Source: Bradyrhizobium sp. AZCC 1610
Lineage (GTDB): Bacteria; Pseudomonadota; Alphaproteobacteria; Rhizobiales; Xanthobacteraceae
Assembly (NCBI RefSeq): GCF_036924515.1
Contig: NZ_JAZHRR010000001.1
Span: 1,707,001-1,771,000 of the forward strand
Length of the DNA: 64,000 bases
Direction of reading: 5' to 3'
Each line of letters begins with the position of its first letter. Positions within the stretch are counted from its first letter, which is position 1. Below the pieces are notes generated by a model. That model saw only the letters and a program-made list of their open reading frames with translations. It had not been told where the DNA came from and did not search any database. Of the stretch, positions 1 through 64,000 are shown piece by piece. The position numbers and the translations under genes are program-made.

Positions 1-1
1 C

Positions 2-481
2 GTCGACAGCGTCGGCAACGTGCCGCCGGAAATGATCCTGTCCTCGTTCGAGATGCTGCGGCCGGCCTCGCGCACCGTCAGCCAGGTGCAGTTGTGGGAA
101 AACATCTGGAACGACGAGTTCGTGAAGTCGTACCGGATGTTCGACCGCTGGGCGACCGATACGCTGCCGCTGGCCGGCGAGTATTTCCGCGATATCACCA
201 AGAACCTGATGTGGGACAACAAGCTCTTTAACGACACCATGTCGGTCGGCGGACGCGCGGCGGACATTTCAAAGATTACGGTGCCGATCCTGCATGCGGT
301 CGCCGAGCACGACCACATCGTCCCCTATGATGCGGCCAAGCATCTGATCACCAAGGTCGGCTCGACCGACAAGGAAGAGGTGATGCTGAAGGGCGGCCAC
401 GTCAGCCTCGTCGCCGGCGCCAACGCGATCAAGCGGCTATGGCCGAAACTGGACTCCTGGTTAGGTAAGAGATCAACATGA
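2..481 (+). CDS. PHA synthase-like alpha/beta hydrolase, C-terminal part
   Basis: The 5' end lies outside the window; the frame is open from base 2. The visible 159 or so residues match the C-terminal half of class III-like poly(hydroxyalkanoate) synthase proteins: a tryptophan-rich lid segment (WENIWNDEFVKSYRMFDRWA), then the acid and histidine of the catalytic triad in AEHDHIVPYDAAK and KGGHVSLVAGANA. The nucleophile cysteine would lie upstream and is not visible. The TGA stop overlaps the ATG of the next gene (ATGA), so the two are probably translationally coupled. A phasin gene 0.8 kb downstream supports a role in polyester granule metabolism. A depolymerase or a generic alpha/beta hydrolase remains possible because the nucleophile elbow cannot be seen. 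Confidence 0.75.
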   Translation, partial: VDSVGNVPPEMILSSFEMLRPASRTVSQVQLWENIWNDEFVKSYRMFDRWATDTLPLAGEYFRDITKNLMWDNKLFNDTMSVGGRAADISKITVPILHAVAEHDHIVPYDAAKHLITKVGSTDKEEVMLKGGHVSLVAGANAIKRLWPKLDSWLGKRST

Positions 482-1071
482 GCGAAACACGTTCCTATCC
501 GCGCCACGTCAAGACCGACGCCGGCGACATTGAATTCCGCATGATGGCGCGCAGCGACGAAGCCGCCGTGCTGGCGTTCGCGCAAAAGCTTCCGACGCAT
601 GATTTGCTGTTCCTGCCGCGCAATATCAGCCAGCCGAAAGTGCTGTCGGCCTGGGTCAACGAGATCGAGCGTGGCGCCATCACGAGCCTGCTGGCGGTGA
701 AGGGCGGGACGGTGGTCGGCTGCGGCACGCTGGTGCGCGACCCGCATTCCTGGTCGCCCCATGTCGGCGAGATCCGGATGGTGGTGTCGCAGGATGTCCG
801 CGGGCAGGGCGTCGGCCGGGCGCTGTCCCAGGAGACCTTTGCGCTGGCCTTGGGCGCCGGCCTGGAAAAGCTGTCAGTGCAGATGACGGTCGACCAGCAG
901 GCGGCGATCGCGCTGTTCGAGAGCCTCGGCTTCAAGGCCGAGGCCCTGCTGCGGGACCATGTCCGGGACGTCGACGGCAAGAAGCACGATATCGTCGTGC
1001 TCGGGCACAATGTGGCGCAGGTGCGGGCGCAGATGGAGGCCTATGGGCTTCCGGGGGCGGTTCAGCACTAG
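478..1071 (+). CDS. GNAT family N-acetyltransferase
   Basis: A 197-residue protein with the GNAT fold signature: the acetyl-CoA-binding loop reads VRGQGVGRAL (residues about 103-112), matching the R/Q-x-x-G-x-G/A motif, preceded by the beta-strand GEIRMVVSQD. The C-terminal part (AIALFESLGFKAEALLRDHV) is the usual end of the fold in small-molecule or peptide acetyltransferases. The ATG overlaps the stop of the upstream PHA-synthase-like gene by 4 bp, so they form one operon. The substrate is unknown; the link with the PHA gene is positional only. Confidence 0.85.
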   Translation: MSETRSYPRHVKTDAGDIEFRMMARSDEAAVLAFAQKLPTHDLLFLPRNISQPKVLSAWVNEIERGAITSLLAVKGGTVVGCGTLVRDPHSWSPHVGEIRMVVSQDVRGQGVGRALSQETFALALGAGLEKLSVQMTVDQQAAIALFESLGFKAEALLRDHVRDVDGKKHDIVVLGHNVAQVRAQMEAYGLPGAVQH

Positions 1072-1191
1072 CGAGACACAAAATCGCGAAAACAACCCCA
1101 TGCAAAGTAGATGGGGCCGGCTCCGGCATTAGTTGGCCTAAAGTGGAACTTTTGCCGGTTCTTTGGGCAAACCGCTCATCCATCAGGCTGT

Positions 1192-1230
1192 TCACGAATT
1201 CGTGATATCGCGATGCAACATTGATGTTGC
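1192..1230. promoter_or_regulatory. Cluster of three palindromes upstream of the phasin gene
   Basis: Within 39 bp, about 100 bp before the phasin start, lie three perfect inverted repeats: TCACGAATTCGTGA (1192-1205), ATCGCGAT (1207-1214) and GCAACAT-TG-ATGTTGC (1215-1230). The last is rich in TGC/GCA, which is reminiscent of the TGC-containing sites bound by the PHA regulator PhaR in other alphaproteobacteria. That link is inference. The flanking 1072-1322 region holds no gene; a weak CCCCAT/ATGGGG hairpin at 1096-1116 may end the upstream operon. Confidence 0.45.
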
Positions 1231-1322
1231 GACGCACCATTAACTATGGCACAACACTCGTGCCCCGGGCCAATCCGGACGGGGTGAGCCCATAGCTCAA
1301 ACCTGAGGATGGAGAGACCCCC

Positions 1323-1799
1323 ATGACCACCGAAAACAATTCCGTGCTGAACACCGTCAAGGAAGCCTTCGCGCCCGTCACCGAGGCGTTCAACAAGCTC
1401 CAGAACCTGGAAGTTCCGGAAGCTGCCCGTGAGTTCGTGAAGAAGCAGGCCGAGACCGCCAAGGTTCGCGCCGCCGACATGCATGCCGGTTCCGAGAAGG
1501 TCACCGCTGCCATCGAGACCGCCGTTGCCGGTTCGGTTTCCGAGGCTGCCAAGATCAGCCGCAACATCCAGCAGGCGTTCTATCAGGACGCGGAAGCGTT
1601 CTTCGCCGGCATCGACAAGCTCGCTTCGGCCAAGTCGCTGAGCGAAGCCGCCCAGATCCAGTCGGACATGGTCCGTGCGCGTGGCGAAGTGCTCGTCTCG
1701 CGGGCGAAGGCCACCACCGAATATCTCGGCCAGCTCGTCGCTGAAGGTGCCAAGACCGCACAGGACAACTTCGCCAAGGTCTACTCCAAGACCGCCTGA
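1323..1799 (+). CDS. Phasin family protein (PHA granule-associated)
   Basis: A 158-residue, strongly helical and amphipathic protein rich in Ala, Glu, Lys and Gln with no cysteine, typical of phasins that coat polyhydroxyalkanoate granules. Residues about 30-60 (VPEAAREFVKKQAETAKVRA) and about 85-150 give the long amphipathic helices of the Phasin_2 family, and the length fits the family. The start has a GGAG-containing ribosome site (GGATGGAGAG) about 8 bp upstream. It is monocistronic: its own upstream palindrome cluster precedes it and a strong intrinsic terminator follows within 60 bp. It fits the PHA-synthase-like gene at the window start. Confidence 0.88.
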   Translation: MTTENNSVLNTVKEAFAPVTEAFNKLQNLEVPEAAREFVKKQAETAKVRAADMHAGSEKVTAAIETAVAGSVSEAAKISRNIQQAFYQDAEAFFAGIDKLASAKSLSEAAQIQSDMVRARGEVLVSRAKATTEYLGQLVAEGAKTAQDNFAKVYSKTA

Positions 1800-1828
1800 T
1801 CGCGATCCGCCTGACAACTGCATTTTCG

Positions 1829-1856
1829 AAGGCCCGCTTAGGCGGGCCTTCTTTTT
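1829..1856 (+). terminator. Intrinsic terminator of the phasin gene
   Basis: A perfect 9-bp stem AAGGCCCGC/GCGGGCCTT (1829-1837 with 1842-1850) with a TTAG loop, followed by CTTTTTG. It lies 30 bp after the phasin stop codon. Confidence 0.9.
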
Positions 1857-1866
1857 GTCCTCTCCA

Positions 1867-1955
1867 CGTCATGCCCGGGCTTGACCCGGGCATCCACGAC
1901 TTTCTTGCTCGTGTCGATGAAGACGTGGATGGCCGGGTCAAGCCCGGCCATGACG
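1867..1955. repeat. Intergenic palindromic repeat, family A
   Basis: Two nested inverted arms: the left arm CGTCATGCCCGGGCTTGACC and the right arm GGTCAAGCCCGGCCATGACG, with inner CATCCACG/CGTGGATG pairs. The same element recurs at 56013-56097. Elements like this are very common between genes in Bradyrhizobium-type genomes and often give spurious ORFs with the peptide PGxxPGM. Confidence 0.85.
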
Positions 1956-1984
1956 GCTGTGGGGCATCGCGGTAGACTCCATTC

Positions 1985-3271
1985 ATGACCTTTCCGGCCA
2001 CCTTCGCTATCGACACCCCCGCCGACGCCGCGCGCGCCGCCGAGTTGCGGCGCGTGAAGTTATTGGCAACGTCGGTGCTGGCGGCGACGTTTGCAATTTT
2101 CCTTGCCGCGAAGGCGTTGCTGCCGATGCATCCGGCGTTCGGCTTTATCGCGGCGTTTGCCGAGGCCGCCACCATCGGCGGTCTCGCCGACTGGTACGCC
2201 GTGGTGGCGCTATTCAAAAGGCCGCTGGGATTGCCGATCCCGCATACCGCGATCATCCAGAGCAACCAGCAGCGCATCGCCGACAAGCTCGGCGAATTCA
2301 TCGAGGTGCATTTCCTCGAGTCTGCTCCCGTCGAAGCGAAACTGCGGCAGATCGATTTCGGCTCGTTCATCGCCGACTGGCTGCGCGACCGCAAGCGCAG
2401 CGAGGATCTCGCGCGCTTTGCGCTGCGGCTGTTGCCCGAGGCGGTAGCTGCGACGGAGAATTCCGGGCTGATGACCTTCGTCAGCCGCCGCATCACCGCG
2501 CAACTGATGTCGATCGATCTGGCGCCGCTCGCCGCCGGAACGCTGCGCGCATTCGTGAAGGAGGGGCGGCATCAAGGTCTGCTCGACGATCTTCTGCGCG
2601 GCGTGCATCAGACGATGACGCAGGCCGAGACCATGGCCATGATCCGCGAGAAGATCCGCGCCGAATTGCCGACGCTTTTAAAACTCTATCGCGCCGACAA
2701 GTTTCTGGTGAACAAGATCGTGGCCTCAGCGACCGCGTTCTTCGAAGAGGTCCGCAACGATCCCGCGCATCCGTTTCGCGGCGAGTTCGATCGGATGGTG
2801 CTGACCTTCGTCGATCGTCTCGGCACCGATCCGGCTTACGCCGAACGCATCGCCGGCCTGAAGCGCGATCTCTTGGCGCGGCCCGAGCTGACCAGCCTTG
2901 CGCGTCACATCTGGGACAATGCGCGCTCGTTCTTCGAGCGCAGCGCGTCGGGCGAGACGCAAGTGCTGCAGCAATATCTGGTGCGCATGTTCGTGACAGC
3001 CGGCGAGGCGCTGGCCGGCGACGCCGAAATGCGCACCGAGATCAATCAGGGCCTCGTGGCCGTGCTGCGAACCGTCGTCGCCGAACAGAAGAGCGGGGTC
3101 TCGACCTTCATCTCGGATCAGGTGAAATCCTGGGACATGGGGCAGTTGATCTCGCTGATCGAAATCAACATCGGCCGCGACCTGCAATACATCCGCTTCA
3201 ACGGCTCGCTGATCGGCGGACTTGCGGGGCTCGCGCTTTACACGCTTGAATACCTGCTGCGGTTGCTGTGA
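1985..3271 (+). CDS. DUF445 family membrane protein (YjiN-like)
   Basis: A 428-residue protein. The N-terminus has two hydrophobic segments (about residues 27-45 and 50-65) followed by the diagnostic EAATIGGLADWYAVVALFKR motif of DUF445, then PHTAIIQSNQQRIADKLGEF. The long middle is helical and charged, and a last membrane segment (about 405-427) closes the protein, as in E. coli YjiN. Its function in the cell is not established; the family is membrane-anchored. It stands alone between the repeat at 1867 and a 186-bp spacer. The ATG is the first good start after the repeat. Confidence 0.85.
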   Translation: MTFPATFAIDTPADAARAAELRRVKLLATSVLAATFAIFLAAKALLPMHPAFGFIAAFAEAATIGGLADWYAVVALFKRPLGLPIPHTAIIQSNQQRIADKLGEFIEVHFLESAPVEAKLRQIDFGSFIADWLRDRKRSEDLARFALRLLPEAVAATENSGLMTFVSRRITAQLMSIDLAPLAAGTLRAFVKEGRHQGLLDDLLRGVHQTMTQAETMAMIREKIRAELPTLLKLYRADKFLVNKIVASATAFFEEVRNDPAHPFRGEFDRMVLTFVDRLGTDPAYAERIAGLKRDLLARPELTSLARHIWDNARSFFERSASGETQVLQQYLVRMFVTAGEALAGDAEMRTEINQGLVAVLRTVVAEQKSGVSTFISDQVKSWDMGQLISLIEINIGRDLQYIRFNGSLIGGLAGLALYTLEYLLRLL

Positions 3272-3457
3272 CCAATTAATCACGCCAACGGCTTTGTTAT
3301 CCCAAGTGTGATCGGGCCCGCTTGCAAGACGAAAACCGGTTCCTTAGCTTTTTATGGAACAATGTTGCGTTGCGAAACGATTCTGCTGCGATTGCGTCTA
3401 CTTAAGTGAACCAGTGGCCGGCTGCCGCTACGTAAGGGGCCGAGCCTGAGAGGAGAT

Positions 3458-4231
3458 ATGATGTCCATTGCTGCGCAGACGCTTTCACCGCCATCCAGAA
3501 CCCTGATGTTTCTGGAGGGGCGCGCCATTCACGAGTTGGGTGCGTTTCTCGGCGCCTTGCCGCTCCTGAGCCTCGCGCCGCGTGGCGATGGTCATCCAGT
3601 ACTGGTGTTGCCCGGGCTTGTTGCTTCCGATACCTCGACGCGTCCGCTGCGCAGCTTCCTCAGGAGCCGCGGCTACGCCGTCAGCGGCTGGCGCCAGGGC
3701 CGCAACCTTGGGCTGCGCCACGGTGTGCAGAACGCGATGGTCGATCTGGTGCACGAGTTGAACGACACGCATGGCCGCAAGGTCTCGCTGGTTGGCTGGA
3801 GCCTCGGCGGTCTCTACGCACGCCAACTCGCCAAGATGATGCCGGAGCGCGTGCGTGGCGTGATCACGCTCGGCAGCCCGTTTGCCGCGGGCCCGAAGGC
3901 GACCAACGCCTGGCGCGTCTACGAGATGGCAAGCGGCCGCCGCGCCGACGAAGAGGACGCCCGTTTCGGCGGAGCGCTGTCCGGCACGCCGCCGGTGCCG
4001 ACCACCGCGATCTTCAGCCGCACCGACGGCATCTGCGCCTGGCAGGGCTGCATGGAGAAGACGTCAGCGACTTCCGAAAGCATCGAGGTCGAGAGCAGCC
4101 ATTGCGGCATGGGCCATCACCCGGCTGTGGTCTACGCGGTCGCCGATCGCCTGGCGCAGGCGGAAGGCCAGTGGGCGCCGTTCGATCGAAGCGGCTGGCG
4201 CAGTTTGGTTTATCCGAACCCGCATCGCTGA
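3458..4231 (+). CDS. Alpha/beta hydrolase, lipase-like
   Basis: A 257-residue cytosolic hydrolase. The nucleophile elbow is GWSLGG (about residues 112-117), after the oxyanion-hole strand PVLVLPGL. An acid in SRTDGICAWQ and a histidine in SSHCGMGHHP complete a Ser-Asp-His triad. There is no signal peptide. Two in-frame ATGs lie side by side at 3458 and 3461; the AGGAG at 3451-3455 is better spaced for the second, so the true protein may lack the first Met. It precedes paaX on the same strand by 85 bp, but no link to phenylacetate metabolism is shown. The natural substrate is unknown. Confidence 0.8.
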   Translation: MMSIAAQTLSPPSRTLMFLEGRAIHELGAFLGALPLLSLAPRGDGHPVLVLPGLVASDTSTRPLRSFLRSRGYAVSGWRQGRNLGLRHGVQNAMVDLVHELNDTHGRKVSLVGWSLGGLYARQLAKMMPERVRGVITLGSPFAAGPKATNAWRVYEMASGRRADEEDARFGGALSGTPPVPTTAIFSRTDGICAWQGCMEKTSATSESIEVESSHCGMGHHPAVVYAVADRLAQAEGQWAPFDRSGWRSLVYPNPHR

Positions 4232-4316
4232 GCCGGCGCGGGCGTTTGGGAGACTTCGGGTCAGCGTCGCTGCCCGGCGTTGTTTTAACCGGCAGAAACG
4301 CGCTATGCCTTGACGC

Positions 4317-5192
4317 ATGCCGCCGCCGCTTGCCCGCATCATTCAGCAGTTGAAGCGCGAACCGTCGCGCACTGGCTCGATCGTCATCACCGTATTCGGC
4401 GATGCCATCGTGCCGCGCGGCGGCTCGGTCTGGCTCGGCACGCTGCTCGAGTTCTTCGGGGAGCTGGACATCGACGCCAGCGTGGTACGCACCGCGATGT
4501 CGCGGCTGACTGCGGATGGCTGGTTCGAGCGTAACAAAGTTGGCCGCAACAGCTTCTACCGGTTGCTGCAGAGCGGGCGACAAACTTTTGATATCGCAAC
4601 GAAACACATCTATGGGCCGCCAGCCTCCGACTGGACCGGCCGGTTTGAGCTGCTGCTGATCGGCAATGGCGAAGATCGCGACGCCTCGCGCGAGGCGCTG
4701 AAGAATGCCGGTTTCGGCAGTCCGCTGCCGGGCGTGTGGGTTGCGCCCTCGGGCGTGCCGGTGCCGGAGGAAGCTGCCGCTGCCGGCGCCATTCGTCTCG
4801 AAGTGTCAGCCGAAGACGACAGCGGGCGGCGCCTGCTCAGCGAGAGCTGGCCGCTGCATCGCACCGCGGACGCCTATCAGAAATTCATGAAAACCTTCGA
4901 GCCGCTGCGCAACTGGATCGGCCACGGCGAGCGGCTGACGGACGCCGATGCCTTCACCGCGCGTGTGCTCCTGATCCACCATTATCGCCGCGTGGTACTC
5001 CGTGACCCGCTGCTGCCGACGTCGCTGTTGCCCGCGGACTGGCCGGGCAGGGCGGCCCGAACGCTGTGCGGCGAAATCTATCGCGCGCTGCTTCCCGCAT
5101 CGGAACAATGGCTTGACCTCCACGCGAGGAACGAAAGCGGCCCGCTTCCGAAGCCCGGCGCCGGGTTGTTCCGGCGGTTTGACGGGTCGTAG
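4317..5192 (+). CDS. paaX: PaaX, phenylacetate pathway transcriptional repressor
   Basis: A 291-residue regulator with the PaaX domain order: an N-terminal winged helix (residues about 15-85, ending in ASVVRTAMSRLTADGWFER), a central Cas2-like domain (about 100-180, beginning WTGRFELLLIG), and a C-terminal domain (YRRVVLRDPLLPTSLLPADWPG). PaaX is a GntR-like repressor released by phenylacetyl-CoA. It lies on the same strand and directly before paaA, whose promoter region (5193-5267) contains a palindrome that is a good candidate for its own operator. No strong ribosome site is visible before the ATG. Confidence 0.93.
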   Translation: MPPPLARIIQQLKREPSRTGSIVITVFGDAIVPRGGSVWLGTLLEFFGELDIDASVVRTAMSRLTADGWFERNKVGRNSFYRLLQSGRQTFDIATKHIYGPPASDWTGRFELLLIGNGEDRDASREALKNAGFGSPLPGVWVAPSGVPVPEEAAAAGAIRLEVSAEDDSGRRLLSESWPLHRTADAYQKFMKTFEPLRNWIGHGERLTDADAFTARVLLIHHYRRVVLRDPLLPTSLLPADWPGRAARTLCGEIYRALLPASEQWLDLHARNESGPLPKPGAGLFRRFDGS

Positions 5193-5261
5193 ATACGTTA
5201 CAGAAATGTATTGCATATCGAAATTTATGTTATATATTTCCTCCCAACAAATACCGGGAGG
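5193..5261 (+). promoter_or_regulatory. paa operon promoter, candidate PaaX operator and ribosome site
   Basis: This is an AT-rich stretch in otherwise GC-rich DNA. An imperfect palindrome ATACGTT-ACAGA-AATGTAT (5193-5211) has one mismatch between arms and abuts a sigma70-like promoter: TTGCAT at 5211-5216, a 16-bp spacer, then TATATT at 5233-5238. GGGAGG at 5256-5261 is a strong ribosome site for the paaA ATG at 5268. A repressor bound at the palindrome would cover the -35 box. Its binding by PaaX is inference from position. Confidence 0.6.
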
Positions 5262-5267
5262 TCCGCC

Positions 5268-6260
5268 ATGTATACGCAGGCGCTCAATTCGTCCGACGGC
5301 GAAGACCGCAACATTGAGGACGCCGAACGGGCAGCGCAGTTTCAGGCGCGCATCGATGCTGACGAGCGCATCGAACCGAATGACTGGATGCCGGCCGCCT
5401 ACCGCAAGACCCTGACGCGGCAGATTTCGCAGCACGCGCATTCCGAAATCGTCGGCATGCTTCCCGAAGGCAACTGGATCACCCGCGCGCCGTCGCTGCG
5501 TCGCAAGGCCACGTTGCTCGCCAAGGTGCAGGACGAATGCGGCCATGGGCTCTATCTCTACGCCGCCGCCGAGACGCTCGGTTCCTCGCGCGAAGAGCTG
5601 GTCGACCTGATGCTGGCGGGAAAAGCAAAATATTCCTCGATCTTCAACTACCCGACGCTGACCTGGGCCGACATCGGCACCATCGGCTGGCTGGTCGACG
5701 GCGCCGCGATCATGAACCAGATCCCGCTGTGCCGCTGCTCCTACGGGCCTTACGCGCGCGCGATGATCCGGGTCTGCAAGGAGGAATCCTTCCACCAGCG
5801 CCAGGGTTTTGAAATCATGCTGATGCTGTGCCGCGGCACCGACGAGCAGAAGGCGATGGCACAGGATGCACTGAACCGCTGGTGGTGGCCGGTGCTGATG
5901 ATGTTCGGTCCGCCCGACCAGGTCAGCCAGCACAGCGACACTTCGACTAAATGGAAGATCAAGCGCTTCTCCAACGACGAGCTGCGCCAGAAATTCGTCG
6001 ATGCGACCGTGCCGCAGGCGCAATTCCTGGGGCTTTCGATTCCCGATCCCGGCATGAAGCAGAACGAAGCGGGCAACTGGGAATACAGCGCGATCGATTG
6101 GGAAGAGTTCAAGCAGGTGCTGGCCGGCAACGGTCCCTGCAACCGCGACCGCCTCGCGGTGCGGCGCAAGGCGCATGACGACGGCGCCTGGGTGCGCGAT
6201 GCCGCATTGGCCTACGCCGAAAAGCGCAGGCAGCGGACCGCCTTGCAGGCTGCCGAGTAA
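5268..6260 (+). CDS. paaA: PaaA, phenylacetyl-CoA 1,2-epoxidase catalytic subunit
   Basis: The 330-residue diiron catalytic subunit of the ring 1,2-phenylacetyl-CoA epoxidase, which inserts one oxygen atom into the CoA-bound aromatic ring. Ferritin-like helices carry the metal ligands, visible as [11 protein letters not shown] and [12 protein letters not shown] (E-x-x-H pairs). The sequence [20 protein letters not shown] is typical of PaaA. The start is the ATG at 5268 behind GGGAGG; an in-frame TTG at 5211 would fall on the promoter. It heads paaABCDE and is followed after 11 bp by paaB. Confidence 0.96.
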
Positions 6261-6271
6261 GGAGACAAGCG

Positions 6272-6559
6272 ATGGCAACGCCAAACATACCCCTTTGGGA
6301 AGTCTTCATTCGCAGCCGCAACGGGCTGGCACACAAGCATGTCGGCTCGCTGCACGCCACCGACGCGACGCTGGCGCTGCAGGCTGCGCGCGACATCTAT
6401 ACCCGCCGCGGCGAGGGCCTCTCGATCTGGGTCGTGCCGTCGAACGCGATTACCGCGTCCGATCCGTCCGAGAAGGGAATGATGTTCGAGCCGGCGGAAT
6501 CCAAAATCTATCGGCACCCGACGTTTTATGATGTGCCGGACGAAGTGGGACATATGTGA
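6272..6559 (+). CDS. paaB: PaaB, phenylacetyl-CoA epoxidase subunit
   Basis: A 95-residue protein starting with PLWEVFIRSRNGLAHKHVGS, the conserved PaaB opening, and containing ARDIYTRRGEGLSIWVVPS. PaaB has no catalytic metal site; in E. coli it is needed for the active epoxidase complex and bridges the PaaAC heterodimers. AAGGAGA lies just before the ATG. The distance to paaA is 11 bp; downstream a palindromic repeat separates it from paaC. Confidence 0.95.
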   Translation: MATPNIPLWEVFIRSRNGLAHKHVGSLHATDATLALQAARDIYTRRGEGLSIWVVPSNAITASDPSEKGMMFEPAESKIYRHPTFYDVPDEVGHM

Positions 6560-6562
6560 CGC

Positions 6563-6645
6563 CGTCATTGCGAGCGCAGCGAAGCAATCCATAGCGCAGC
6601 AACGGAAGAATGGATTGCTTCGTCGCTTCGCTCCTCGCAATGACG
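6563..6645. repeat. Intergenic palindromic repeat, family B, inside the paa operon
   Basis: Inverted arms CGTCATTGCGAGCGCAGCGA and TCGCTCCTCGCAATGACG enclose GCAATCCA/TGGATTGC. The same family occurs at 17687, 30593, 30984, 46011 and 61186. Here it separates paaB from paaC, two subunit genes of one enzyme, where it should form a strong hairpin in the mRNA. Confidence 0.9.
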
Positions 6646-6665
6646 ACTACCAACAGGTGATTGAA

Positions 6666-7442
6666 ATGACCGCAGCCAACGTCACCGTCTCCGAAACGCC
6701 GCTGGTGCTCTACACCCTGCGCCGCGCCGACGATGCGCTGATCCTGGGGCACCGGCTGTCGGAATGGTGCGGCCATGCGCCGATGCTGGAAGAAGACATG
6801 GCGCTCGCCAATATGGGCCTCGATTTGCTCGGCCAGGCGCGCGAGCTCTATTCCTATGCGGCCAAGGTCGAAGGCAAGGATAACGACGAGGACAAGTTCG
6901 CTTATCTGCGCGATGTCAGGCAGTACCGCAATCTCCTGCTGCTGGAACAGCCGAACGGCGACTTTGCCCGCACCATGGTGCGGCAATTCTTCTACGCCAC
7001 CTTTGCCGATCTCTATTGGCGGGCAATGATGAGCTCCAGCGATCCGACGCTCGCGGCGATTGCGGCGAAGTCGGAAAAGGAAAGCGCCTACCACGTCAGG
7101 CACTGTTCGGAGTGGATCGTCCGCCTCGGCGACGGCACCGAGGAAAGCCACGCCCGCGCGCAATCAGCCATTGACGAACTCTGGGCCTTTACCGGCGAGA
7201 TGTTCGCCGTCGACGACAGCGAGCGCGCGCTGATCGATGCCGGCATTGCGATCGATCCCGCGACGTTGCACTCGCAATGGCTGAAGGCGATCACCGGTGT
7301 CGTTGGCGAGGCGACGCTTGCCTTGCCGAAGAACGACTGGATGCAGCAGGGCGGCCGCAGCGGCCGGCATAGCGAGCATCTCGGCCATCTCCTCAGCGAA
7401 CTGCAATCGATGCAGCGGACCTTTCCGGGGGCGACATGGTAG
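6666..7442 (+). CDS. paaC: PaaC, phenylacetyl-CoA epoxidase structural subunit
   Basis: A 258-residue ferritin-like partner of PaaA. Conserved PaaC segments are visible: YTLRRADDALILGHRLSEWC near the N-terminus, then LEEDMALANMGLDLLGQAR and EKESAYHVRHCSEWIVRLGDG. PaaC lacks a functional diiron site and stabilises PaaA. The chosen ATG at 6666 lies 20 bp after the family B repeat; the frame is open further upstream, but that would translate the repeat. The ribosome site is weak (CAGGTGATT). The end overlaps the paaD start by 7 bp. Confidence 0.94.
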   Translation: MTAANVTVSETPLVLYTLRRADDALILGHRLSEWCGHAPMLEEDMALANMGLDLLGQARELYSYAAKVEGKDNDEDKFAYLRDVRQYRNLLLLEQPNGDFARTMVRQFFYATFADLYWRAMMSSSDPTLAAIAAKSEKESAYHVRHCSEWIVRLGDGTEESHARAQSAIDELWAFTGEMFAVDDSERALIDAGIAIDPATLHSQWLKAITGVVGEATLALPKNDWMQQGGRSGRHSEHLGHLLSELQSMQRTFPGATW

Positions 7443-7936
7443 CGGTCCTCGACGATACCGATCTGCGCCGGCGCGCCTGGGAAGTGGCGTCGCAGGTGGT
7501 CGATCCCGAAATCCCCGTGCTGACGATCGCCGATCTCGGCGTGCTCCGCGACGTTAAGGTCCATGACGGCCGCGTTGAGGTCGCGATCACGCCGACCTAT
7601 TCCGGCTGTCCCGCGATGAACATGATCGCGCTGGAAATCGAGCTGGTGCTCGAGCGTGCCGGCATCGCGCGGCCGACCGTCCGCACCGTGTTGTCGCCCG
7701 CCTGGACCACCGACTGGATGAGCGAGGACGGCCGCAACAAGCTCCGAGCGTACGGCATCGCGCCGCCGCAGGCCTCAAATTCGCGCCGCGCGCTGTTTGG
7801 CGAACAGCAGGTGGCATGCCCGCAATGCGGTTCGCAAAATACCGAGCTGCTGTCCGAGTTCGGCTCGACCTCCTGCAAGGCGCTGTGGCGCTGCAAGAGC
7901 TGCCGCGAACCGTTCGACTATTTCAAGTGTCATTGA
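7436..7936 (+). CDS. paaD: PaaD, phenylacetate epoxidase maturation factor
   Basis: A 166-residue protein with an N-terminal MIP18/SufT-like domain (VVDPEIPVLTIADLGVLRDV, then TYSGCPAMNMIALEIE) and a C-terminal zinc-ribbon-like part with six cysteines (CPQCGS, TSCKALWRCKSCREPFDYFKC). PaaD is required for an active epoxidase and is thought to help assemble its metal centres, probably the Fe-S cluster of PaaE. It overlaps paaC by 7 bp and lies 2 bp from paaE, so the order is the standard paaABCDE. Confidence 0.94.
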   Translation: MVAVLDDTDLRRRAWEVASQVVDPEIPVLTIADLGVLRDVKVHDGRVEVAITPTYSGCPAMNMIALEIELVLERAGIARPTVRTVLSPAWTTDWMSEDGRNKLRAYGIAPPQASNSRRALFGEQQVACPQCGSQNTELLSEFGSTSCKALWRCKSCREPFDYFKCH

Positions 7937-7938
7937 TC

Positions 7939-9018
7939 ATGTCCCACGCGCCGCGCTTTCACCGTCTCGCCGTCAGCGACTTGCGCCGCGAAGCTGCCGA
8001 CGCGGTATCGATGACCTTTGCGATCCCGAAGGAGCTGGAAGACGACTACGGCTTTACGCCGGGACAGTATCTCACGCTGCGCACTACAATGGACGGCGAG
8101 GAAGTGCGCCGTTCCTATTCGATCTGTTCCGGTCCCGACGATGGCGAACTCCGCATCGCCGTGAAGAAGGTCGATGGCGGCGCGTTTTCGAACTGGGCTG
8201 CGGATGAGCTAAAGCCCGGCGACGAGCTCGACGTGATGACGCCGACCGGCCGTTTCGGCATCGCCCATGCGCCCAGCGTGGCGCGGATCTATGTCGGATT
8301 TGCCGCGGGAAGCGGTATCACGCCGATCCTGTCGATCGTCAAGGGCGTGTTGGTGCGCGAACCAGATAGCCGCTTCTTCCTGTTCTATGGCAACCGCACG
8401 ACATCGAACATGCTGTTCCTCGAAGAGCTGGAGGAACTGAAGGACCGCTTCATGCAGCAGCTTTCGCTCTTCCATGTCATTTCGGGCGAAGAGCAGGATA
8501 TTCCGATCCTGCACGGCCGGCTCGACGGCGAGAAAGTGCGCGTGCTGCTGCGCTCGCTGGTGCCGGCGGCAAGCGTCGATCACGTCTTCATCTGCGGCCC
8601 CATGGGCATGAGCGAGGACATCGAGGCGACCTGTCGCGCGATCGGCATTGCCGAGGATCGCATCCATGTCGAGCGTTTCGTCTCGGAGTTCGGCGGCAAG
8701 CCGCGCCCGAAGAAGGTCATCGAGGCGTCCGCGCCGCCAAAGGCGATGGCGTCCTTGATCATCGACGGCAAGCGCCGCGAGGTGCCGGTCGCTGAAGGAG
8801 AGGCCATCCTCGATGCCGCGTTGCGCGCCGGGATGGATCTGCCGTTCGCCTGCAAGGGCGGCATGTGCTCGACCTGCCGCGCCAAGCTGGTCGAGGGCGA
8901 CGCACAGATGGAAGTGAATTATTCGCTGGAGCCGTGGGAATTGAAGGCGGGATTCATCCTGACCTGCCAGGCGCGGCCATGTTCGGACAAGGTCGTGGTG
9001 GACTACGACCACGTTTAG
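7939..9018 (+). CDS. paaE: PaaE, NADPH-dependent reductase of the epoxidase
   Basis: A 359-residue electron-transfer subunit with an FAD domain (RRSYSICSG, residues about 52-60), an NAD(P) domain (YVGFAAGSGITPILSIVKG, then FICGPMGM), and a C-terminal plant-type [2Fe-2S] ferredoxin domain whose ligands are visible as CKGGMCSTC plus a fourth cysteine in LTCQARP. It passes electrons from NADPH to the diiron site of PaaA. The ATG at 7939 lies 2 bp after the paaD stop; the frame is open upstream into paaD but homology starts here. Confidence 0.95.
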   Translation: MSHAPRFHRLAVSDLRREAADAVSMTFAIPKELEDDYGFTPGQYLTLRTTMDGEEVRRSYSICSGPDDGELRIAVKKVDGGAFSNWAADELKPGDELDVMTPTGRFGIAHAPSVARIYVGFAAGSGITPILSIVKGVLVREPDSRFFLFYGNRTTSNMLFLEELEELKDRFMQQLSLFHVISGEEQDIPILHGRLDGEKVRVLLRSLVPAASVDHVFICGPMGMSEDIEATCRAIGIAEDRIHVERFVSEFGGKPRPKKVIEASAPPKAMASLIIDGKRREVPVAEGEAILDAALRAGMDLPFACKGGMCSTCRAKLVEGDAQMEVNYSLEPWELKAGFILTCQARPCSDKVVVDYDHV

Positions 9019-9080
9019 AAAATCGTGGGATCGTTGACACCTTAGGTCGCCGGTCCCAAGACTAACACACTACGTAACGA

Positions 9081-9098
9081 GGCCTGTTCAAACAGGCC
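9081..9098. other. Perfect hairpin between paaE and paaI
   Basis: GGCCTGTT-CA-AACAGGCC forms an 8-bp perfect stem with a 2-nt loop in the 135-bp spacer after paaE. There is no T tract after it, so it is not a clear intrinsic terminator. It may be an mRNA-stabilising hairpin or a regulator site (a perfect palindrome apart from the centre). Confidence 0.5.
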
Positions 9099-9153
9099 CG
9101 TGCACACAGGGAGAGAACGTCGTGGAACCGTCTCGCAGAGCGGGCTATCAGCT

Positions 9154-9606
9154 ATGAACGTCGCGCTTTCGCCGGATGAGATCGCCCGCGCCTGCGCGGA
9201 TGCGATGTGGAGGGAAGACGACGCCAGCAAGGGCCTCGGCATGAAGATTGTCGAAGTCAGGCCGGGACAGGCGACGCTGACGATGACGGTGCAGCCGCAC
9301 ATGGTCAACGGCCAGCGTATCGCCCATGGCGGCTTCATCTTCCTGCTGGCCGATTCCACCTTTGCCTTTGCCTGCAACTCCCGCAACGAGCGCGCCGTCG
9401 CTGCGCAATGCGACATCGCCTTCATCCGGCCGGGCAAGCTCGGCGACGTGCTGGTCGCGACCGCGCGCGAAATCTCGTGCAACGGCCGGTCCGGGATCTA
9501 CGACGTTCGCGTCACCGCAGGCGATGTCGTGATCGCCGAATTCCGCGGCCATTCCCGCACCATCGCCGGAACGTGGCTGCCGAGTGCGGATGCCGAGACC
9601 AAATGA
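9154..9606 (+). CDS. paaI: PaaI, hydroxyphenylacetyl-CoA thioesterase
   Basis: A 150-residue hotdog-fold thioesterase. The PaaI motif is clear: NGQRIAHGGFIFLLADSTFA (about residues 53-72), with the catalytic Asp in the following helix, then AAQCDIAFIRPGKLGD. PaaI hydrolyses dead-end ring-hydroxylated phenylacetyl-CoAs and frees CoA. The ATG at 9154 is preferred on homology; a GTG at 9100 in frame would add 18 unrelated residues. It is followed by paaK after 17 bp. Confidence 0.92.
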   Translation: MNVALSPDEIARACADAMWREDDASKGLGMKIVEVRPGQATLTMTVQPHMVNGQRIAHGGFIFLLADSTFAFACNSRNERAVAAQCDIAFIRPGKLGDVLVATAREISCNGRSGIYDVRVTAGDVVIAEFRGHSRTIAGTWLPSADAETK

Positions 9607-9623
9607 AGATTGAGGAGCGCGCC

Positions 9624-10955
9624 ATGTCCGCCACGAGCATGCAATCAAAGGCAACAGGTTACCACCCCGAACTGGATGAGGCCGAGCGCGCCTCGCGCGA
9701 CGAGATCATGGCGCTGCAGACGAAGCGTCTCGCGTGGTCGCTCAAGCATGCCTACGACAATGTTGAGCACCACAGGAAGGCATTTGATGCGGCCGGCGTG
9801 CATCCTTCCGATTTCAGGCAACTCCCCGATCTCGCCAAATTCCCGTTCACGGTGAAGACCGATCTGCGCGACAATTATCCCTTCAACATGTTCGCGGTAC
9901 CGCGCGAAAAACTGGTTCGTGTCCATGCGTCCTCGGGCACCACAGGCAAGCCGATCGTGGTCGGCTACACGCAAGGGGATATCGACATCTGGTCGGACGT
10001 GATGGCGCGCTCGATCCGTGCCGCCGGCGGTCGCACCGGCATGATCATTCACAACGCCTATGGCTACGGCCTGTTCACCGGCGGGCTTGGTGTGCATTAC
10101 GGCGCCGAAAAGCTCGGCTGCACGGTGGTGCCGGTCTCCGGCGGCATGACCGAGCGGCAGGTGCAACTGATCAACGATTTCAGGCCCGACATCATCACGG
10201 TGACGCCGAGCTACATGCTGGCGATATCGGACGAGTTCAAGCGACAGGGCCTCGATCCCCGAAAGTCGTCGTTGAAGTTCGGCATCTTCGGCGCCGAACC
10301 CTGGACCAACGCGATGCGCGCCGAAATCGAGCAGACCTTCGATATGGACGCGACCGACATTTACGGCCTGTCGGAAGTGATCGGTCCGGGCGTGGCGCAG
10401 GAATGCGTGGAGACCAAGGACGGCCTGCACATCTGGGAAGATCATTTCTATCCCGAGGTGATCGATCCCGAGACCGGCGCGGTGCTGCCCGACGGCGAGA
10501 AGGGCGAACTGGTCTTCACCTCGCTGACCAAGCAAGGCTTCCCGATCATCCGTTACCGTACCCGCGACCTGACGCGGCTGTTGCCGGGCACGGCGCGGCC
10601 GGGCATGCGGCGCATGGAAAAGATTACGGGGCGCTCCGACGACATGATCATCCTGCGCGGCGTCAACGTATTTCCGACCCAGATCGAGGAAGCGCTGCTG
10701 GCGACCGACTGGTGCGGCGGCCATTTCATCATCGAGCTGACGCGTGAGGGGCGGATGGACGAGATGACCGTGCTTGCCGAAGCCCGTCCCGAAAGCTGGG
10801 ACGGCAGCGGCTTGCACGCACATGCCGAAAAGGTCTCCGTCTTCATCAAGAACACCATCGGCATTACCGCGCGCATCAAGGCGGTGGCCCCGAACACACT
10901 CGAACGTTCGCTCGGCAAGGCGAAACGTGTTTACGACAAGCGGCCGAAAGGGTAA
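9624..10955 (+). CDS. paaK: PaaK, phenylacetate-CoA ligase
   Basis: The 443-residue AMP-forming ligase that makes phenylacetyl-CoA, the substrate of the PaaABCE epoxidase and the effector of PaaX. The adenylation motif is VHASSGTTGKPIVVGYT (about residues 95-110), followed by YGLSEVIGPGVAQEC, YRTRDLTRL and the hinge ITGRSDDMIILRGVNVFPTQ, all typical of PaaK rather than general acyl-CoA synthetases. GAGGAG lies 7 bp before the ATG at 9624; an in-frame ATG at 9603 overlaps paaI and lacks a ribosome site. Confidence 0.96.
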   Translation: MSATSMQSKATGYHPELDEAERASRDEIMALQTKRLAWSLKHAYDNVEHHRKAFDAAGVHPSDFRQLPDLAKFPFTVKTDLRDNYPFNMFAVPREKLVRVHASSGTTGKPIVVGYTQGDIDIWSDVMARSIRAAGGRTGMIIHNAYGYGLFTGGLGVHYGAEKLGCTVVPVSGGMTERQVQLINDFRPDIITVTPSYMLAISDEFKRQGLDPRKSSLKFGIFGAEPWTNAMRAEIEQTFDMDATDIYGLSEVIGPGVAQECVETKDGLHIWEDHFYPEVIDPETGAVLPDGEKGELVFTSLTKQGFPIIRYRTRDLTRLLPGTARPGMRRMEKITGRSDDMIILRGVNVFPTQIEEALLATDWCGGHFIIELTREGRMDEMTVLAEARPESWDGSGLHAHAEKVSVFIKNTIGITARIKAVAPNTLERSLGKAKRVYDKRPKG

Positions 10956-10992
10956 CTCCTGCTGCTCAGAATGAGAGAGCGGGAAGGCCTTG

Positions 10993-12018
10993 ATGCCGAT
11001 TGCCCAAAAGCCAGATGTCCAGTCCATCACGGTCCAGGCCCGGTGCGTCCGACTGCTTTCGAAAGCCGCCGATGCGGTGTCGCTGGCACCCGCCATCGAG
11101 ACGCACGCGTTGTCTCGCGGCGAAAACGATCTGCTGATCGAGATCAAGGCCGCGGCTGTCAATCCGTCGGACGTGAAGGCTGCGACCGGGTTGATGCCTT
11201 ACGCCGTATTCCCGCGCACGCCGGGCCGCGACTATGCGGGTGTCGTGATCGACGGGCCAACGGGCTTGATCGGACGCGAGGTGTTCGGCTCGTCCGGCGA
11301 TCTCGGCATTCGCCGTGACGGCACCCACGCCACGCATCTCGTGATCGAGGCGGAAGCGGTAGTCGAGAAGCCGAAGTGTATTTCCTGGGAAGAGGCGGCC
11401 GGCATCGGCGTGCCCTTCGTCACCGCGATGGAAGGCCTGCGCCGCGCCGGCATTCCCAGGGACGGCGAGGTCGTGCTGGTGATGGGCGTCAACGGCAAGG
11501 TCGGGCAGGCGGCGACACAGATCGCGACCTGGTACGGCGCGCGGGTGATCGGCGTCGTTCGCAAGAGCGAGCCCTATGAAGGCCATTCCAATTCGCAAGT
11601 CGAGGTCATCGACGCCTCCGCGACCGACGTCGCTTCGCGTGTGCGCGAACTCACCAGCGGCAAGGGCGCCGATATCGTGGTCAACACGGTCGGCGATCCC
11701 TATTTCCAGGCCGCGCATCAGTCACTCGCCTTGCGCGGGCGACAGATCCTGATCGCTGCGATCGACCGCATCGTGCAGTTCAACATCCTGGAATTCTATC
11801 GTGGCCAGCACACTTACGTCGGCATCGATACGCTCGGCCTGTCGTCGGTCGCGACCGGCGCGGTGCTGAGGGAACTCGGCCCCGGCTTCGCCGGCGGGCA
11901 TCTCAAGCCGTTTCCGATCAAGCCGAACGCGATCTATCTGCTGGAGCAGGCCAAGGCTGCTTTCATTGCGGTGGCCGGTTCGTCACGCGATCGCGTCATC
12001 CTGCGGCCTGCGGGGTAG
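10993..12018 (+). CDS. Zinc-type alcohol dehydrogenase / quinone oxidoreductase family
   Basis: A 341-residue medium-chain dehydrogenase. The GroES-like N-terminal domain contains LLIEIKAAAVNPSDVKAATG and TPGRDYAGVV. The Rossmann fold contains VLVMGVNGKVGQAATQIATW. The catalytic-zinc cysteine of true alcohol dehydrogenases is absent, so it is probably an NAD(P)H-dependent quinone or enoyl reductase. It starts 37 bp after paaK with GGGAAGG before the ATG (a TTG just before is in frame), so it may be co-transcribed with the paa genes. The substrate is unknown. Confidence 0.82.
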   Translation: MPIAQKPDVQSITVQARCVRLLSKAADAVSLAPAIETHALSRGENDLLIEIKAAAVNPSDVKAATGLMPYAVFPRTPGRDYAGVVIDGPTGLIGREVFGSSGDLGIRRDGTHATHLVIEAEAVVEKPKCISWEEAAGIGVPFVTAMEGLRRAGIPRDGEVVLVMGVNGKVGQAATQIATWYGARVIGVVRKSEPYEGHSNSQVEVIDASATDVASRVRELTSGKGADIVVNTVGDPYFQAAHQSLALRGRQILIAAIDRIVQFNILEFYRGQHTYVGIDTLGLSSVATGAVLRELGPGFAGGHLKPFPIKPNAIYLLEQAKAAFIAVAGSSRDRVILRPAG

Positions 12019-12232
12019 GCTGGCCGCACGCCGTCCCTCCATTGTTGCGTGGAAAACAAATCTCTCTCATTCTTCAACAACAATGCTTTTGTTCCTTCGT
12101 TGCCTGATGGAACGAGAGATTCATTCTCTGCATCGGCAGGCCGTGGACGCGCCGATGCTTCCAACGTATTAGCAGCACTTCCTATTTGAGCGGCGGCGGC
12201 CGGGTGGCGTTGCAAGGGAACAGGGAAGAACC

Positions 12233-13291
12233 GTGCTGGACAGTGGCAATATTGTCGTCATGGGCGGACTGCTGATCGGTCTCGTCTACGGCTCGGTCGG
12301 ATTGCTCAGTGGGTTTTGCCTGCTCAGCGGTCTTCGCGGTTTCTGGGCGGAAGGCGATGGCCGGCTGGTCCGCACCTACGCGTTGGCGATCGGCGTGGCC
12401 GTTGCCGGTACGCAATTGCTGGCGGCGGCAGGCCTCGCCGATATCGGCAAATCGATCTACCTGCAGCCTTCTTTCTCCGCGCCGGTGATGTTCTTCGGTG
12501 GCCTCTTGTTCGGCTACGGCATGGTGCTCTCGAACGGCTGCGGCTCGCGTGCGCTGGTATTACTTGGACGCGGTAATCTCCGTTCTTTCGTGGTGGTCGT
12601 CGTGCTGGCGATCTTCGCACAGATGACGCTGAAAGGCCTGATCGCGCCGGCGCGTATCGCGATGGTAGGCGCATCGCAGACCACGGCCACCGCGAACTCG
12701 GTGCCGGCGCTGTTTGCGGCCGCAGGCTTGAGCGCAACGTCCGCGCGCATGCTGGCCGCCTCGATCATCTCGGCGGCGCTGATCATCTTCGCCTTTGCCC
12801 ATCCGGCGTTCCGGCGCTCGCCGGGCCAGATCGCCGCGGGTCTCGCGGTCGGCCTGCTGGTGGCGGTGGGCTGGTTCGTCACCGGCTATCTCGGCGCCGA
12901 CGATTTCAATCCGACGCCGGTCACCTCGCTCACCTTCATCGCGCCGATCGCGGACGCGCTGCAATATGTCATGCTGTCGACGGGATCGACGCTGAATTTC
13001 GGCATCGTCACCGTGTTCGGCGTGTTCGCCGGCAGCCTTGCGACCGCGCTATTGACCGGCCGCTTTCAGCTCGAGGGCTTTCAATCGCCGCGCCACATGC
13101 TGCGCTCCGGCGGCGGCGCGGCGCTGATGGGCGCCGGTGGCGTGATGGCCTTTGGCTGCTCGATCGGGCAGGGCCTGACGGGATTCTCCACGCTGGCGCT
13201 GGCGTCGCTGATCGCATTCGCCGGCATTCTCGTCGGCACCGCCGCCGGCCTCCGCGGCGCACTGCGCGTCCGCCCGCTGGCGGCGGCCTAA
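12233..13291 (+). CDS. YeeE/YedE family sulfur-compound transporter
   Basis: A 352-residue inner-membrane protein with about nine hydrophobic segments. The internal repeat characteristic of YeeE/YedE (TsuA, thiosulfate importer) is visible by its cysteine loops: GLLSGFCLLSG (about 23-33), VLSNGCGSRALV (about 98-109) and AFGCSIGQGLTG (about 307-318). Those cysteines relay thiosulfate in characterised members. It starts with GTG behind AGGGAAGA. The preceding 214-bp spacer holds no gene. Its end overlaps the convergent hydrolase-OsmC gene by 4 bp. The nearby sulfite-oxidase-like and OsmC genes hint at sulfur or thiol chemistry. Confidence 0.88.
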   Translation: MLDSGNIVVMGGLLIGLVYGSVGLLSGFCLLSGLRGFWAEGDGRLVRTYALAIGVAVAGTQLLAAAGLADIGKSIYLQPSFSAPVMFFGGLLFGYGMVLSNGCGSRALVLLGRGNLRSFVVVVVLAIFAQMTLKGLIAPARIAMVGASQTTATANSVPALFAAAGLSATSARMLAASIISAALIIFAFAHPAFRRSPGQIAAGLAVGLLVAVGWFVTGYLGADDFNPTPVTSLTFIAPIADALQYVMLSTGSTLNFGIVTVFGVFAGSLATALLTGRFQLEGFQSPRHMLRSGGGAALMGAGGVMAFGCSIGQGLTGFSTLALASLIAFAGILVGTAAGLRGALRVRPLAAA

Positions 13292-14511
13292 TCCGCCGCC
13301 TTCGTCACGATCCGGATTTCCGAGGTGAGTGTCCGGTGCACCGGGCACTTGTCGGCGATCTCCATCATCCGCTGGCGCTGATCGGCGTCGAGAGCGCCCT
13401 CGATCGAGATCACGCGGTCGATCTGATCCAGCATGCCCTCCCGCGTTTCGCATTCGGCGCAATCTTCCGCGTGAATCTTGCTGTGCTTCAGCGTCACGGT
13501 AATACGCTCGACGGGCAGCGATTTGCGGTCGGCATACATCCGCATCGTCATCGACGTGCAGGCGCCAAGGCCTGCAAGCAGGAAATCATACGGCCCGGGT
13601 CCGCTATCCTGACCGCCGACGGCAACGGGTTCATCGGCCACGATTTCATGCGGACCCGTGGTGACGATCTGCTGGAACTTGCTGTTGCGGGTTTCGCGCA
13701 CCACGACGTGGCGCGGTGCCTCGCTCGCGGCAGCGGCGGGCTGCGCTGTGGCAGGCTCGATATAACGTTCAGCCCAGGCGGCGATGACGCCGGCGACATA
13801 GGCAGCGTCGCGCTTGCCGGATAGCAGATGATCCGAGCCCGCCAGTGACACGAAGCTCTTGGGATGCCTGGCCGCAACGAAAATGTTCGTGGCATTGTCG
13901 ATCCCGACCGTGTCGTCGGTCGGCGCATGCATGATCAACAGCGCCTTGTGCAGCTTTGCGACGTGCGACATCAGGCTGTGTTCGGCGATATCGTCGAGGA
14001 ATTCGCGCTTGATATGAAATGGCCGCCCGGCGAGTTGAACCTCCACCTCACCATGCTTGCGGATGTCCTCGATACGATCCTTGAACAGATGGGTGACATG
14101 GACGGGATCGGAGGGCGCCGCGATGGTCACCACCGCCTTGGCATCCGGAATCTGCCCGGCGGCGGCGAGGATCGCCGCGCCGCCGAGGCTGTGCCCGATC
14201 AGAATCGCGGGCGCCCCGCGGGTTTCGCGCAAATGATCGGCAGCGCGGACGAGATCGGCGACGTTGGAGGAAAAGGTCGAGTTTGCAAATTCGCCCTCGC
14301 TGGAGCCGAGCCCGGTAAAGTCGAAACGCAATACCGCAATCCCTTTGGCGGCCAGTGCGGTCGCGATACGCTTCGCCGCCAGTACATCCTTGCCGCAGGT
14401 GAAACAATGCGCAAACAGCGCGTAGGCCTGCACCGGTCCATCCGGCGTGTCCAGCGCGGCGGCAAGCTGATGGCCGCCTTCGCCGGTGAATTGGAATCGT
14501 TCAGTCGGCAC
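13288..14511 (-). CDS. Bifunctional alpha/beta hydrolase-OsmC family protein
   Basis: A 407-residue fusion. Residues about 1-255 are an alpha/beta hydrolase with nucleophile elbow GHSLGG and a C-terminal HLL-type histidine (GSDHLLSGKRD). Residues about 270-407 are an OsmC domain with both peroxidatic cysteines (LGACTSMTMRMYA and DKCPVHRTL). OsmC proteins reduce organic hydroperoxides; the role of the fused hydrolase is unknown, perhaps releasing acyl or ester substrates. The fusion is widespread, so it is not an artefact. The start is GTG at 14511 with GGGGAGA before it; the ATGs are internal. Confidence 0.9.
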   Translation of the reverse strand: MPTERFQFTGEGGHQLAAALDTPDGPVQAYALFAHCFTCGKDVLAAKRIATALAAKGIAVLRFDFTGLGSSEGEFANSTFSSNVADLVRAADHLRETRGAPAILIGHSLGGAAILAAAGQIPDAKAVVTIAAPSDPVHVTHLFKDRIEDIRKHGEVEVQLAGRPFHIKREFLDDIAEHSLMSHVAKLHKALLIMHAPTDDTVGIDNATNIFVAARHPKSFVSLAGSDHLLSGKRDAAYVAGVIAAWAERYIEPATAQPAAAASEAPRHVVVRETRNSKFQQIVTTGPHEIVADEPVAVGGQDSGPGPYDFLLAGLGACTSMTMRMYADRKSLPVERITVTLKHSKIHAEDCAECETREGMLDQIDRVISIEGALDADQRQRMMEIADKCPVHRTLTSEIRIVTKAAD

Positions 14512-14540
14512 GAGCGCTCTCCCCAGTCAATGTTGCGGCT

Positions 14541-15206
14541 CTAGTCGCCGGAATATCTCTGCTCTTGCCACGGGTCACCGCGATTGTGGTAACCGCGCAC
14601 TTCCCAATAGCCTGGTTTATCCTCTGTCAGAAATTCGATGCTCTGCAGCCATTTCGCGCTTTTCCAGAAATAGAGATGCGGCACCACCAGCCGCACCGGG
14701 CCGCCATGCTCCTGTTCAAGCGGCGCGCCCGACCAACTATGGACGAGGATTGCATCCTCGACGGCGAAATCCTCCAGCGCCAGATTGGTGGTGTAGCCGT
14801 CATGGGAATGCAGCACCACGAACCGCGCCTCCTCGCGCGGCCGGCAGGCATCGAGCAGATCCCGGGTCGCAAGTCCCTCCCACTGGTTGTCGTAACGCGA
14901 CCAGGTCGTGACGCAGTGAATGTCGGATACGAACTTGCTCTGCGGCTGCGCGGAAAACCGGGCGAAGTCCCAGAACAGCGGCGTTTCGACCGCGCCGTAA
15001 ACATCGAGCCGCCAGCGCTCGCGCGCAATGTTCGGCGTCAGTCCGAGATCGAGCGTCGGCCAATCCTTCGTGAGATGCTGGCCCGGCGGCAGGCGTGCTT
15101 CCTCGGGCCGCAAGACCTTGCCGGTGAGGAATTTCCCCTCGCGCGCCCAGCGTTCCTTGCTGCGCGTCAGCTTGCTCTCCGGCGGCGGCTCGTGGTCATT
15201 GGTCAT
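14541..15206 (-). CDS. Sulfite oxidase-like molybdopterin oxidoreductase
   Basis: A 221-residue protein made essentially of the molybdopterin-binding domain of the sulfite oxidase family. The molybdenum-ligating cysteine lies in DIHCVTTWSRYDNQWEG (about residues 96-112), and GGPVRLVVPHLYFWKSAKW is the conserved cofactor-pocket segment. There is no Tat signal or heme domain, so it is likely cytosolic, unlike periplasmic MsrP (YedY). The substrate is unknown. It ends 29 bp before the hydrolase-OsmC gene on the same strand, so both are probably one transcript. Confidence 0.87.
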   Translation of the reverse strand: MTNDHEPPPESKLTRSKERWAREGKFLTGKVLRPEEARLPPGQHLTKDWPTLDLGLTPNIARERWRLDVYGAVETPLFWDFARFSAQPQSKFVSDIHCVTTWSRYDNQWEGLATRDLLDACRPREEARFVVLHSHDGYTTNLALEDFAVEDAILVHSWSGAPLEQEHGGPVRLVVPHLYFWKSAKWLQSIEFLTEDKPGYWEVRGYHNRGDPWQEQRYSGD

Positions 15207-15298
15207 GTCGATCGCGACCTTGTTGCCGGCAGTATAGCGACACAGACATGAACTGCCAGCGCCGAAAACTCTTATCCTTCATCCTGAGGAGCTCACAT

Positions 15299-16720
15299 CT
15301 ATTTCGGCGCCCGCGGATCGATCGGTGTCGTGCCGCGCAAGCCCAGAATATCCTCAAGCGCCTTGGCCCCTGCCAGCAACTGCGCCTCGCCGCGCGGCGG
15401 CGCCACCACCTGCAGCCCGACCGGCAGGCCGGAGGCGGTAAAGCCGCAGGGCAGTGAAAGCGCGGGACAACACACCAGCGTGATCGCGTAGACGATGCCG
15501 AGCCATTCGACGTAATTGTCGAACTTCTTTCCCGTGCATTCGGCGACGTAGCGGTTCTCGATCGGGAACGGCGGCACGATGGTGGCGGGGCAGAGCAACA
15601 GATCGTATTTGTCGAAAAATTCCAGCGTGCGCGCGGTCATGGCGACGCGTTGTGCTTCGGCGCGTTCGAGCTGCTCGACCGTCAGCTTGAGGCCTTCCTC
15701 GATGTTCCAGATCACCTCGGGCTTGAGCAGGTCGCGCTTTGAGCGCAGCAGCGCCGCCTTGGAAAGCGCAAAGTCGAACGCGCGCAGCACGTGGAAGCAT
15801 TCATGGGCCTCGCGCAGGTCGGGATGGGCTTCCTCGACGATGGCACCCAGCTCCGCAAAGCGCTGCGCCGCCTTGCGGGTGACAGCCGCGACTTCAGGAT
15901 CGACCGGCGTGATGCCGAGATCAGGCGAATAGGCGATGCGCTTCGGCTTGCTGCCGGAGCGGGCGGCGGAAAGAAACGAATTCGGCAGCACCGGCAGCGA
16001 CAGCGGATCGGCGGGATGCTCGCCGCTCATGGCATCGAGCAGCAGGGCCAGGTCTTCCACGTTGCGCGCCATCGGACCCTGGACGCCGAGATTGCGATCG
16101 ACCGCCGCGGCTACCGTATGCGCGACGCGGCCGATGCTCGGCCTCAATCCGACGACGCCGCAGAAGCTCGCGGGGTTGCGTAAGCTACCGCCCATGTCGG
16201 AGCCGTGCGCCAGCCATGCGGTGCCGGTGGCAAGCGCCACCGCCGCGCCACCTGACGAGCCGGCGGCAGAGCGGGACGTATCCCAGGGATTGCGCGTCGG
16301 GCCGAACACTTCGTTGAAAGTGTTGGCGCCGGCGCCGAACTCCGGCGTATTCGACTTGGCGTAGATCACGCCGCCATTGTTTTCGAGATGCTCGACCAGG
16401 ATATCCGACTTCGTGGGAATCGTGTCCTTGTAGATCGGCGAGCCCTGCGTGGTCAGGACGCCGGCGACATTGGCCAGGTCCTTGATCGGGATCGGAAGCC
16501 CCGCGAGCAGCCCGCGCTCGCTGGCCGGCTTCTTCATCAGCGCGGTGGCGTGCTTGCGGGCGCGGTCGAAGCACAGCGTCGGCAGCGCGTTGACCTTGCC
16601 ATCGACCTCGGCGATGCGTTTTTCCAGCACGTCGAGCAGGTCGAGCGGGGTAACTTCACCCGATTTCAGCTTGCCGACGATGGCACACGCCGTCTCACGC
16701 ACCAGCCCCTGATCAGCCAC
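15299..16720 (-). CDS. Amidase (amidase signature family)
   Basis: A 473-residue amidase signature enzyme. The Ser-cisSer-Lys triad is seen: Lys in LPIPIKDLANV (about residue 79), and the Gly/Ser-rich core SAAGSSGGAAVALATGTAWL followed by GSDMGGSLRNPA, holding the cis-Ser and the nucleophile Ser. Family members hydrolyse small amides, aryl amides or, as GatA, Glu-tRNA. The lack of gatB and gatC next to it argues against GatA. It is divergent from the formamidase-like gene at 16828. Confidence 0.9.
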   Translation of the reverse strand: MADQGLVRETACAIVGKLKSGEVTPLDLLDVLEKRIAEVDGKVNALPTLCFDRARKHATALMKKPASERGLLAGLPIPIKDLANVAGVLTTQGSPIYKDTIPTKSDILVEHLENNGGVIYAKSNTPEFGAGANTFNEVFGPTRNPWDTSRSAAGSSGGAAVALATGTAWLAHGSDMGGSLRNPASFCGVVGLRPSIGRVAHTVAAAVDRNLGVQGPMARNVEDLALLLDAMSGEHPADPLSLPVLPNSFLSAARSGSKPKRIAYSPDLGITPVDPEVAAVTRKAAQRFAELGAIVEEAHPDLREAHECFHVLRAFDFALSKAALLRSKRDLLKPEVIWNIEEGLKLTVEQLERAEAQRVAMTARTLEFFDKYDLLLCPATIVPPFPIENRYVAECTGKKFDNYVEWLGIVYAITLVCCPALSLPCGFTASGLPVGLQVVAPPRGEAQLLAGAKALEDILGLRGTTPIDPRAPK

Positions 16721-16827
16721 TTCGCTATCTCCCGCTCGTTTTGCGTTTGTTGGTCGCAGATGGTGCTGTAGAACATTTTACGGCAAAGTGGAAACGCACC
16801 AGAGTTGTGGCCGACCGGAGATATTGC

Positions 16828-17679
16828 ATGACGACATTGTTCTCTGCGCTGGACTGGCGCGCGATGAGCCAGGAGGCGCGCGACCTCGGCCTCAACAATG
16901 GCGTTGCCGTGCCCGGCAGCGTCGAGATGGTCGCCGGCTGGGAGCAGCGCTCGGTCGAGATGCGCAAGCGTTTCCCCGGGCATCTCGACCTGCGATATGG
17001 CCCGCGCGAGCGCAACCGGATCGATTTTCTGAAAGCCGCCGACGCCGCGCCGACGCTGCTGTTCATCCATGGCGGTTACTGGCAGGCGCGAGCGAAGGAA
17101 GTCTTCACCATCGTTGCCGAAGGTCCGATGGCCCACGGCATCAACGTGGCCCTGATCGGCTATACGCTGGCGCCGGAAGCGACGCTGGACGAAATCGTCA
17201 CCGAGATCCACGCCGGCATCGATTACCTCGCTGAGCAACTGCCGGCGCTTGGCGCCGCGGCCGGCGGCATCGTGGTATCAGGCTGGTCCGCCGGCGGGCA
17301 CCTGACCTCGATGGCGCTGTCGCATCCGCTAGTGCGGGCGGGCATGGCAATCTCAGGCATCTACGATCTCGAGCCGATCCGCCGCAGCTACCTGAACGAA
17401 AAGCTGAGAGCCGATGAAGCTACCTCTCGCCGCAACTCGCCGATGATGCAGGAAGGCGGTCCGTCAAAACCGCTGTCGCTGGTGGTCGGCAGCGCCGAGT
17501 TGCCGCTATTGCGCAAGCAGACCGCCGATTTCGCCGGCCACCGCGCCCGATATGGCTTGCCGGTAACGTATGAGGAAATTCCCGGCGCAAACCATTTCAC
17601 CATCCTGTACGAGATGATGTCGCTGAAGGGAAGGATCACGACGCTGATCCGACAGTTGTTTGAGCGGACAACAGGTTGA
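16828..17679 (+). CDS. Alpha/beta hydrolase, arylformamidase-like
   Basis: A 283-residue hydrolase with the oxyanion-hole motif FIHGGYWQA (about residues 75-83), the nucleophile elbow SGWSAGGHL (about 151-159) and a C-terminal catalytic histidine in IPGANHFTILYEM. HGGxW together with SAGGH is typical of the eukaryote-like kynurenine formamidase group, though carbamate and ester hydrolases share it. The ATG at 16828 has CGGAG 8-9 bp upstream; an earlier in-frame ATG at 16741 is unlikely because it overlaps the promoter space shared with the divergent amidase. No other tryptophan-catabolic gene is adjacent. Confidence 0.8.
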   Translation: MTTLFSALDWRAMSQEARDLGLNNGVAVPGSVEMVAGWEQRSVEMRKRFPGHLDLRYGPRERNRIDFLKAADAAPTLLFIHGGYWQARAKEVFTIVAEGPMAHGINVALIGYTLAPEATLDEIVTEIHAGIDYLAEQLPALGAAAGGIVVSGWSAGGHLTSMALSHPLVRAGMAISGIYDLEPIRRSYLNEKLRADEATSRRNSPMMQEGGPSKPLSLVVGSAELPLLRKQTADFAGHRARYGLPVTYEEIPGANHFTILYEMMSLKGRITTLIRQLFERTTG

Positions 17680-17686
17680 GTGTCGC

Positions 17687-17803
17687 CGTCATTGCGAGAA
17701 ACCAACGGGTCGCGCGAATGCGGACCCGATGACGGGCTCCGCGACGAAGCAATCCATCCTTCCTCGCGGGGACAACGGATTGCTTCGCTTCGCTCGCAAT
17801 GAC
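17687..17803. repeat. Intergenic palindromic repeat, family B, expanded copy
   Basis: It starts with CGTCATTGCGAG and ends with GCTTCGCTCGCAATGAC; the two halves of GCAATCC/GGATTGC lie between. An extra GC-rich segment (about 17703-17740) is inserted in the left arm. It separates two convergent genes. Confidence 0.85.
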
Positions 17804-17819
17804 TGTGGTGGCAGTGTGC

Positions 17820-18596
17820 CTAACCCCATCCCGCCGTGTGTCCGCCGTCCACCGTGAAGATCGCCCCCGAGGTATATCCCGACCGGTCCGACGCCAGGAA
17901 CGCCATGAGGTCGCCGATCTCGCGCGCATGTGCGGGGCGGCCGAGCGGCATGTTTTTCTGGAATTCCTTGTAGCGGTTCTCGTCGCCGAACTGGTTCTTG
18001 GCCCGCGTCTTCAGCAGCGTGACGTGGCGGTCGGTGCCGACGGGGCCGGGATTGATGCCGACCACGCGGATATTGTCGGCAAGGCTTTTGCCGCCGAGCG
18101 CGCGGGTGAACGCCATCAGCGCGGCGTTGCCGGCGCTGCCGCAGATGTAGTTGGCATCGAATTTTTCGCCGGCCGCGCCGATGTCGTTGACGATGACGCC
18201 GCCGCCGCGCGCCTTCATCTGCGCGTAGATCGCGCGGGTGAGATTGATGTAGCCGAATACTTTCAATTCCCAGGCGTGGCGCCAGGTCGCCTCGTCGATC
18301 TTGTCGATCGAGCCGCCCGGGATGTCGCCGGCATTGTTGACGAGGATATCGATATCGGCGGCTTCCTTGGCGAGCCTTGCGATGTCCTCGCCCTTGCGCA
18401 GGTCGACGACATGGGCGGTCGCGCCGATCTGGTGCGCGGAGCGCAGACGCTCGGTCAGCGCTTTCAACTGCTCGCCGCTGCGGGCGGCCAGCATGACGTC
18501 GCAGCCCTCCTCGGCAAAGGCTTCGGCCGCGGCCGCGCCAATACCCTTGGAGGCGCCGGTGATCAGGACGCGCTTGCCGCGCAGATGCAGATCCAT
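17820..18596 (-). CDS. SDR family oxidoreductase with atypical active site
   Basis: A 258-residue short-chain dehydrogenase. The cofactor site VLITGASKGIGAAAAEAFAE and the NNAG motif are intact. Where classical SDRs have Ser...YxxxK, this one reads GAAGEKFDANYICGSAGNAA: the expected Tyr and Lys positions (just before AALMAFT) are Gly and Asn, and the nearby Tyr is shifted by three residues with no Lys four positions later. It may be a divergent or non-classical SDR, or catalytically impaired. The C-terminal GYTSGAIFTVDGGHTAG is standard. It is divergent from the tartrate dehydrogenase gene. Confidence 0.85.
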   Translation of the reverse strand: MDLHLRGKRVLITGASKGIGAAAAEAFAEEGCDVMLAARSGEQLKALTERLRSAHQIGATAHVVDLRKGEDIARLAKEAADIDILVNNAGDIPGGSIDKIDEATWRHAWELKVFGYINLTRAIYAQMKARGGGVIVNDIGAAGEKFDANYICGSAGNAALMAFTRALGGKSLADNIRVVGINPGPVGTDRHVTLLKTRAKNQFGDENRYKEFQKNMPLGRPAHAREIGDLMAFLASDRSGYTSGAIFTVDGGHTAGWG

Positions 18597-18770
18597 GGAA
18601 TTGACTCCTGAGTGGGGGAGGCGGGATGGAGGTCGGCGAGATTGTTAGGCTTGCGGCGTCATGGCGGTCAACATTGCAGTGCAGCGTTGCGCAAGCGGCA
18701 GGTTTGGTCCATTGCAAGGCAATCAAATAACCGGCATTAGCCGCCTGACAAACAGCTAGGGAAACTCTCG

Positions 18771-19850
18771 ATGAGCAGCGCCAAGAAGCAGTATCGGATC
18801 GCGGTCATTCCCGGTGACGGCATCGGCAAGGAAGTCGTCCCCGAGGGCCTGCGCGTGCTGGAGGCGGCCGCGAAAAAGCACGGCGTTTCGGTTCATTTCG
18901 ATCATTTCGACTTCGCGTCCTGGGACTATTACGAGAAGCACGGCGAGATGATGCCGGAGGACTGGAAGGCAAAAATCGGCAAGCACGACGCGATCTATTT
19001 CGGCGCGGTCGGCTGGCCGGCGAAAATCCCCGATCACATCTCCCTGTGGGGCTCGCTCATAAAATTCCGGCGTGAGTTCGACCAGTACGTCAATCTGCGC
19101 CCAGTGCGGCTGATGCCCGGCGTGCCGTCGCCGCTTGCCAACCGCAAGCCCGGCGATATCGATTTCTGGGTGGTGCGCGAGAATACGGAAGGCGAATATT
19201 CTTCCGTCGGCGGCCGCATGTTCCCGGACACCGACCGTGAATTCGTGACGCAACAGACCGTGATGACGCGCGTTGGCGTCGACCGCATCCTGAAATTTGC
19301 GTTTGATCTGGCGCAGTCACGCCCGAAGAAGCATCTGACCTCAGCGACCAAGTCCAACGGCATCTCGATCACGATGCCCTATTGGGACGAACGCGTGGAG
19401 GCGATGGCGAAAAAATATCCCGGCGTAAAGTGGGACAAGTACCACATCGACATTCTGACTGCGAACTTCGTGCTGCATCCGGATTGGTTCGACGTCGTGG
19501 TCGGCTCCAATTTGTTCGGCGATATCCTTTCGGATCTGGGCCCGGCCTGCACCGGCACCATCGGCATCGCGCCGTCGGGCAATATCAATCCGGAGGGAAA
19601 TTTCCCGTCGGTGTTTGAACCCGTGCATGGCTCGGCGCCCGATATCGCCGGGCAGGGCATCGCCAACCCGATCGGCATGATCTGGTCCGGCGCGATGATG
19701 CTGGAGCATCTCGGCGAGAAAGCGGCGGCAGAGTCCATCGTCGGCGCCATCGAGCGCACACTCGGCGAGCGCACGCTGCGCACAAGGGATCTTGGCGGCA
19801 ACGCCGATACTGTGGCGTGCGGCAAGGCCGTCGCGGAAATGGTAGATTGA
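18771..19850 (+). CDS. Tartrate / D-malate dehydrogenase family protein
   Basis: A 359-residue beta-decarboxylating dehydrogenase. The N-terminus RIAVIPGDGIGKEVVPEGLR, FGAVGWP, the VRENTEGEYSS phosphorylation-loop region and the signature NLFGDILSDLGPACTGTIGI are the isocitrate/isopropylmalate dehydrogenase family hallmarks; DHISLWG and FDQYVNLRPV place it in the tartrate dehydrogenase/decarboxylase and D-malate dehydrogenase branch rather than LeuB. It would oxidise tartrate or D-malate with NAD, using Mn2+ and K+ in characterised members. A family E repeat follows 3 bp after its stop. Confidence 0.9.
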   Translation: MSSAKKQYRIAVIPGDGIGKEVVPEGLRVLEAAAKKHGVSVHFDHFDFASWDYYEKHGEMMPEDWKAKIGKHDAIYFGAVGWPAKIPDHISLWGSLIKFRREFDQYVNLRPVRLMPGVPSPLANRKPGDIDFWVVRENTEGEYSSVGGRMFPDTDREFVTQQTVMTRVGVDRILKFAFDLAQSRPKKHLTSATKSNGISITMPYWDERVEAMAKKYPGVKWDKYHIDILTANFVLHPDWFDVVVGSNLFGDILSDLGPACTGTIGIAPSGNINPEGNFPSVFEPVHGSAPDIAGQGIANPIGMIWSGAMMLEHLGEKAAAESIVGAIERTLGERTLRTRDLGGNADTVACGKAVAEMVD

Positions 19851-19852
19851 GG

Positions 19853-19906
19853 TTCCCTTCCCCCCTTGTGGGAGAAGGTGGCGTAGCGCCGGATGAGGGG
19901 GAGGGC
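19853..19906. repeat. Intergenic repeat, family E, left border of debris region
   Basis: GC-rich element with CCCCCTTGTGGGAGAAGG followed by GGCGTAGCGCC and GGATGAGGGGGAGGG. A shorter copy in the opposite orientation (CCCACAAGGGGAGAAGG) lies at 21791-21822. The SRAP pseudogene is truncated exactly at this element. Confidence 0.7.
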
Positions 19907-20258
19907 GAACCACACCACGTCCTTTTTCTTGGTCTCCGGGTTTGGCTCCGGCGTGTACTCGGCAAAGCTGTTGGCCGGAACGAGACACCGGTTTTCCGTT
20001 TTCAGCCATCCCCGCCAATGCGGCGAGGACGTGTTGCGGATGTTGGTGACAGGTGGGCCGCCCGTGCGCGGCGGAGGCGGCATGCCCCAGCGCATCATGG
20101 TCAGCTCGCGCTCGGTGCCAGCGTTTGCGGACGACCGGCGCGGGGTAGTCTGGAAACACGCCCTGCATGGGCGGCAGGTTGCCGACATACCGATTGATGA
20201 CGCGGAATAGGCGCTGGATCGCTTTTTGGTTGGTGGTGATCGAATAGAGGTTGCACAC
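19901..20258 (-). pseudogene. SRAP (YedK/HMCES) gene, frameshifted and truncated
   Basis: From a GTG at 20258 the frame reads MCNLYSITTNQKAIQRLF, with the catalytic Cys2 of SOS-response-associated peptidases, which crosslink to abasic sites in single-stranded DNA. At the AAA run (20124-20126, TTT on the plus strand) one extra base shifts the frame; the other frame continues with GTERELTMMRWGMPPPP, TNIRNTSSPHWRGWL and NRCLVPANSFAEY, all conserved SRAP segments. Homology stops after KKKDVVWFA at about 19903, where a family E repeat begins, so the last half of the gene, including its catalytic His, is missing. This is a dead gene. Confidence 0.85.
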
Positions 20259-20439
20259 GATCGAGCCTCAGGCAAACAGTTCGACGCCCGGCGGCGCGAA
20301 GCGGACAATCATGCCGCCTTTCGCAAATAAGAGCCAGATGCTCGCGACAGCGACTGGCAGAACGATGCGCGCGGCACCCCCTTTGCCGTACCTGCCCGAA
20401 ATGCTACCGGGAGAAGGTGTCGCGATAGCGGAGCAAGCG

Positions 20440-20631
20440 ATGAGTGACAAAACCATCACACACGAAGTTGCGGTTCAGCGATTGAGAAGTGCAGGCGCGG
20501 ATCAGGTCGCCGACCAGCTCGCCGCGTTCAGGAATGTGGACGGCGGATTGGGTGGCTGGGACGGATATGTTCGCGGGCGCTTCAGCAAGCGGATCGTCGC
20601 GATCGTCTGGCCAGAGGAGCGGGCATCGTGA
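20440..20631 (+). CDS. Hypothetical small protein (63 aa)
   Basis: A 63-residue ORF starting MSDKTITHEVAVQRLRSAG with a GGAG 7-8 bp before the ATG. It is mildly acidic at its start and basic towards its end, with a Gly-rich middle (GGLGGWDGYVRG). I recognise no family. Its stop overlaps a GTG-started ORF (GTGA), suggesting a coupled pair. It lies in the debris region, so it may be a remnant. Confidence 0.35.
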   Translation: MSDKTITHEVAVQRLRSAGADQVADQLAAFRNVDGGLGGWDGYVRGRFSKRIVAIVWPEERAS

Positions 20632-20807
20632 GCGAAATGCGGAAGCAGTTCGAGACGAAGCATCGTGCCTGGCCCGACATCTGGAACGGGTTCTGTGGCA
20701 GAGCCCGTTTTATCTTTCATCGCATTTTTTACTTGGGTCCGCAGGTTCCGGGTACATCATCGCCACCGCCATCGCGCGCTGCCCTGAGTTCGGGTGGCGG
20801 CGCTTGA
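20628..20807 (+). CDS. Hypothetical small protein (59 aa), possibly degraded
   Basis: Starts at GTG 20628 overlapping the previous stop and reads MSEMRKQFETKHRAWPDIWN before a low-complexity Pro/Ser/Gly tail. The first 20 residues look coding and the tail does not, so this may be the head of a truncated gene. No family is recognised. Confidence 0.25.
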   Translation: MSEMRKQFETKHRAWPDIWNGFCGRARFIFHRIFYLGPQVPGTSSPPPSRAALSSGGGA

Positions 20808-20927
20808 CCCCACCGCCCGTCGTTAGCCCTTGGCATCGTCGGCAGTGACGGCGTCCCCCGCTGCATGATGCTTCGTCGGCGGTGGCTTCACCGGCTGCTT
20901 GCCAAAACGATACGCTCGGCGAGCGGC

Positions 20928-21122
20928 TCAGGCTGTATATCGAAGAGAACTTCCATGATGCGTGAAGAAGGCATCAATCTTCACAGGTTCGCCGGTATCT
21001 TTCCAGAACAGCTTTTGACCGAGGCTGGCCGCCACCGCGAGGCGGTGGTGGCCGCCGATTAGCGTATGGTCATCCGCTGCTTTGGCGATAATCTCGCCTG
21101 CGTCGTCCACGATGTTTCTCAT
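20928..21122 (-). CDS. Hypothetical small protein (64 aa) with a strong ribosome site
   Basis: A 64-residue ORF, MRNIVDDAGEIIAKAADDHT at the start, with a perfect GGAGG (21129-21133) 6 bp before the ATG. The middle, LIGGHHRLAVAASLGQKLF, resembles the histidine-rich turn of ParB-like nuclease folds (GxHRxxAA-x-LG), but the match is short and I do not assign it. It sits between gene relics and has no recognised partner. Confidence 0.4.
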   Translation of the reverse strand: MRNIVDDAGEIIAKAADDHTLIGGHHRLAVAASLGQKLFWKDTGEPVKIDAFFTHHGSSLRYTA

Positions 21123-21510
21123 GTGACGCCTCCAATCCAACGCGCCGATCAGCGCCGCCGCGATGGTGCGTAATCTATCTAACCTCGCACCGGCTCCGGG
21201 CGTTCCAACCCCATGAAGATCACGGTTTCCGTATTCGACATGCGCCACCTCGCGCACCGCCTTTCTGTACCGAGCGGCATAAAATTAAGCCGAGATTGCG
21301 CGATTGAAAATATCTTCAAAGGGCGCGGTCGCGCGGTCCCCGCACAAGGTCACGCCCTCACAGGACCCGAGCAACGATGAGGGGCATCCCTGCCGTCACC
21401 ATGGCCCGCGCACCGCATCACCGCGACAGTCGATGCGACCGTGCCAGCATGGGACCTTCGACAGCGCTCGCACGGCTTCGGGTCGGACCTCCAAGCTGAG
21501 GACGCCACGC
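21123..21510. other. Stretch without recognised gene
   Basis: About 390 bp with no convincing ORF on either strand. The minus strand has a 20-codon frame at 21232-21170 (MSNTETVIFMGLERPEPVRG) too short to judge. The right part is GC-rich with no repeat arms. It lies inside the debris region between the 64-aa ORF and the PEP-CTERM relic. Confidence 0.4.
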
Positions 21511-21537
21511 AAAAAGAAAAGCCGCCCGAAGGCGGCT
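21511..21537 (-). terminator. Intrinsic terminator of the PEP-CTERM relic
   Basis: Minus-strand hairpin AGCCGCC-TTCG-GGCGGCT followed by TTTCTTTTT. It lies 28 bp after the stop of the PEP-CTERM remnant, showing this was the 3' end of a real gene. Confidence 0.85.
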
Positions 21538-21565
21538 CTCTGTCACATGCCGTGAGCTAGTTTGA

Positions 21566-21778
21566 TCAGGCCGCAGCGAGCGCGAGGCCCTGATCTTTGC
21601 GCGAACGACGATAGGCCATGAACCCAACGCCCGCGAAACCGAGGACCATCATCGCCCAAGTGGAGGGCTCGGGGACGGCGCCGCTAATTGTCGGAAGATC
21701 ATTTGCATAAAAAGACCTGTCGACGAGCCGCAACTGGAATTGGCCTGCCGTCTGATGATTGCCCTTTGCGTCAATCGG
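21566..21778 (-). pseudogene. PEP-CTERM protein, C-terminal remnant
   Basis: A 70-codon frame without a start codon, opening after an in-frame stop. It reads [20 protein letters not shown] and then the sorting signal [20 protein letters not shown] followed by MAYRRSRK: the Pro-Glu-Pro motif, one membrane helix and an Arg-rich end, which are the three parts of a PEP-CTERM signal recognised by exosortase systems. The N-terminal body of the protein is lost; the upstream DNA runs into a family E repeat at 21791. A good terminator follows. No exosortase gene is in the window. Confidence 0.85.
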
Positions 21779-21790
21779 TTAGATAGAGCC

Positions 21791-21822
21791 CCATACTCCC
21801 ACAAGGGGAGAAGGAAGTAGGG
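21791..21822. repeat. Intergenic repeat, family E, right border of debris region
   Basis: CCCACAAGGGGAGAAGG, the reverse orientation of the core at 19861-19876 (CCCCTTGTGGG). The two copies bracket the region of gene relics. Confidence 0.6.
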
Positions 21823-21825
21823 ACA

Positions 21826-22737
21826 TCACCCCTTCGCAACCCGCCGGCAATGCTCCCAGGCCGCGCGCATCAAATTCTCGCTCGCTTCGGGCGTGCGGAA
21901 CGCCGAGTGCGCCGACAGCGTCACGTTTTCCAGTTTCGTCAGCGGATGATCTGCCGGCAGCGGCTCGATGTTGAAGACGTCGAGGCCGGCGTGGCGGATC
22001 TGGCCCGACTTCAACGCATCGATCATCGCTTCTTCGTCAACGATGGCGCCGCGCGCGGTGTTGACCAGGATGACGCCGGGCTTCATTGCCTCGATGCAGG
22101 CGCGCGAGATCAGGCCGCGCGTCTCGTCGTTGAGCAGGAGATGGATCGAGACGACATCGCTCTCGGTCAGCAATTCGTCGAGATCGACGAATTCGACCTT
22201 CGGATGTTTCTTCTGCGAACGGTTCCAGGCGATGACGCGCATGCCGGAGCCGATCGCGATGCGCGCGACTTCCGCTGCGATGCCGCCGAAGCCGATCAGG
22301 CCCAGCGTCTTGCCGGTCAGCTGCATGCCGTCGTCGCGCAGCCAGTTGCCGGCGCGGATCCCGCGGTCCATCTTGGCGAGGCCGCGCGCGCCCTCCCACA
22401 TCAACGCGATGGCGCATTCGGCAACGGCGGTATCGCCATAACCCTTGATCAGGTGCACGGAAATCCCGAGCTCGGCGAGCTCTTCCGGGTTCATGTAGCT
22501 GCGCGCGCCGGTGCCGAGAAACACGACGTGCTTGAGCCCGGTGCATTTCTTCGCGACGTCGGTCGGCAGCGCCGTGTGATCGACGATCGCGATCTCGGCG
22601 CCATCGAGTATCGCGGGATACTGATCCGAGGTGATGTCGGGGTTCCGGTGGATCAGCACCTTGGGATCGCCTGGCTTCGCCAGCCGCTCGAAGATCACGG
22701 CCAGCGATTCATTGGCGTCGACGAAAACTCCACGCAT
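21826..22737 (-). CDS. D-2-hydroxyacid dehydrogenase family protein
   Basis: A 303-residue NAD-dependent dehydrogenase. The Rossmann motif is GKTLGLIGFGGIAAEVARIA (about residues 142-161). The catalytic set is NTARGAIVDEEAMIDAL (Arg), AGLDVFNIEPLP (Glu) and SAHSAF (His), as in phosphoglycerate dehydrogenase and hydroxypyruvate reductase, without an ACT domain. The ATG at 22737 has GGGGAA upstream; an earlier in-frame start would add nine unrelated residues. It follows the amidohydrolase gene by 37 bp on the same strand, suggesting an operon. The substrate is unknown. Confidence 0.88.
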   Translation of the reverse strand: MRGVFVDANESLAVIFERLAKPGDPKVLIHRNPDITSDQYPAILDGAEIAIVDHTALPTDVAKKCTGLKHVVFLGTGARSYMNPEELAELGISVHLIKGYGDTAVAECAIALMWEGARGLAKMDRGIRAGNWLRDDGMQLTGKTLGLIGFGGIAAEVARIAIGSGMRVIAWNRSQKKHPKVEFVDLDELLTESDVVSIHLLLNDETRGLISRACIEAMKPGVILVNTARGAIVDEEAMIDALKSGQIRHAGLDVFNIEPLPADHPLTKLENVTLSAHSAFRTPEASENLMRAAWEHCRRVAKG

Positions 22738-22774
22738 GGCATTTCCCCAAGTTCTGTTTATCAAGTTCTATTTA

Positions 22775-24025
22775 TCAGGATGCGACGCCGGCCAGCGCCA
22801 GCACGGTATGCATCAGCACATTGGCGCCCGCCGCGCAATCGGCCTGAGTCGCGTCTTCCAGTTCGTTGTGGCTGATGCCGTCCTTGCAGGGCACGAACAC
22901 CATCGCCGCCGGCATGACGGTGTTGAGGTTGCAGGCATCGTGGCCGGCGCCGGAGGTGATGCGGCGATGCGAAAGCCCAAGCATCTTCGCGGCGTTCTCT
23001 ACCGCCTCCACCAGCCTGGGATCGAAATGTGTCGGCGGCTTGCGCCAGATCAGATCGAACTGGACCTCGACCTTGCGCCGCGCCGCGATCTCGGCAATCG
23101 AGCTGCGCAAATCCTTGTCCAGCGCATCCATGATGGCGGCATCCGCGCTGCGGCAGTCGACCGTGAAGGCGATCTCGCCGGGTATGACGTTGCGCGAGGG
23201 GTTGGCGATTACGGCCTCGCCGACGGTGCCGACGGCCTTCGGCCCGTGCTTCCTGGCAATGGCCTCCATCGCCAGCACGATTTCCGACAGCGTCGCCAGC
23301 GCGTCGCGCCGCAAAGGCATCGGCGTCGAGCCGGCATGGCTCTCGAAGCCGGTGATCTTGCCGTCATACCAGAGCACGCCCTGGCCGGAATCGACCACGC
23401 CGATGGTCTTGTTTTCGGCTTCGAGAATTGGCCCCTGTTCGATGTGCAGTTCGACGAACCCTGAGAATTTCTGCGTCCCCACCGGGGTCTCGCCGCGGTA
23501 ACCGATGCTGTCGAGCGCTTGTGCGACTGTCATGCCCTCGGCATCTTTGCGCGACAAAATGTCGTCGGTGGTGAAATCGCCGACGTAAGCTGCCGACGCC
23601 ATCATCGCCGGCGCAAAGCGCGAGCCTTCCTCGTTGGTCCAGTTGCAGATGCAGATCGGCGTCTCGGTTTCGATCCCGGCATCGTTCAGCGTACGCACCA
23701 CCTCCAGCGCCGCCAGCGTGCCGAGCACGCCGTCATATTTGCCGCCGGTCGGTTGCGTATCGAGGTGGGAGCCGAAGCCTACCGGCGGCTTCGACATGTC
23801 GCGGCCCTTGCGCAGCCCGAACATCGAACCCAACGCATCGACATGTACTTCCAGTCCCGCGGCTTCGCAGGCGTTCCGGAACCAGTCGCGTACCTGTTTG
23901 TCTTCAGGTCCCAGCGTCAGCCGCCGTACGCCGCCTTTTGGCGTGGCGCCGAATTTGGCGGTTTCGTGAATGGTGCCCCAGAGCCGGGCGGAATCGATTT
24001 GCAGGTTGGAGGCGATTTTTGTCAT
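22775..24025 (-). CDS. Zn-dependent amidohydrolase, allantoate / N-carbamoyl amino acid type (M20)
   Basis: A 416-residue metallo-amidase. The metal ligands appear as GSHLDTQPTGGKYDG (about residues 86-100), NEEGSRFAP (about 130-138), ELHIEQGP and a C-terminal GISHNELED. The dimerisation domain contains SHAGSTPMPLRRDA. This pattern defines the hydantoinase/carbamoylase family: allantoate amidohydrolase, beta-ureidopropionase and L-carbamoylase. It starts 41 bp after the lysR stop on the same strand. The DUF1445 and Liv-transport genes on the other side of lysR suggest a shared nitrogenous substrate. Confidence 0.9.
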   Translation of the reverse strand: MTKIASNLQIDSARLWGTIHETAKFGATPKGGVRRLTLGPEDKQVRDWFRNACEAAGLEVHVDALGSMFGLRKGRDMSKPPVGFGSHLDTQPTGGKYDGVLGTLAALEVVRTLNDAGIETETPICICNWTNEEGSRFAPAMMASAAYVGDFTTDDILSRKDAEGMTVAQALDSIGYRGETPVGTQKFSGFVELHIEQGPILEAENKTIGVVDSGQGVLWYDGKITGFESHAGSTPMPLRRDALATLSEIVLAMEAIARKHGPKAVGTVGEAVIANPSRNVIPGEIAFTVDCRSADAAIMDALDKDLRSSIAEIAARRKVEVQFDLIWRKPPTHFDPRLVEAVENAAKMLGLSHRRITSGAGHDACNLNTVMPAAMVFVPCKDGISHNELEDATQADCAAGANVLMHTVLALAGVAS

Positions 24026-24066
24026 TGGCCGTTCCGAAGTTCAGACGATACGCGAGGCGCGCTTTT

Positions 24067-24984
24067 TCAATGACGCGCCTCGCGCGGCGCGTCAACAATG
24101 ACGCCGCCCTGCGCGAGATTGGCGGCCAGTTCGGCCACGCGCTCCACCGCAACCGTATCGGGGGAGGCAAGCCAGCTCGCCGAAAACGTCAATAGCGGCA
24201 GTTGTACGTTGGTCGACAGCAGTTGCAGCCGTCCATCGGCCATTTCGCTCTCGACGATTGCGGTTGGGATCACGGCAATACCGAGCCCTTCGATCGCCAT
24301 GTGGATGACGGTCGCGATCGAAGCGCTGGCGTGCAGGCGGATCGGCGGCAGATCGGGGCGGTTGAACAGGGAGCGCACCATCTCATAGGGCTGCGTCCGG
24401 CGCGAGAAAGTGATGATCGGAAATTTCGCCAGATCGTGCACCGTGAGTTGACGGTTGCCCAGCCCAAGCATGGGGCTGGCCAGGAATCCTACGGGATAGT
24501 CGCACAGCACGCGGTTGCTGATGCTCGGCGCGGTCAGCGGCCCGAGCACGAATGCGAGCTCGATTTCCTGCGCCAGCAGCCGGTTGCGCAAGTTCGAGGT
24601 GATGTCGACCTCGATCTCGAGCGAGAGGTTGGGATAGGCGTGATTGACGCTCTTGATCAGCTGCGTCAGCCAGGTGTGCACGATGGTCTCGGCGACGCCG
24701 AGCCGAAGCACGCCGCGCATCGCCGAGCGGTCGCCGACCACCGCCAGCATTTCCGAGCGCAGTCCGATCAGCTTTTCGGCGTAGACCATCAATTGCCGTC
24801 CGCTCGGCGTCGGCAGCACCATGCGGCGGTCACGCTGCAGGAGTTTCACGCCTACCTCGCGTTCGAGCTGGGCGATTCGTTGCGAGATCGCGGGCTGGGT
24901 GGTGTTGAGCTTCTGCGCCGCGCCGCGGAAGCTGCCGAGCGTCACCACCCACATGAACGTCTCAATTGCCTTGAAATCAGTCAT
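24067..24984 (-). CDS. LysR family transcriptional regulator
   Basis: A 305-residue regulator. The N-terminal winged helix-turn-helix is canonical: FRGAAQKLNTTQPAISQRIA and LEREVGVKLLQRDRRMVLPT (about residues 18-60). The effector domain follows (RLGVAETIVHTWLTQLIKSV). It is divergent from the DUF1445 gene and heads a minus-strand run with the amidohydrolase and dehydrogenase, so it probably controls both sides from the site at 25005-25021. The effector is unknown. Confidence 0.92.
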   Translation of the reverse strand: MTDFKAIETFMWVVTLGSFRGAAQKLNTTQPAISQRIAQLEREVGVKLLQRDRRMVLPTPSGRQLMVYAEKLIGLRSEMLAVVGDRSAMRGVLRLGVAETIVHTWLTQLIKSVNHAYPNLSLEIEVDITSNLRNRLLAQEIELAFVLGPLTAPSISNRVLCDYPVGFLASPMLGLGNRQLTVHDLAKFPIITFSRRTQPYEMVRSLFNRPDLPPIRLHASASIATVIHMAIEGLGIAVIPTAIVESEMADGRLQLLSTNVQLPLLTFSASWLASPDTVAVERVAELAANLAQGGVIVDAPREARH

Positions 24985-25004
24985 GCACCCTCTGGCCGCA
25001 GATT

Positions 25005-25021
25005 GATAACTTTGATTTATC
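25005..25021. promoter_or_regulatory. Candidate LysR operator (T-N11-A palindrome)
   Basis: GATAA-CTTTGAT-TTATC is an inverted repeat with 5-bp arms that fits the T-N11-A LysR box. It lies 21 bp before the lysR ATG in the divergent spacer. The plus-strand side also has TTGATT (25026-25031) and TTATCA (25050-25055), 18 bp apart, a weak sigma70-like promoter for the DUF1445 gene. Confidence 0.5.
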
Positions 25022-25104
25022 GAACTTGATTAAAAAAGACGATTAGACATTATCATAGCCATATGCGGGAGTAGATGTCGACAAGATTGGAAGCGGGGAC
25101 AACG

Positions 25105-25926
25105 ATGACCAGCTTGGCGAGGACCGAACGACCCGGTCACGATACGGCGAATTTATCGCCGAGCGTCGCGGCCCGGCACGCCTGCCGCAGCGGCATGACC
25201 GCCACCACGGCCGGCGTCGCCAACGGTTTTGTCCAGGGCAACCTTGTGATCCTGCCCGAGAAGCTCGCGGCCTCGTTCCACCGGTTCTGCCAGCTCAATC
25301 CCAAACCGTGCCCGATCATCGGCATGTCCGACGTCGGCGATCCCGGGATCCCTGCGCTTGGTATCGATCTCGACATCCGCACTGACCTGCCGCGCTATCG
25401 CGTCTGGCGCGACGGCGAAGTGGCGGAGGAGCCGACCGACATCATGGCGCATTGGCGCGACGACCTCGTCGCCTTCGTCATCGGCTGTTCTTATTCCTTC
25501 GAGGAAGCATTGCTGGCGGACGGCCTGCCGATCCGTCATATCGAACGCAAGCTGCGTGTGCCGATGTACCGCACCAATATCGCCTGCGGTTCCGCAGGGC
25601 CGTTCGCGGGGCCGATGGTGGTGTCGATGCGGCCGTTCAAGCCGGCGGACGCGATCCGCGCGGTGCAGATCACCTCGCGCTTTCCCTCCGTGCACGGCGC
25701 GCCGGTTCATCTCGGCCATCCGCATTCGATCGGCATCGCCGACATCAACAAGCCCGATTACGGTGATGCGGTGCCGGTTGGGGCCGACGAAATCCCGGTG
25801 TTCTGGGCGTGCGGTGTCACGCCGCAATCGGTCATCCAGGCGGCGAAGCTGCCATTTGCGATCACGCATGCACCCGGACTGATGCTTGTGACCGATCTCA
25901 TGAACAAACAGCTTGCCGTGCTTTGA
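25105..25926 (+). CDS. DUF1445 / UPF0317 family putative hydro-lyase
   Basis: A 273-residue protein of the DUF1445 (UPF0317) family. Conserved parts: [20 protein letters not shown] near the N-terminus, [32 protein letters not shown], then [20 protein letters not shown] and [20 protein letters not shown]. The family includes the mitochondrial D-glutamate cyclase domain, which makes 5-oxo-D-proline; bacterial members are annotated as hydro-lyases without much evidence. The ATG at 25105 is preferred; an earlier ATG at 25075 is possible. It is followed after 82 bp by the Liv substrate-binding gene. Confidence 0.87.
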
Positions 25927-26008
25927 TGCAATCAATGCCACGCATTGAGGCTTTACCGTAACCATCAACCGTTTCATCGATAGTTGCCGACCAACAGAGG
26001 ATATCGCC

Positions 26009-27253
26009 ATGAACATCACGCGCCGAAATGTGTTGCTTGGAGCCACTGCCGCCGCAGCGCTCGGCCCGATCGCCGCCCGCGCCCAGACTTCCGAAGTGGT
26101 AATCGGCGTGATCTATCCGTTCTCCGGCGCCAGCGCCCAGATGGGCGTCGATGCGCAGAAGTCGTTCGAGACTGCACTCGATATCATCAACAAAAATCAC
26201 GATTTCGATCTGCCGCTGGCAAAAGGCGAGGGTCTGCCCGGCCTCGGCGGCGCCAAGATCCGCCTCGTGTTCGCCGACCACCAGGCCGATCCGCAGAAGG
26301 GCCGCGCCGAGACCGAACGCCTGATCACGCAGGAAAAGGTTTGCGCGGTCATCGGCACCTATCAGAGCGCGGTCGCCGTCACCGTCAGCCAGATCTGCGA
26401 GCGCTACCAGATCCCGTTCATCTCGGCCGACAATTCCTCGCCGAGCCTGCATAAGCGCGGTCTCAAGTTCTATTTCCGCGCAGCGCCCCATGACGAGATG
26501 TTCTCGGCTGCCATGTTCAACTTCTTCGACGCGATGAAGAAGAAAGGCGCCAAGATCGACACGCTGTCGCTGTTCCATGAGGACACCATCTTCGGCACCG
26601 ACTCCGCCAACACCCAGCTCAAGCTGGCAGCCGATCGCGGCTACAAGATCGCCACCGACATCAAGTATCGCTCCAACTCGCCGTCCTTGTCGGCGGAAGT
26701 GCAGCAGCTCAAGTCGGCGAATGCCGACGTGCTGATGCCCTCGAGCTACACCACCGATGGTATCCTGCTGGTCAAGACCATGGCCGAGCTCGGCTACAAG
26801 CCGAACGCGATCGTCGCCCAAAACGCCGGCTTCTCAGAAAAGGCGCTCTATGATGCGGTCGGCGACAAGCTCGAAGGCGTGATCTCGCGCGGCAGCTTCT
26901 CGCTCGATCTCGCGGCCAAGCGGCCGATGGTCGGCAAGATCAACGCCATGTTCAAGGAGAAGTCGGGCAAGGACTTCAACGACCTGACGTCGCGGCAGTT
27001 CATGGGCCTCCTGGTGATGGCGGAAGCCATCAACCGCGCCAAGTCGACCGACGGCGAGAAGATCCGCGAGGCGCTGGTCGCGACCGACATTCCGGGCGAG
27101 CAGACCATCATGCCCTGGAAGCGCGTCAAGTTCGACGAACTGGGCCAGAACAACGACGCGGACCCGGTGCTGCTGCAATATATCGGCGGCAAGTTCGTCA
27201 CCATCTTCCCGCCGCAAGCCGCCATCGCCGAAGCCGTCTGGCCGATGAAATAA
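26009..27253 (+). CDS. Liv-type ABC transporter substrate-binding protein
   Basis: A 414-residue periplasmic binding protein. The N-terminus MNITRRNVLLGATAAAALG has twin arginines and a hydrophobic core ending at ARAQ, a Tat-like signal. The mature part starts EVVIGVIYPFSGASAQMGVD, the type I fold of branched-chain amino-acid and amide binding proteins (Peripla_BP_6), with a conserved VCAVIGTYQSAVAVTVSQI segment. It is the first gene of the transporter, 27 bp before livH. The ligand is probably not a simple branched-chain amino acid, given the linked amidohydrolase and DUF1445 genes; that is inference. Confidence 0.9.
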   Translation: MNITRRNVLLGATAAAALGPIAARAQTSEVVIGVIYPFSGASAQMGVDAQKSFETALDIINKNHDFDLPLAKGEGLPGLGGAKIRLVFADHQADPQKGRAETERLITQEKVCAVIGTYQSAVAVTVSQICERYQIPFISADNSSPSLHKRGLKFYFRAAPHDEMFSAAMFNFFDAMKKKGAKIDTLSLFHEDTIFGTDSANTQLKLAADRGYKIATDIKYRSNSPSLSAEVQQLKSANADVLMPSSYTTDGILLVKTMAELGYKPNAIVAQNAGFSEKALYDAVGDKLEGVISRGSFSLDLAAKRPMVGKINAMFKEKSGKDFNDLTSRQFMGLLVMAEAINRAKSTDGEKIREALVATDIPGEQTIMPWKRVKFDELGQNNDADPVLLQYIGGKFVTIFPPQAAIAEAVWPMK

Positions 27254-27280
27254 GCATCGAACGCGAGGGGGGCGGGGAAC

Positions 27281-28159
27281 ATGACGGCCGAGACCATTAT
27301 CCAAAGTCTGGCAAGCGGCCTGTTGATGGGGCTGCTCTACGGGCTGATTGCCGTAGGCCTCGCGCTGATCTTCGGCCTGATGGACGTCGTGAACTTCGCT
27401 CACGGCGAGTTCCTGATGATCGCGATGTACGCGACGTTCTTCCTGTTCGCGTTCTTTGCGATCGACCCGTTGCTGTCGGCGCCGCTGGTCGCGGCGGCGC
27501 TGTTCGTGTTTGGCGCCGTGGTCTATCTATTGATCGTGCGCTTTGCCGTACGCGCCAAGGCCAATGCCGGCATGGTGCAGATCTTCTCCACGTTTGGACT
27601 CGCTATCGTCATGCGCGGCCTGGCGCAGTACTTCTTCACGCCGGACTATCGCAGCGTCACCCAGTCATGGCTCGGCGGCAAGACCGTTTCGGTGGCCGGC
27701 ATCTTCCTGCCCGTGCCGCAACTGGTGGGCGCCCTGATCGCGATTGCCGCATTCGGCGCGCTCTACCTCTTCATCAACCGCACTGACTTCGGCCGCGCGC
27801 TCGAGGCGACCCGCGAGGACGCCGGCGCCGTGGCGCTGGTCGGCATCGACAAGAACTGGGTGTTCGCGCTGGGCTGGGGCCTTGGCGCGGCTCTGGTGGG
27901 GCTATCAGGCGCGGTCATGGCGATGTTCTTCTACATTTATCCGGACGTTGGCGCTTCATTCGCGCTGATCGCCTATGTGACGGTGGCGCTCGGCGGCTTC
28001 GGCAGCGTGTTCGGCGCCTTCGCCGGCGGCATCATCGTCGGCCTCGTCGAGGCTACCACCGCATTGCTGCTGCCGCCTTCGCTCAAGGCGGTCGGCATTT
28101 ACGCGGTCTATCTCCTTGTCGTCTTCGTCCGGCCGCGCGGCCTGTTCGGATCGATGTGA
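27281..28159 (+). CDS. livH: LivH-type ABC transporter permease
   Basis: A 292-residue inner-membrane permease of the branched-chain amino-acid family, with about eight hydrophobic segments. The start SLASGLLMGLLYGLIAVGLA and DVVNFAHGEFLMIAMY match the LivH signature; the cytoplasmic loop RALEATREDAGAVALVGID contacts the ATPases. Its TGA overlaps the livM ATG (TGATG). Confidence 0.92.
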   Translation: MTAETIIQSLASGLLMGLLYGLIAVGLALIFGLMDVVNFAHGEFLMIAMYATFFLFAFFAIDPLLSAPLVAAALFVFGAVVYLLIVRFAVRAKANAGMVQIFSTFGLAIVMRGLAQYFFTPDYRSVTQSWLGGKTVSVAGIFLPVPQLVGALIAIAAFGALYLFINRTDFGRALEATREDAGAVALVGIDKNWVFALGWGLGAALVGLSGAVMAMFFYIYPDVGASFALIAYVTVALGGFGSVFGAFAGGIIVGLVEATTALLLPPSLKAVGIYAVYLLVVFVRPRGLFGSM

Positions 28160-29140
28160 TGGATACGAATTTCGCCAGAAGCCGCCGCCGCGACCTCATC
28201 GTCGCATTCTGTCTTGCCGCGATCGCAGCCGTGGTGCCGCTGTTCGTCAAGGACGTCTACGTCCAGAACATCATGGTGCTGACGCTGATGTGGGGCGCGC
28301 TGTCGCAGAGTTGGAACATTCTCTCCGGCTATTGCGGACAGATTTCACTCGGTCACGCGCTCTATTTCGGAATCGGCGCCTATACCACAGCGCTGCTGTT
28401 CACCAAGTTCGGCGTGTTGCCATGGTTCGGCATGATCGGCGGCGGCGTGATCTCCGCCGTCATCGCGATGGCGCTTGGCTATCCCTGCTTCCGCCTGCGC
28501 GGGCATTACTTCGTCATCGCCACCATCGTCATCGCCGAGATCGGGCTCTTGCTGTTCCACAACTGGGATTGGGCGGGCGCGGCAATGGGCATCGATATTC
28601 CCGTGCGCGGCGATAGCTGGCTGAAGTTCCAGTTCACGCGTAGCAAACTGCCGTACTTCTACTTCGCGCTGGCGCTGGCCTGCGTCGCCTGGTTCGTCAC
28701 CTGGTGGCTGGAGGATTCCAAATGGGGCTATTGGTGGCGCGCGGTAAAGGACAATCCGGACGCCGCTGAAAGCCTCGGTGTCGTCGTGTTCAATTCCAAG
28801 ATGGGCGCTGCGGCGGTTTCGGCGTTCCTGGTCGCGGTCGGCGGCAGCTTCTATGGGCAGTTTGTTTCCTACATCGATCCTGAAAGCGTGATGGGTTTCC
28901 AGTTCTCGCTGCTGATGGCGTTGCCCGCGGTGCTGGGTGGCATCGGAACATTGTGGGGGCCGATGCTGGGCGCGGTGATCCTGATCCCGGCTGACCGAGT
29001 TGACACGCTCCTTCATCGGCGGCTCGGGCCGCGGCGTCGACCTGATCGTCTATGGCGGGCTGATCATCCTGATCTCGCTGGCGCGACCGCAGGGCCTGGT
29101 CGGATTGTTCGCGCCCAAGCGCAAGGAGGCGGCCCGATGA
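28159..29140 (+). CDS. livM: LivM-type ABC transporter permease with a +1 frameshift near its end
   Basis: The second permease. SQSWNILSGYCGQISLGHAL and PCFRLRGHYFVIATIVIAEI are typical of LivM, and about nine hydrophobic segments are present. At 28986-28990 (ATCCCGG) one base too many, probably a G, breaks the frame after VILIP. The other frame then continues with LTELTRSFIGGSGRGVDLIV, the last membrane helix, and ends FAPKRKEAAR at the TGA that overlaps the livG ATG (ATGA). The gene is 982 bp, one over a multiple of three. Read literally, the broken frame has no stop and runs in frame through livG, predicting a 571-residue LivM-LivG protein with a basic, non-membrane linker. It could be a sequence error, a true mutation, or recoding. 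Confidence 0.85.
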
Positions 29141-29871
29141 CGACGCCACTTCTGGAAACCCGCGGCGTCTGGCAGCGCTTCGGCGGCCTGATTGCGAACA
29201 GCGATGTCTCGATCTCGGTCGGACGCGGCGAAATCGTCGGATTGATCGGCCCGAACGGCGCCGGCAAATCGACGCTGTTCAACCTGATCGCGGGCGTGCT
29301 GCCACCCACGCAAGGCTCGATCATCTTCGACGGTGAGGACGTCACCGCGTTGCCGGCGGCGGAGCGCTGTCAGCGCGGCATCGGTCGTACCTTCCAGGTC
29401 GTGAAGAGTTTTGAGACCATGACCGTCATCGACAACGTCATCGTCGGCGCGCTGGTCCGCACCACCGTGATGCGCGACGCCCGCCGCAAGGCGCACCAGG
29501 TGCTGGAATTCTGCGGGCTTGGCCCGCGCGCCAATGTGCTCGCGGCCGATCTGATACCGTCGGAAAAGCGAAGGCTCGAGGTCGCCCGCGCGCTGGCAAC
29601 CGAGCCAAAACTCTTGCTGCTCGACGAAGTCTTGACCGGGCTGACGCCGATCGAGGCCAAGACCGGCGTCGAACTGGTGCGCAAGGTGCGCGACACCGGT
29701 GTCACCGTGCTGATGGTCGAACATGTCATGGAAATCGTGATGCCGCTGGTCGACCGCGCCATCGTGCTCGACCTCGGCAAGGTGCTGGTCGAGGGCAAGC
29801 CGTCCGACGTGGTCCGCGATCCGAAAGTCATTACCGCCTATCTGGGAGACCGTCATGCTGTCGGTGCATGA
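29137..29871 (+). CDS. livG: LivG-type ABC transporter ATP-binding protein
   Basis: A 244-residue ATPase. Walker A is GPNGAGKSTLF, the Q-loop region is GIGRTFQVV, and Walker B is LLLLDEVLTGLTPIEAK. The usual LSxGQ signature is replaced by LIPSEKRRLEVARAL, a variant found in some Liv subfamilies. The C-terminal VDRAIVLDLGKVLVEGKPSD is standard. It overlaps livM by 4 bp and livF by 17 bp. Because livM is frameshifted, its own ATG at 29137 matters for making a separate LivG; AAGGAGGCGG lies 6-8 bp upstream. Confidence 0.9.
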   Translation: MTTPLLETRGVWQRFGGLIANSDVSISVGRGEIVGLIGPNGAGKSTLFNLIAGVLPPTQGSIIFDGEDVTALPAAERCQRGIGRTFQVVKSFETMTVIDNVIVGALVRTTVMRDARRKAHQVLEFCGLGPRANVLAADLIPSEKRRLEVARALATEPKLLLLDEVLTGLTPIEAKTGVELVRKVRDTGVTVLMVEHVMEIVMPLVDRAIVLDLGKVLVEGKPSDVVRDPKVITAYLGDRHAVGA

Positions 29872-30559
29872 AGTCACCACCGCCTATCAGGGCCTGGTCG
29901 CGATATCGGCGGTCTCAATCGAAGTGGCAAAGGGCGAGATCGTCTGCGTCGCCGGCGCCAACGGAGCCGGCAAGTCGACGCTCCTGAAATCGATTGCGGG
30001 TGCGGAACGCCCGCGTTCCGGCACGGTGTCGTTTGACGGCACGCGGATCGACGGCATGGCGCAGCACGTCATCACCTCGCGCGGCATTGCCTATGTGCCG
30101 GAAAACCGAAGGCTGTTTCCGCGGCTCTCAGTGCGCGACAATCTCAGGCTCGGCAGCTATCTCTATCGCGGCGAAGCCAACCGTGAAGAACCGCTCGATC
30201 TCGTATTCAAGCTGTTCCCGCGCCTGCAGGAGCGGCTGGAGCAGCGCGCCGAAACGCTGTCAGGCGGCGAGCAGCAGATGCTCGCAATCGGTCGCGCGCT
30301 GATGACGCGGCCGCGGCTGTTGATGCTGGACGAACCGTCGCAGGGCATCATGCCAAAACTGGTCGATGAAATCTTCCAGGCGGTGAAACGCATCCGCGAC
30401 GCCGGGATGACCGTGCTGATCGTCGAACAGCGGATGTCGGAGTGTTTGGAGATTGCCGATCGCGCCTACATCCTGCAAACCGGCCGCGTGCTGATGCAGG
30501 GCAGTGCCGCGGACATTCGGGTCAATCCGGATGTGCGGAAGGCGTATCTGGGGCTGTAG
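29855..30559 (+). CDS. livF: LivF-type ABC transporter ATP-binding protein
   Basis: A 234-residue ATPase, the usual last subunit. Walker A is GANGAGKSTLL, the signature is the canonical LSGGEQQMLAIGRAL, and Walker B is LLMLDEPSQGIMP. YVPENRRLFPRLSVRDNL is the typical LivF segment. It pairs with LivG to power the LivHM permease. It overlaps livG by 17 bp and ends the operon; a family B repeat follows after 33 bp. Confidence 0.93.
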   Translation: MLSVHEVTTAYQGLVAISAVSIEVAKGEIVCVAGANGAGKSTLLKSIAGAERPRSGTVSFDGTRIDGMAQHVITSRGIAYVPENRRLFPRLSVRDNLRLGSYLYRGEANREEPLDLVFKLFPRLQERLEQRAETLSGGEQQMLAIGRALMTRPRLLMLDEPSQGIMPKLVDEIFQAVKRIRDAGMTVLIVEQRMSECLEIADRAYILQTGRVLMQGSAADIRVNPDVRKAYLGL

Positions 30560-30592
30560 TTGCGGTAGATCGGAGACAGTAAGCTCCATCCG

Positions 30593-30680
30593 CGTCATTG
30601 CGAGCGAAGCGAAGCAATCCAGAAATTTCACGGCAGCGACGGTCCGGATGGTTTTGTAGCTTATGCTCCGCGAAATGACG
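30593..30680. repeat. Intergenic palindromic repeat, family B, eroded copy
   Basis: The left arm CGTCATTGCGAGCGAAGCGA is intact; the right arm is degraded to GCTCCGCGAAATGACG. It lies between livF and the GIY-YIG relic. Confidence 0.7.
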
Positions 30681-30683
30681 AAC

Positions 30684-30970
30684 TCAAATGAGATCGCCGT
30701 AAAGATCCTTCCAGCCGGGGTTATGACTCTCAATCAACGCTAGCTTCTTCGCGCGGCTGCCTGCCTTGATTTGTTTTTCACGCGTAATGGCCTCGATCAT
30801 GCTGCCGTGAAGCTCGTACCAAACCAGAAGCTTGCACGCGTGCTTCTTTGAAAACCCCGCAACCAGCCCTTCGCGATGTTCAAAGCCCGTTTCGGCAGGT
30901 TGCTTGTCACGCCGGTATAGAGTGTTCCGTTGCGGCGGCTCGCCATGATGTAGACGCAGGGCTGTTTCAT
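30684..30970 (-). pseudogene. GIY-YIG nuclease-like gene with a frameshift
   Basis: From the ATG at 30970 (GGAGA upstream) the frame reads MKQPCVYIMASRRNGTLYTG, containing the two halves of the GIY-YIG motif (VYIM and LYTG), then TSNLPKR. One base is missing around 30885-30891; the shifted frame continues with FEHREGLVAGFSKKHACKLL, then WYELH and IESHNPGWKDLYGDLI, the usual end of the small YhbQ-like (UPF0213) nucleases. The total length of 287 bp is one short of 96 codons. A family B repeat lies on each side. This is a one-lesion pseudogene or a sequence error. Confidence 0.82.
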
Positions 30971-30983
30971 CCGATTTCTCCGC

Positions 30984-31062
30984 CGTCATTGTGGGGAGCG
31001 CTAGCGCTGAAGCAATCAGCCTTCCGCAGCCCCTGGATTGCTTCGCTTCGCTCGCAATGACG
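30984..31062. repeat. Intergenic palindromic repeat, family B
   Basis: CGTCATTG...AGCAATC on the left and GGATTGCTTCGCTTCGCTCG with CAATGACG on the right; the left arm is partly eroded (GTGGGGAGCGCTAGCGC). It starts 14 bp before the GIY-YIG relic. Confidence 0.8.
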
Positions 31063-31086
31063 TGGAGAGAGTTCGGCATACAATTG

Positions 31087-31749
31087 CTACGAATGCTCGT
31101 CATGCTCCGGCAGCACCAACCCAAACACCTTGGTCAAATCCTCCACCTGCGCCGGCGACAAATACCGCGGGTTCAACCCGCGCAGCAGCAGATAGAGCTT
31201 CGCCGTCTCTTCCAGCTCCTCGATCGCGAACACCGCGGCTTCCAGCGTATCGCCTGAAACCACCGGCCCATGGTTGGCAAGCAGCACAGACGAATATTTC
31301 CCGGCGAGCCCCTTGATGGCATCCGCTACCGCCGGATCGCCGGGGCGATAATAGGGCACGAGCGCCGTCTGCCCACATTTCATCAGATAGTAAGGCGTCA
31401 TCGGCGGCAGCGCGGCGCGGGGGTCGATTTCCGGCAGCATCGACAGCGCCACCGAGTGAGTCGAATGCAGATGCACCACGGCACGCGCCGCGTCGCGGGT
31501 CTGGTAGAGCGCGGTGTGCAGCGGGACTTCCTTGGTCGGAGCGTCGCCGGAAGCCAGCCGTCCACCCGCGTCGAGCCGCGACATCCGCGCCGGGTCGAGC
31601 GAGCCGAGCGAGGCGTTGGTTGGCGTCACCAGCCAGCCGCCGTCGTCGAGTTTCACGCTGATGTTGCCCGAGGAGCCCGGCGTCAGCCCGCGCTCGAACA
31701 GCGAGCGGCCGAGGCGGCAGATTTCCTCGCGGATCCTGGTTTCGCTCAT
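31087..31749 (-). CDS. otnC: OtnC-like 3-oxo-tetronate 4-phosphate decarboxylase (class II aldolase fold)
   Basis: A 220-residue class II aldolase/epimerase-fold protein. The phosphate-binding segment GLTPGSSGNISVKL, the metal ligands in VVHLHSTHSVALSM and ANHGPVVSGDTLEAAVF are visible. In the sugar-acid pathways described for proteobacteria, OtnC decarboxylates 3-oxo-tetronate 4-phosphate to dihydroxyacetone phosphate and CO2. The assignment rests on its divergent neighbours ltnD, otnI and otnK, which supply exactly that substrate; by fold alone an L-fuculose-phosphate-like aldolase would be possible. Confidence 0.88.
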   Translation of the reverse strand: MSETRIREEICRLGRSLFERGLTPGSSGNISVKLDDGGWLVTPTNASLGSLDPARMSRLDAGGRLASGDAPTKEVPLHTALYQTRDAARAVVHLHSTHSVALSMLPEIDPRAALPPMTPYYLMKCGQTALVPYYRPGDPAVADAIKGLAGKYSSVLLANHGPVVSGDTLEAAVFAIEELEETAKLYLLLRGLNPRYLSPAQVEDLTKVFGLVLPEHDEHS

Positions 31750-31869
31750 GAACTGACCCCGTTTTGAAGCCTTGTCTCACGCTTTGGCAGCGCGGCCAAG
31801 CCGTGATACCCAGAGGCAAAGCCGCCGACCAGATAGCGGCTAGAATGAAACCATGTGAGGGACCGCCGC

Positions 31870-32784
31870 ATGCCAGAATCCGCCAAACCGCGCGTTGCCG
31901 TCATCGGGCTGGGCTCGATGGGCTATGGCATGGCGACCTCGCTGCGCCGCGCCGGGCTCGAAGTGACCGGCTGCGACGTCTCGGCTGATACCGTGGCGCG
32001 GTTCGTGGCCGATGGCGGCAAGGGCGCCGGGACGCCGGCGGAGGCCGCCAAGGCGGCCGACATTGTCGTCAGCGTGGTCGTCAACGCAGCCCAAACCGAG
32101 ACCATCCTGTTCGGCGCCAATGGCGTCGCTGAAACGTTGGGGAAGGGCGCGGTGTTCATCTCCTCCGCCACCATGGACCCGGATATTGCACGGCGGCTCG
32201 CCAGGCAGTTGGAAGAAACCGGCCGGCACTACCTCGACGCGCCGATCTCCGGCGGCGCGCAGCGCGCGGCGCAGGGCGAACTCACCATTTTGGCGTCCGG
32301 CAGCCCGGCCGCCTTTGCCAAGGCGCGCCCGGCGCTCGATGCGATGGCCGCAAAACTTTACGAGCTCGGCGATGACGCCGGCCAGGGCGCCGCGTTCAAG
32401 ATGATCAATCAGTTGCTGGCCGGCGTGCACATCGCCGCCGCTTCGGAAGCGATCGCGTTCGCCGCCAAGCAGGGCCTCGACATAAGGAAGGTCTACGAGG
32501 TGATCACGGCCTCCGCCGGCAATTCCTGGATGTTCGAGAACCGCATGCCGCATGTGCTCGACGGCGATTATGCGCCGCGCAGCGCGGTGGAGATATTTGT
32601 GAAAGACCTCGGCATCATCCAGGACATGGCGCGCTCGCAAAAGTTCCCGGTGCCGGTTGCGGCTGCCGCGCTGCAGATGTTTTTGATGACGGCCGCATCG
32701 GGCATGGGCCGCGACGACGACGCCTCGGTCGCGCGGATGTATGCCAAGGTCACCGGCACGCATCTGCCGGGTGAGCCGAAATAG
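31870..32784 (+). CDS. ltnD: LtnD-like L-threonate dehydrogenase
   Basis: A 304-residue 3-hydroxyisobutyrate-dehydrogenase-family enzyme. The Rossmann motif is VAVIGLGSMGYGMATSL, the substrate-binding DAPISGGAQRAAQGELTILA, and the catalytic Lys lies in FKMINQLLAGVHIAAASEA. LtnD oxidises L-threonate at C2 with NAD to 2-oxo-tetronate. The ATG at 31870 has GAGGG about 8 bp before it; an upstream GTG-type start would add five residues. It heads the operon ltnD-otnI-otnK, which is divergent from otnC. Confidence 0.9.
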   Translation: MPESAKPRVAVIGLGSMGYGMATSLRRAGLEVTGCDVSADTVARFVADGGKGAGTPAEAAKAADIVVSVVVNAAQTETILFGANGVAETLGKGAVFISSATMDPDIARRLARQLEETGRHYLDAPISGGAQRAAQGELTILASGSPAAFAKARPALDAMAAKLYELGDDAGQGAAFKMINQLLAGVHIAAASEAIAFAAKQGLDIRKVYEVITASAGNSWMFENRMPHVLDGDYAPRSAVEIFVKDLGIIQDMARSQKFPVPVAAAALQMFLMTAASGMGRDDDASVARMYAKVTGTHLPGEPK

Positions 32785-32810
32785 CAGCAAGATCAAGAAG
32801 AGGACCGCCG

Positions 32811-33593
32811 ATGCCGCGCTTTGCCGCCAATCTCTCCATGATGTTCACCGAAGTCCCGTTCCTTGACCGCTTCGAGGCGGCGGCGAAAGCGGGCTTCATC
32901 GCGGTCGAATTCCTGTTTCCCTACGATCATCCCGCGGAGGCCGTCGGCGAACGGTTGAAGAAGAACGGCCTCACGCAGGCGCTGTTCAACCTGCCGCCGG
33001 GCAATTGGGACGCCGGCGAAAAAGGTTTTGCGGCGCTGCCGGAGCGCTTTGACGATTTGAAGCGCAGCCTCGAGACGGCGCTTCCTTACGTGAAGGCGAC
33101 CGGCGTCAAGCGGCTGCACCTGATGGCCGGCATCGCCAGCCGCAGCGAACCGAAAGCCGTCGAGCAGTTCTATAAATCGGTGGCGTGGACCACGGAGTTC
33201 TTCGCGCCTCATGGCCTCGATGTCGTGATCGAGCCGATCAATGCCCGCAACGTGCCGGGCTACTTTCTCAACGACTTTACCTTTGCTCGCGACCTGATCG
33301 CCGAACTGAAAATACCGAACCTGAAACTGCAGTTCGATATCTATCACTGCCAGATCATCCATGGCGACGTCACCATGCGGCTGCGCGAGATGATGCCGAT
33401 CACAGGCCACGTCCAGATCGCCAGCATCCCCTCGCGCAACGAGCCCGATAGTGAAGAGCTGAACTATCCGTTCCTGTTCGCCGAGCTCGACCGGCTCGGC
33501 TATGGCGGCTTCGTCGGCTGCGAATACAATCCGCGCGCCAAGACCACTGATGGCCTCGCCTGGTTCAAGCCCTATGCCGGAGTAAAGCCGTGA
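32811..33593 (+). CDS. otnI: OtnI-like 2-oxo-tetronate isomerase
   Basis: A 260-residue TIM-barrel protein of the hydroxypyruvate isomerase (Hyi) family. The N-terminus RFAANLSMMFTEVPFLDRFE, then VEFLFPYDHPAE, the metal-binding VIEPINARNVPGYFLND, LQFDIYHCQIIHGD and GCEYNPRAKT match this family. OtnI converts 2-oxo-tetronate to 3-oxo-tetronate. Its stop overlaps the GTG start of otnK (GTGA), so expression of the two is coupled. Confidence 0.92.
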   Translation: MPRFAANLSMMFTEVPFLDRFEAAAKAGFIAVEFLFPYDHPAEAVGERLKKNGLTQALFNLPPGNWDAGEKGFAALPERFDDLKRSLETALPYVKATGVKRLHLMAGIASRSEPKAVEQFYKSVAWTTEFFAPHGLDVVIEPINARNVPGYFLNDFTFARDLIAELKIPNLKLQFDIYHCQIIHGDVTMRLREMMPITGHVQIASIPSRNEPDSEELNYPFLFAELDRLGYGGFVGCEYNPRAKTTDGLAWFKPYAGVKP

Positions 33594-34867
33594 AATTGTC
33601 CTTGGGCTGCATCGCCGACGACTATACCGGCGCCTCCGATCTCGCCAACACGCTGACCCGTCAGGGTCTGCGCACGGTGCAGACCATCGGCGTGCCATCG
33701 GACGATTTGGCATTGCCCGAGGTCGACGCGGTGGTGGTGTCGCTCAAGAGCCGTTCGATCGAGGCTGATGTTGCGGTTGATCGTTCGCGCGCGGCGGAGA
33801 AATGGCTGCGCGGCCGCGGCGCCGGCCATGTGCTGTTCAAGATCTGCTCGACCTTCGATTCCACCGACGCCGGCAATATCGGTCCCGTGATGGATGCGCT
33901 GCGCGCCGATTGCAGCGAGACAATCGTGCTGGTGACGCCGGCCTTTCCGGAAACCGGCCGCACCGTCTATCAGGGCAATCTGTTCGTCGGCGCCGTGCCG
34001 CTTAACGAAAGCCCGTTGAAGGACCATCCGCTCAATCCAATGCACGATTCCAACCTGGTGCGGGTGCTGGCGCGCCAGAGCCAGACCAAGATCGGACTGG
34101 TCGATCTCGCGACGCTTTCGCGCGGCGCGGATGCGGTTCGCGGACGCCTTGCCGATCTCGCGGGAAAGAACATCGGCGCCGCGATCATCGACGCCGTGTT
34201 CGACCGCGATCTGGAAACCATCGGGGATGTCGCGCTGGACCACCGCCTGTCCGTCGGCGCGTCCGGTATCGGGCTCGGCATCGCCCGGGCGCTGGTCGCT
34301 TCCGGCAAGGTCAAATCGGCTTTGGCCGGTGCGGTCTCCAGCGCGCCGGTCGGCGGACCGGCGGCGTGCCTGGCGGGGAGCTGTTCGCAGGCGACGCTGG
34401 CGCAGATCGCCAACGCCGAAAAGACCATGGCCGTGCTGCATCTCGATCCCGAACAGATCATCGCCGGGCCTGCCGAGGTACGGCGGGCGCTCGGCTGGGC
34501 GAGTGACCGAATCAGCGGCGGCCCGATCCTGATCGCCAGCAGTTCGACGCCGGATCAGGTCGCAGCTCTGCAATCTCGTCATGGCCGCGATGCAGCCGGA
34601 CATGCCATCGAGCAGGCGATGGCCGACATCGCCGAAGGTCTGGTGCGCTCGGGCGTGCGGCGATTGGTGGTCGCCGGTGGTGAAACTTCAGGCGCCGTGG
34701 TCGATCGCCTGCGCATTCCCGGATTCCTCGTAGGCGCAGAAATCGCTGCAGGAGTGCCGGTTTTAAGCGCTGTTGGCGCCGACAGAGGCGAGATGTTGCT
34801 TGCCCTGAAATCGGGCAATTTCGGCGGGCCTGAGTTTTTTTCCGATGCGCTGAAGCTGATGCGCTGA
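33590..34867 (+). CDS. otnK: OtnK-like 3-oxo-tetronate kinase (four-carbon acid sugar kinase)
   Basis: A 425-residue kinase of the DUF1537 family. The N-terminal substrate domain starts LGCIADDYTGASDLANTL, the family hallmark; the C-terminal nucleotide-binding domain contains VVAGGETSGAVVDRLRIPGF and GNFGGPEFFSDALKLM. It phosphorylates 3-oxo-tetronate at O4. The GTG start at 33590 overlaps the otnI stop by 4 bp. It ends the operon; the following 187 bp before the first chemoreceptor hold no gene. Confidence 0.93.
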   Translation: MKLSLGCIADDYTGASDLANTLTRQGLRTVQTIGVPSDDLALPEVDAVVVSLKSRSIEADVAVDRSRAAEKWLRGRGAGHVLFKICSTFDSTDAGNIGPVMDALRADCSETIVLVTPAFPETGRTVYQGNLFVGAVPLNESPLKDHPLNPMHDSNLVRVLARQSQTKIGLVDLATLSRGADAVRGRLADLAGKNIGAAIIDAVFDRDLETIGDVALDHRLSVGASGIGLGIARALVASGKVKSALAGAVSSAPVGGPAACLAGSCSQATLAQIANAEKTMAVLHLDPEQIIAGPAEVRRALGWASDRISGGPILIASSSTPDQVAALQSRHGRDAAGHAIEQAMADIAEGLVRSGVRRLVVAGGETSGAVVDRLRIPGFLVGAEIAAGVPVLSAVGADRGEMLLALKSGNFGGPEFFSDALKLMR

Positions 34868-35054
34868 TCGCCTCAACGGCGTTCATGTCCCTGTGAGGCC
34901 GGCCCGCGTCGGTATTTTTGCCAACGCGCGTTAACTCTACCTGAGGGCGCATCGGGTTTGATGTCGGCAAGGCATCCTCCGTCTTCCAGCCTTCCCGCCG
35001 TGCCACCATCCGGCGTGCTCCCCCGGCGCGCCCAAGACCAAGAGATTCGGACCC

Positions 35055-36746
35055 ATGCTCGCCAGGTACTCCATCCGCACCAAGATCATCGCCGTGGTTG
35101 CCTTCCTGCTAGTCGCCATGACGGGCATGGGGCTGCTCGCGGTCCGGAACATGCGGGCCATCAACGCCAACACGGTGGACATCGCGACAAGCTGGATGCC
35201 GAGCGTTCGCGTGCTGGGTGACTTGCGCGCCGGCGTCATCACCTATCGCAACGTGATCCGCGAGCACATGCTGAGCGAGACGCTGGAAGAAAAGCTGGCG
35301 ACGGAAAAGACCCTGGCTGCCGTGATCGAGGCCAACAACAAGATTCGCGCAGCCTATGAGCCGCTGATTACGTCGCCGGAAGAGCGCGCGCTGTATAGTG
35401 AGTGGGCGCAGCTCTGGGACAAATACCGCAGGGGCACCCAGGAAGTCATGGAACTGTCCCGCAATGCGGTCGGCCAGATTCCCACTGAAGCCAACGACCT
35501 GAATGCAACGACCGTGAACAAGATCGGGCTTCAGGCCGATGCCGTCCTGAAGAAGAGTATCGACCTCAACAACGCAGGCGCCGACAAGGCGGCACAGGAA
35601 GCGGTCGACAGCTACGCTTCCGCCTTGATCATTCTGGCCGTGATCCTTGGCGCGGCCGTGCTTATCGGCATCGCCGTCAGCTATTATCTGGTTCACGACG
35701 TATCTGATGGCATCGCCTCGATCGTCACCCCGATGCAGGCGCTCGGCCAGGGCGATCTGAGCGCGGATGTGCCGCATCAGGGCAAGAAGACCGAAATCGG
35801 CGCGATGGCGGACACCTTGCAGATATTCAAGCAGGCGCTGATTGCCAAGAAGGCCGCCGACGAGGCCGCAGCGCTCGATGCCGAAGCCAAGATCGAGCGC
35901 GGCCGGCGGGTCGACGGCATCACCCGTAATTTTGAAAACGTGATCGGCGAGATCGTCCAGACCGTGTCGTCGGCGTCGACCCAGCTCGAAGCTTCGGCCG
36001 GCACGCTGTCGGCGACCGCCGAACGCTCGCAGGCCCTGACCACGGCTGTGGCCTCGGCCTCCGAAGAGGCCTCCACCAACGTGCAGTCGGTGGCGTCTGC
36101 GACCGAAGAGCTTTCCACCTCGGTCGGCGAGATCGGCCGCCAGGTGCAGGAATCGGCGCGGATGGCGACGGATGCGGTCGGTCAGGCCCGTGTCACCAAC
36201 GATCGGGTCAGCCAATTGTCCAAGGCGGCGAGCCGGATCGGCGACGTGGTCGAGCTCATCAACACCATCGCCGGCCAGACCAACCTGCTCGCGCTCAACG
36301 CCACCATCGAGGCGGCGCGCGCCGGTGATGCCGGCCGCGGCTTTGCCGTGGTGGCCTCGGAGGTGAAGGCGCTGGCGGAGCAGACGGCAAAGGCTACCGG
36401 CGAGATCAGCCAGCAGATTACCGGCATCCAGGGCGCGACCCAGGAATCGGTGAATGCGATCAAGGAGATCAGCGGCACCATTGAAAGGCTGGCGGAGATC
36501 TCCTCGACGATTGCGGCGGCGGTGGAAGAGCAGGGCGCGGCGACACAGGAAATCTCCCGAAACGTGCAGCAGGCGGCCCAGGGTACCCAGCAGGTTTCCT
36601 CCAACATCACCGACGTGCAGCGCGGTGCCGGCGAGACCGGCGCGGCCTCCTCGCAGGTGCTGTCGGCGGCGCAGTCGCTGTCGGGCGACAGCAACCGCCT
36701 CCGGCACGAGGTCGGCAAGTTTCTGGAGTCGGTCCGGGCAGCCTGA
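35055..36746 (+). CDS. Methyl-accepting chemotaxis protein 1 (four-helix-bundle sensor)
   Basis: A 563-residue transmembrane chemoreceptor. TM1 is about residues 8-30, a helical periplasmic domain of about 160 residues of the 4HB_MCP type follows, and TM2 is about 191-213. HAMP follows ([18 protein letters not shown]), and the cytoplasmic signalling domain (about 290-563) contains the hairpin tip [20 protein letters not shown] then [20 protein letters not shown], which contacts CheA and CheW. There is no CheR-tethering pentapeptide; it ends in VRAA. It is the first of four such receptors in a row. The ligand is unknown. Confidence 0.93.
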
Positions 36747-36988
36747 CATCCGGCCGGCGGCAGACGGAGGGCCCGGCTGCCGAAAAAGGACGGGCTTTTC
36801 GCGCGTAACGCGAAATCGATAACGCTACAACCAGGTTGGGTCTTCCGTAGTTTCACAAGCGGAAATTAACCGGTCCCCACTACGCTGGCCCCGCATCTCC
36901 GGGATTCGCGCGCGAAGGTTGCTGGTTCCTTTGCGCCGCAAATTCCGCCTTTCGGAAAACTGCTTCAGAAGAATTTGGGGTCGTCGAC

Positions 36989-39019
36989 ATGATCAAGCTC
37001 AACCGTATCGGAAACAAACTGGGCTTGGCCGGGGCGGTCGGCGTCTTGCTGGCGATCGGCATGGTGGCCAACCAGATGGTCACCGAATCGAGAATCGAGG
37101 AAGGCAGCGGGCACGCCGCCCGGTCGCAACAGGTGGCCGACAACTCGCTCTCCGCGCATATCGACCTGCGCAAGATTCAGCTTGCCGCCAGCGCCGTCAG
37201 GCTGGCGAGAACCCCCGCCGAGGTCGAAAGGACCGTGGCCGATTTGCAGCGCCACAAAGCGAGCGAAGCAAAGGAACTGGATGCCGCGCTCGCAACCGCC
37301 CAGCGGCCGGACGCCAGGGAGCGGCTGCAGAAGATCAAGGCGTTGATGGACGGCTTTACCGCCGCCGTGGAAGATCTCGCCAAGGCGCAGACCACGTTGC
37401 TTACGCAGATCGAGAAGCGCTCGGTCGTCTCGGAGGAATGGACCAAGGCGGTCAATGCCCAGTTGGGTTCGCCGACCATGGCGAAGCTGGACAATCGCCT
37501 CGAGATCGAACGTTTGCTGTTTCAGGCCGACGGAAAGGTAAACGCATTGCGGGCAGCCGCCTGGAAACTCGGCGCCACCGGCGACGCCAGCCTGGTCACC
37601 GAGATGGGCAAGACCGAGGCCTCGCTGAAGGATGTTTTCAACAAGCTGCGCGGTGAAGCCGACGACCGCGAATTGCTGGTCGTGGTCAGCAACCTGTCCT
37701 CGATCGTCAAGCGCTTCCTCGCCGCCAATGAGGAAGCTGTAAAGACCGAGCAGTCGAAAAACGACATCATCGCCAATCGTACGGTCAAGGCCGCCGCAGA
37801 TGTCGCCGATCTGATGGAAGCCACCGTCGATAGCGCGCAAAAGGATGCGAAGACCTCCAAGGACGAGGTCATGGCCGATACCGGGCGTGCCAACCGCATC
37901 AACCTGATCATGGCGATCATCGTCGTCATCTCGCTGATCGCCTCGGTCGTGTTTTCCTTCCTCGGGGTCGCGCGTCCGATGACGCGCCTGAACGGTGCGT
38001 TGGGCAGGATGGCCGGCGGCGATCTCGACGTCGAGATTCCCGGCGCCGGCCGCGGCGACGAAATCGGCGACCTCGCCAAGACGGTGACGGTCATCCGCGA
38101 GAACGCCGAGCACAAGGCGCGCGAGGAAGCCGGAGCCAAGGTCGAGCAGGACCAGGTCGCGGCGCAGCGGCGCAAGGCCGAAATGATCAAGCTCGCCGAC
38201 GATTTCGAAGGTGCGGTCGGCAAGATCGTGGAGACCGTGTCGTCGGCGTCTACCGAACTCGAATCCGCCGCCGGCACGCTGACGGCGACCGCCGAACGCG
38301 CCCAGGAGCTGACCACGATGGTGGCCGCGGCTTCCGAGGAAGCCTCTACCAATGTGCAGTCGGTGGCTTCCTCCACCGAGGAGATGGCCTCGTCCATCAC
38401 CGAGATCGGACGTCAGGTCCAGGAATCGGCGCGGATGGCCAATGAGGCCGTCGATCAGGCCCGCACCACCAATGGCCGGGTCAGCGAATTGGCGAAGGCG
38501 GCGGCCCGCATCGGCGCAGTGGTCGAACTCATCAACACCATCGCCGAGCAGACCAACTTGCTGGCGCTCAACGCCACCATCGAGGCGGCCCGCGCCGGCG
38601 ACGCCGGCCGCGGTTTTGCCGTCGTGGCGTCTGAGGTAAAGGCGCTGGCGGAGCAGACCTCGAAGGCGACCGGCGAGATCGGCCAGCAGATCACCGGCAT
38701 CCAGGCAGCGACCGAGGAGTCCGTCGGGGCGATCCAGGCGATCAGCAGCACCATCGAAAAGCTGTCGGAGATATCCTCGACCATTGCGGCCGCCGTGGAA
38801 GAGCAGGGCGCCGCAACCCAGGAAATCTCCCGCAATGTGCAGCAGGCCGCCCGGGGCACCCAGCAGGTCTCCGCCAACATCACCGACGTGCAGCGCGGCG
38901 CCGGCGAGACCGGCACGGCGTCCTCGCAGGTGCTCTCCTCGGCCCAGTCGCTGTCTTCGGACTCAGGCCGTCTCAAGCGCGAGGTCGGCAAGTTCCTCAA
39001 TTCGGTGCGGGCGGCATAA
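36989..39019 (+). CDS. Methyl-accepting chemotaxis protein 2 (long helical sensor)
   Basis: A 676-residue receptor. TM1 is about residues 11-29; the periplasmic part of about 275 residues is all helical, long enough for a helical bimodular (HBM-like) domain as in sensors of organic acids; TM2 is the [20 protein letters not shown] segment. HAMP ([18 protein letters not shown]) and the signalling domain follow, with [20 protein letters not shown] at the tip, where Glu replaces the Gly-Gln of its neighbours. The C-terminus is almost identical to those of the other three receptors. The HBM assignment is inferred from length and helicity. Confidence 0.92.
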
Positions 39020-39158
39020 GGCCGCCGACCGCGCAAGGCGCCCGGTCATTAGAATCCCGTATATCTACTGAGTACAAAATTAACGAGAAGAAAGCGGCTG
39101 ACCTATACGATTCCGCGCAATGGGACGGACGACCCCCGTCGTCGCGCGGAGATCACGC

Positions 39159-40859
39159 ATGTTTGCAATGATGCATCGGGCCAGGATGACCGTTGGCCGA
39201 AAGATTTATGCCCTCATCTGCCTCAGCTTCATCGGGCTCCTGGGCGTGACCTTTCTCGAATCGCGCGAATTGGCATCGAGCCTCGACCAGCAGAAACAGA
39301 TCGAGCTGCGGCACCTCGGTGACCTCGCGCTCGGCATCATCAAGGAAGAGCATGCCGCGGTGCAGAAGGGCGGCGTTTCGGACGCCGACGCCCAGAAGCG
39401 CGCGATGGCGCGGATCGCGGCGCTCCGCTACGGCAGCAACGACTATTTCTGGATCAACGACATGCATCCGAAAATGGTGATGCATCCGATCAGGGCCGAG
39501 ATGAACGGCAACGATCTGTCGAGCTACAAGGATCCGAACGGCAAGCTGCTGTTCGTCGACTTCGTCGATACGGTCAAAAAGAGCGGCTCAGGCTTCGTTC
39601 CCTATGAGTGGCCCAAGCCGGGCTTCAACACGCCGCAGCCGAAATTGTCCTACGTGGTCGGCTTCGCGCCGTGGAACTGGGTCGTCGGCACCGGCGTCTA
39701 CATCGACGACCTGAAGGCGCAGACCTGGGCTTCGACCCAGCGGTCCCTGATCGTTGCCGGCGTGATCCTGCTGTTTACGCTCGTGGTGTCGATCTTCGTG
39801 GCGCGTAGCGTCACCGGTCCGCTGCAACGGATGACGGCCGCGATGAATGATCTCGCCAGCGGCAATCTTGCCGTCGAGGTGCCCGGCGTCGGACGCGGCG
39901 ACGAGGTCGGCGAGATGGCCAAGGCAGTCGAGATCTTCAAGAGCAATGCCGTCGCCCGTCAGACGCTGGAGGCCGAGCAGCGCGAAGCGGAGATCCGCGC
40001 GACGAGCGGTCGCAAGGCGGACATGCACAAGATGGCCAACGATTTCGAAGCCGCCGTCGGCCAGATCGTCGAAGCGGTATCGTCGGCATCGAGCCAGCTC
40101 GAAGTATCCGCGGGCACGCTGACCGCGACCGCGGAACGCGCGCAGGAACTCGCAACAACGGTCGCGGCGGCCTCCGAGGAAGCCTCGACCAATGTGCAGT
40201 CGGTGGCGTCGGCCACTGAGGAGATGGCGTCGTCCGTCACCGAGATCAGCCGTCAGGTCCAGGACTCGGCGCGAATGGCTTCTGACGCCGTCGGCCAGGC
40301 CCGTACCACCACCGAGCGTGTCAGCGAACTATCGAAAGCGGCAACCCGCATCGGCGACGTCGTCGAGCTGATCAACACCATCGCGGGCCAGACCAACCTG
40401 CTTGCGCTCAACGCCACCATCGAGGCGGCGCGCGCCGGCGAAGCAGGCCGCGGCTTCGCGGTCGTGGCGTCCGAGGTAAAGGCGCTGGCCGAGCAGACCG
40501 CAAAGGCCACCGGCGAGATCGGCCAGCAGATCACCGGCATCCAGGCCGCGACCCAGGAATCCGTGAACGCGATCCAGGCGATCAGCGGCACCATCGAGAA
40601 GCTGTCGGAGATCTCGTCGACCATCGCAGCGGCCGTGGAAGAACAGGGTGCCGCGACGCAGGAAATCTCGCGCAACGTGCAGCAGGCGGCGACGGGTACC
40701 CAGCAGGTGTCCTCCAATATTACCGACGTGCAGCGCGGCGCCAGCGAAACCGGATCGGCGTCCTCGCAGGTGCTTGCGGCGGCGCAATCGCTGTCGGGCG
40801 ACTCCAACCGCCTCAAGCTCGAGGTCGGCAGGTTCCTCGACTCGGTGCGGGCGGCCTGA
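39159..40859 (+). CDS. Methyl-accepting chemotaxis protein 3 (single Cache sensor)
   Basis: A 566-residue receptor. TM1 is about residues 17-34; the periplasmic domain is a single Cache type, shown by [40 protein letters not shown] and [20 protein letters not shown]. These are the sCache_2 hallmarks of receptors for small organic acids. TM2 is about 190-213, followed by HAMP and the shared signalling domain. The ATG at 39159 is preferred because GGAG lies 7 bp upstream; the in-frame ATG at 39120 has none. Confidence 0.92.
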
Positions 40860-40880
40860 TCATACTGACTGTTCGGTCCG

Positions 40881-40903
40881 AAGCCGGCTCCTCATGCCGG
40901 CTT
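40881..40903 (+). terminator. Hairpin after the third chemoreceptor gene
   Basis: A perfect 8-bp stem AAGCCGGC/GCCGGCTT with a 7-nt loop, 21 bp after the stop. Only a short T run (TTT) follows, so it is a weak candidate. A second hairpin, GCTGCC-TTCA-GGCAGC, lies about 35 bp further on. Confidence 0.5.
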
Positions 40904-40991
40904 TGTGACCGCCGACGATCCGAATCAGAAGCGCAAGCTGCCTTCAGGCAGCCTGTTGTTCGGCTGCATGAGGAGCAGGAAACATCCCTAG

Positions 40992-41137
40992 ATCGCAAAA
41001 TTGCGATTGCGGCATGGGCCGACCAATCGCCCTGAGTGAAACTGACGGCGAATGTGGCCAATGAATTTCGGAAATCGGGAAAACTTGGTAATATGCAATG
41101 GCATCGTGAAGATCTGATGCCAGCAGATCTGATGCCA
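40992..41137. promoter_or_regulatory. Palindrome and tandem direct repeat upstream of the AraC gene
   Basis: Two separate regulator-like sites lie in the 450-bp spacer between a chemoreceptor and the AraC gene. ATCGCAA-AA-TTGCGAT (40992-41007) is a perfect palindrome with a 2-bp centre. AGATCTGATGCCA occurs twice in tandem at 41110-41122 and 41125-41137, a 15-bp period. AraC-type proteins typically bind direct repeats, so the second is a plausible autoregulatory site. The rest of the spacer holds no gene. Confidence 0.5.
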
Positions 41138-41311
41138 TGTGTTCTGCGTCAATGAAGACGCGCCAGAACTCAAGACGCTTCATCCGATGGCAGGGTGCAT
41201 CGAGGCACCCGTCCGCCATCGTCAAGTTGCGCATACGATCCCTCTCAATCCCGGCTAGCGCTTTTTTTCGTTGTTGCGACGATCGCTACCGACGGCTCGG
41301 ATGACCGCCGC

Positions 41312-42280
41312 GTGTCGTTGCTTGATGAACTAGTTGAGTCTGACTTCGTGAAGATCAGCCGGTCTCCGGATATCGATCATTTCCGGAGCATCGAAGGATT
41401 GGGTGAGGCAAGCAGCATTCCGCTCGATCACCGGGACTTCGCCGCATCGTTCGCGTCGCTGAGGCTGAAAACCTGCACGGTCTATCTGCAGCGGACATTT
41501 CCGCGGATTCTTCAGATCCAATATTCCACGACCGGCGCGATCGTCGGTCTGATGATGGACGATGCGGGTTCGCTGATCCTGAATGGTGTGGAGGCCCGCG
41601 CGCCGACGTTGCTGATGGTCAAGGGCAGGGCGCAATGCGAGATCGTGGAGCAGCAGGCCAATCTGGTCGCCCTGGTGAATTTCGATTCCATCGATGATCG
41701 CGGCTGGCCGGGCGAGCTCGACCGCGCTCAGCTGATCGCAACGGAACCCGCCAAGTTCGAGGCACTTCGCACGACATTGCGCGATGTCCTGATGCTCGCG
41801 TCGCATTCGCCCGATACACTCGCTCAGCCTGATGTGATCGGGAGTGTTGAAGAATCGATCTTGCAGGCGGTCGATCTGGCGATGGCTGCGGCGTCGCCGG
41901 CGTCCGAAGGCAAGCGCCTGAGCCTGAGCCACTATCTGGCGCTGGTCCGGAAATTCGACGAGTTCGTTGCCGCGAACGCCGGCAAGACACTGTACAGCGC
42001 CGACGTGGCACGACAGCTTGGGGTCTCGGTACGGACGCTGCATAACGCCGTGGTTGCCATTCGCGGCATGAGCATGCATCGTTATATGCGGCTGCGGCGG
42101 CTGTGGAACGTGCGTCAGCAACTGCTGCGGGGGGCGTCGCCGCAATCGATCAAGGCGGTCGCGCTCGTGAACGGCTTCTGGCACATGGGCGAGTTCACTG
42201 CGCTGTATCGCGAGTTGTTTGGCGAAACGCCGCAGCAGACCTTGTCGGCGGCACGTAAGAATACGGACAGTCAGTCGTGA
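41312..42280 (+). CDS. AraC family transcriptional regulator
   Basis: The C-terminal AraC-type DNA-binding domain is clear: LYSADVARQLGVSVRTLHNA (first helix-turn-helix), GMSMHRYMRLRRLWNVRQQL, and VNGFWHMGEFTALYRELFGE with the PQQTL end (second). The N-terminal 200 residues are an effector domain with a cupin-like feel but no firm family. The start is uncertain: GTG at 41312 gives 322 residues; the frame is open to a GTG at 41195 but that extension looks non-coding. It sits between chemoreceptors 3 and 4, so it may respond to the same stimuli or simply be inserted. Confidence 0.83.
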   Translation: MSLLDELVESDFVKISRSPDIDHFRSIEGLGEASSIPLDHRDFAASFASLRLKTCTVYLQRTFPRILQIQYSTTGAIVGLMMDDAGSLILNGVEARAPTLLMVKGRAQCEIVEQQANLVALVNFDSIDDRGWPGELDRAQLIATEPAKFEALRTTLRDVLMLASHSPDTLAQPDVIGSVEESILQAVDLAMAAASPASEGKRLSLSHYLALVRKFDEFVAANAGKTLYSADVARQLGVSVRTLHNAVVAIRGMSMHRYMRLRRLWNVRQQLLRGASPQSIKAVALVNGFWHMGEFTALYRELFGETPQQTLSAARKNTDSQS

Positions 42281-42537
42281 TACCGGCGATGCGAGCGGCG
42301 ATACCGTAGTTCTACGATTTCCTCAAGTCTCTCCGCTTAGCCCCTGATTAACCATCATATGAAACCTTAGCGGCATGAGTGTCGCTCTGTGGCGAAGCCG
42401 CCGCAGGAGTCTTTCGTTCGCAACGAACCGGCTCGTCCGATTATCCGGCCCGGCGCTTTTCAACCGTGATCCCGCGTGCCGCGGGAAGCAACGGCATCGC
42501 TGCGATCTCACTGACGCCTTTTTCAAGGACGCTACTC

Positions 42538-44277
42538 ATGTCCCGTCTCATTCTGAATCTGTCGATCGGTGCCAAGCTCGGCATCGCCTCGGGCCTCGGT
42601 GTCCTGCTCGTCGTCGTGATGGTGGTCAGCCAGATGCGGGCCAACGCGGCGATGCGCGACGCGGATATGCGCAAGTCGGCGCAGCAGACGATCGCGCGAG
42701 ATGGGGTGGACGCGAAGGCGTCGATTCGCGGCATGCAGACCGGCGTCCGTGATCTCCGTCTCGCAAACAGTGCGGCAGATCTGCAGAAGGCCAATGACTA
42801 TCTGGCGGCGCGGCTCAAATCGGTGAACCGTTTTGCCGACGAGATGCTGCAATTGTCTGCCCCCGGAGAAACCCGCGCACGCACCGAGAAGCTCAAGACC
42901 AGGGCAGCAGACTATGCGAAAGCAGCCCAACAGATCGCATCGGTTCGCGGTGAAGCCGTAGCTGCGGCGGGCGGGTCCGACGCCGCCACGCGGATTGCCA
43001 AACTGAATGAAGAAGCGACCCGGATTGCCCGCGAAGTGACGCTGCCGATCGCGGCCGAACTGGAATCTCTCGCCAACCAGATCGCCGAGTCAGCGAAGCA
43101 GGGTGTGGATCAGGAAGCGGCCCGGGCCACTCGGGAAATGGCCGCCGCCGAACGGGAGTCCATGGCAGTCGGTCTCTGCACGATCCTCCTCTTGATCGGC
43201 ACTTCCGTGTTCTCGTTCTTCACGATCGCCCGCCCGATGCGCGCGCTGAGCGTGTCGATGGAGGAACTCGCGGGTGGCAACTTCGCAGTAGTGTTGCCCG
43301 GCCTGGGACGCAAGGACGAACTCGGCGCCGTCGCCGGTGCCGTCGAGAAGTTCAAGGTCGTCTCGGAACAGAAGGCGCGCGACGAGGCCGAAGCCAAGAT
43401 GAAGCAGGACCAGGTCGCAGCGCAGCAGCGCAAGGCCGATATGGTCAGGCTGGCGGATTCTTTTGAGACAGCGGTCGGCGAGATCGTCGAAACCGTGTCG
43501 TCGGCGTCTACCGAACTCGAAGCTTCCGCCGGCACGCTGACGGCAACCGCCGAGCGCGCGCAGCAAGTGACGACCATGGTGGCCGCGGCTTCGGAAGAAG
43601 CATCCACCAACGTGCAGTCGGTGGCATCGGCGACAGAGGAGCTGTCTTCCTCGGTTAACGAGATCAGCCGCCAGGTCCAGGAATCGGCGCGGATGGCCGG
43701 CGAGGCCGTGGACCAGGCCCGTCACACCAACGACCGCGTCAGCGAATTGTCGAAGGCGGCCGCCCGCATCGGCGACGTGGTCGAACTCATCAACACCATC
43801 GCCGGCCAGACCAATCTCCTGGCGCTCAATGCCACCATCGAGGCCGCGCGTGCCGGTGAAGCCGGCCGCGGTTTTGCCGTCGTGGCCTCCGAAGTGAAGG
43901 CGCTCGCCGAACAAACCGCAAAGGCCACCGGCGAGATCGGCCAGCAGATTACCAGTATCCAGGGCGCGACCCAGGAGTCGGTGAACGCGATCCAGGCAAT
44001 CAGCGGCACCATCGAACGGCTGTCGGAGATCGCATCGACGATAGCGGCGGCGGTGGAGGAGCAGGGCGCAGCGACGCAGGAAATCTCCCGCAACGTGCAG
44101 CAGGCGGCTCAGGGCACCCAGCAGGTCTCCTCCAACATCTCCGACGTGCAGCGCGGCGCCAGCGAGACCGGCTCCGCGTCGTCGCATGTGCTCTCCGCGG
44201 CGCAGTCGCTGTCGTCAGACTCCAACCGCCTCAAGCTCGAAGTCGGCAAGTTCCTGGACACGGTGCGGGCGGCTTGA
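42538..44277 (+). CDS. Methyl-accepting chemotaxis protein 4
   Basis: A 579-residue receptor. TM1 is about residues 11-32 ([20 protein letters not shown]), followed by a helical periplasmic domain of about 170 residues, TM2 about 205-226 ([20 protein letters not shown]), HAMP and the shared signalling domain. The periplasmic helices do not obviously match receptor 1, so a different ligand is likely. The ATG at 42538 has CAAGGA upstream; the frame stays open for 53 codons further, but those look non-coding. It ends in VRAA like the others. Confidence 0.92.
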
Positions 44278-44320
44278 TGAGGCTGAGCCACCGCATCGGA
44301 AGATCAAGCGACGGTTTTCC

Positions 44321-44453
44321 CGTGCCCCGGACGCAGCGCAGCACGCGGTGATACGCTGCAGAGCCGGGGCCCATCTCAAGAGGGCGGCGAGTGGCCGCAG
44401 TGGGTCCCGGCTCTGCGGAGCTGCGCTACGCGCTGCACCGCGTCCGGGACACG
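44321..44453. repeat. Intergenic palindromic repeat, family G
   Basis: Nested inverted arms: outer CGTGCCCCGGACGCAGCGCA with GCGCTGCACCGCGTCCGGGA, inner CTGCAGAGCCGGGGCCCA with TGGGTCCCGGCTCTGCGG. It fills the spacer between convergent genes (chemoreceptor 4 and the thiolase-like gene), where it may terminate both. Confidence 0.85.
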
Positions 44454-44455
44454 AA

Positions 44456-45970
44456 CTAGGCCACTCGCCACTCCAGCACGCCATCTTCTGCCGTGACAAT
44501 ATCGCCGACCGATCCGACCGGCGTCCGATCCATGTTCAGCAAATGCTTCAGTGTCGCTGCGTCATTGGCGGGGATGCGGGCCAGCGCCCGCGCGTCGCCC
44601 TCGGTGCGCAGCATCACCACGCCGTGCTCGATCTCGCCCTTGCCCTTGTAGATCACCGTAAAACTCTCGACCTTGCCCTTGCCTGAAGCTTCGGTGACGA
44701 AGTCCGGCACCTTGCGGCGATTGCGGTCGGCCTCGGCCTGTACGCTGGTGTCCTGCGCGATCGCCTCTTTCGGCGCCTCGCGCGACAGCACCAGCCCGTG
44801 ATGTTTGGTGACGAAGCCGCCTTGGCCGTAGAGCAGGCCGAGCTTGCCGCTTTGACGAAGCTTGCGCACCATCGCGACGGCCGCATGCGTCATATAGGTG
44901 TTGAGCGGCGCGCCGAAGAAGGTCAGGCCGCCGGTTACCGTCGGCTGCACGTCGGGGCCGAGGCCGAGCGTTCGCCGTGCCATCTTGGGCACGCAGGGAA
45001 AGCAGCTATAAAGCTCGATGGCGTCGAATTTTTTGCCGTCGCCCTCGACGAGGTCCATTACTGCCTTCAGCACGGCGTTCTGCGGGTGACTTTCGTAGAA
45101 CTGGTCGCGCACGAGATAATCGCGCGGCTCTTCCGCCGAGGCGCCGCCGATCGGATAGATCAGGCGATCTTCGGGCACGCCGGCCGCCCGGGCCTTCGCC
45201 AGCGACGTCAGCAGCACCGCGCCACCCATGTTCACGGTCGGATTGGCCACCATCAGTTTTGTGTACGGCCAGGCGATCAGGCGGTTTTCCGGTGTGGGCG
45301 TGGTGATCTCGTCAGCTGTAAAGCGCTTCTTCAGCCAAGAATTTTCATTCTCGGAAGCGACGCGCGCATAGGTCGACCACAGCGCACCGGATTCCGCCAG
45401 CGCCTCGCGCGGGGTTTGGCCCCAATGTGCTGATGTTGCGGATTCATACAGCGGGTAGACCGTGATGGGGCGGAAGACGCCGAGCTTCACCGCCATCGGT
45501 TTCTGGAACGCCGCGCCGCGCTTCGGCTCCTCGACGTCATGCGCGAACGGCGTCCAGGGCAGCGCGATGCCGCTGCGCTCGGCCTTGGTCGCGGTCGATT
45601 GCGCCTCCGCGCCGCAGACCACGGCCACGCTGCACTCGCCGCGCGCGATGCGCTTTGCTGCTTCATGAATGTAGCGGATCGGGCTCTCGCCGCCGACCGG
45701 GCCATAATAGCAATGTGCCGGATTGGCGCCGAGCCGTGCCGCAAGCTGCTTCTCCGGATCGCGGTAGCGCCAGCTCAGGAAATTGACGACGTCGAGCGAG
45801 CCGAGCTCGCCGATCAGTTTTGCTCCGCTGTCCGATTCTGCGCGCCGCACGGCTTGTTCGAGCAGCGCCAGCGGCTCGAGGCCGGCGGCGATGTCCTTGG
45901 GCCGGTCGGCGATTTCGCCAACGCCGACGATGACGGCAATGCGGTCTTCGGGGAGGGGGGAGTTTGGCAT
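44456..45970 (-). CDS. Thiolase-like protein (TLP1 type), catalytic residues not conserved
   Basis: A 504-residue protein annotated in relatives as acetyl-CoA acetyltransferase. The thiolase fold is visible (EDRIAVIVGVGEIADRP at the start, ANPTVNMGGAVLLTSLAKAR, AIELYSCFPC), and the extra C-terminal domain is that of type 1 thiolase-like proteins. But the key motifs differ: the nucleophile-cysteine region reads GPVGGESPIRY, the GHP histidine motif is GAP (TFFGAPLNTYMTH), and the last CxG is GQGG. It may not be a real thiolase. The start at 45970 follows homologues; an upstream ATG at 46009 lies next to a repeat. Confidence 0.82.
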   Translation of the reverse strand: MPNSPLPEDRIAVIVGVGEIADRPKDIAAGLEPLALLEQAVRRAESDSGAKLIGELGSLDVVNFLSWRYRDPEKQLAARLGANPAHCYYGPVGGESPIRYIHEAAKRIARGECSVAVVCGAEAQSTATKAERSGIALPWTPFAHDVEEPKRGAAFQKPMAVKLGVFRPITVYPLYESATSAHWGQTPREALAESGALWSTYARVASENENSWLKKRFTADEITTPTPENRLIAWPYTKLMVANPTVNMGGAVLLTSLAKARAAGVPEDRLIYPIGGASAEEPRDYLVRDQFYESHPQNAVLKAVMDLVEGDGKKFDAIELYSCFPCVPKMARRTLGLGPDVQPTVTGGLTFFGAPLNTYMTHAAVAMVRKLRQSGKLGLLYGQGGFVTKHHGLVLSREAPKEAIAQDTSVQAEADRNRRKVPDFVTEASGKGKVESFTVIYKGKGEIEHGVVMLRTEGDARALARIPANDAATLKHLLNMDRTPVGSVGDIVTAEDGVLEWRVA

Positions 45971-46010
45971 TTTTTCTTGTTTCACTTTCGATTGATTAGT
46001 TTGGTGCATC

Positions 46011-46093
46011 CGTCATTGCGAGGAGCGTAGCGACGAAGCAATCCATGCTTTCTTTGTTGTGAGATGGATTGCTTCGCTTCGCTCGCAATGACG
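46011..46093. repeat. Intergenic palindromic repeat, family B
   Basis: A nearly perfect inverted repeat: CGTCATTGCGAGGAGCGTAG, GCAATCCAT and ATGGATTGC, GCTTCGCTCGCAATGACG. It lies between two minus-strand genes. Confidence 0.9.
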
Positions 46094-46104
46094 TCGAGAG
46101 ACTC

Positions 46105-47238
46105 TCACTCCTCCATCAACATATTCATATGCTCCACCGCGTCGGCAAAATCCTCCTTGAATTCCTGCACCACGGCGCCGGCCGATTTCACGCTGTCGAG
46201 CAGGCCGACGCCCTGGCCGACAAAGTAGGTCACGAGGTCGCGCGCCTGCACGTTGCCGGCGGCGGCGGCGCGGTCGATCGAGTTGAAGGCGTCGCGGCTG
46301 ATGATGCTCTGCAGCGGCATCGGCAGCGCGCCGGGGCTGTCCGGCCCACGGTCCCACGCGTCGGTCCACACCGAGCGCAATTGCCGCGCCGGCTTGCCGG
46401 TGCGGCCCTTCGAGCGCACGGCGTCGCGCGAGGACGCCGCGATCATCTTTTCGCGGAAGATTTCAGTGGTTTCCGACTCCACCGTCGCCAGCCACACCGA
46501 TCCGGTCCATGCGCCGGCGGCGCCCATCGCCATGCACGCCGCCATCTGCCGTCCGGTCATGATGCCGCCGGCGGCCAGCACCGGCACGTCGCGGACCGGC
46601 TTGATCGCCTTGATCACCTCGGGCACCAGCACCATGGTCGAGACCTCGCCGCAATGGCCGCCGGCCTCGGTGCCTTGCACCACCAGAATGTCGACACCGG
46701 CCGCGACCTGTCGCAGCGCATGTTCCTTGGCGCCGACCAGCGCCGCGACCGGAACATTGTGTTTCTTGCCCATGTCAATCATCGCCTTCGGCGGCACGCC
46801 AAGCGCATTCGCAATCAGCTTGATCGGATGGCGGAACGAAACCTCGAGCACCTCAAGCGCGCGCTGCGCATCGAACGGCTGCGGCTGGTTGTCGGCGACG
46901 TTGGTCGTCGTCAGTTCGACGCCGTATTTCTTCAGCAGGTCGCGGGTGAAGTCGCGATGCTGCGGCGAGATCCGCGCCTCCAGGCTCTTCCACGTGACGT
47001 CCTTTTCGCCCGCGGTCGAAATGTTTTCCGGAATCAGCACGTCGAGCCCGTAGGGCTTGCCGTCGGTGTGATCGTCGATCCACTTCAGCTCCTGCTCGAT
47101 CGTCTCCGGTGAATGCGCGGTCGCGCCCAGCACGCCAAAGCCGCCGGCGCGGCTGACGGCCGCGACCACGTCGCGGCAATGGCTGAAGGCGAGCAGCGGA
47201 AACTCGATTCCCAGCATGTCGCAGATTGGCGATTTCAT
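46105..47238 (-). CDS. Nitronate monooxygenase family flavoprotein
   Basis: A 377-residue TIM-barrel flavoenzyme. The N-terminus CDMLGIEFPLLAFSHCRDVV and SRAGGFGVLGA, the FMN-binding VQGTEAGGHCGEVSTMVLVP and VLAAGGIMTGRQMAACMAMG are classic nitronate monooxygenase (2-nitropropane dioxygenase) motifs; the HCG in EAGGHCG carries the catalytic His of the family. It oxidises alkyl nitronates, detoxifying 3-nitropropionate-like compounds, but many relatives have unknown substrates. It ends 11 bp before the family B repeat and lies 250 bp from the divergent monooxygenase gene. Confidence 0.9.
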   Translation of the reverse strand: MKSPICDMLGIEFPLLAFSHCRDVVAAVSRAGGFGVLGATAHSPETIEQELKWIDDHTDGKPYGLDVLIPENISTAGEKDVTWKSLEARISPQHRDFTRDLLKKYGVELTTTNVADNQPQPFDAQRALEVLEVSFRHPIKLIANALGVPPKAMIDMGKKHNVPVAALVGAKEHALRQVAAGVDILVVQGTEAGGHCGEVSTMVLVPEVIKAIKPVRDVPVLAAGGIMTGRQMAACMAMGAAGAWTGSVWLATVESETTEIFREKMIAASSRDAVRSKGRTGKPARQLRSVWTDAWDRGPDSPGALPMPLQSIISRDAFNSIDRAAAAGNVQARDLVTYFVGQGVGLLDSVKSAGAVVQEFKEDFADAVEHMNMLMEE

Positions 47239-47488
47239 GATTGGTTGCTCCCTGTGGCGGCCGCGGGCCAGCCGCTCATTGTTGGTTTTGATTGGCGGTG
47301 TTGAACCGACGCTAGCCCATCGGGGGTCTCAATGCCAAGCGGCCTTGACCCTCAGTGGCACCATGAAGAGCGGACATTCCACCTCGCAAAATATGCAAGG
47401 CCAGCCAGCGGATTTGCGTCTTGCGCTTTGGCGCCACGGAAGGAATGCTGCTTGCCAAATCGAAGAGAATATCAGGGAGCCCGTCTTC

Positions 47489-49150
47489 ATGTCCGCCATG
47501 CCATCCGCCGCCGCCAGACCCACTGAGACTTACGACGTCGTCGTGGTCGGTGCGGGCTTTGCCGGCATGTACATGCTGCACCGGTTGCGCGGGCAGGGGA
47601 TGACGGCGCGCGTCTTTGAGCAGGGCTCGGGCGTCGGCGGCACCTGGTACTGGAACCGCTATCCCGGCGCGCGCTGCGACGTCGAGAGCATGCAGTATTC
47701 CTATTCGTTCTCCGAGGAGCTGCAGCAGGAATGGGACTGGAGCGAGCGTTACGCGCCGCAGCCCGAGATCTTGAAATACGCCAACCACGTCGCCGACCGC
47801 TTCAACCTGCGGCCCGACATCCAGTTCAACACCCGCGTCGACAGCGCCGCGTTCGACGAGACGACGTCGCTATGGTCGGTCTCGACCTCCGACGGCAAGA
47901 CCGTCACGGCAAAATTCGTCGTTCTCGCCACCGGCTGCCTGTCGAACGCGCGGATGCCCGACATCAAGGGTCTCGATCGCTTCAAGGGCAAGGTCTATCA
48001 CACCGGCCACTGGCCGCATGAAGAAGTCGATTTCACCGGCCAGCGCGTCGGCGTCATCGGCACCGGATCGTCGGCGATCCAGTCGGTGCCGGTCATTGCC
48101 GAACAGGCGAGCCAGCTGACGGTATTCCAGCGCACCGCGAATTTTTCTATTCCCGCCCGCAATGCCGCGCTCAGCGAGCAGGAGCGGGAGAAGTTTCGCG
48201 CCAACTATCCCGAGATCAGGCGCTTTGCGCGCGAGGTGGCAAAGAACGGCATCTATACCGAAATGCCCGATCGCGGCGCGCTCGATGACGGCGACGACGA
48301 GCGCCGCGCGAAATACGAGGCACGCTGGAGCCGCGGCGGGCTCACCTTCATGTCGGTCTACAACAACCTTGCGCTCGACAAGGCGGCCAACGACACCGCC
48401 GCGAATTTCGTCCGTGAAAAAATCGCCGAGATCGTCAAGGACCCGGAGACGGCAAAGCTGTTGCAGCCGAACAACCATCCGATCGGCTCAAAGCGCATCT
48501 GCATCGACACGGAGTATTTCGCGAGCTTCAACCGCCCCAACGTGACGCTGGTCGACATCAGGTCCAATCCGATCGAGGAGATCACGGAGAATGCCGTGCG
48601 CGTCGGCGCCAGGGATTACGAAGTCGATGCGCTGGTGCTGGCGACCGGCTTTGACGCCATGACGGGGTCGGTGGCGAAGATCGACATTCTCGGCCGTGGC
48701 GGCCAGACGCTGAACCAGAAATGGGCCGCGGGCCCGCGCACCTATCTCGGCCTGATGAGCGCGGGCTTCCCCAACCTCTTCGTCATCACCGGTCCGGGCA
48801 GCCCGTCGGTGCTGTCGAACATGATCGTCTCGATCGAGCAGCACGTCGACTGGATCACCGACTGCATGGCCTATATGCGCGATCGCGGCCTCGGCACGAT
48901 GGAAGCAGCTACCGACGCCGAAGACAAATGGGTCGCGCATGTCAACGAGGTCGCCTACACCACGCTCTATCCGCAGGCCAATTCCTGGTACATGGGCGCC
49001 AACGTCCCCGGCAAGCCCCGGATTTTCATGCCCTATATTGGCGGCGTCGGCCCCTACCGGCAGATCTGCAACGATGTTGCGGCCAAGGGCTATGAAGGGT
49101 TTGTGATGGAGAGGGCGGAGGCGCCGCGAAAGTTGGCTGCGTCATCGTAG
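47489..49150 (+). CDS. Flavin-containing Baeyer-Villiger-type monooxygenase
   Basis: A 553-residue FAD- and NADPH-dependent monooxygenase. The first dinucleotide fold is VVVGAGFAGMYMLHRLRGQG, the second GVIGTGSSAIQSVP, and between them lies the Baeyer-Villiger fingerprint FKGKVYHTGHWPHE (F-x-G-x-x-x-H-x-x-x-W). GTWYWNRYPGARCDVESMQY is typical of cyclohexanone and cyclopentadecanone monooxygenases. It would insert oxygen next to a ketone to give an ester or lactone. The ATG at 47489 has GGGAG upstream; the frame is open further but homology begins here. The 250-bp upstream spacer holds no recognisable gene. Confidence 0.92.
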   Translation: MSAMPSAAARPTETYDVVVVGAGFAGMYMLHRLRGQGMTARVFEQGSGVGGTWYWNRYPGARCDVESMQYSYSFSEELQQEWDWSERYAPQPEILKYANHVADRFNLRPDIQFNTRVDSAAFDETTSLWSVSTSDGKTVTAKFVVLATGCLSNARMPDIKGLDRFKGKVYHTGHWPHEEVDFTGQRVGVIGTGSSAIQSVPVIAEQASQLTVFQRTANFSIPARNAALSEQEREKFRANYPEIRRFAREVAKNGIYTEMPDRGALDDGDDERRAKYEARWSRGGLTFMSVYNNLALDKAANDTAANFVREKIAEIVKDPETAKLLQPNNHPIGSKRICIDTEYFASFNRPNVTLVDIRSNPIEEITENAVRVGARDYEVDALVLATGFDAMTGSVAKIDILGRGGQTLNQKWAAGPRTYLGLMSAGFPNLFVITGPGSPSVLSNMIVSIEQHVDWITDCMAYMRDRGLGTMEAATDAEDKWVAHVNEVAYTTLYPQANSWYMGANVPGKPRIFMPYIGGVGPYRQICNDVAAKGYEGFVMERAEAPRKLAASS

Positions 49151-49157
49151 CCGCTCC

Positions 49158-49249
49158 CGTAGGGTGGGTAAAGCGAAGCGTGCCCACCATCTATTGGCGT
49201 GACGGCACGATGGTGGGCACGGCGCAAGTGCGCCTTTGCCCACCCTACG
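49158..49249. repeat. Intergenic palindromic repeat, family D
   Basis: CGTAGGGTGGGTAAAGCGAA and GCGTGCCCACCAT on the left, ATGGTGGGCACGGCGC and CGCCTTTGCCCACCCTACG on the right. It lies between the convergent monooxygenase and aminotransferase genes. A second copy is at 53046-53136. Confidence 0.9.
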
Positions 49250-50401
49250 TCAGCCCCGCAGCCGCCGCGTCAACACCTCAACGAACCGGTCAGCGTCGGC
49301 TTCATCGTTATAGACGTGCGGCGACACACGCATCCGTCCCAGGCGAGGCGCAACATAGACGCCTTCGCTTGCCAGTCCTTCGACGAGGCCCGGCGGCATT
49401 CCGCCCTTGAAGGCGAGGCTCAATACATGCGGCGCCCGCAGATGTGGTTTTGGAACGCTGACGCCGATGCCGCGCGCGCCCGCTGCGATCCGCTCCGTCA
49501 GCATCGTGAGACGTTGCACAATGGCCGGTGCGCCCCAGTCAGCCATCATCTCCATGCCGATCGAGGCCATCTCCATCGAGATGAAATGATCGCGCTCGCC
49601 CATGTCGAAGCGCCGCGCATCGGGAACGTAACTGAGATCGGTGAAATAGACCGCGTTATCGGCGCGCACGTTGCAGCGGCCGGACGCGGTCTGCTCAAGC
49701 GGGATACCGCCTTGATGGCGTTTCGCAACATAGAGAAAGGCGCGGCCGTAAGGGCCGAGCAGCCATTTGTAGGTCGGGAAGATCATAAAATCTGGGTCGA
49801 GATGCTTCACGTCGGTCGTCAGTACGCCGGTGCCGTGCGTCGCGTCGATGAGGAAGGTAGCGCCCCGCTGCTGGAGTGCCGCGCCGACCTTGTCGACATC
49901 GATCAACCCACCGTCCGACCAGTGCACCGAGGAGATCGAGGCCAGACTGATCGGCTGGGCGCCGGATCGTTCGATGCTTTCGAGAACCGCCGACGTCCAG
50001 TCGCCATCGTCAGGTTGCCGAACCGTCTCGACGGCGAACCCTTCCGCCTCGGCCCGCGTCTGCCATTCGAGCACCGGCGAGGAATGATCGTTCTCCAACA
50101 CGATCACGCGCGTGCCGCGGGCGATCGGCAGCATCTTAGCGGCGGTCGCAACGCCGTAACTGATCGAGGGAATCAGCGCGATATCTGCGGCCTCGGCATT
50201 GATCAGCCGGGCGGCAGCGGCGCGCGCACGCTCGTGCTGCGCGTTTGCAAAACCAGCCTCGAGCGTCCACGGCGTGCCCTTGCGGAGAACCGCGGCGCGG
50301 CCGGCCTCCAGCGTTCGAAGCGGCAGCGGGCTGTAGGAGGCGGCATTCAGATAGCAGATCTGGCGGGGTATCTCGAACAAGGCGCGCTGTGATGGGAGCA
50401 T
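49250..50401 (-). CDS. Class V aminotransferase-fold PLP enzyme
   Basis: A 383-residue PLP enzyme. The start LFEIPRQICYLNAASYSPLP is usual for this subgroup; the cofactor-binding Lys lies in FMIFPTYKWLLGPYGRAFLY, the Asp in FLIDATHGTGVL and a Ser/His pair in ASISSVHWSDGGLID. The family includes cysteine desulfurases and kynureninases; the YKWLLGP pattern is nearer to kynureninase- and isopenicillin-epimerase-like members. The start at 50401 is preferred; GTG at 50428 is an alternative. The product is unknown. Confidence 0.85.
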   Translation of the reverse strand: MLPSQRALFEIPRQICYLNAASYSPLPLRTLEAGRAAVLRKGTPWTLEAGFANAQHERARAAAARLINAEAADIALIPSISYGVATAAKMLPIARGTRVIVLENDHSSPVLEWQTRAEAEGFAVETVRQPDDGDWTSAVLESIERSGAQPISLASISSVHWSDGGLIDVDKVGAALQQRGATFLIDATHGTGVLTTDVKHLDPDFMIFPTYKWLLGPYGRAFLYVAKRHQGGIPLEQTASGRCNVRADNAVYFTDLSYVPDARRFDMGERDHFISMEMASIGMEMMADWGAPAIVQRLTMLTERIAAGARGIGVSVPKPHLRAPHVLSLAFKGGMPPGLVEGLASEGVYVAPRLGRMRVSPHVYNDEADADRFVEVLTRRLRG

Positions 50402-50653
50402 TGGGATGGTCTCTTTTGTAGCGGACACATCCAGTATGGCCGATCTCGACTACGCCAGCCACAGCAGCATTGCTCCGAGTACACCTGCCTCGTGCAATCA
50501 GGGCAGGCGTGGCATGGCGCATTCCTCCCCTGACTTTTGTGCGCTTTTTGTTTGGTTGCAGTGCTGGTACGAAACCTTACATGGATTGCGCCGGCCGCCG
50601 CGCGACAGATCACGCAATCGCGAGACGGCTCGAAGGAGCCTGGAGCCCAGCCA

Positions 50654-51547
50654 ATGACCGACGCCCCCGTCATCGACCCGTCAGCCTACGTCCCGCCAAA
50701 AGTCTGGACCTGGAACAAAGAGAGCGGCGGCCAGTTCGCCAGTATCAACCGCCCGATCGCAGGCGCCACGCATGAGGCCGAACTACCGGTCGGCCGCCAT
50801 CCGTTTCAGCTCTATTCGCTGGCTACTCCCAACGGCGTCAAGGTCACGGTCATGTTCGAGGAGCTGTTGGCGGCCGGCCACAGCGGCGCGGAATACGACG
50901 CGTGGCTGATCAAGATCGACGGCAATCAGTTCGGCAGCGGTTTTGTCGCCGTTAATCCGAACTCGAAAATTCCGGCGCTGATGGATCGCAGCGGGCCTCA
51001 GCCGATCCGCGTGTTCGAGTCCGGCGCGATCCTGATGCATCTCGCCGAAAAGTTCGGAGCGTTCCTGCCGACCGCTGGTGCGGCGCGGGCCGAATGCCTG
51101 TCATGGCTGTTCTGGCAGATGGGCAGCGCGCCGTTTCTCGGCGGCGGTTTCGGCCATTTCTACGCCTACGCGCCGACCAAGATCGAATACGCCATCGACC
51201 GCTACGCCATGGAGGTGAAGCGCCAGCTCGATGTGCTCGATCGCCGTCTTGCCGACAACGAATTTCTCGCCGGCCACGAATACACGATCGCCGACATGGC
51301 CACCTGGCCGTGGTACGGCGCGCTGGCCAAGGGCCTCGTCTATGGCGCCGGCGAATTCCTGTCGGTGCACGAATACAAGAACGTGCAGCGCTGGACCGAT
51401 GCGATTGCAAAACGCCCTGCGGTGAAGCGCGGCCGCATGGTCAACCGGATCTCGGGCGATCCGGCGAGCCAGTTGCACGAGCGGAATGAGACCTCAGATT
51501 TCGACACGAAGACGCAGGACAAGATCGGAGAGCCCGCGAAGACGTAA
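50654..51547 (+). CDS. yghU: YghU-type glutathione-dependent disulfide-bond oxidoreductase
   Basis: A 297-residue Nu-class glutathione transferase. Typical segments: YVPPKVWTWNKESGGQFASI at the N-terminus, SLATPNGVKVTVMFEELL (thioredoxin-like half), VAVNPNSKIPALMD and FESGAILMHLAEKFGAFLPT, which bind glutathione, and the helical domain with AGHEYTIADMATWPWYG. E. coli YghU and YfcG reduce disulfides using two glutathiones. The ATG at 50654 has AAGGAG upstream. It is 23 bp from the next hydrolase gene, so the two form an operon. Confidence 0.93.
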   Translation: MTDAPVIDPSAYVPPKVWTWNKESGGQFASINRPIAGATHEAELPVGRHPFQLYSLATPNGVKVTVMFEELLAAGHSGAEYDAWLIKIDGNQFGSGFVAVNPNSKIPALMDRSGPQPIRVFESGAILMHLAEKFGAFLPTAGAARAECLSWLFWQMGSAPFLGGGFGHFYAYAPTKIEYAIDRYAMEVKRQLDVLDRRLADNEFLAGHEYTIADMATWPWYGALAKGLVYGAGEFLSVHEYKNVQRWTDAIAKRPAVKRGRMVNRISGDPASQLHERNETSDFDTKTQDKIGEPAKT

Positions 51548-51570
51548 AGCGCGGGCAGAGGGAAACCGTC

Positions 51571-52326
51571 ATGAGCTTTTTCGAAAAAGGCGCCGTTCGT
51601 ATCCACTATGAGGAAGCCGGCTCCGGCTTTCCGCTACTCTTGATCGCCGGCGGCGGACTGAACTCGAACATCGCTGGCATTACTGGCGACTACCCGCCCT
51701 TCAACGCCATCAAGGAGTTTGGCGACGAGTACCGCTGCATCGCCTTCGACCTGCGCAATGCCCCGCCCGGCCAATCCTCCGGTCCGCTCGAGATCGACCG
51801 CCCCTGGGATTCCCACACCGACGACCAACTCGCGCTGATGGATCACTTGGGCTTCGAAAAATTCATGGTGCTGGGCTTCTGCATCGGCGGTCCGCTGATC
51901 TGGAATCTGATCAAGCGCGCGCCGGAGCGCGTGGTGGCGGGTGTGCTGGCGATGCCGTCGGGCTCGCGCCCCGAAATGCGCGACCTGTTCTACGACAACA
52001 ACATGAAGGGCTGGGCGCCGGAACTGACAAAACGCCGGCCCGACATCACGATGGAGATGGTCGAGAAATTTTTAACGCGGATGTACCGCACCAACCCGGA
52101 TTTCGTCTTCACCGTGACGCGCGACTTCGTCCGCCAATGCCAGACGCCGGTCTTGATCCTGCCCGACGATATCCCGGCGCACCCCTATGCGGTCGCGATG
52201 GAGAGCGCTCTGCTGGCGCCGAACGCGGAAGTCAGCCTGTTTCCGTGGAAGGAGCCGAAAGAGCGGGTGCCGCTCGCGGTGCGCCAGATCCGGTCTTTCT
52301 TGCGCGCGCATAGGCCAACGCCATAG
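51571..52326 (+). CDS. Alpha/beta hydrolase with a cysteine nucleophile
   Basis: A 251-residue hydrolase. The nucleophile elbow reads GFCIGG, so the usual Ser is Cys, as in dienelactone hydrolase. The acid appears in LILPDDIPAHP; the expected C-terminal catalytic His is not obvious (KEPKERVPLAVRQIRSFLRA), unless the His in AHP serves. GEGGAG-type start: GAGGGAA lies 7-9 bp before the ATG. It follows yghU by 23 bp. The substrate is unknown. Confidence 0.83.
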   Translation: MSFFEKGAVRIHYEEAGSGFPLLLIAGGGLNSNIAGITGDYPPFNAIKEFGDEYRCIAFDLRNAPPGQSSGPLEIDRPWDSHTDDQLALMDHLGFEKFMVLGFCIGGPLIWNLIKRAPERVVAGVLAMPSGSRPEMRDLFYDNNMKGWAPELTKRRPDITMEMVEKFLTRMYRTNPDFVFTVTRDFVRQCQTPVLILPDDIPAHPYAVAMESALLAPNAEVSLFPWKEPKERVPLAVRQIRSFLRAHRPTP

Positions 52327-52328
52327 TC

Positions 52329-52410
52329 CGTAGGATGGGTGGAGCGCAGCGATACCCATCAGCGCCATAGCCATTATTGATGGGTATCGCTTCGCTCCAC
52401 CCATCCTACG
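52329..52410. repeat. Intergenic palindromic repeat, family C
   Basis: CGTAGGATGGGTGGAGCGCA and GCGATACCCATCA on the left, TGATGGGTATCGC and TTCGCTCCACCCATCCTACG on the right: an almost perfect palindrome around a short core. It lies between convergent genes. Other copies are at 54558 and 61083. Confidence 0.92.
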
Positions 52411-53031
52411 TTAAACCGCCGTCTTCGCGCCCTCGGCCGGCGGAAACACTACGCGATCATCGGTCCGACAGTAACGATCCGCGAACATGCGGCCGATCGG
52501 GTGATAGCGCTCCATATGCACGCGCATCGCGGCGTGGTCCCACAATTCGTCGCGGATGTGGAAATGGATGCCTTCGCCCATCACCAGCAGCCGGTCGCCG
52601 TTGACGTCGATTTCCTTCCAGGTCTTGCATTCCATCGCAAACGGCGCATCCGCCAGCCGCGGCACGGCGATTTTCGTCGAGGGTGCCAGTTTGAGATTCA
52701 AATAATCCGGCTCGCCGATCTCGGGCGGGAAGTCGCCGCTGCTCTCGTGCATCGCATGCGCCAGCGCCTCGTCGGTCATGTTGACCACGAATTCGTTCGT
52801 CGCGCGGATGTTGATCACCGTGTCCTTGACGCGGCCGTCCGGGCGCAAATTGGCGGCGAACATGCAGAGCGGTGGATCCTCGCAGAACACGTTGAAGAAA
52901 CTGAACGGCGCCGCGTTGACCACGCCGGCAGGTCCCATCGACGTCACCCACGCGATCGGCCGCGGCAGCACGAACGACGTCAGCACCTTGTAGCGCTCGC
53001 GGGGTTTTAAGTCGCTGGGGGCGTATTGCAT
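52411..53031 (-). CDS. Flavin reductase family protein
   Basis: A 206-residue FMN-binding split-barrel protein. Conserved parts are FVLPRPIAWVTSMGPAGVVN, APFSFFNVFCEDPPLCMFAA and NEFVVNMTDEALAHAMHESS. Such proteins reduce flavin with NAD(P)H for partner monooxygenases or act as FMN oxidoreductases. The ATG at 53031 is preferred; the frame runs open upstream through a family D repeat, which is not coding. The stop abuts a family C repeat. Confidence 0.9.
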   Translation of the reverse strand: MQYAPSDLKPRERYKVLTSFVLPRPIAWVTSMGPAGVVNAAPFSFFNVFCEDPPLCMFAANLRPDGRVKDTVINIRATNEFVVNMTDEALAHAMHESSGDFPPEIGEPDYLNLKLAPSTKIAVPRLADAPFAMECKTWKEIDVNGDRLLVMGEGIHFHIRDELWDHAAMRVHMERYHPIGRMFADRYCRTDDRVVFPPAEGAKTAV

Positions 53032-53045
53032 GCAAGGGGGCTCCG

Positions 53046-53136
53046 CGTAGGGTGGGCAAAGCGCAGCGTGCCCACCATTCAGCGCGGGCGCAAGTAGCGG
53101 TGGGCACGGCGCTTGCGCGCCTTTGCCCACCCTACG
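53046..53136. repeat. Intergenic palindromic repeat, family D
   Basis: CGTAGGGTGGGCAAAGCGCA, GCGTGCCCACC on the left; GGTGGGCACGGCGC and CGCCTTTGCCCACCCTACG on the right. It lies between the acyl-CoA dehydrogenase and flavin reductase genes, both minus strand, starting 15 bp before the reductase ATG. Confidence 0.9.
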
Positions 53137-53146
53137 ATAGCTCAAG

Positions 53147-54421
53147 CTACGGCATGCTCAGTTCATGCCGGCCGACCACCATCCAGTGCACCTCATCCGG
53201 ACCGTCGGCGAAGCGCAGGTGACGGACATCCTGGTACATCTCGCCGAGCGGGCTCCACTGCGAAATGCCGGTGGCGCCGTGCATCTGGATCGCCTGGTCG
53301 ATGATCTTGCAGGTGCGCTCCGGCACCATGGCTTTCACCATGCTGACCCAGATCCGCGCTTCCTTGTTGCCGAGGACGTCCATCGCCTTGGCCGCTTTCA
53401 GCACCATCAGCCGCATCGCCTCGATCTCGCAGCGCGCCTGGGCAATGATCTGCAGATTCCCGCCGAGATGGGCGATCTTCTTGCCGAAGGCTTCGCGGGT
53501 CAGACCGCGCGACACCATCAGGTCGAGCGCCTTTTCGGCCTTGCCGATCGTGCGCATGCAGTGATGGATGCGGCCCGGCCCGAGCCGAACCTGCGAGATT
53601 TCAAAGCCGCGGCCTTCGCCGAGCAGCATGTTCTCCTTTGGCACCCGGCAATTGTTGAAGCGCAGGTGCATGTGGCCGCGCGGCGCGTGGTCGTGGCCGA
53701 ACACGTGCATCGGGCCCAAAATCTCGACGCCGGGGGTGTCTGTTGGTACCAGGATCTGCGACTGCTGCTTGCTCGGCGGCGCGTCGGGATTGGTCTTCAC
53801 CATCACGATCATGATCTTGCAGCGCGGATCGCCGGCGCCCGAAATGTAATACTTCTCGCCGTTGATCACCCATTCGTCGCCGACGAGTTTTGCCGTCGTC
53901 GAAATGTTCTTGGCGTCGGACGAGGCGACGTTGGGTTCGGTCATGGCGTAGGCGGAACGGATTTCGCCATTGAGCAGCGGCTTCAGCCACTTCTCCTTCT
54001 GCTCCTTGGTGCCGACGCGCTCCAGCACCTCCATGTTGCCGGTATCGGGTGCCGAGCAATTCATAGTTTCCGAGGCCAGCGGATTTTTCGCGAGTTCGAC
54101 CGCGATATAGGCGTAGTCGAGATTCTTCAGGCCCTGGCCGGTCTCGTCATCGGGCAGGAAGAAATTCCACAGGCCTTCCTCCTTGGCCTTGTCCTTGGCC
54201 TTCTGCAGCACCGCGAGTTGTTCGGGCGTAAAGCTCCAGCGATCCTTCTTGCCTTCGCCAAGCCGCATGAACTCGACCGACATCGGGTCGACAGTTTCGC
54301 GGATGAACTTCTTGACATGCTCGTAGAGCGGACGGACCTCGTCCGACATCCGCAAATCGTTGAGTTCTTCGCCCGGATTGAGATTGTAGGTCGTCGTTCG
54401 CGGGATGTAGGCGTGTTTCAT
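53147..54421 (-). CDS. Acyl-CoA dehydrogenase family protein (ACAD10/11-like)
   Basis: A 424-residue FAD-dependent acyl-CoA dehydrogenase. FAD- and substrate-binding segments: SAYAMTEPNVASSDAKNIST (about residues 155-174), VINGEKYYISGAGDPRCKIM and MHGATGISQWSPLGEMYQDV. The loop that holds the catalytic Glu as YEGT in medium-chain dehydrogenases reads RFADGPDEVH, with Asp, as in the ACAD10/11 branch, so the reaction may not be a plain dehydrogenation. Its promoter (54487-54516) is shared in sequence with that of the VOC gene. Confidence 0.9.
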   Translation of the reverse strand: MKHAYIPRTTTYNLNPGEELNDLRMSDEVRPLYEHVKKFIRETVDPMSVEFMRLGEGKKDRWSFTPEQLAVLQKAKDKAKEEGLWNFFLPDDETGQGLKNLDYAYIAVELAKNPLASETMNCSAPDTGNMEVLERVGTKEQKEKWLKPLLNGEIRSAYAMTEPNVASSDAKNISTTAKLVGDEWVINGEKYYISGAGDPRCKIMIVMVKTNPDAPPSKQQSQILVPTDTPGVEILGPMHVFGHDHAPRGHMHLRFNNCRVPKENMLLGEGRGFEISQVRLGPGRIHHCMRTIGKAEKALDLMVSRGLTREAFGKKIAHLGGNLQIIAQARCEIEAMRLMVLKAAKAMDVLGNKEARIWVSMVKAMVPERTCKIIDQAIQMHGATGISQWSPLGEMYQDVRHLRFADGPDEVHWMVVGRHELSMP

Positions 54422-54486
54422 GGATTATTTCCTCCCATTTGCGCAAGAACGTTCATCTTGCGGGCGCGCGCGGCTCGTTGGCCGGC

Positions 54487-54516
54487 AATGTAGACGGCGG
54501 GGCAGGGCTTGCACAA
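54487..54516 (-). promoter_or_regulatory. Sigma70-like promoter of the acyl-CoA dehydrogenase gene
   Basis: Minus strand: TTGTGC (54516-54511), an 18-bp spacer ending CCGCCGTC, then TACATT (54492-54487), about 65 bp before the ATG. The -35 box lies in the imperfect palindrome CTTGTGCAAG. The same -35, spacer length, spacer end and -10 recur at 56590-56619. Confidence 0.6.
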
Positions 54517-54557
54517 GCGCGCGCGAATGCGCGCGATTTTCCGCCTCATGGCAAGTG

Positions 54558-54647
54558 CGTAGGATGGGTGGAGCGAAGCGATACCCATCGATCCTCTCTC
54601 GCGCGTGACGGTGATGATGGGTTTCGCTGCGCTCTACCCATCCTACG
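54558..54647. repeat. Intergenic palindromic repeat, family C
   Basis: CGTAGGATGGGTGGAGCGAA and GCGATACCCATC on the left; GATGGGTTTCGC and GCTCTACCCATCCTACG on the right. It lies right after the stop of the M20 amidohydrolase gene (minus strand), where it may act as a terminator. Confidence 0.9.
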
Positions 54648-54648
54648 A

Positions 54649-55989
54649 TCATTTGTGCCGGGCCTTCTGATCGAAGGCACTGAGAACAGCGAGCGTCATC
54701 GCGGTAATCCCGGTCTCGATGGTCGGCTTCGGCACCGGCGCGAACAAGGGCGAGTGGTTGGCCGGCAGCTGCGGACCTTCGCCCTCGCGGGCGGCAGCGA
54801 CGCGCTCCGGCTCGTAGACGCCGATTCTGAAGAACATCGAGGGCACGCCGGCGTTGATGAACTCCGAATAATCTTCGCTGGGCGTGACGGGCGGTATTGG
54901 CCTGAGCTTGTCGCCGAACGCCGCTTTCAGCACTTTTTCTGCCGTGGCAACCACGCCGGGATCATTGATCACGGCCTTGGTGCCTTCGGTGATCGTGATC
55001 ACCGGCTCCGGCGCATTCGACATGGCGGCGACCGCCTTCGCTGTCCGCTCGATACCTGCGAGCATCTTGGCGCGCACCTCCGGCTTGAAGCTGCGGATGG
55101 TGCCTGCCAGCACCACATCGTCGGGAATGATGTTTACCGCGGTGCCGCCGTGGATCGTACCTACGCTGACAACGCCAAATTCGGTCGGATCCTTTTCGCG
55201 GCTGACCACACTCTGAACATCGACGACAAAGCGCGCGGCCATCATCACGGGGTCAATGGTTGCCTGCGGCACCGCGCCGTGACCCCCACGGCCGCGGAAT
55301 TTGATGTAGAGGCCGTCGGCAGTCGAGGAGCCGGCCCCGACGGTATAGAGCACGGTGCCATAGGCGAAGGCACCGTTTGCGTGCAAAGCAAAGCCGAAAT
55401 CGGGCTTCGGAAATCGCGTGAACAGGCCGTCCTCCAGCATGGCCTTGGCGCCCGCCACGATTTCTTCCGCCGGCTGGGCGATGAACATCAGCGTGCCGCG
55501 CCAGTGGTCTTTCAGGCCGAGCAGCGTCTTCGCCGTTCCGACCCAGCTCGCCATGTGGATGTCGTGGCCGCAGCTATGGGCGACGAACACCTCCCGCCCG
55601 TTCCAGTTGGTCTTGTCGCGGCTGGCATAGTCGAGGCCGGTCTTCTCCTCCATCGGCAGCGCATCGAGCTCGGTGCGCACCATGATGGTGGGGCCGTCGC
55701 CGTTTCGGTAAATGGCGACCAGCCCGGTCTTGCCGACGTTTTCAGTGACGTCGAAGCCGAGCGCGCGCATCTCCGCGGCGAGCCGGGCTGCGGTTTTCAC
55801 CTCCTGAAAGGCGAGTTCGGGATGGGCGTGGAGTTCCTTGTAGAGCGCGTCGAGCTTTGGATAGTCGCTCGCGAGCGACGTCTCGATCGCCTTCCTCAGA
55901 CTGGCGACATCGAGCTCGGCATGGGCCGGCGCCAGACTTGCCGCGAGTAGCGTGACGGACGCCGCTAACGAACTGACAAATCGATTCAT
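54649..55989 (-). CDS. Secreted M20 family amidohydrolase (hippurate hydrolase-like)
   Basis: A 446-residue metallo-amidase with an N-terminal signal peptide (MNRFVSSLAASVTLLAASLA then PAHA, cleavage near residue 24). Metal and active-site motifs: HAHPELAFQE, RTELDALPMEEKTGLDYAS, HSCGHDIHMA, IAQPAEEIVAGAKAMLEDG and RGGHGAVPQATIDPV. The family hydrolyses N-acyl or N-aryl amino acids such as hippurate and IAA conjugates. A signal peptide places it in the periplasm, which is less common for the family. A family A repeat lies just upstream. Confidence 0.92.
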   Translation of the reverse strand: MNRFVSSLAASVTLLAASLAPAHAELDVASLRKAIETSLASDYPKLDALYKELHAHPELAFQEVKTAARLAAEMRALGFDVTENVGKTGLVAIYRNGDGPTIMVRTELDALPMEEKTGLDYASRDKTNWNGREVFVAHSCGHDIHMASWVGTAKTLLGLKDHWRGTLMFIAQPAEEIVAGAKAMLEDGLFTRFPKPDFGFALHANGAFAYGTVLYTVGAGSSTADGLYIKFRGRGGHGAVPQATIDPVMMAARFVVDVQSVVSREKDPTEFGVVSVGTIHGGTAVNIIPDDVVLAGTIRSFKPEVRAKMLAGIERTAKAVAAMSNAPEPVITITEGTKAVINDPGVVATAEKVLKAAFGDKLRPIPPVTPSEDYSEFINAGVPSMFFRIGVYEPERVAAAREGEGPQLPANHSPLFAPVPKPTIETGITAMTLAVLSAFDQKARHK

Positions 55990-56012
55990 GACTTAGCGCT
56001 CCTTGATCGGGC

Positions 56013-56097
56013 CGTCATGCCCGGCCTTGTGCCGGGCATCCACGTCCTTCCTTTTGCAATGAAGACGTGGATGGCCGGGACAAGCCCGGCCATGACG
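56013..56097. repeat. Intergenic palindromic repeat, family A
   Basis: CGTCATGCCCGGCCTTGTGC and CATCCACG on the left; CGTGGATG and GGGACAAGCCCGGCCATGACG on the right. It lies between two minus-strand genes, about 24 bp before the amidohydrolase ATG, so it may be part of its leader or end the VOC gene. Confidence 0.9.
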
Positions 56098-56109
56098 GAA
56101 GAAGGGCAG

Positions 56110-56490
56110 TTACGTCGGCATCCGATGCATCGCGCAGATCTTGTTGCCGTCGAGATCGCGCAAATAAGCCAGATAGAGTTTGCCCGCGCTGCCTTCGCGC
56201 ACGCCCGGCGGATTCTCGCAGGTGGTGCCGCCATTGGCGATGCCGGCCGCGTGCCAGGCGTCGGCCTGCTCGGGCGATTCAGCCGCAAAGCCGATGGTGC
56301 CGCCGTTCGCCGGCGTCGCCGCCTGGCCGTTGATCGGCTTGGTCACCGAGAACACGCCGGTCTTGGTGAAGTAGAAAATGCGGTGACCGTCGACCTTTGC
56401 CGGCCGGACGCCGAGCGTGCCGAGCAGCGCGTCGTAGAACGCTTTGGCCTTTTCGAGGTCGTTGGTGCCGATCATCACGTGCGAAAACAT
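56110..56490 (-). CDS. VOC family protein (glyoxalase/bleomycin resistance fold)
   Basis: A 126-residue vicinal-oxygen-chelate protein: MFSHVMIGTNDLEKAKAFYD at the start (metal-ligand His about residue 4), HRIFYFTKTGVFSVTKPING in the middle, FAAESPEQADAWHAAGIANG, and KLYLAYLRDLDGNKICAMHR with the C-terminal ligand region. Members include glyoxalases, ring-cleavage dioxygenases and antibiotic-binding proteins; this short single-module form is of unknown function. Confidence 0.9.
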   Translation of the reverse strand: MFSHVMIGTNDLEKAKAFYDALLGTLGVRPAKVDGHRIFYFTKTGVFSVTKPINGQAATPANGGTIGFAAESPEQADAWHAAGIANGGTTCENPPGVREGSAGKLYLAYLRDLDGNKICAMHRMPT

Positions 56491-56589
56491 TTCGTCAATT
56501 CCTCCCGAGCTTGCTTGGCCGAACAGCTGCTATTGCCGTGGGCCTCGGTTTGCGGAGGCGCAAGGCGTGCACGCTGCCCGTTGGCGGCC

Positions 56590-56619
56590 AATGTAGACGG
56601 CGGCGTTGGCGTTGCACAA
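56590..56619 (-). promoter_or_regulatory. Sigma70-like promoter of the VOC gene
   Basis: Minus strand: TTGTGC (56619-56614), an 18-bp spacer ending CCGCCGTC, then TACATT (56595-56590), about 100 bp before the ATG. It matches the acyl-CoA dehydrogenase promoter at 54487-54516 over nearly 45 bp, including the GGC-rich stretch after the -10. Confidence 0.6.
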
Positions 56620-56733
56620 GCGTGCCCGCCGATCCCAGTGAAAAGCCCTCCAGAACCCACAAATTACGGATCGTTAATCCGGCCCGGGCGTTGGTTCCTG
56701 CGGCAAGCGCGGCGCCTCGACGCACCCCTTCAT

Positions 56734-56764
56734 CTTGAAGCGCCGCCAGGGGAATTCCTACCTT
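56734..56764 (+). promoter_or_regulatory. Candidate heat-shock (RpoH) promoter of htpX
   Basis: CTTGAAG (56734-56740), a 16-bp spacer, then CCTACCTT (56757-56764) resembles the RpoH pattern CTTGAA...CYTATNT of alphaproteobacteria. It lies about 50 bp before the htpX ATG; htpX is heat-shock controlled elsewhere. The -10 is imperfect. Confidence 0.4.
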
Positions 56765-56812
56765 TGGGATGCCAGCCACGGCGCATCCGCCGCAGGCGGC
56801 AGGGAGACGACA

Positions 56813-57748
56813 ATGAGCTATCTGAAGACTGCCATTCTGCTGGCCGGTCTCACCGGCCTCTTCATGGGCGTCGGCTATCTGATCGGCGGTGCCGGCGGTG
56901 CCATGATCGCGCTCGCGATCGCGGCTGCGACCAACCTGTTCGCGTACTGGAATTCGGACCGCATGGTGCTGTCGATGTACGGCGCCCAGGAGGTCGACCA
57001 GCGCACCGCGCCCGACCTCTTCAATCTGGTGGCCGAGCTGGCCGGCCGCGCCGGTCTGCCGATGCCGCGCGTGTTCGTGATGGACGAGGCGCAGCCCAAC
57101 GCGTTCGCCACCGGCCGCAATCCGCAGAATGCGGCGGTTGCCGTGACCACGGGCCTGATGCAATCGCTCAGCCGCGAGGAACTCGCCGGCGTGATCGCGC
57201 ACGAGCTCGCGCACATCAGGAATCACGACACGCTGCTGATGACCATCACCGCGACGATCGCCGGTGCGGTCTCGATGCTGGCGCAGTTCGGCATGTTCTT
57301 CGGCGGCAATCGCGACAACGGCCCCGGCATCATCGGCTCGATCGCGATGATGATCCTGGCCCCGCTCGGCGCCATGCTGGTGCAGATGGCGATCAGCCGG
57401 ACCCGCGAATATGCCGCCGACGATCTCGGCGCGCGCATCTGCGGCCAGCCGACGTGGCTGGCGTCCGCCCTGGCCAAGATCGCCAACGCCGCGCATGTGG
57501 TCCCGAACCCGGAAGCCGAGCGCAATCCGGCGACGGCGCACATGTTCATCATCAACCCGCTGTCGGGTCACGGCATGGACAATCTGTTCACGACGCACCC
57601 GTCGACCGAGAACCGCATCGCCGCGTTGCAGCAGCTCGCGGCGGAAATGGGCGCACAGGGCGGGATGCCTTCCGCCAGCGCCCGCGGCAACTATCCGCGC
57701 CGCAGCCCGTGGGGCCGGCCCTCGGCCTCACGCGGACCGTGGGGATAA
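56813..57748 (+). CDS. htpX: HtpX, membrane zinc metalloprotease
   Basis: A 311-residue M48 protease. Two N-terminal membrane segments (about residues 5-22 and 27-46) are followed by the zinc site [19 protein letters not shown] (H-E-x-x-H), two further membrane segments (about 148-165 and 175-200), and the third ligand region [15 protein letters not shown]. HtpX degrades damaged inner-membrane proteins alongside FtsH. AGGGAGA lies 6-7 bp before the ATG at 56813. The C-terminal Ser/Arg/Pro-rich tail (about 290-311) is typical of rhizobial HtpX. A transposase remnant follows. Confidence 0.95.
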
Positions 57749-57764
57749 GAATCGCCGCCGTCGC

Positions 57765-57929
57765 CCCAGAATGACCGCTGGGGTGAGGGCGAGCGTCTCG
57801 CCATCCGACCGCTCGATCGCGACGGTAACTACGGTATCTTCTTTGCCAGCTGGCAAGTCGCATCGATCGACTTGACCAATGGCCAACCTGTCAGTGTCCG
57901 AACAGGTGTCAGCCATGTCTCCGGACTAA
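57765..57929 (+). pseudogene. Transposase C-terminal remnant (IS481-like)
   Basis: A frame with no start reads RLAIRPLDRDGNYGIFFASW then QVASIDLTNGQPVS, which resembles the last 50 residues of IS481-type transposases. Near 57890-57897 the frame shifts and the end VSEQVSAMSPD followed by TAA (57927-57929) appears in another frame; that ending is characteristic of these transposases. No inverted repeats of an intact element are recognisable. The remaining bases to 57987 hold nothing clear. Confidence 0.65.
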
Positions 57930-57987
57930 ACAATGCGCGGGGGGATGACAGCTTCGGCGCGGCGACGTTCAGCGCCCACACCCAACC

Positions 57988-58767
57988 TCAAAACGCCGTA
58001 TACCCGCCATCGATCACAAAACAATCCGCCGTATGATACGACGACGCCTTGCTCATGATGTAGACGGCGACGCCGCCGAAATCCGTCGGCTCGCCAAAGC
58101 GGCGCACCGGGATGCGCGGCATCACGTTGGCGACGAACTTGTCGTTGGCCATGAGGCCGGAGGTCATGTCGCTCTTGATCCAGCCGGGCAGGATCGCATT
58201 CGCCGTGACGCCGTGGCGCGCCAGTTCAACCGCAAGCGCGCGGCACAGCGCGTTCAGCGCCGCTTTAGTGCCGGCATAGTGCTCGTTGCGGGCGGTGCCG
58301 AACAGCGATGCAAGGCTGGAGGTTGCGACCAGCCGGCCGAATTTGTCGCCGGCCTCAGCGCGTTCGGTCATGTGGCGGGCTGCAGCCTGAAACACATGGA
58401 AGACGCCGTCGAGATTGGTCGCGAACATGCGCCGCCATTCCTCCTCGGTGCGGTCGATGAAGGCGCGGCGTCCGCCGCCGCCGATGCCGGCATTGGCAAA
58501 GCAGCCGTCGACGCGGCCGAACGTGTCGAGGGTTGCCTTCATCGCCGTCTTGACGGAAGCAGAATCGGAGACATCGCAGATCTGCGTGTCGACCTTGCCG
58601 GGCCCGGCCGACATGGTTGCCGCCGCGCTCTTGTTCTTGTCGGCATTACGGCCCCAGATCGAGACGTTGCAGCCTTGCGCGTTCAACGCCTGCGCGATGC
58701 CAAGGCCGATGCCGCCATTGCCGCCGGTGATGACGGCCGTGCGGCCGGAGAGATCAAAAATGCTCAT
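57988..58767 (-). CDS. SDR family oxidoreductase (LvaD-like by context)
   Basis: A 259-residue classical SDR: TAVITGGNGGIGLGIAQALN (cofactor), FANAGIGGGG, ATSSLASLFGT (catalytic Ser), HYAGTKAALNALCRAL (Y-x-x-x-K) and LPGWIKSDMTSGLMAN. The active site is intact. It is divergent from an operon of enoyl-CoA hydratase, APH-like kinase and DUF6285 genes; in the Pseudomonas putida lva pathway an SDR (LvaD) reduces levulinyl-CoA to 4-hydroxyvaleryl-CoA. The link here is by context; the actual substrate is unknown. Confidence 0.88.
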   Translation of the reverse strand: MSIFDLSGRTAVITGGNGGIGLGIAQALNAQGCNVSIWGRNADKNKSAAATMSAGPGKVDTQICDVSDSASVKTAMKATLDTFGRVDGCFANAGIGGGGRRAFIDRTEEEWRRMFATNLDGVFHVFQAAARHMTERAEAGDKFGRLVATSSLASLFGTARNEHYAGTKAALNALCRALAVELARHGVTANAILPGWIKSDMTSGLMANDKFVANVMPRIPVRRFGEPTDFGGVAVYIMSKASSYHTADCFVIDGGYTAF

Positions 58768-58936
58768 GGGATGTTTCCATTTTGCTTTGGGGCGCGATAA
58801 GTCGTGCGCCCAGTGGCGGGCAGATGTTCTGCTGCAAGCATGGACAAGCGCGCCCGGAAAATCAAATATGGGTCGAGAACTCCTTCAGATCTTCCGCGCA
58901 GCGAAATAGCGCGTAAACGCAACTCATGAGGAAACA

Positions 58937-59728
58937 ATGCAGTTCAAGCACGTCACGCTCGATTTCGATGGCCCGGTCGCCATTCTCAAGCTCGACCATC
59001 AGGAGGTCATGAACGCGGTCTCGATGGACATGCTGGGTGGTCTCGGCGAGGCGCTCGATGCGATCGACGACAAGCGGGAGGAGGTGCGCTGCCTGGTGCT
59101 GACCGGCGCCGGACGCGCGTTCTGCACCGGCGCCAATCTGCAGGGCCGCAACAACCAGAAAGCCGGCAAGAGCAACGCCGGGCAATCGCTGGAAATCGGT
59201 TTTCATCCGTTCCTGCGGCGGCTGCGCAGGCTACATTGCCCGATCGTGTCAGCGGTCAATGGCCCCGCCGCCGGCGCCGGGATGAGTTTTGCATTGATGG
59301 GCGACATGATCGTGTGCGCGCGGTCGTCCTATTTCCTGCAGGCGTTCCGCCGCATCGGCCTGGTGCCGGATTGCGGCTCGACCTGGCTGCTGCCGCGCAT
59401 GATCGGCAAGGCGCGCTCGGTCGAGCTGTCCTTGATGGGCGAGCGGCTGCCGGCAGAGAAGGCGCTGGAGTGGGGCCTCGTCAACCGCGTCTATAACGAT
59501 GCTGTCTTGATGGAAGAGGCGATGAAGCTCGCGCATGACCTCGCCAACGGGCCGACGATCGCGCTGTCCTTGATCCGAAAACTCTATTGGGACAGCCCGG
59601 AAAATTCCTTCGAGGAGCAGCTCAACCTCGAATTCGAATCGCAACGCATCGCGGGCGCGGCGGAGGATTTCAAGGAAGGCGTCACCGCGTTCCTGGAAAA
59701 GCGCCCCGCCAAGTTCAGGGGCAAATGA
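58937..59728 (+). CDS. Enoyl-CoA hydratase/isomerase family protein
   Basis: A 263-residue crotonase. Oxyanion-hole segments are LTGAGRAFCTGANLQGRNNQ and NGPAAGAGMSFALMGDMIVC; the following FRRIGLVPDCGSTWLLPRMI replaces the first catalytic Glu region with P-D-C, so isomerase chemistry rather than simple hydration is possible. WGLVNRVYND is standard. Its TGA overlaps the ATG of the kinase-like gene (ATGA), so they are co-expressed. Confidence 0.92.
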   Translation: MQFKHVTLDFDGPVAILKLDHQEVMNAVSMDMLGGLGEALDAIDDKREEVRCLVLTGAGRAFCTGANLQGRNNQKAGKSNAGQSLEIGFHPFLRRLRRLHCPIVSAVNGPAAGAGMSFALMGDMIVCARSSYFLQAFRRIGLVPDCGSTWLLPRMIGKARSVELSLMGERLPAEKALEWGLVNRVYNDAVLMEEAMKLAHDLANGPTIALSLIRKLYWDSPENSFEEQLNLEFESQRIAGAAEDFKEGVTAFLEKRPAKFRGK

Positions 59729-60711
59729 TCGAGGACCAACTCGGACGTTGCGTCGCCTCCTGGTATCCGGGAGCGACCGGCGTCACCGGCGCCGCCAAAC
59801 TTTCCGGCGGCGCCAGCCAGGAGACCTGGACGTTCGATATCGTGCAAGCGAGCGGCAAGGTCGGCGCCATCCTGCGCCGAGCGCCGCCGGGCTATGGCGC
59901 GTCCCCGGGACGGGCGGCCGGCCTCGATGCCGAGGCAACCCTGATGCAGCTCGCGCACGACGCCGGCCTGCCGTCGCCGCGGGTGATGCATGTGCTTAAG
60001 CCGGAGGACGAACTCGGCACCGGCTTCATCATGCAACGCATCGAGGGCGAGACCATCGCGCGCAAAATTCTGCGCGACGAGCAGTTCGCCAAGGCGCGTC
60101 CGATTTTGGCGCGGCAGCTTGGCCGCGTGATCGCCGGCATTCACGGCTTGCCGGCTGCGAAATTGCCTAAGCTGCGTGAGATGAGCGCGACAAAGGAAAT
60201 CGCCGACCTCGAGCGGGAGTATCGCAGTTTCAATTGGCCGCGACCGGTGTTCGAACTGGCGCTGCGCTGGTTGCGCGAGCGCGATCCCGGGCCATCGAAG
60301 GACGTCACACTGGTGCATGGCGATTTTCGCCACGGCAACCTCATCATCGGCCCCGACGGTGTGCGCGCGGTGCTGGACTGGGAGCTCGCACATTTCGGCG
60401 ACCCGATGGAGGATCTCGGTTGGATCTGCGTCAACTCCTGGCGCTTCGGCGAGATCGACAAGCCGGTCGGCGGGTTTGGTTCGCGCGAAGAATTGTTCGC
60501 AGGCTATGAGGAAGCCGGCCGCAAGGTCGATCCGGACCGCGTGATGTTCTGGGAAGTGATGGGCACGCTGCGCTGGGGCATCATGTGCTGCGGCATGATG
60601 CAGCGCTTCCGTTCCGGCCCCGATCATTCAATGGAGCGCGCCATGATCGGCCGTCGCTCGTCGGAGACGGAAATCGATTTGCTACGGCTGCTAGCCCCGC
60701 GGGGAAAATAA
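59725..60711 (+). CDS. Phosphotransferase (APH-fold kinase), LvaA-like
   Basis: A 328-residue aminoglycoside-phosphotransferase-fold kinase. The catalytic loop is LVHGDFRHGNLIIG (about residues 194-207), the metal-binding segment is VLDWELAHFGDPMEDLGWIC, and GGASQETWTFDI forms the N-lobe. This subfamily sits next to acyl-CoA dehydrogenases in bacteria and is fused to one in animal ACAD10/11. In P. putida LvaA phosphorylates 4-hydroxyvaleryl-CoA. The start overlaps the hydratase stop by 4 bp; the DUF6285 gene follows after 1 bp. Confidence 0.9.
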   Translation: MIEDQLGRCVASWYPGATGVTGAAKLSGGASQETWTFDIVQASGKVGAILRRAPPGYGASPGRAAGLDAEATLMQLAHDAGLPSPRVMHVLKPEDELGTGFIMQRIEGETIARKILRDEQFAKARPILARQLGRVIAGIHGLPAAKLPKLREMSATKEIADLEREYRSFNWPRPVFELALRWLRERDPGPSKDVTLVHGDFRHGNLIIGPDGVRAVLDWELAHFGDPMEDLGWICVNSWRFGEIDKPVGGFGSREELFAGYEEAGRKVDPDRVMFWEVMGTLRWGIMCCGMMQRFRSGPDHSMERAMIGRRSSETEIDLLRLLAPRGK

Positions 60712-60712
60712 C

Positions 60713-61087
60713 ATGCAGGACGAACCGACACCCACCGAACTGATCAAGGCGGTCGCGGACTTCCTCCGCAACGAAATTACACCCGCCATCAAGGGTCACA
60801 ACGCCTTCAAGCTCCGCGTCGGCATCAACGCGCTCGATCTCGTTACACGGCAGTTGGCGCTGGAGCAGGGGAGTGACGCAGCCGAGGTCACGCGGCTGAA
60901 GCAGTTGCTTGGCTCGGATGGCTCGCTGCTCGAACTAAATCATGCGCTGTCGGACAAGATTGCCAAAGGCGAGGTCGATCTGCAGACGCCTGGGCTGTCG
61001 GAACATCTCTGGCAGACCACGATGGACAAGCTCGCCGTCGATCAGCCGAACTACGCCTCGTACAAGCGCGAACTCGGAAAATCGTAG
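60713..61087 (+). CDS. DUF6285 protein, LvaB-like partner of the kinase
   Basis: A 124-residue, mainly helical, acidic protein: TELIKAVADFLRNEITPAIK at the start, FKLRVGINALDLVTRQLALE in the middle, WQTTMDKLAVDQPNYASYKR at the end. It matches the small proteins that accompany APH-like kinases of acyl-CoA metabolism; in P. putida LvaB binds LvaA and is required for 4-phosphohydroxyacyl-CoA formation. It starts 1 bp after the kinase stop. Its own TAG stop lies inside the following family C repeat. Confidence 0.88.
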   Translation: MQDEPTPTELIKAVADFLRNEITPAIKGHNAFKLRVGINALDLVTRQLALEQGSDAAEVTRLKQLLGSDGSLLELNHALSDKIAKGEVDLQTPGLSEHLWQTTMDKLAVDQPNYASYKRELGKS

Positions 61088-61163
61088 GATGGGTAGAGCG
61101 GAGCGAAACCCATCATGTGTCGAGGCCGGAACGATGGGTTTCGCTGCGCTCTACCCATCCTAC
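61083..61163. repeat. Intergenic palindromic repeat, family C, supplying a stop codon
   Basis: CGTAGGATGGGTAGAGCGGA and GCGAAACCCATCAT on the left; ATGGGTTTCGCTGCGCTC and TACCCATCCTAC on the right. The first TAG (61085-61087) is the stop of the DUF6285 gene. Confidence 0.9.
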
Positions 61164-61185
61164 AAGGTTAGCGTCAACTCTCCGC

Positions 61186-61305
61186 CGTCATTGCGAGGAG
61201 CAAAGCGACGAAGCAATCCATCTATCCCCGTGTTGAGGCGTGGATTGCTTCGCGGAGCCTGTCATCCGGCGGCGCTTTGCGCCGACCGGGTGGCTCGCAA
61301 TGACG
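61186..61305. repeat. Intergenic palindromic repeat, family B, expanded copy
   Basis: CGTCATTGCGAGGAGCAAAG and GCAATCCA on the left; TGGATTGCTTCGCG and GGCTCGCAATGACG on the right, with an extra GC-rich insertion (about 61256-61292) in the right arm, similar to that in the copy at 17687. Confidence 0.88.
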
Positions 61306-61325
61306 GGGATAGAGCGTCGCGTTCA

Positions 61326-62105
61326 TCACCGCCCCAGCCATTTTGGCGGACGCTTCTCCGCAAACGCCTTCGGTCCCTCGATGTAATCCTGCGAAGCCGC
61401 CATCGCCTTTACGGCCGGGTACTCCCGCTGCTCGGCGATCGCCTGTTCCAGCGACACCTCAAGCCCCCGCTGAATTGCCTGCTTGGAGGCGCGGATCGAC
61501 ATTGGCGAGTTCTTGCAGATCGTCTCCGCCCAGCGCTCCGCTGCCGCGAGCGCTTCACCGGCCGGAACCACCTCATTCACAAAGCCGAGCTCGAGGCCCT
61601 CCTTGGCCGAGACGTGGCGTGCGGTCAGGATCATGCCCATGGCGCGCTTCAGGCCGATCTGGCGCGGCAGGCGGTGCACGCCGCCGGCAAGCGCGGCGAG
61701 GCCGACGCGCGGCTCGGGCAGCGCAAACGTCGCATTCTCCGACGCAATGATGAGGTCGCAGGCCAGCGCGATCTCAAAACCGCCGCCCATCGCGACGCCA
61801 TTGACGGCGGCGATGATCGGCTTGTCGCAGTCGAACCGCGAGGTGAGGCCGGCGAAGCCGCCCTTGTCCCAGCCGCGCTTTCCTCCGGCGGCCTGCCATT
61901 TCAGGTCGTTGCCGGCGCAGAACGCCTTGTCGCCGGCGCCGGTGACGATCGCGACCCATTGCGCAGGGTCCGCGGAGAAGTCGTCGAACACCTTGTTGAG
62001 TTCGAAATGCGCGTCGATATGCAACGCATTGTACACTTCGGGCCGCGACAGCGTGATGATCGTGATCGGTCCCTTGCGCGTCACCTTGGAGAATTTCAGG
62101 TCCAT
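61326..62105 (-). CDS. Enoyl-CoA hydratase family protein (crotonase)
   Basis: A 259-residue crotonase. Oxyanion-hole segments: VTGAGDKAFCAGNDLKWQAA and NGVAMGGGFEIALACDLIIA; catalytic Glu in ALPEPRVGLAALAGGVHRLP, as in carnitinyl-CoA dehydratase and 3-hydroxyacyl-CoA-forming hydratases. The ATG at 62105 has GGGAG upstream; the frame is open to a far start but homology begins here. It is divergent from the acyl-CoA dehydrogenase gene and fits the final hydration step of a 4-hydroxyacyl-CoA route. Confidence 0.92.
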   Translation of the reverse strand: MDLKFSKVTRKGPITIITLSRPEVYNALHIDAHFELNKVFDDFSADPAQWVAIVTGAGDKAFCAGNDLKWQAAGGKRGWDKGGFAGLTSRFDCDKPIIAAVNGVAMGGGFEIALACDLIIASENATFALPEPRVGLAALAGGVHRLPRQIGLKRAMGMILTARHVSAKEGLELGFVNEVVPAGEALAAAERWAETICKNSPMSIRASKQAIQRGLEVSLEQAIAEQREYPAVKAMAASQDYIEGPKAFAEKRPPKWLGR

Positions 62106-62325
62106 GTTTGCTCCCGTACTGATTTTCTGCGGAGAAGAATATTGGCCGCGATCATAGCGCCAGCGCGGCGTCCGATACCATTCAATTACGCAAGGCCCCT
62201 GCGCGTGCCAAGGTCCATTCCGTTGCTTGACTTGGGCATGGTCTTCCAACCTTAATTCATCCGAGCAGGAGTGCGGCGTAGCGCCTAAACGCAAAAGCAA
62301 TAAACGACATTTCCGGGAGATTGCC

Positions 62326-63600
62326 TTGGATTTCAACCTGCCTGCCGATCTCACAGCCTATCTCGACGAGCTCGACCGCTTCATCGCGCGCGAGATCAAG
62401 CCGCTGGAGGAGGCCGACGACAACATCCGTTTCTTCGACCATCGCCGCGAATGGGCGCGCACCGATTTCGAGAACGGCGGCCTGCCGCGGCATGAATGGG
62501 AAGCGCTGCTGCGCAAGGCCAAGAACCTCGCGGATGCCGCCGGGCATCTGCGCTTCGCGATCCCCAAGCGCTACGGCGGCAAGGACGGCTCCAATCTCTG
62601 GATGGCCGTCATCCGCGAACATTTCGCGTCGAAGGGCCTTGGCCTGCACAACGATCTGCAGAACGAGCATTCGATTGTCGGCAATCTGCCCATCGTCACC
62701 ATGCTCGACCGCTACGGCACCGACGATCAGAAGGCGATGATCGACGGCTCGATTACGGGAAAATACCGCATCACGTTCGGGCTCACCGAGCCGGAGCACG
62801 GTTCCGACGCGACGCATATGGAAACCAGGGCCGTGCAGGCGACCCGCGACAACGTCAAGGGCTGGATCATCAACGGCCAGAAGATGTGGACGACCGGCAT
62901 GCATGTCGCCACGCACTGCGCGCTGTTCGCCCGCACGTCGGGCAACGACGGCGACGCGCGCGGCATCACCTGCTTCCTGGTGCCGGCTAGAAGCGAAGGC
63001 GTGAAGGTCGAGGAGTACATGTGGACCTTCAACATGCCGACGGACCATCCGCGCGTCAGCTTCACGGATGTGTTCGTGCCCGAGGATGCGCTATTCGGCG
63101 AGGTTGGCCGTGGCCTCTCGCTGGCGCAATGCTTCGTGCACGAGAACCGTATCCGCCAGGCGGCGAGCTCGCTGGGCGCTGCGGTCTATTGCATCAACGA
63201 GAGCGTCAAATACGCGCGCGAGCGCAAGCCGTTCGGCAAGGCGCTGGCCGAGAACCAGGCGATCCAGTGGCCGCTGGTGGAGTTGGCGACACAGGCCGAG
63301 ATGCTGCGGCTGTTGATCCGAAAAACCGCGTGGGAGATGGATCAACTCACCCAGGCGCAGGTCGAGCACACGCTGTCCGACCGGGTGTCGATGTGTAATT
63401 TTTGGGCCAACCGCCTGTGCTGCGAAGCCGCCGACCGCGCCATGCAGGTGCACGGTGGCATGGGCTATTCGCGCCACAAGCCGTTCGAGCACATCTACCG
63501 CCACCACCGCCGCTACCGCATCACCGAGGGCAGCGAGGAAATCCAGAAGCGGAAGGTGGCGGGATTTTTGTTCGGGTACATGGGGGCGGGGAAGCATTGA
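62326..63600 (+). CDS. Acyl-CoA dehydrogenase family protein, LvaC-like
   Basis: A 424-residue ACAD. Segments: RITFGLTEPEHGSDATHMET (FAD and acyl-CoA binding), WIINGQKMWTTGMHVATHCA, and the C-terminal HGGMGYSRHKPFEHIYRHHR followed by YRITEGSEEIQKRKVAGFLF. The basic YRHHRRYRI stretch and the neighbouring kinase and DUF6285 genes mark the LvaC/ACAD10-like group that removes phosphate from 4-phosphoacyl-CoA to give an enoyl-CoA. The best start is TTG 62326 with GGGAG 7-8 bp before it; an ATG far upstream at 62227 lacks a ribosome site. Confidence 0.9.
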   Translation: MDFNLPADLTAYLDELDRFIAREIKPLEEADDNIRFFDHRREWARTDFENGGLPRHEWEALLRKAKNLADAAGHLRFAIPKRYGGKDGSNLWMAVIREHFASKGLGLHNDLQNEHSIVGNLPIVTMLDRYGTDDQKAMIDGSITGKYRITFGLTEPEHGSDATHMETRAVQATRDNVKGWIINGQKMWTTGMHVATHCALFARTSGNDGDARGITCFLVPARSEGVKVEEYMWTFNMPTDHPRVSFTDVFVPEDALFGEVGRGLSLAQCFVHENRIRQAASSLGAAVYCINESVKYARERKPFGKALAENQAIQWPLVELATQAEMLRLLIRKTAWEMDQLTQAQVEHTLSDRVSMCNFWANRLCCEAADRAMQVHGGMGYSRHKPFEHIYRHHRRYRITEGSEEIQKRKVAGFLFGYMGAGKH

Positions 63601-63617
63601 GGCGTTCACCACTCCAT

Positions 63618-63743
63618 CGTCGTCCCTGCGAACGCAGGGACCCATAACCACAGGACGTAGTTTGGGGCATCAAACGAAGGCAACTAATACTTCCCACATA
63701 ACTGATGGCACGGCGTATGGGTCCCTGCGTTCGCAGGGACGAG
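63618..63743. repeat. Long inverted repeat, family F
   Basis: TCGTCCCTGCGAACGCAGGGA followed by CCCATA on the left and TATGGG plus TCCCTGCGTTCGCAGGGACGA on the right: about 27-bp arms, nearly perfect, around an 80-bp unrelated core. Each arm is itself a palindrome around GCGAACGC/GCGTTCGC. It follows the acyl-CoA dehydrogenase gene. Confidence 0.88.
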
Positions 63744-63772
63744 TGCGTCCGTGAGGACGCTTTGACTGAACG

Positions 63773-64000
63773 GTGTGAGTCCGTTCCGGAGTTGGTCGCA
63801 ACTCTGTAATCGAAGGAGACTGCGTCGCCGTGAGGCGGGGTGGAGAGCATCCGGAGGTGAACTGGCAGTCCGTAGGATAACGAACCTGATTCGGCGGAAG
63901 GCTGTGGCGAGCCAGCTCGTTCGTGGCGAAGCCTGGAACTAACCCTCGGCGCTGAGGCGACGGACAAAGCGACCGGGGGACAGCCAGCGTGGTTGAGGTC
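63773..64000 (+). mobile_element. Group II intron, 5' end (cut by the window edge)
   Basis: It begins with GTGTGAGTCC, the conserved GUGYG start of group II introns. The six bases just before (TGAACG, 63767-63772) would be the exon-binding IBS1; CGTTCG at 63918-63923 pairs with it (five Watson-Crick pairs and one G-T) and lies in the terminal loop of a GCCA/TGGC stem, as expected of EBS1 in domain I. Purine-rich GGAGGTGAACTGGC and AACCCTCGGC segments are in keeping with domain I. A GCGTCC-GTGA-GGACGC hairpin with TTT lies 12 bp upstream. The reverse transcriptase gene would be beyond the window. Confidence 0.75.

What the first reader, a model, noticed from the sequence alone, without database searches (positions are those of the whole stretch)
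57988..63600. An lva-like set for 4-hydroxyacyl-CoA catabolism
Seen: an SDR, an enoyl-CoA hydratase, an APH-fold kinase, a DUF6285 protein, a second hydratase and an acyl-CoA dehydrogenase in 5.6 kb, with 4-bp and 1-bp junctions in the central trio. Established: in Pseudomonas putida LvaA (APH-fold kinase) with LvaB phosphorylates 4-hydroxyvaleryl-CoA, LvaC (acyl-CoA dehydrogenase family) removes the phosphate, and LvaD (SDR) makes the hydroxy compound; animal ACAD10/11 fuse the kinase and dehydrogenase parts. Inference: this cluster isomerises 4-hydroxy- or 4-ketoacyl-CoAs to 3-hydroxyacyl-CoAs. The layout differs from lva (split over divergent units, two hydratases, no acyl-CoA synthetase), so the substrate may differ too.
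Basis: partly seen in the sequence, partly recalled or inferred. Interest (0 to 1): 0.72.

Follow-up and report, generated by a model that had tools for sequence, protein, structure and literature searches.

The report
LvaA/LvaB-type kinase pair with misidentified dehydrogenase
A soil bacterium appears to carry a relative of the two-part enzyme that puts a phosphate on hydroxylated fatty-acid CoA esters so that they can be burned, but its likely partner is a different gene from the one first suspected, and an uncharacterised sister enzyme travels with the pair.

Summary
The six genes are real and the junctions are as described. The kinase (59725-60711) and DUF6285 protein (60713-61087) are an LvaA/LvaB-type pair by family: DUF6285 fills the lvaB slot of lva-type operons in Pseudomonas citronellolis and putida-group species, and DUF6285-partnered kinases form one clade holding Pseudomonas LvaA and the window kinase. 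Fused kinase-DUF6285 proteins exist. The finding's dehydrogenase (62326-63600, 'ACADf') is not LvaC: it has F/Q/S/E where LvaC/ACAD10/11 have R/H/R/D (9 of 9 orthologues aligned). It is not generic either: it is the sister clade of LvaC/ACAD11, and 40 of the 41 genomes found to carry it also have DUF6285. The LvaC/ACAD11-type gene lies outside the coordinates, at 53147-54421 (minus), near this SDR in 9 of 9 other same-genus genomes. 'No acyl-CoA synthetase' is a window-edge effect. The genome also has a separate ACAD11-type kinase/dehydrogenase pair at 4.02 Mb without DUF6285. Best reading: a hydroxyacyl-CoA kinase plus an ACAD11-type phosphate-eliminating enzyme feeding beta-oxidation. Substrate and hydroxyl position are inferred, not shown. 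Boldest reading: ACADf replaces LvaC.

The parts
59725..60711 (+). APH-fold kinase, LvaA family (328 aa; DUF6285-partnered clade)
   Evidence: PF01636 5e-35; catalytic Asp and Asn kept; in the 99* clade with Pseudomonas LvaA-type kinases; 32-34% identity to them, 26% to the own ACAD11-type kinase
60713..61087 (+). DUF6285 protein, LvaB family (124 aa, predicted all-helical)
   Evidence: PF19802 109 bits against cut-off 28.1; the same family fills the lvaB slot in P. citronellolis and putida-group species; AF2 model of 5 helices, pLDDT 84.6, no PDB match with E under 3
53147..54421 (-). LvaC/ACAD10/11-type phospho-acyl-CoA eliminase candidate ('ACADx', 424 aa), outside the finding's coordinates
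   Evidence: best PDB hit mouse ACAD11, E 2.8e-115; RLGPGRIHHCMR and ADGPDEVH; R626/H634/R637/D753 all present; inside the ACAD11 branch, 100/100*
62326..63600 (+). Acyl-CoA dehydrogenase 'ACADf' (likely TTG start, Glu base, no HCMR motif); sister clade of LvaC/ACAD11
   Evidence: 40 of the 41 genomes found to carry it also have DUF6285
58937..59728 (+). Enoyl-CoA hydratase/isomerase ECH1, first gene of the ECH1-kinase-DUF6285 unit
   Evidence: NCBIfam NF004635 486.8 bits against cut-off 351; match of at least 55% identity in 23 of 40 ACADf+ DUF6285+ genomes, 0 of 26 DUF6285+ ACADf- and 0 of 14 DUF6285-
61326..62105 (-). Enoyl-CoA hydratase/isomerase ECH2 (likely ATG 62105)
   Evidence: ECH_1 211.9 bits; syntenic in 9 of 9 other same-genus genomes fetched
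57988..58767 (-). Short-chain dehydrogenase/reductase; LvaD role possible but unproved
   Evidence: adh_short_C2 2.3e-58; 31% identity to an LvaD-type SDR, 30% to the SDR of the 4.02 Mb locus; SDR-glyoxalase-ACADx in a row on one strand in 6 of 9 relatives
56110..56490 (-). Glyoxalase-superfamily protein, between SDR and ACADx
   Evidence: PF00903 2e-7; between SDR and ACADx in same-genus genomes
52411..53145 (-). Flavin reductase-like protein downstream of ACADx on the same strand (longest frame; true start probably further in)
   Evidence: PF01613 5.3e-24; match beside ACADx in 7 of 9 other same-genus stretches

Best explanation
The ECH1-kinase-DUF6285 unit encodes an LvaA/LvaB-type two-subunit kinase that phosphorylates a hydroxyl (most likely C4) of an acyl-CoA. 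DUF6285 is the LvaB subunit, perhaps needed because this kinase clade lacks the CoA-contact arginines of ACAD10/11 kinases. The phosphate is then eliminated by an LvaC/ACAD11-type flavoenzyme, here the linked gene at 53147-54421, giving a 2-enoyl-CoA that ECH1/ECH2 hydrate. ACADf is a dedicated acyl-CoA dehydrogenase of the same pathway. Shown computationally: family identities, active-site residues, linkage and co-occurrence. Inferred: substrate, C4 position, the role of DUF6285, the pairing of this kinase with the 53147 enzyme, and the role of ACADf.
For: DUF6285 equals LvaB by position: lvaR<|lvaA>DUF6285>...lvaC>lvaD> in P. citronellolis, plus lvaE in putida-group species; identities of L191 to P. 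citronellolis LMG 18378 of 51/57/77/65% (LvaR/A/C/D) match the published P. citronellolis LA18T-to-KT2440 values of 52/59/78/67% (PMC6692424 passages). Kinase tree: 84 DUF6285-partnered kinases plus 3 others form one clade, 99*, apart from 39 without DUF6285. Fusions: 10 of 68 frames, and both Pfam domains in 120 of the 120 listed (of 7,575) relatives of a fused query. CoA-contact Arg beside the alphaC Glu: 35 of 42 kinases without DUF6285, 2 of 84 with; R176: 35 of 42 and 3 of 84. 53147: all four eliminase residues; linked in 9 of 9 other same-genus genomes fetched; its subclade (E 1e-170 or better) is in 18 of 289 genomes, 17 of them DUF6285+. Kinases of the window's subclade sit beside ACAD11-type genes in L097 (twice), L111 and L130.
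Against: No biochemistry. The 53147 gene is on the other strand, 5.3 kb from the kinase, with M20 and M48 peptidase genes between here. Outside the genus its orthologues are 16, 30 and 81 kb from DUF6285 in G417, G459 and G004 and much farther or on other contigs in the rest of the handles compared. No relative of either kinase was found within 1.5 kb of 20 of 20 such orthologues. G554, of another genus of the family, keeps the kinase set without this gene. Six streamlined genomes keep kinase-DUF6285 and ACADf without a 53147-type gene; each has one ACAD11-type gene of the other branch. Pairwise similarity of the window DUF6285 to Pseudomonas LvaB is weak (26%, E 0.005, for one of the LvaB compared); only the profile joins them. 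The KT2440 proteins themselves were not fetched (one search found none). The published 62/56% identity of ACAD10/11 to LvaC (PMC11342911) does not fit the 34% found for the Pseudomonas LvaC-type proteins here.
Confidence: 0.5

Rival explanations
1. ACADf is the true partner: it takes the phosphorylated acyl-CoA (or a product of it) in place of LvaC, making a second, HCMR-free kind of kinase-coupled flavoenzyme; the 53147 gene serves another kinase.
For: ACADf is in 41 of 289 alphaproteobacterial genomes, 40 of them DUF6285+ (Fisher p 3e-30), although usually unlinked; it sits directly after DUF6285, in the lvaC slot, in Sulfitobacter, G459 and G636. It is sister to LvaC/ACAD11 (99/95*). In six streamlined genomes there is a single ACAD11-type gene, and for four of them (G054, G249, G174, G270) the tree shows a separate kinase of the ACAD11-type clade.
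Against: It lacks all three phosphate-binding residues and has the ordinary Glu base (9 of 9), and nonconservative substitution of those residues was most disruptive in ACAD10/11 (PMC12440821). Co-occurrence only says same pathway, and shared ancestry and genome size were not corrected.
Confidence: 0.2
2. The kinase phosphorylates another alcohol, for example a tertiary hydroxyl on a branched or steroid-like compound, as 25-hydroxy steroid kinase does, so the pathway is not one for 4-hydroxyacyl-CoA.
For: Among the best solved folds of the fused kinase model are 25-hydroxy steroid kinase entries 9ft5 and 9fsg. The window kinase lies in a different subclade from Pseudomonas LvaA (50 and 37 rows).
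Against: Hydratases, a dehydrogenase and an LvaC-type enzyme around the kinase fit acyl-CoA chemistry; the best fold match is 3dxp, whose depositors' name is 'putative acyl-CoA dehydrogenase'. The passages of PMC8449060 seen do not mention a small partner protein, but I did not search it for one.
Confidence: 0.2
3. One reading: SDR, kinase, DUF6285 and the 62326 dehydrogenase are LvaD, A, B and C.
For: Kinase and DUF6285 are LvaA/LvaB family.
Against: The dehydrogenase lacks every LvaC-defining residue checked and lies outside the LvaC/ACAD11 clade; the SDR is not specifically LvaD-like.
Confidence: 0.05
4. An ordinary beta-oxidation cluster with an unrelated small-molecule kinase beside it.
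For: Hydratases, SDRs and acyl-CoA dehydrogenases are common; 27 ACAD hits in this genome.
Against: Conserved order in 9 of 9 other same-genus genomes fetched, kinase-DUF6285 fusions, and 40 of 41 co-occurrence.
Confidence: 0.05

Closest known systems
[quoted passage not shown] compared through close relatives)
   Same: APH kinase of the DUF6285-partnered clade next to a DUF6285 (LvaB-family) protein; an LvaC-type enzyme and a synthetase nearby
   Different: Split over divergent units; no relative of the L191 LvaR-type regulator in the window or the 13.8 kb beyond it; hydratases in the unit; LvaC-type enzyme of the ACAD11 branch (GRIHHCMR) rather than the Pseudomonas branch (ARLTHCMRW); additional ACADf
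Animal ACAD10/ACAD11
   Same: The 53147 protein is 49% identical to the ACAD domain of mouse ACAD11 with all four key residues
   Different: Here kinase and dehydrogenase are separate genes; the window kinase is of the other clade, lacks the CoA-contact arginines and has a DUF6285 partner
The genome's own ACAD11-type pair at 4.02 Mb (L038)
   Same: APH kinase plus HCMR dehydrogenase, with SDR and histidine phosphatase nearby
   Different: No DUF6285; kinase only 26% identical to the window kinase
25-hydroxy steroid kinase of Sterolibacterium denitrificans (PMC8449060, passages)
   Same: APH-fold kinase preparing an alcohol for phosphate elimination
   Different: Steroid tertiary alcohol substrate; partner lyase unknown according to the paper

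Membership tests
LvaA (DUF6285-partnered hydroxyacyl-CoA kinase) | APH fold with catalytic Asp and Asn | tested here: met
   PF01636; D220 and N225 equivalents present in the window kinase and in 84 of 84 DUF6285-partnered rows
LvaA (DUF6285-partnered hydroxyacyl-CoA kinase) | Falls in the clade of Pseudomonas LvaA | tested here: met
   One 99* clade with L191 and P. citronellolis LvaA, but a different subclade within it (quick tree without bootstrap)
LvaA (DUF6285-partnered hydroxyacyl-CoA kinase) | Phosphorylates a 4-hydroxyacyl-CoA | not testable with these tools
   needs an enzyme assay
LvaB | Small protein of the family that fills the lvaB slot | tested here: met
   PF19802 over its cut-off in the window protein and in the lvaB slot of L191, P. 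guariconensis, P. soli and P. citronellolis
LvaB | Direct match to KT2440 LvaB itself | not tested
   KT2440 sequence not obtained; exact primer scan found 0 stretches
LvaC/ACAD10/ACAD11 (62326-63600) | R626, H634, R637 and catalytic D753 of mouse ACAD11 | tested here: not met
   F, Q, S, E in 9 of 9 orthologues including the window's
LvaC/ACAD10/ACAD11 (62326-63600) | Inside the LvaC/ACAD11 clade | tested here: not met
   Own clade (100/100*), sister to it (99/95*)
LvaC/ACAD10/ACAD11 (53147-54421) | The same four residues and clade | tested here: met
LvaD | SDR specifically related to LvaD | tested here: inconclusive
   31% to an LvaD-type SDR against 30% to another SDR
lva operon layout | lvaABCDE in one unit | tested here: not met
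   Genes split over divergent units
lva operon layout | Divergent PrpR-type sigma-54 activator (LvaR) | tested here: not met
   phmmer with L191 LvaR finds no frame at E 1e-3 in the window or in L042

The most novel reading that the evidence does not exclude
The window represents a second lineage of kinase-coupled acyl-CoA catabolism in which an LvaA/LvaB-type kinase (fused into one protein in other bacteria) is tied to ACADf, an uncharacterised Glu-type, HCMR-free sister clade of LvaC/ACAD11, as its dedicated partner instead of LvaC, using phosphorylation of an acyl-CoA hydroxyl for a reaction not yet described; it is retained even in 1.4-1.7 Mb genomes.
Probability: 0.22. Interest if true: 0.78.

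Novelty: new variant of a known kind. Interest (0 to 1): 0.56.

Why it matters
It gives a testable identity to DUF6285, a family with 7,720 proteins in one search whose Pfam entry says unknown function: the LvaB subunit of hydroxyacyl-CoA kinases. It also suggests why some kinases need it (missing CoA-contact arginines) while ACAD10/11 do not. It points to two kinase lineages in kinase-coupled acyl-CoA catabolism and, in this lineage, to an unstudied dehydrogenase clade next to LvaC. In the held library, a search for DUF6285 found 0 papers, and of 24 papers with the word LvaB the 20 listed include one about the gene, PMC6692424; the passages seen of it do not make the link. The library is incomplete.

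Tried and rejected
ACADf first looked like a generic acyl-CoA dehydrogenase from PDB sequence hits (best CarC). The trees corrected this: it is sister to LvaC/ACAD11.

LvaB was sought in the true KT2440 genome with a published primer lying just before lvaA (PMC10164729 passages); 0 exact matches. The second scan, allowed because the first found nothing, used the LvaC-type protein of L191 and gave 80 named loci, the best of 583.

Frames of 342-506 aa in L254, L261 and L300 looked like kinase-DUF6285 fusions; reading them showed they are not. The 10 fusions counted are.

DUF6285 alone: 24 PDB fold matches, none with E under 3. For the fused model the DUF6285 part is barely covered by the VIA-align rows, so no claim of a new fold is made. 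No model coordinates were available, so the docking of DUF6285 on the kinase was not examined.

The 19 LvaC/ACAD11 rows were picked mainly because they carry the HCMR letters, so their agreement at H634 and R637 is partly by construction; R626 and D753 were not part of that choice. One row in that clade without HCMR, the own L013, keeps R626, H634 and D753 but has His at R637.

Co-occurrence: the control is that in 398 phylum genomes ACAD11-type genes (E 1e-120 or better) are in 129; by hand, 33 of those 129 are DUF6285+ (and 33 of 39 DUF6285+ genomes have one), against 40 of 41 for ACADf in the class sample. Genome size and shared ancestry were not corrected; by hand, ACADf occurs in 24 family codes, 23 with DUF6285 in the same genome. 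Two of the 41 ACADf hits have a stop in frame and one is partial; some DUF6285 calls are weak or split matches. In one search the 14 DUF6285-negative genomes were my choice and the 55% line was set after seeing the list. At the search's own limit (E 1e-60) ECH1 matches are in 37 of 40, 6 of 26 and 1 of 14 (G042, 53%).

PMC11342911 reports 62% and 56% identity of ACAD10 and ACAD11 to LvaC, while the Pseudomonas LvaC-type proteins here are about 34% identical to mouse ACAD11. Not reconciled. The paper's R86 did not match my chain numbering; I used the Arg beside the alphaC Glu, as its text describes.

The kinase tree is a quick tree without bootstrap. Of 224 kinase stretches, 17 at locus edges and near-duplicates were dropped; 126 rows remain. 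The first ACAD tree had 50 rows; the second dropped 13 and added 8 (45).

Papers: PMC12440821 section 7 and passages; PMC11342911 section 13 and passages; PMC6692424, PMC10164729, PMC8449060, PMC9628823, PMC9399607 and PMC8433446 passages only; Rand et al. 2017 not held.
Full report
Setting. The window is G000:C1:1707001-1771000 of a 7.75 Mb single-contig genome. The named hits among the closest DUF6285 relatives are Bradyrhizobium, 90-91% identical, so the source is probably that genus or near it; this was not tested otherwise.

Observation. All six genes and both junctions are confirmed. The second hydratase probably starts at ATG 62105 and the dehydrogenase at TTG 62326. An acyl-CoA synthetase, an SDR, a further hydratase and a second synthetase lie past the window end, after a group II intron reading frame. 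The first synthetase is at that place in 9 of 9 other same-genus genomes fetched, so the missing synthetase is a window-edge effect.

The dehydrogenase. In mouse ACAD11, R626, H634 and R637 are modelled to hold the 4-phosphate and D753 is the base; nonconservative substitutions of the first three were the most disruptive (PMC12440821 section 7). In an alignment, 19 of 19 LvaC/ACAD11-group proteins have all four, including the protein at 53147-54421 (most of the 19 had been chosen by their HCMR letters). Nine of nine ACADf proteins, including the finding's, have F, Q, S and E. The careful tree of 45 acyl-CoA dehydrogenases puts 53147 inside the ACAD11 branch (100/100*) and ACADf as a separate clade that is sister to LvaC/ACAD11 (99/95*). 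The finding's dehydrogenase is therefore not LvaC, but it is not a random member of the family either.

The LvaC-type gene next door. 53147-54421 hits mouse ACAD11 at E 2.8e-115. In 9 of 9 other same-genus genomes its orthologue lies in the same 20 kb stretch. In 6 of them ACADx, glyoxalase and SDR follow each other on one strand, divergent from ECH1-kinase-DUF6285; M20 and/or M48 matches lie between in 2, and one (L179) has longer unlabelled gaps. Its subclade is in 18 of 289 Alphaproteobacteria, 17 of them DUF6285+. Against a fixed pairing: outside the genus the two are 16, 30 and 81 kb apart in three genomes and farther or on different contigs in the rest of those compared, and no kinase of either type was found within 1.5 kb of 20 of 20 orthologues.

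Kinase and DUF6285. In 67 loci, 67 of 68 DUF6285 frames are beside, overlap or are fused to an APH kinase, 10 of them fused. A search with a fused protein found 7,575 relatives; the 120 listed all have both Pfam domains. In L191 the layout is a divergent PrpR-type sigma-54 regulator, then kinase, DUF6285, HCMR dehydrogenase, SDR and synthetase, as described for the lva operon (PMC10164729 passages). A genome-contig scan with that dehydrogenase gave 80 named loci, 25 with DUF6285. P. guariconensis, P. soli and P. peradeniyensis show lvaR< lvaA> DUF6285> lvaC> lvaD> lvaE>. P. citronellolis LMG 18378 shows lvaR, lvaA, DUF6285, histidine phosphatase, lvaC, lvaD. Its identities to L191 (51/57/77/65% for LvaR/A/C/D) match the published P. 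citronellolis LA18T-to-KT2440 values (52/59/78/67%; PMC6692424 passages). So DUF6285 is very probably the LvaB family, although KT2440 LvaB itself was not obtained and pairwise similarity is weak. The kinase tree splits DUF6285-partnered kinases from the rest with a 99* branch; Pseudomonas LvaA and the window kinase are on the same side, in different subclades.

A possible role for DUF6285. ACAD11 modelling places CoA against an Arg next to the alphaC Glu and against R176. Those positions are Arg in 35 of 42 and 35 of 42 kinases without DUF6285, but in 2 of 84 and 3 of 84 with it. The inference is that DUF6285 supplies CoA contacts or completes the site. AF2 gives a five-helix DUF6285 (pLDDT 84.6, pTM 0.59) and a confident fused protein from another bacterium (P0131; pLDDT 92.9, pTM 0.91); DUF6285 alone has no PDB match with E under 3.

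ACADf as partner. ACADf (E 1e-100 or better) is in 41 of 289 Alphaproteobacteria and 40 of those have DUF6285 (Fisher p 3e-30, not corrected for ancestry or genome size), although mostly unlinked. It directly follows DUF6285 in Sulfitobacter, G459 and G636. ECH1 matches of at least 55% identity occur in 23 of 40 genomes with both, 0 of 26 with DUF6285 but no ACADf, and 0 of 14 chosen genomes without DUF6285. Six streamlined genomes (1.4-1.7 Mb) have kinase-DUF6285 and ACADf and one ACAD11-type gene each; for four of them the tree shows a separate ACAD11-type kinase. Thus the window-type kinase pair has ACADf, more than any LvaC-type enzyme, as its phyletic partner. Whether ACADf acts before, after or instead of the phosphate elimination is open.

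Verdict. New variant of a known kind: an LvaA/LvaB-type kinase module with an ACAD11-type eliminase candidate nearby and an unstudied sister dehydrogenase. The chemistry is inferred.

Noticed in passing
L230:6890-7267: P. citronellolis LMG 18378 has a DUF6285/LvaB gene between lvaA and the histidine phosphatase, although no lvaB homologue was reported for the cluster of strain LA18T (PMC6692424); LA18T itself was not examined.
   Followed up: yes
L038:5270-11745 (C1 about 4.02 Mb): An ACAD11-type kinase plus HCMR dehydrogenase pair without DUF6285, with SDR and histidine phosphatase nearby, elsewhere in the same genome.
   Followed up: partly
L013 (C1:661232-662284): An acyl-CoA dehydrogenase inside the LvaC/ACAD11 clade with DGPDEVH but RHGMH in place of HHCMR: a possible variant eliminase.
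   Followed up: no
window 50537-51544: A GST-family gene near ACADx has 73-74% matches beside kinase-DUF6285 in two small genomes (L124, L125) and a 71% match beside ACADx in L155.
   Followed up: no
L042:6195-7598: A group II intron reverse transcriptase/maturase just past the window end.
   Followed up: no
L042:16161-17378: An SMP-30/gluconolactonase-like gene about 10 kb past the window end; a lactonase could make 4-hydroxy acids from lactones, but linkage was not tested.
   Followed up: no
L074-L076: A gene annotated as histidine phosphatase follows DUF6285 in Thermus, Azoarcus and Azospirillum clusters, as in P. citronellolis; its role is unknown.
   Followed up: partly
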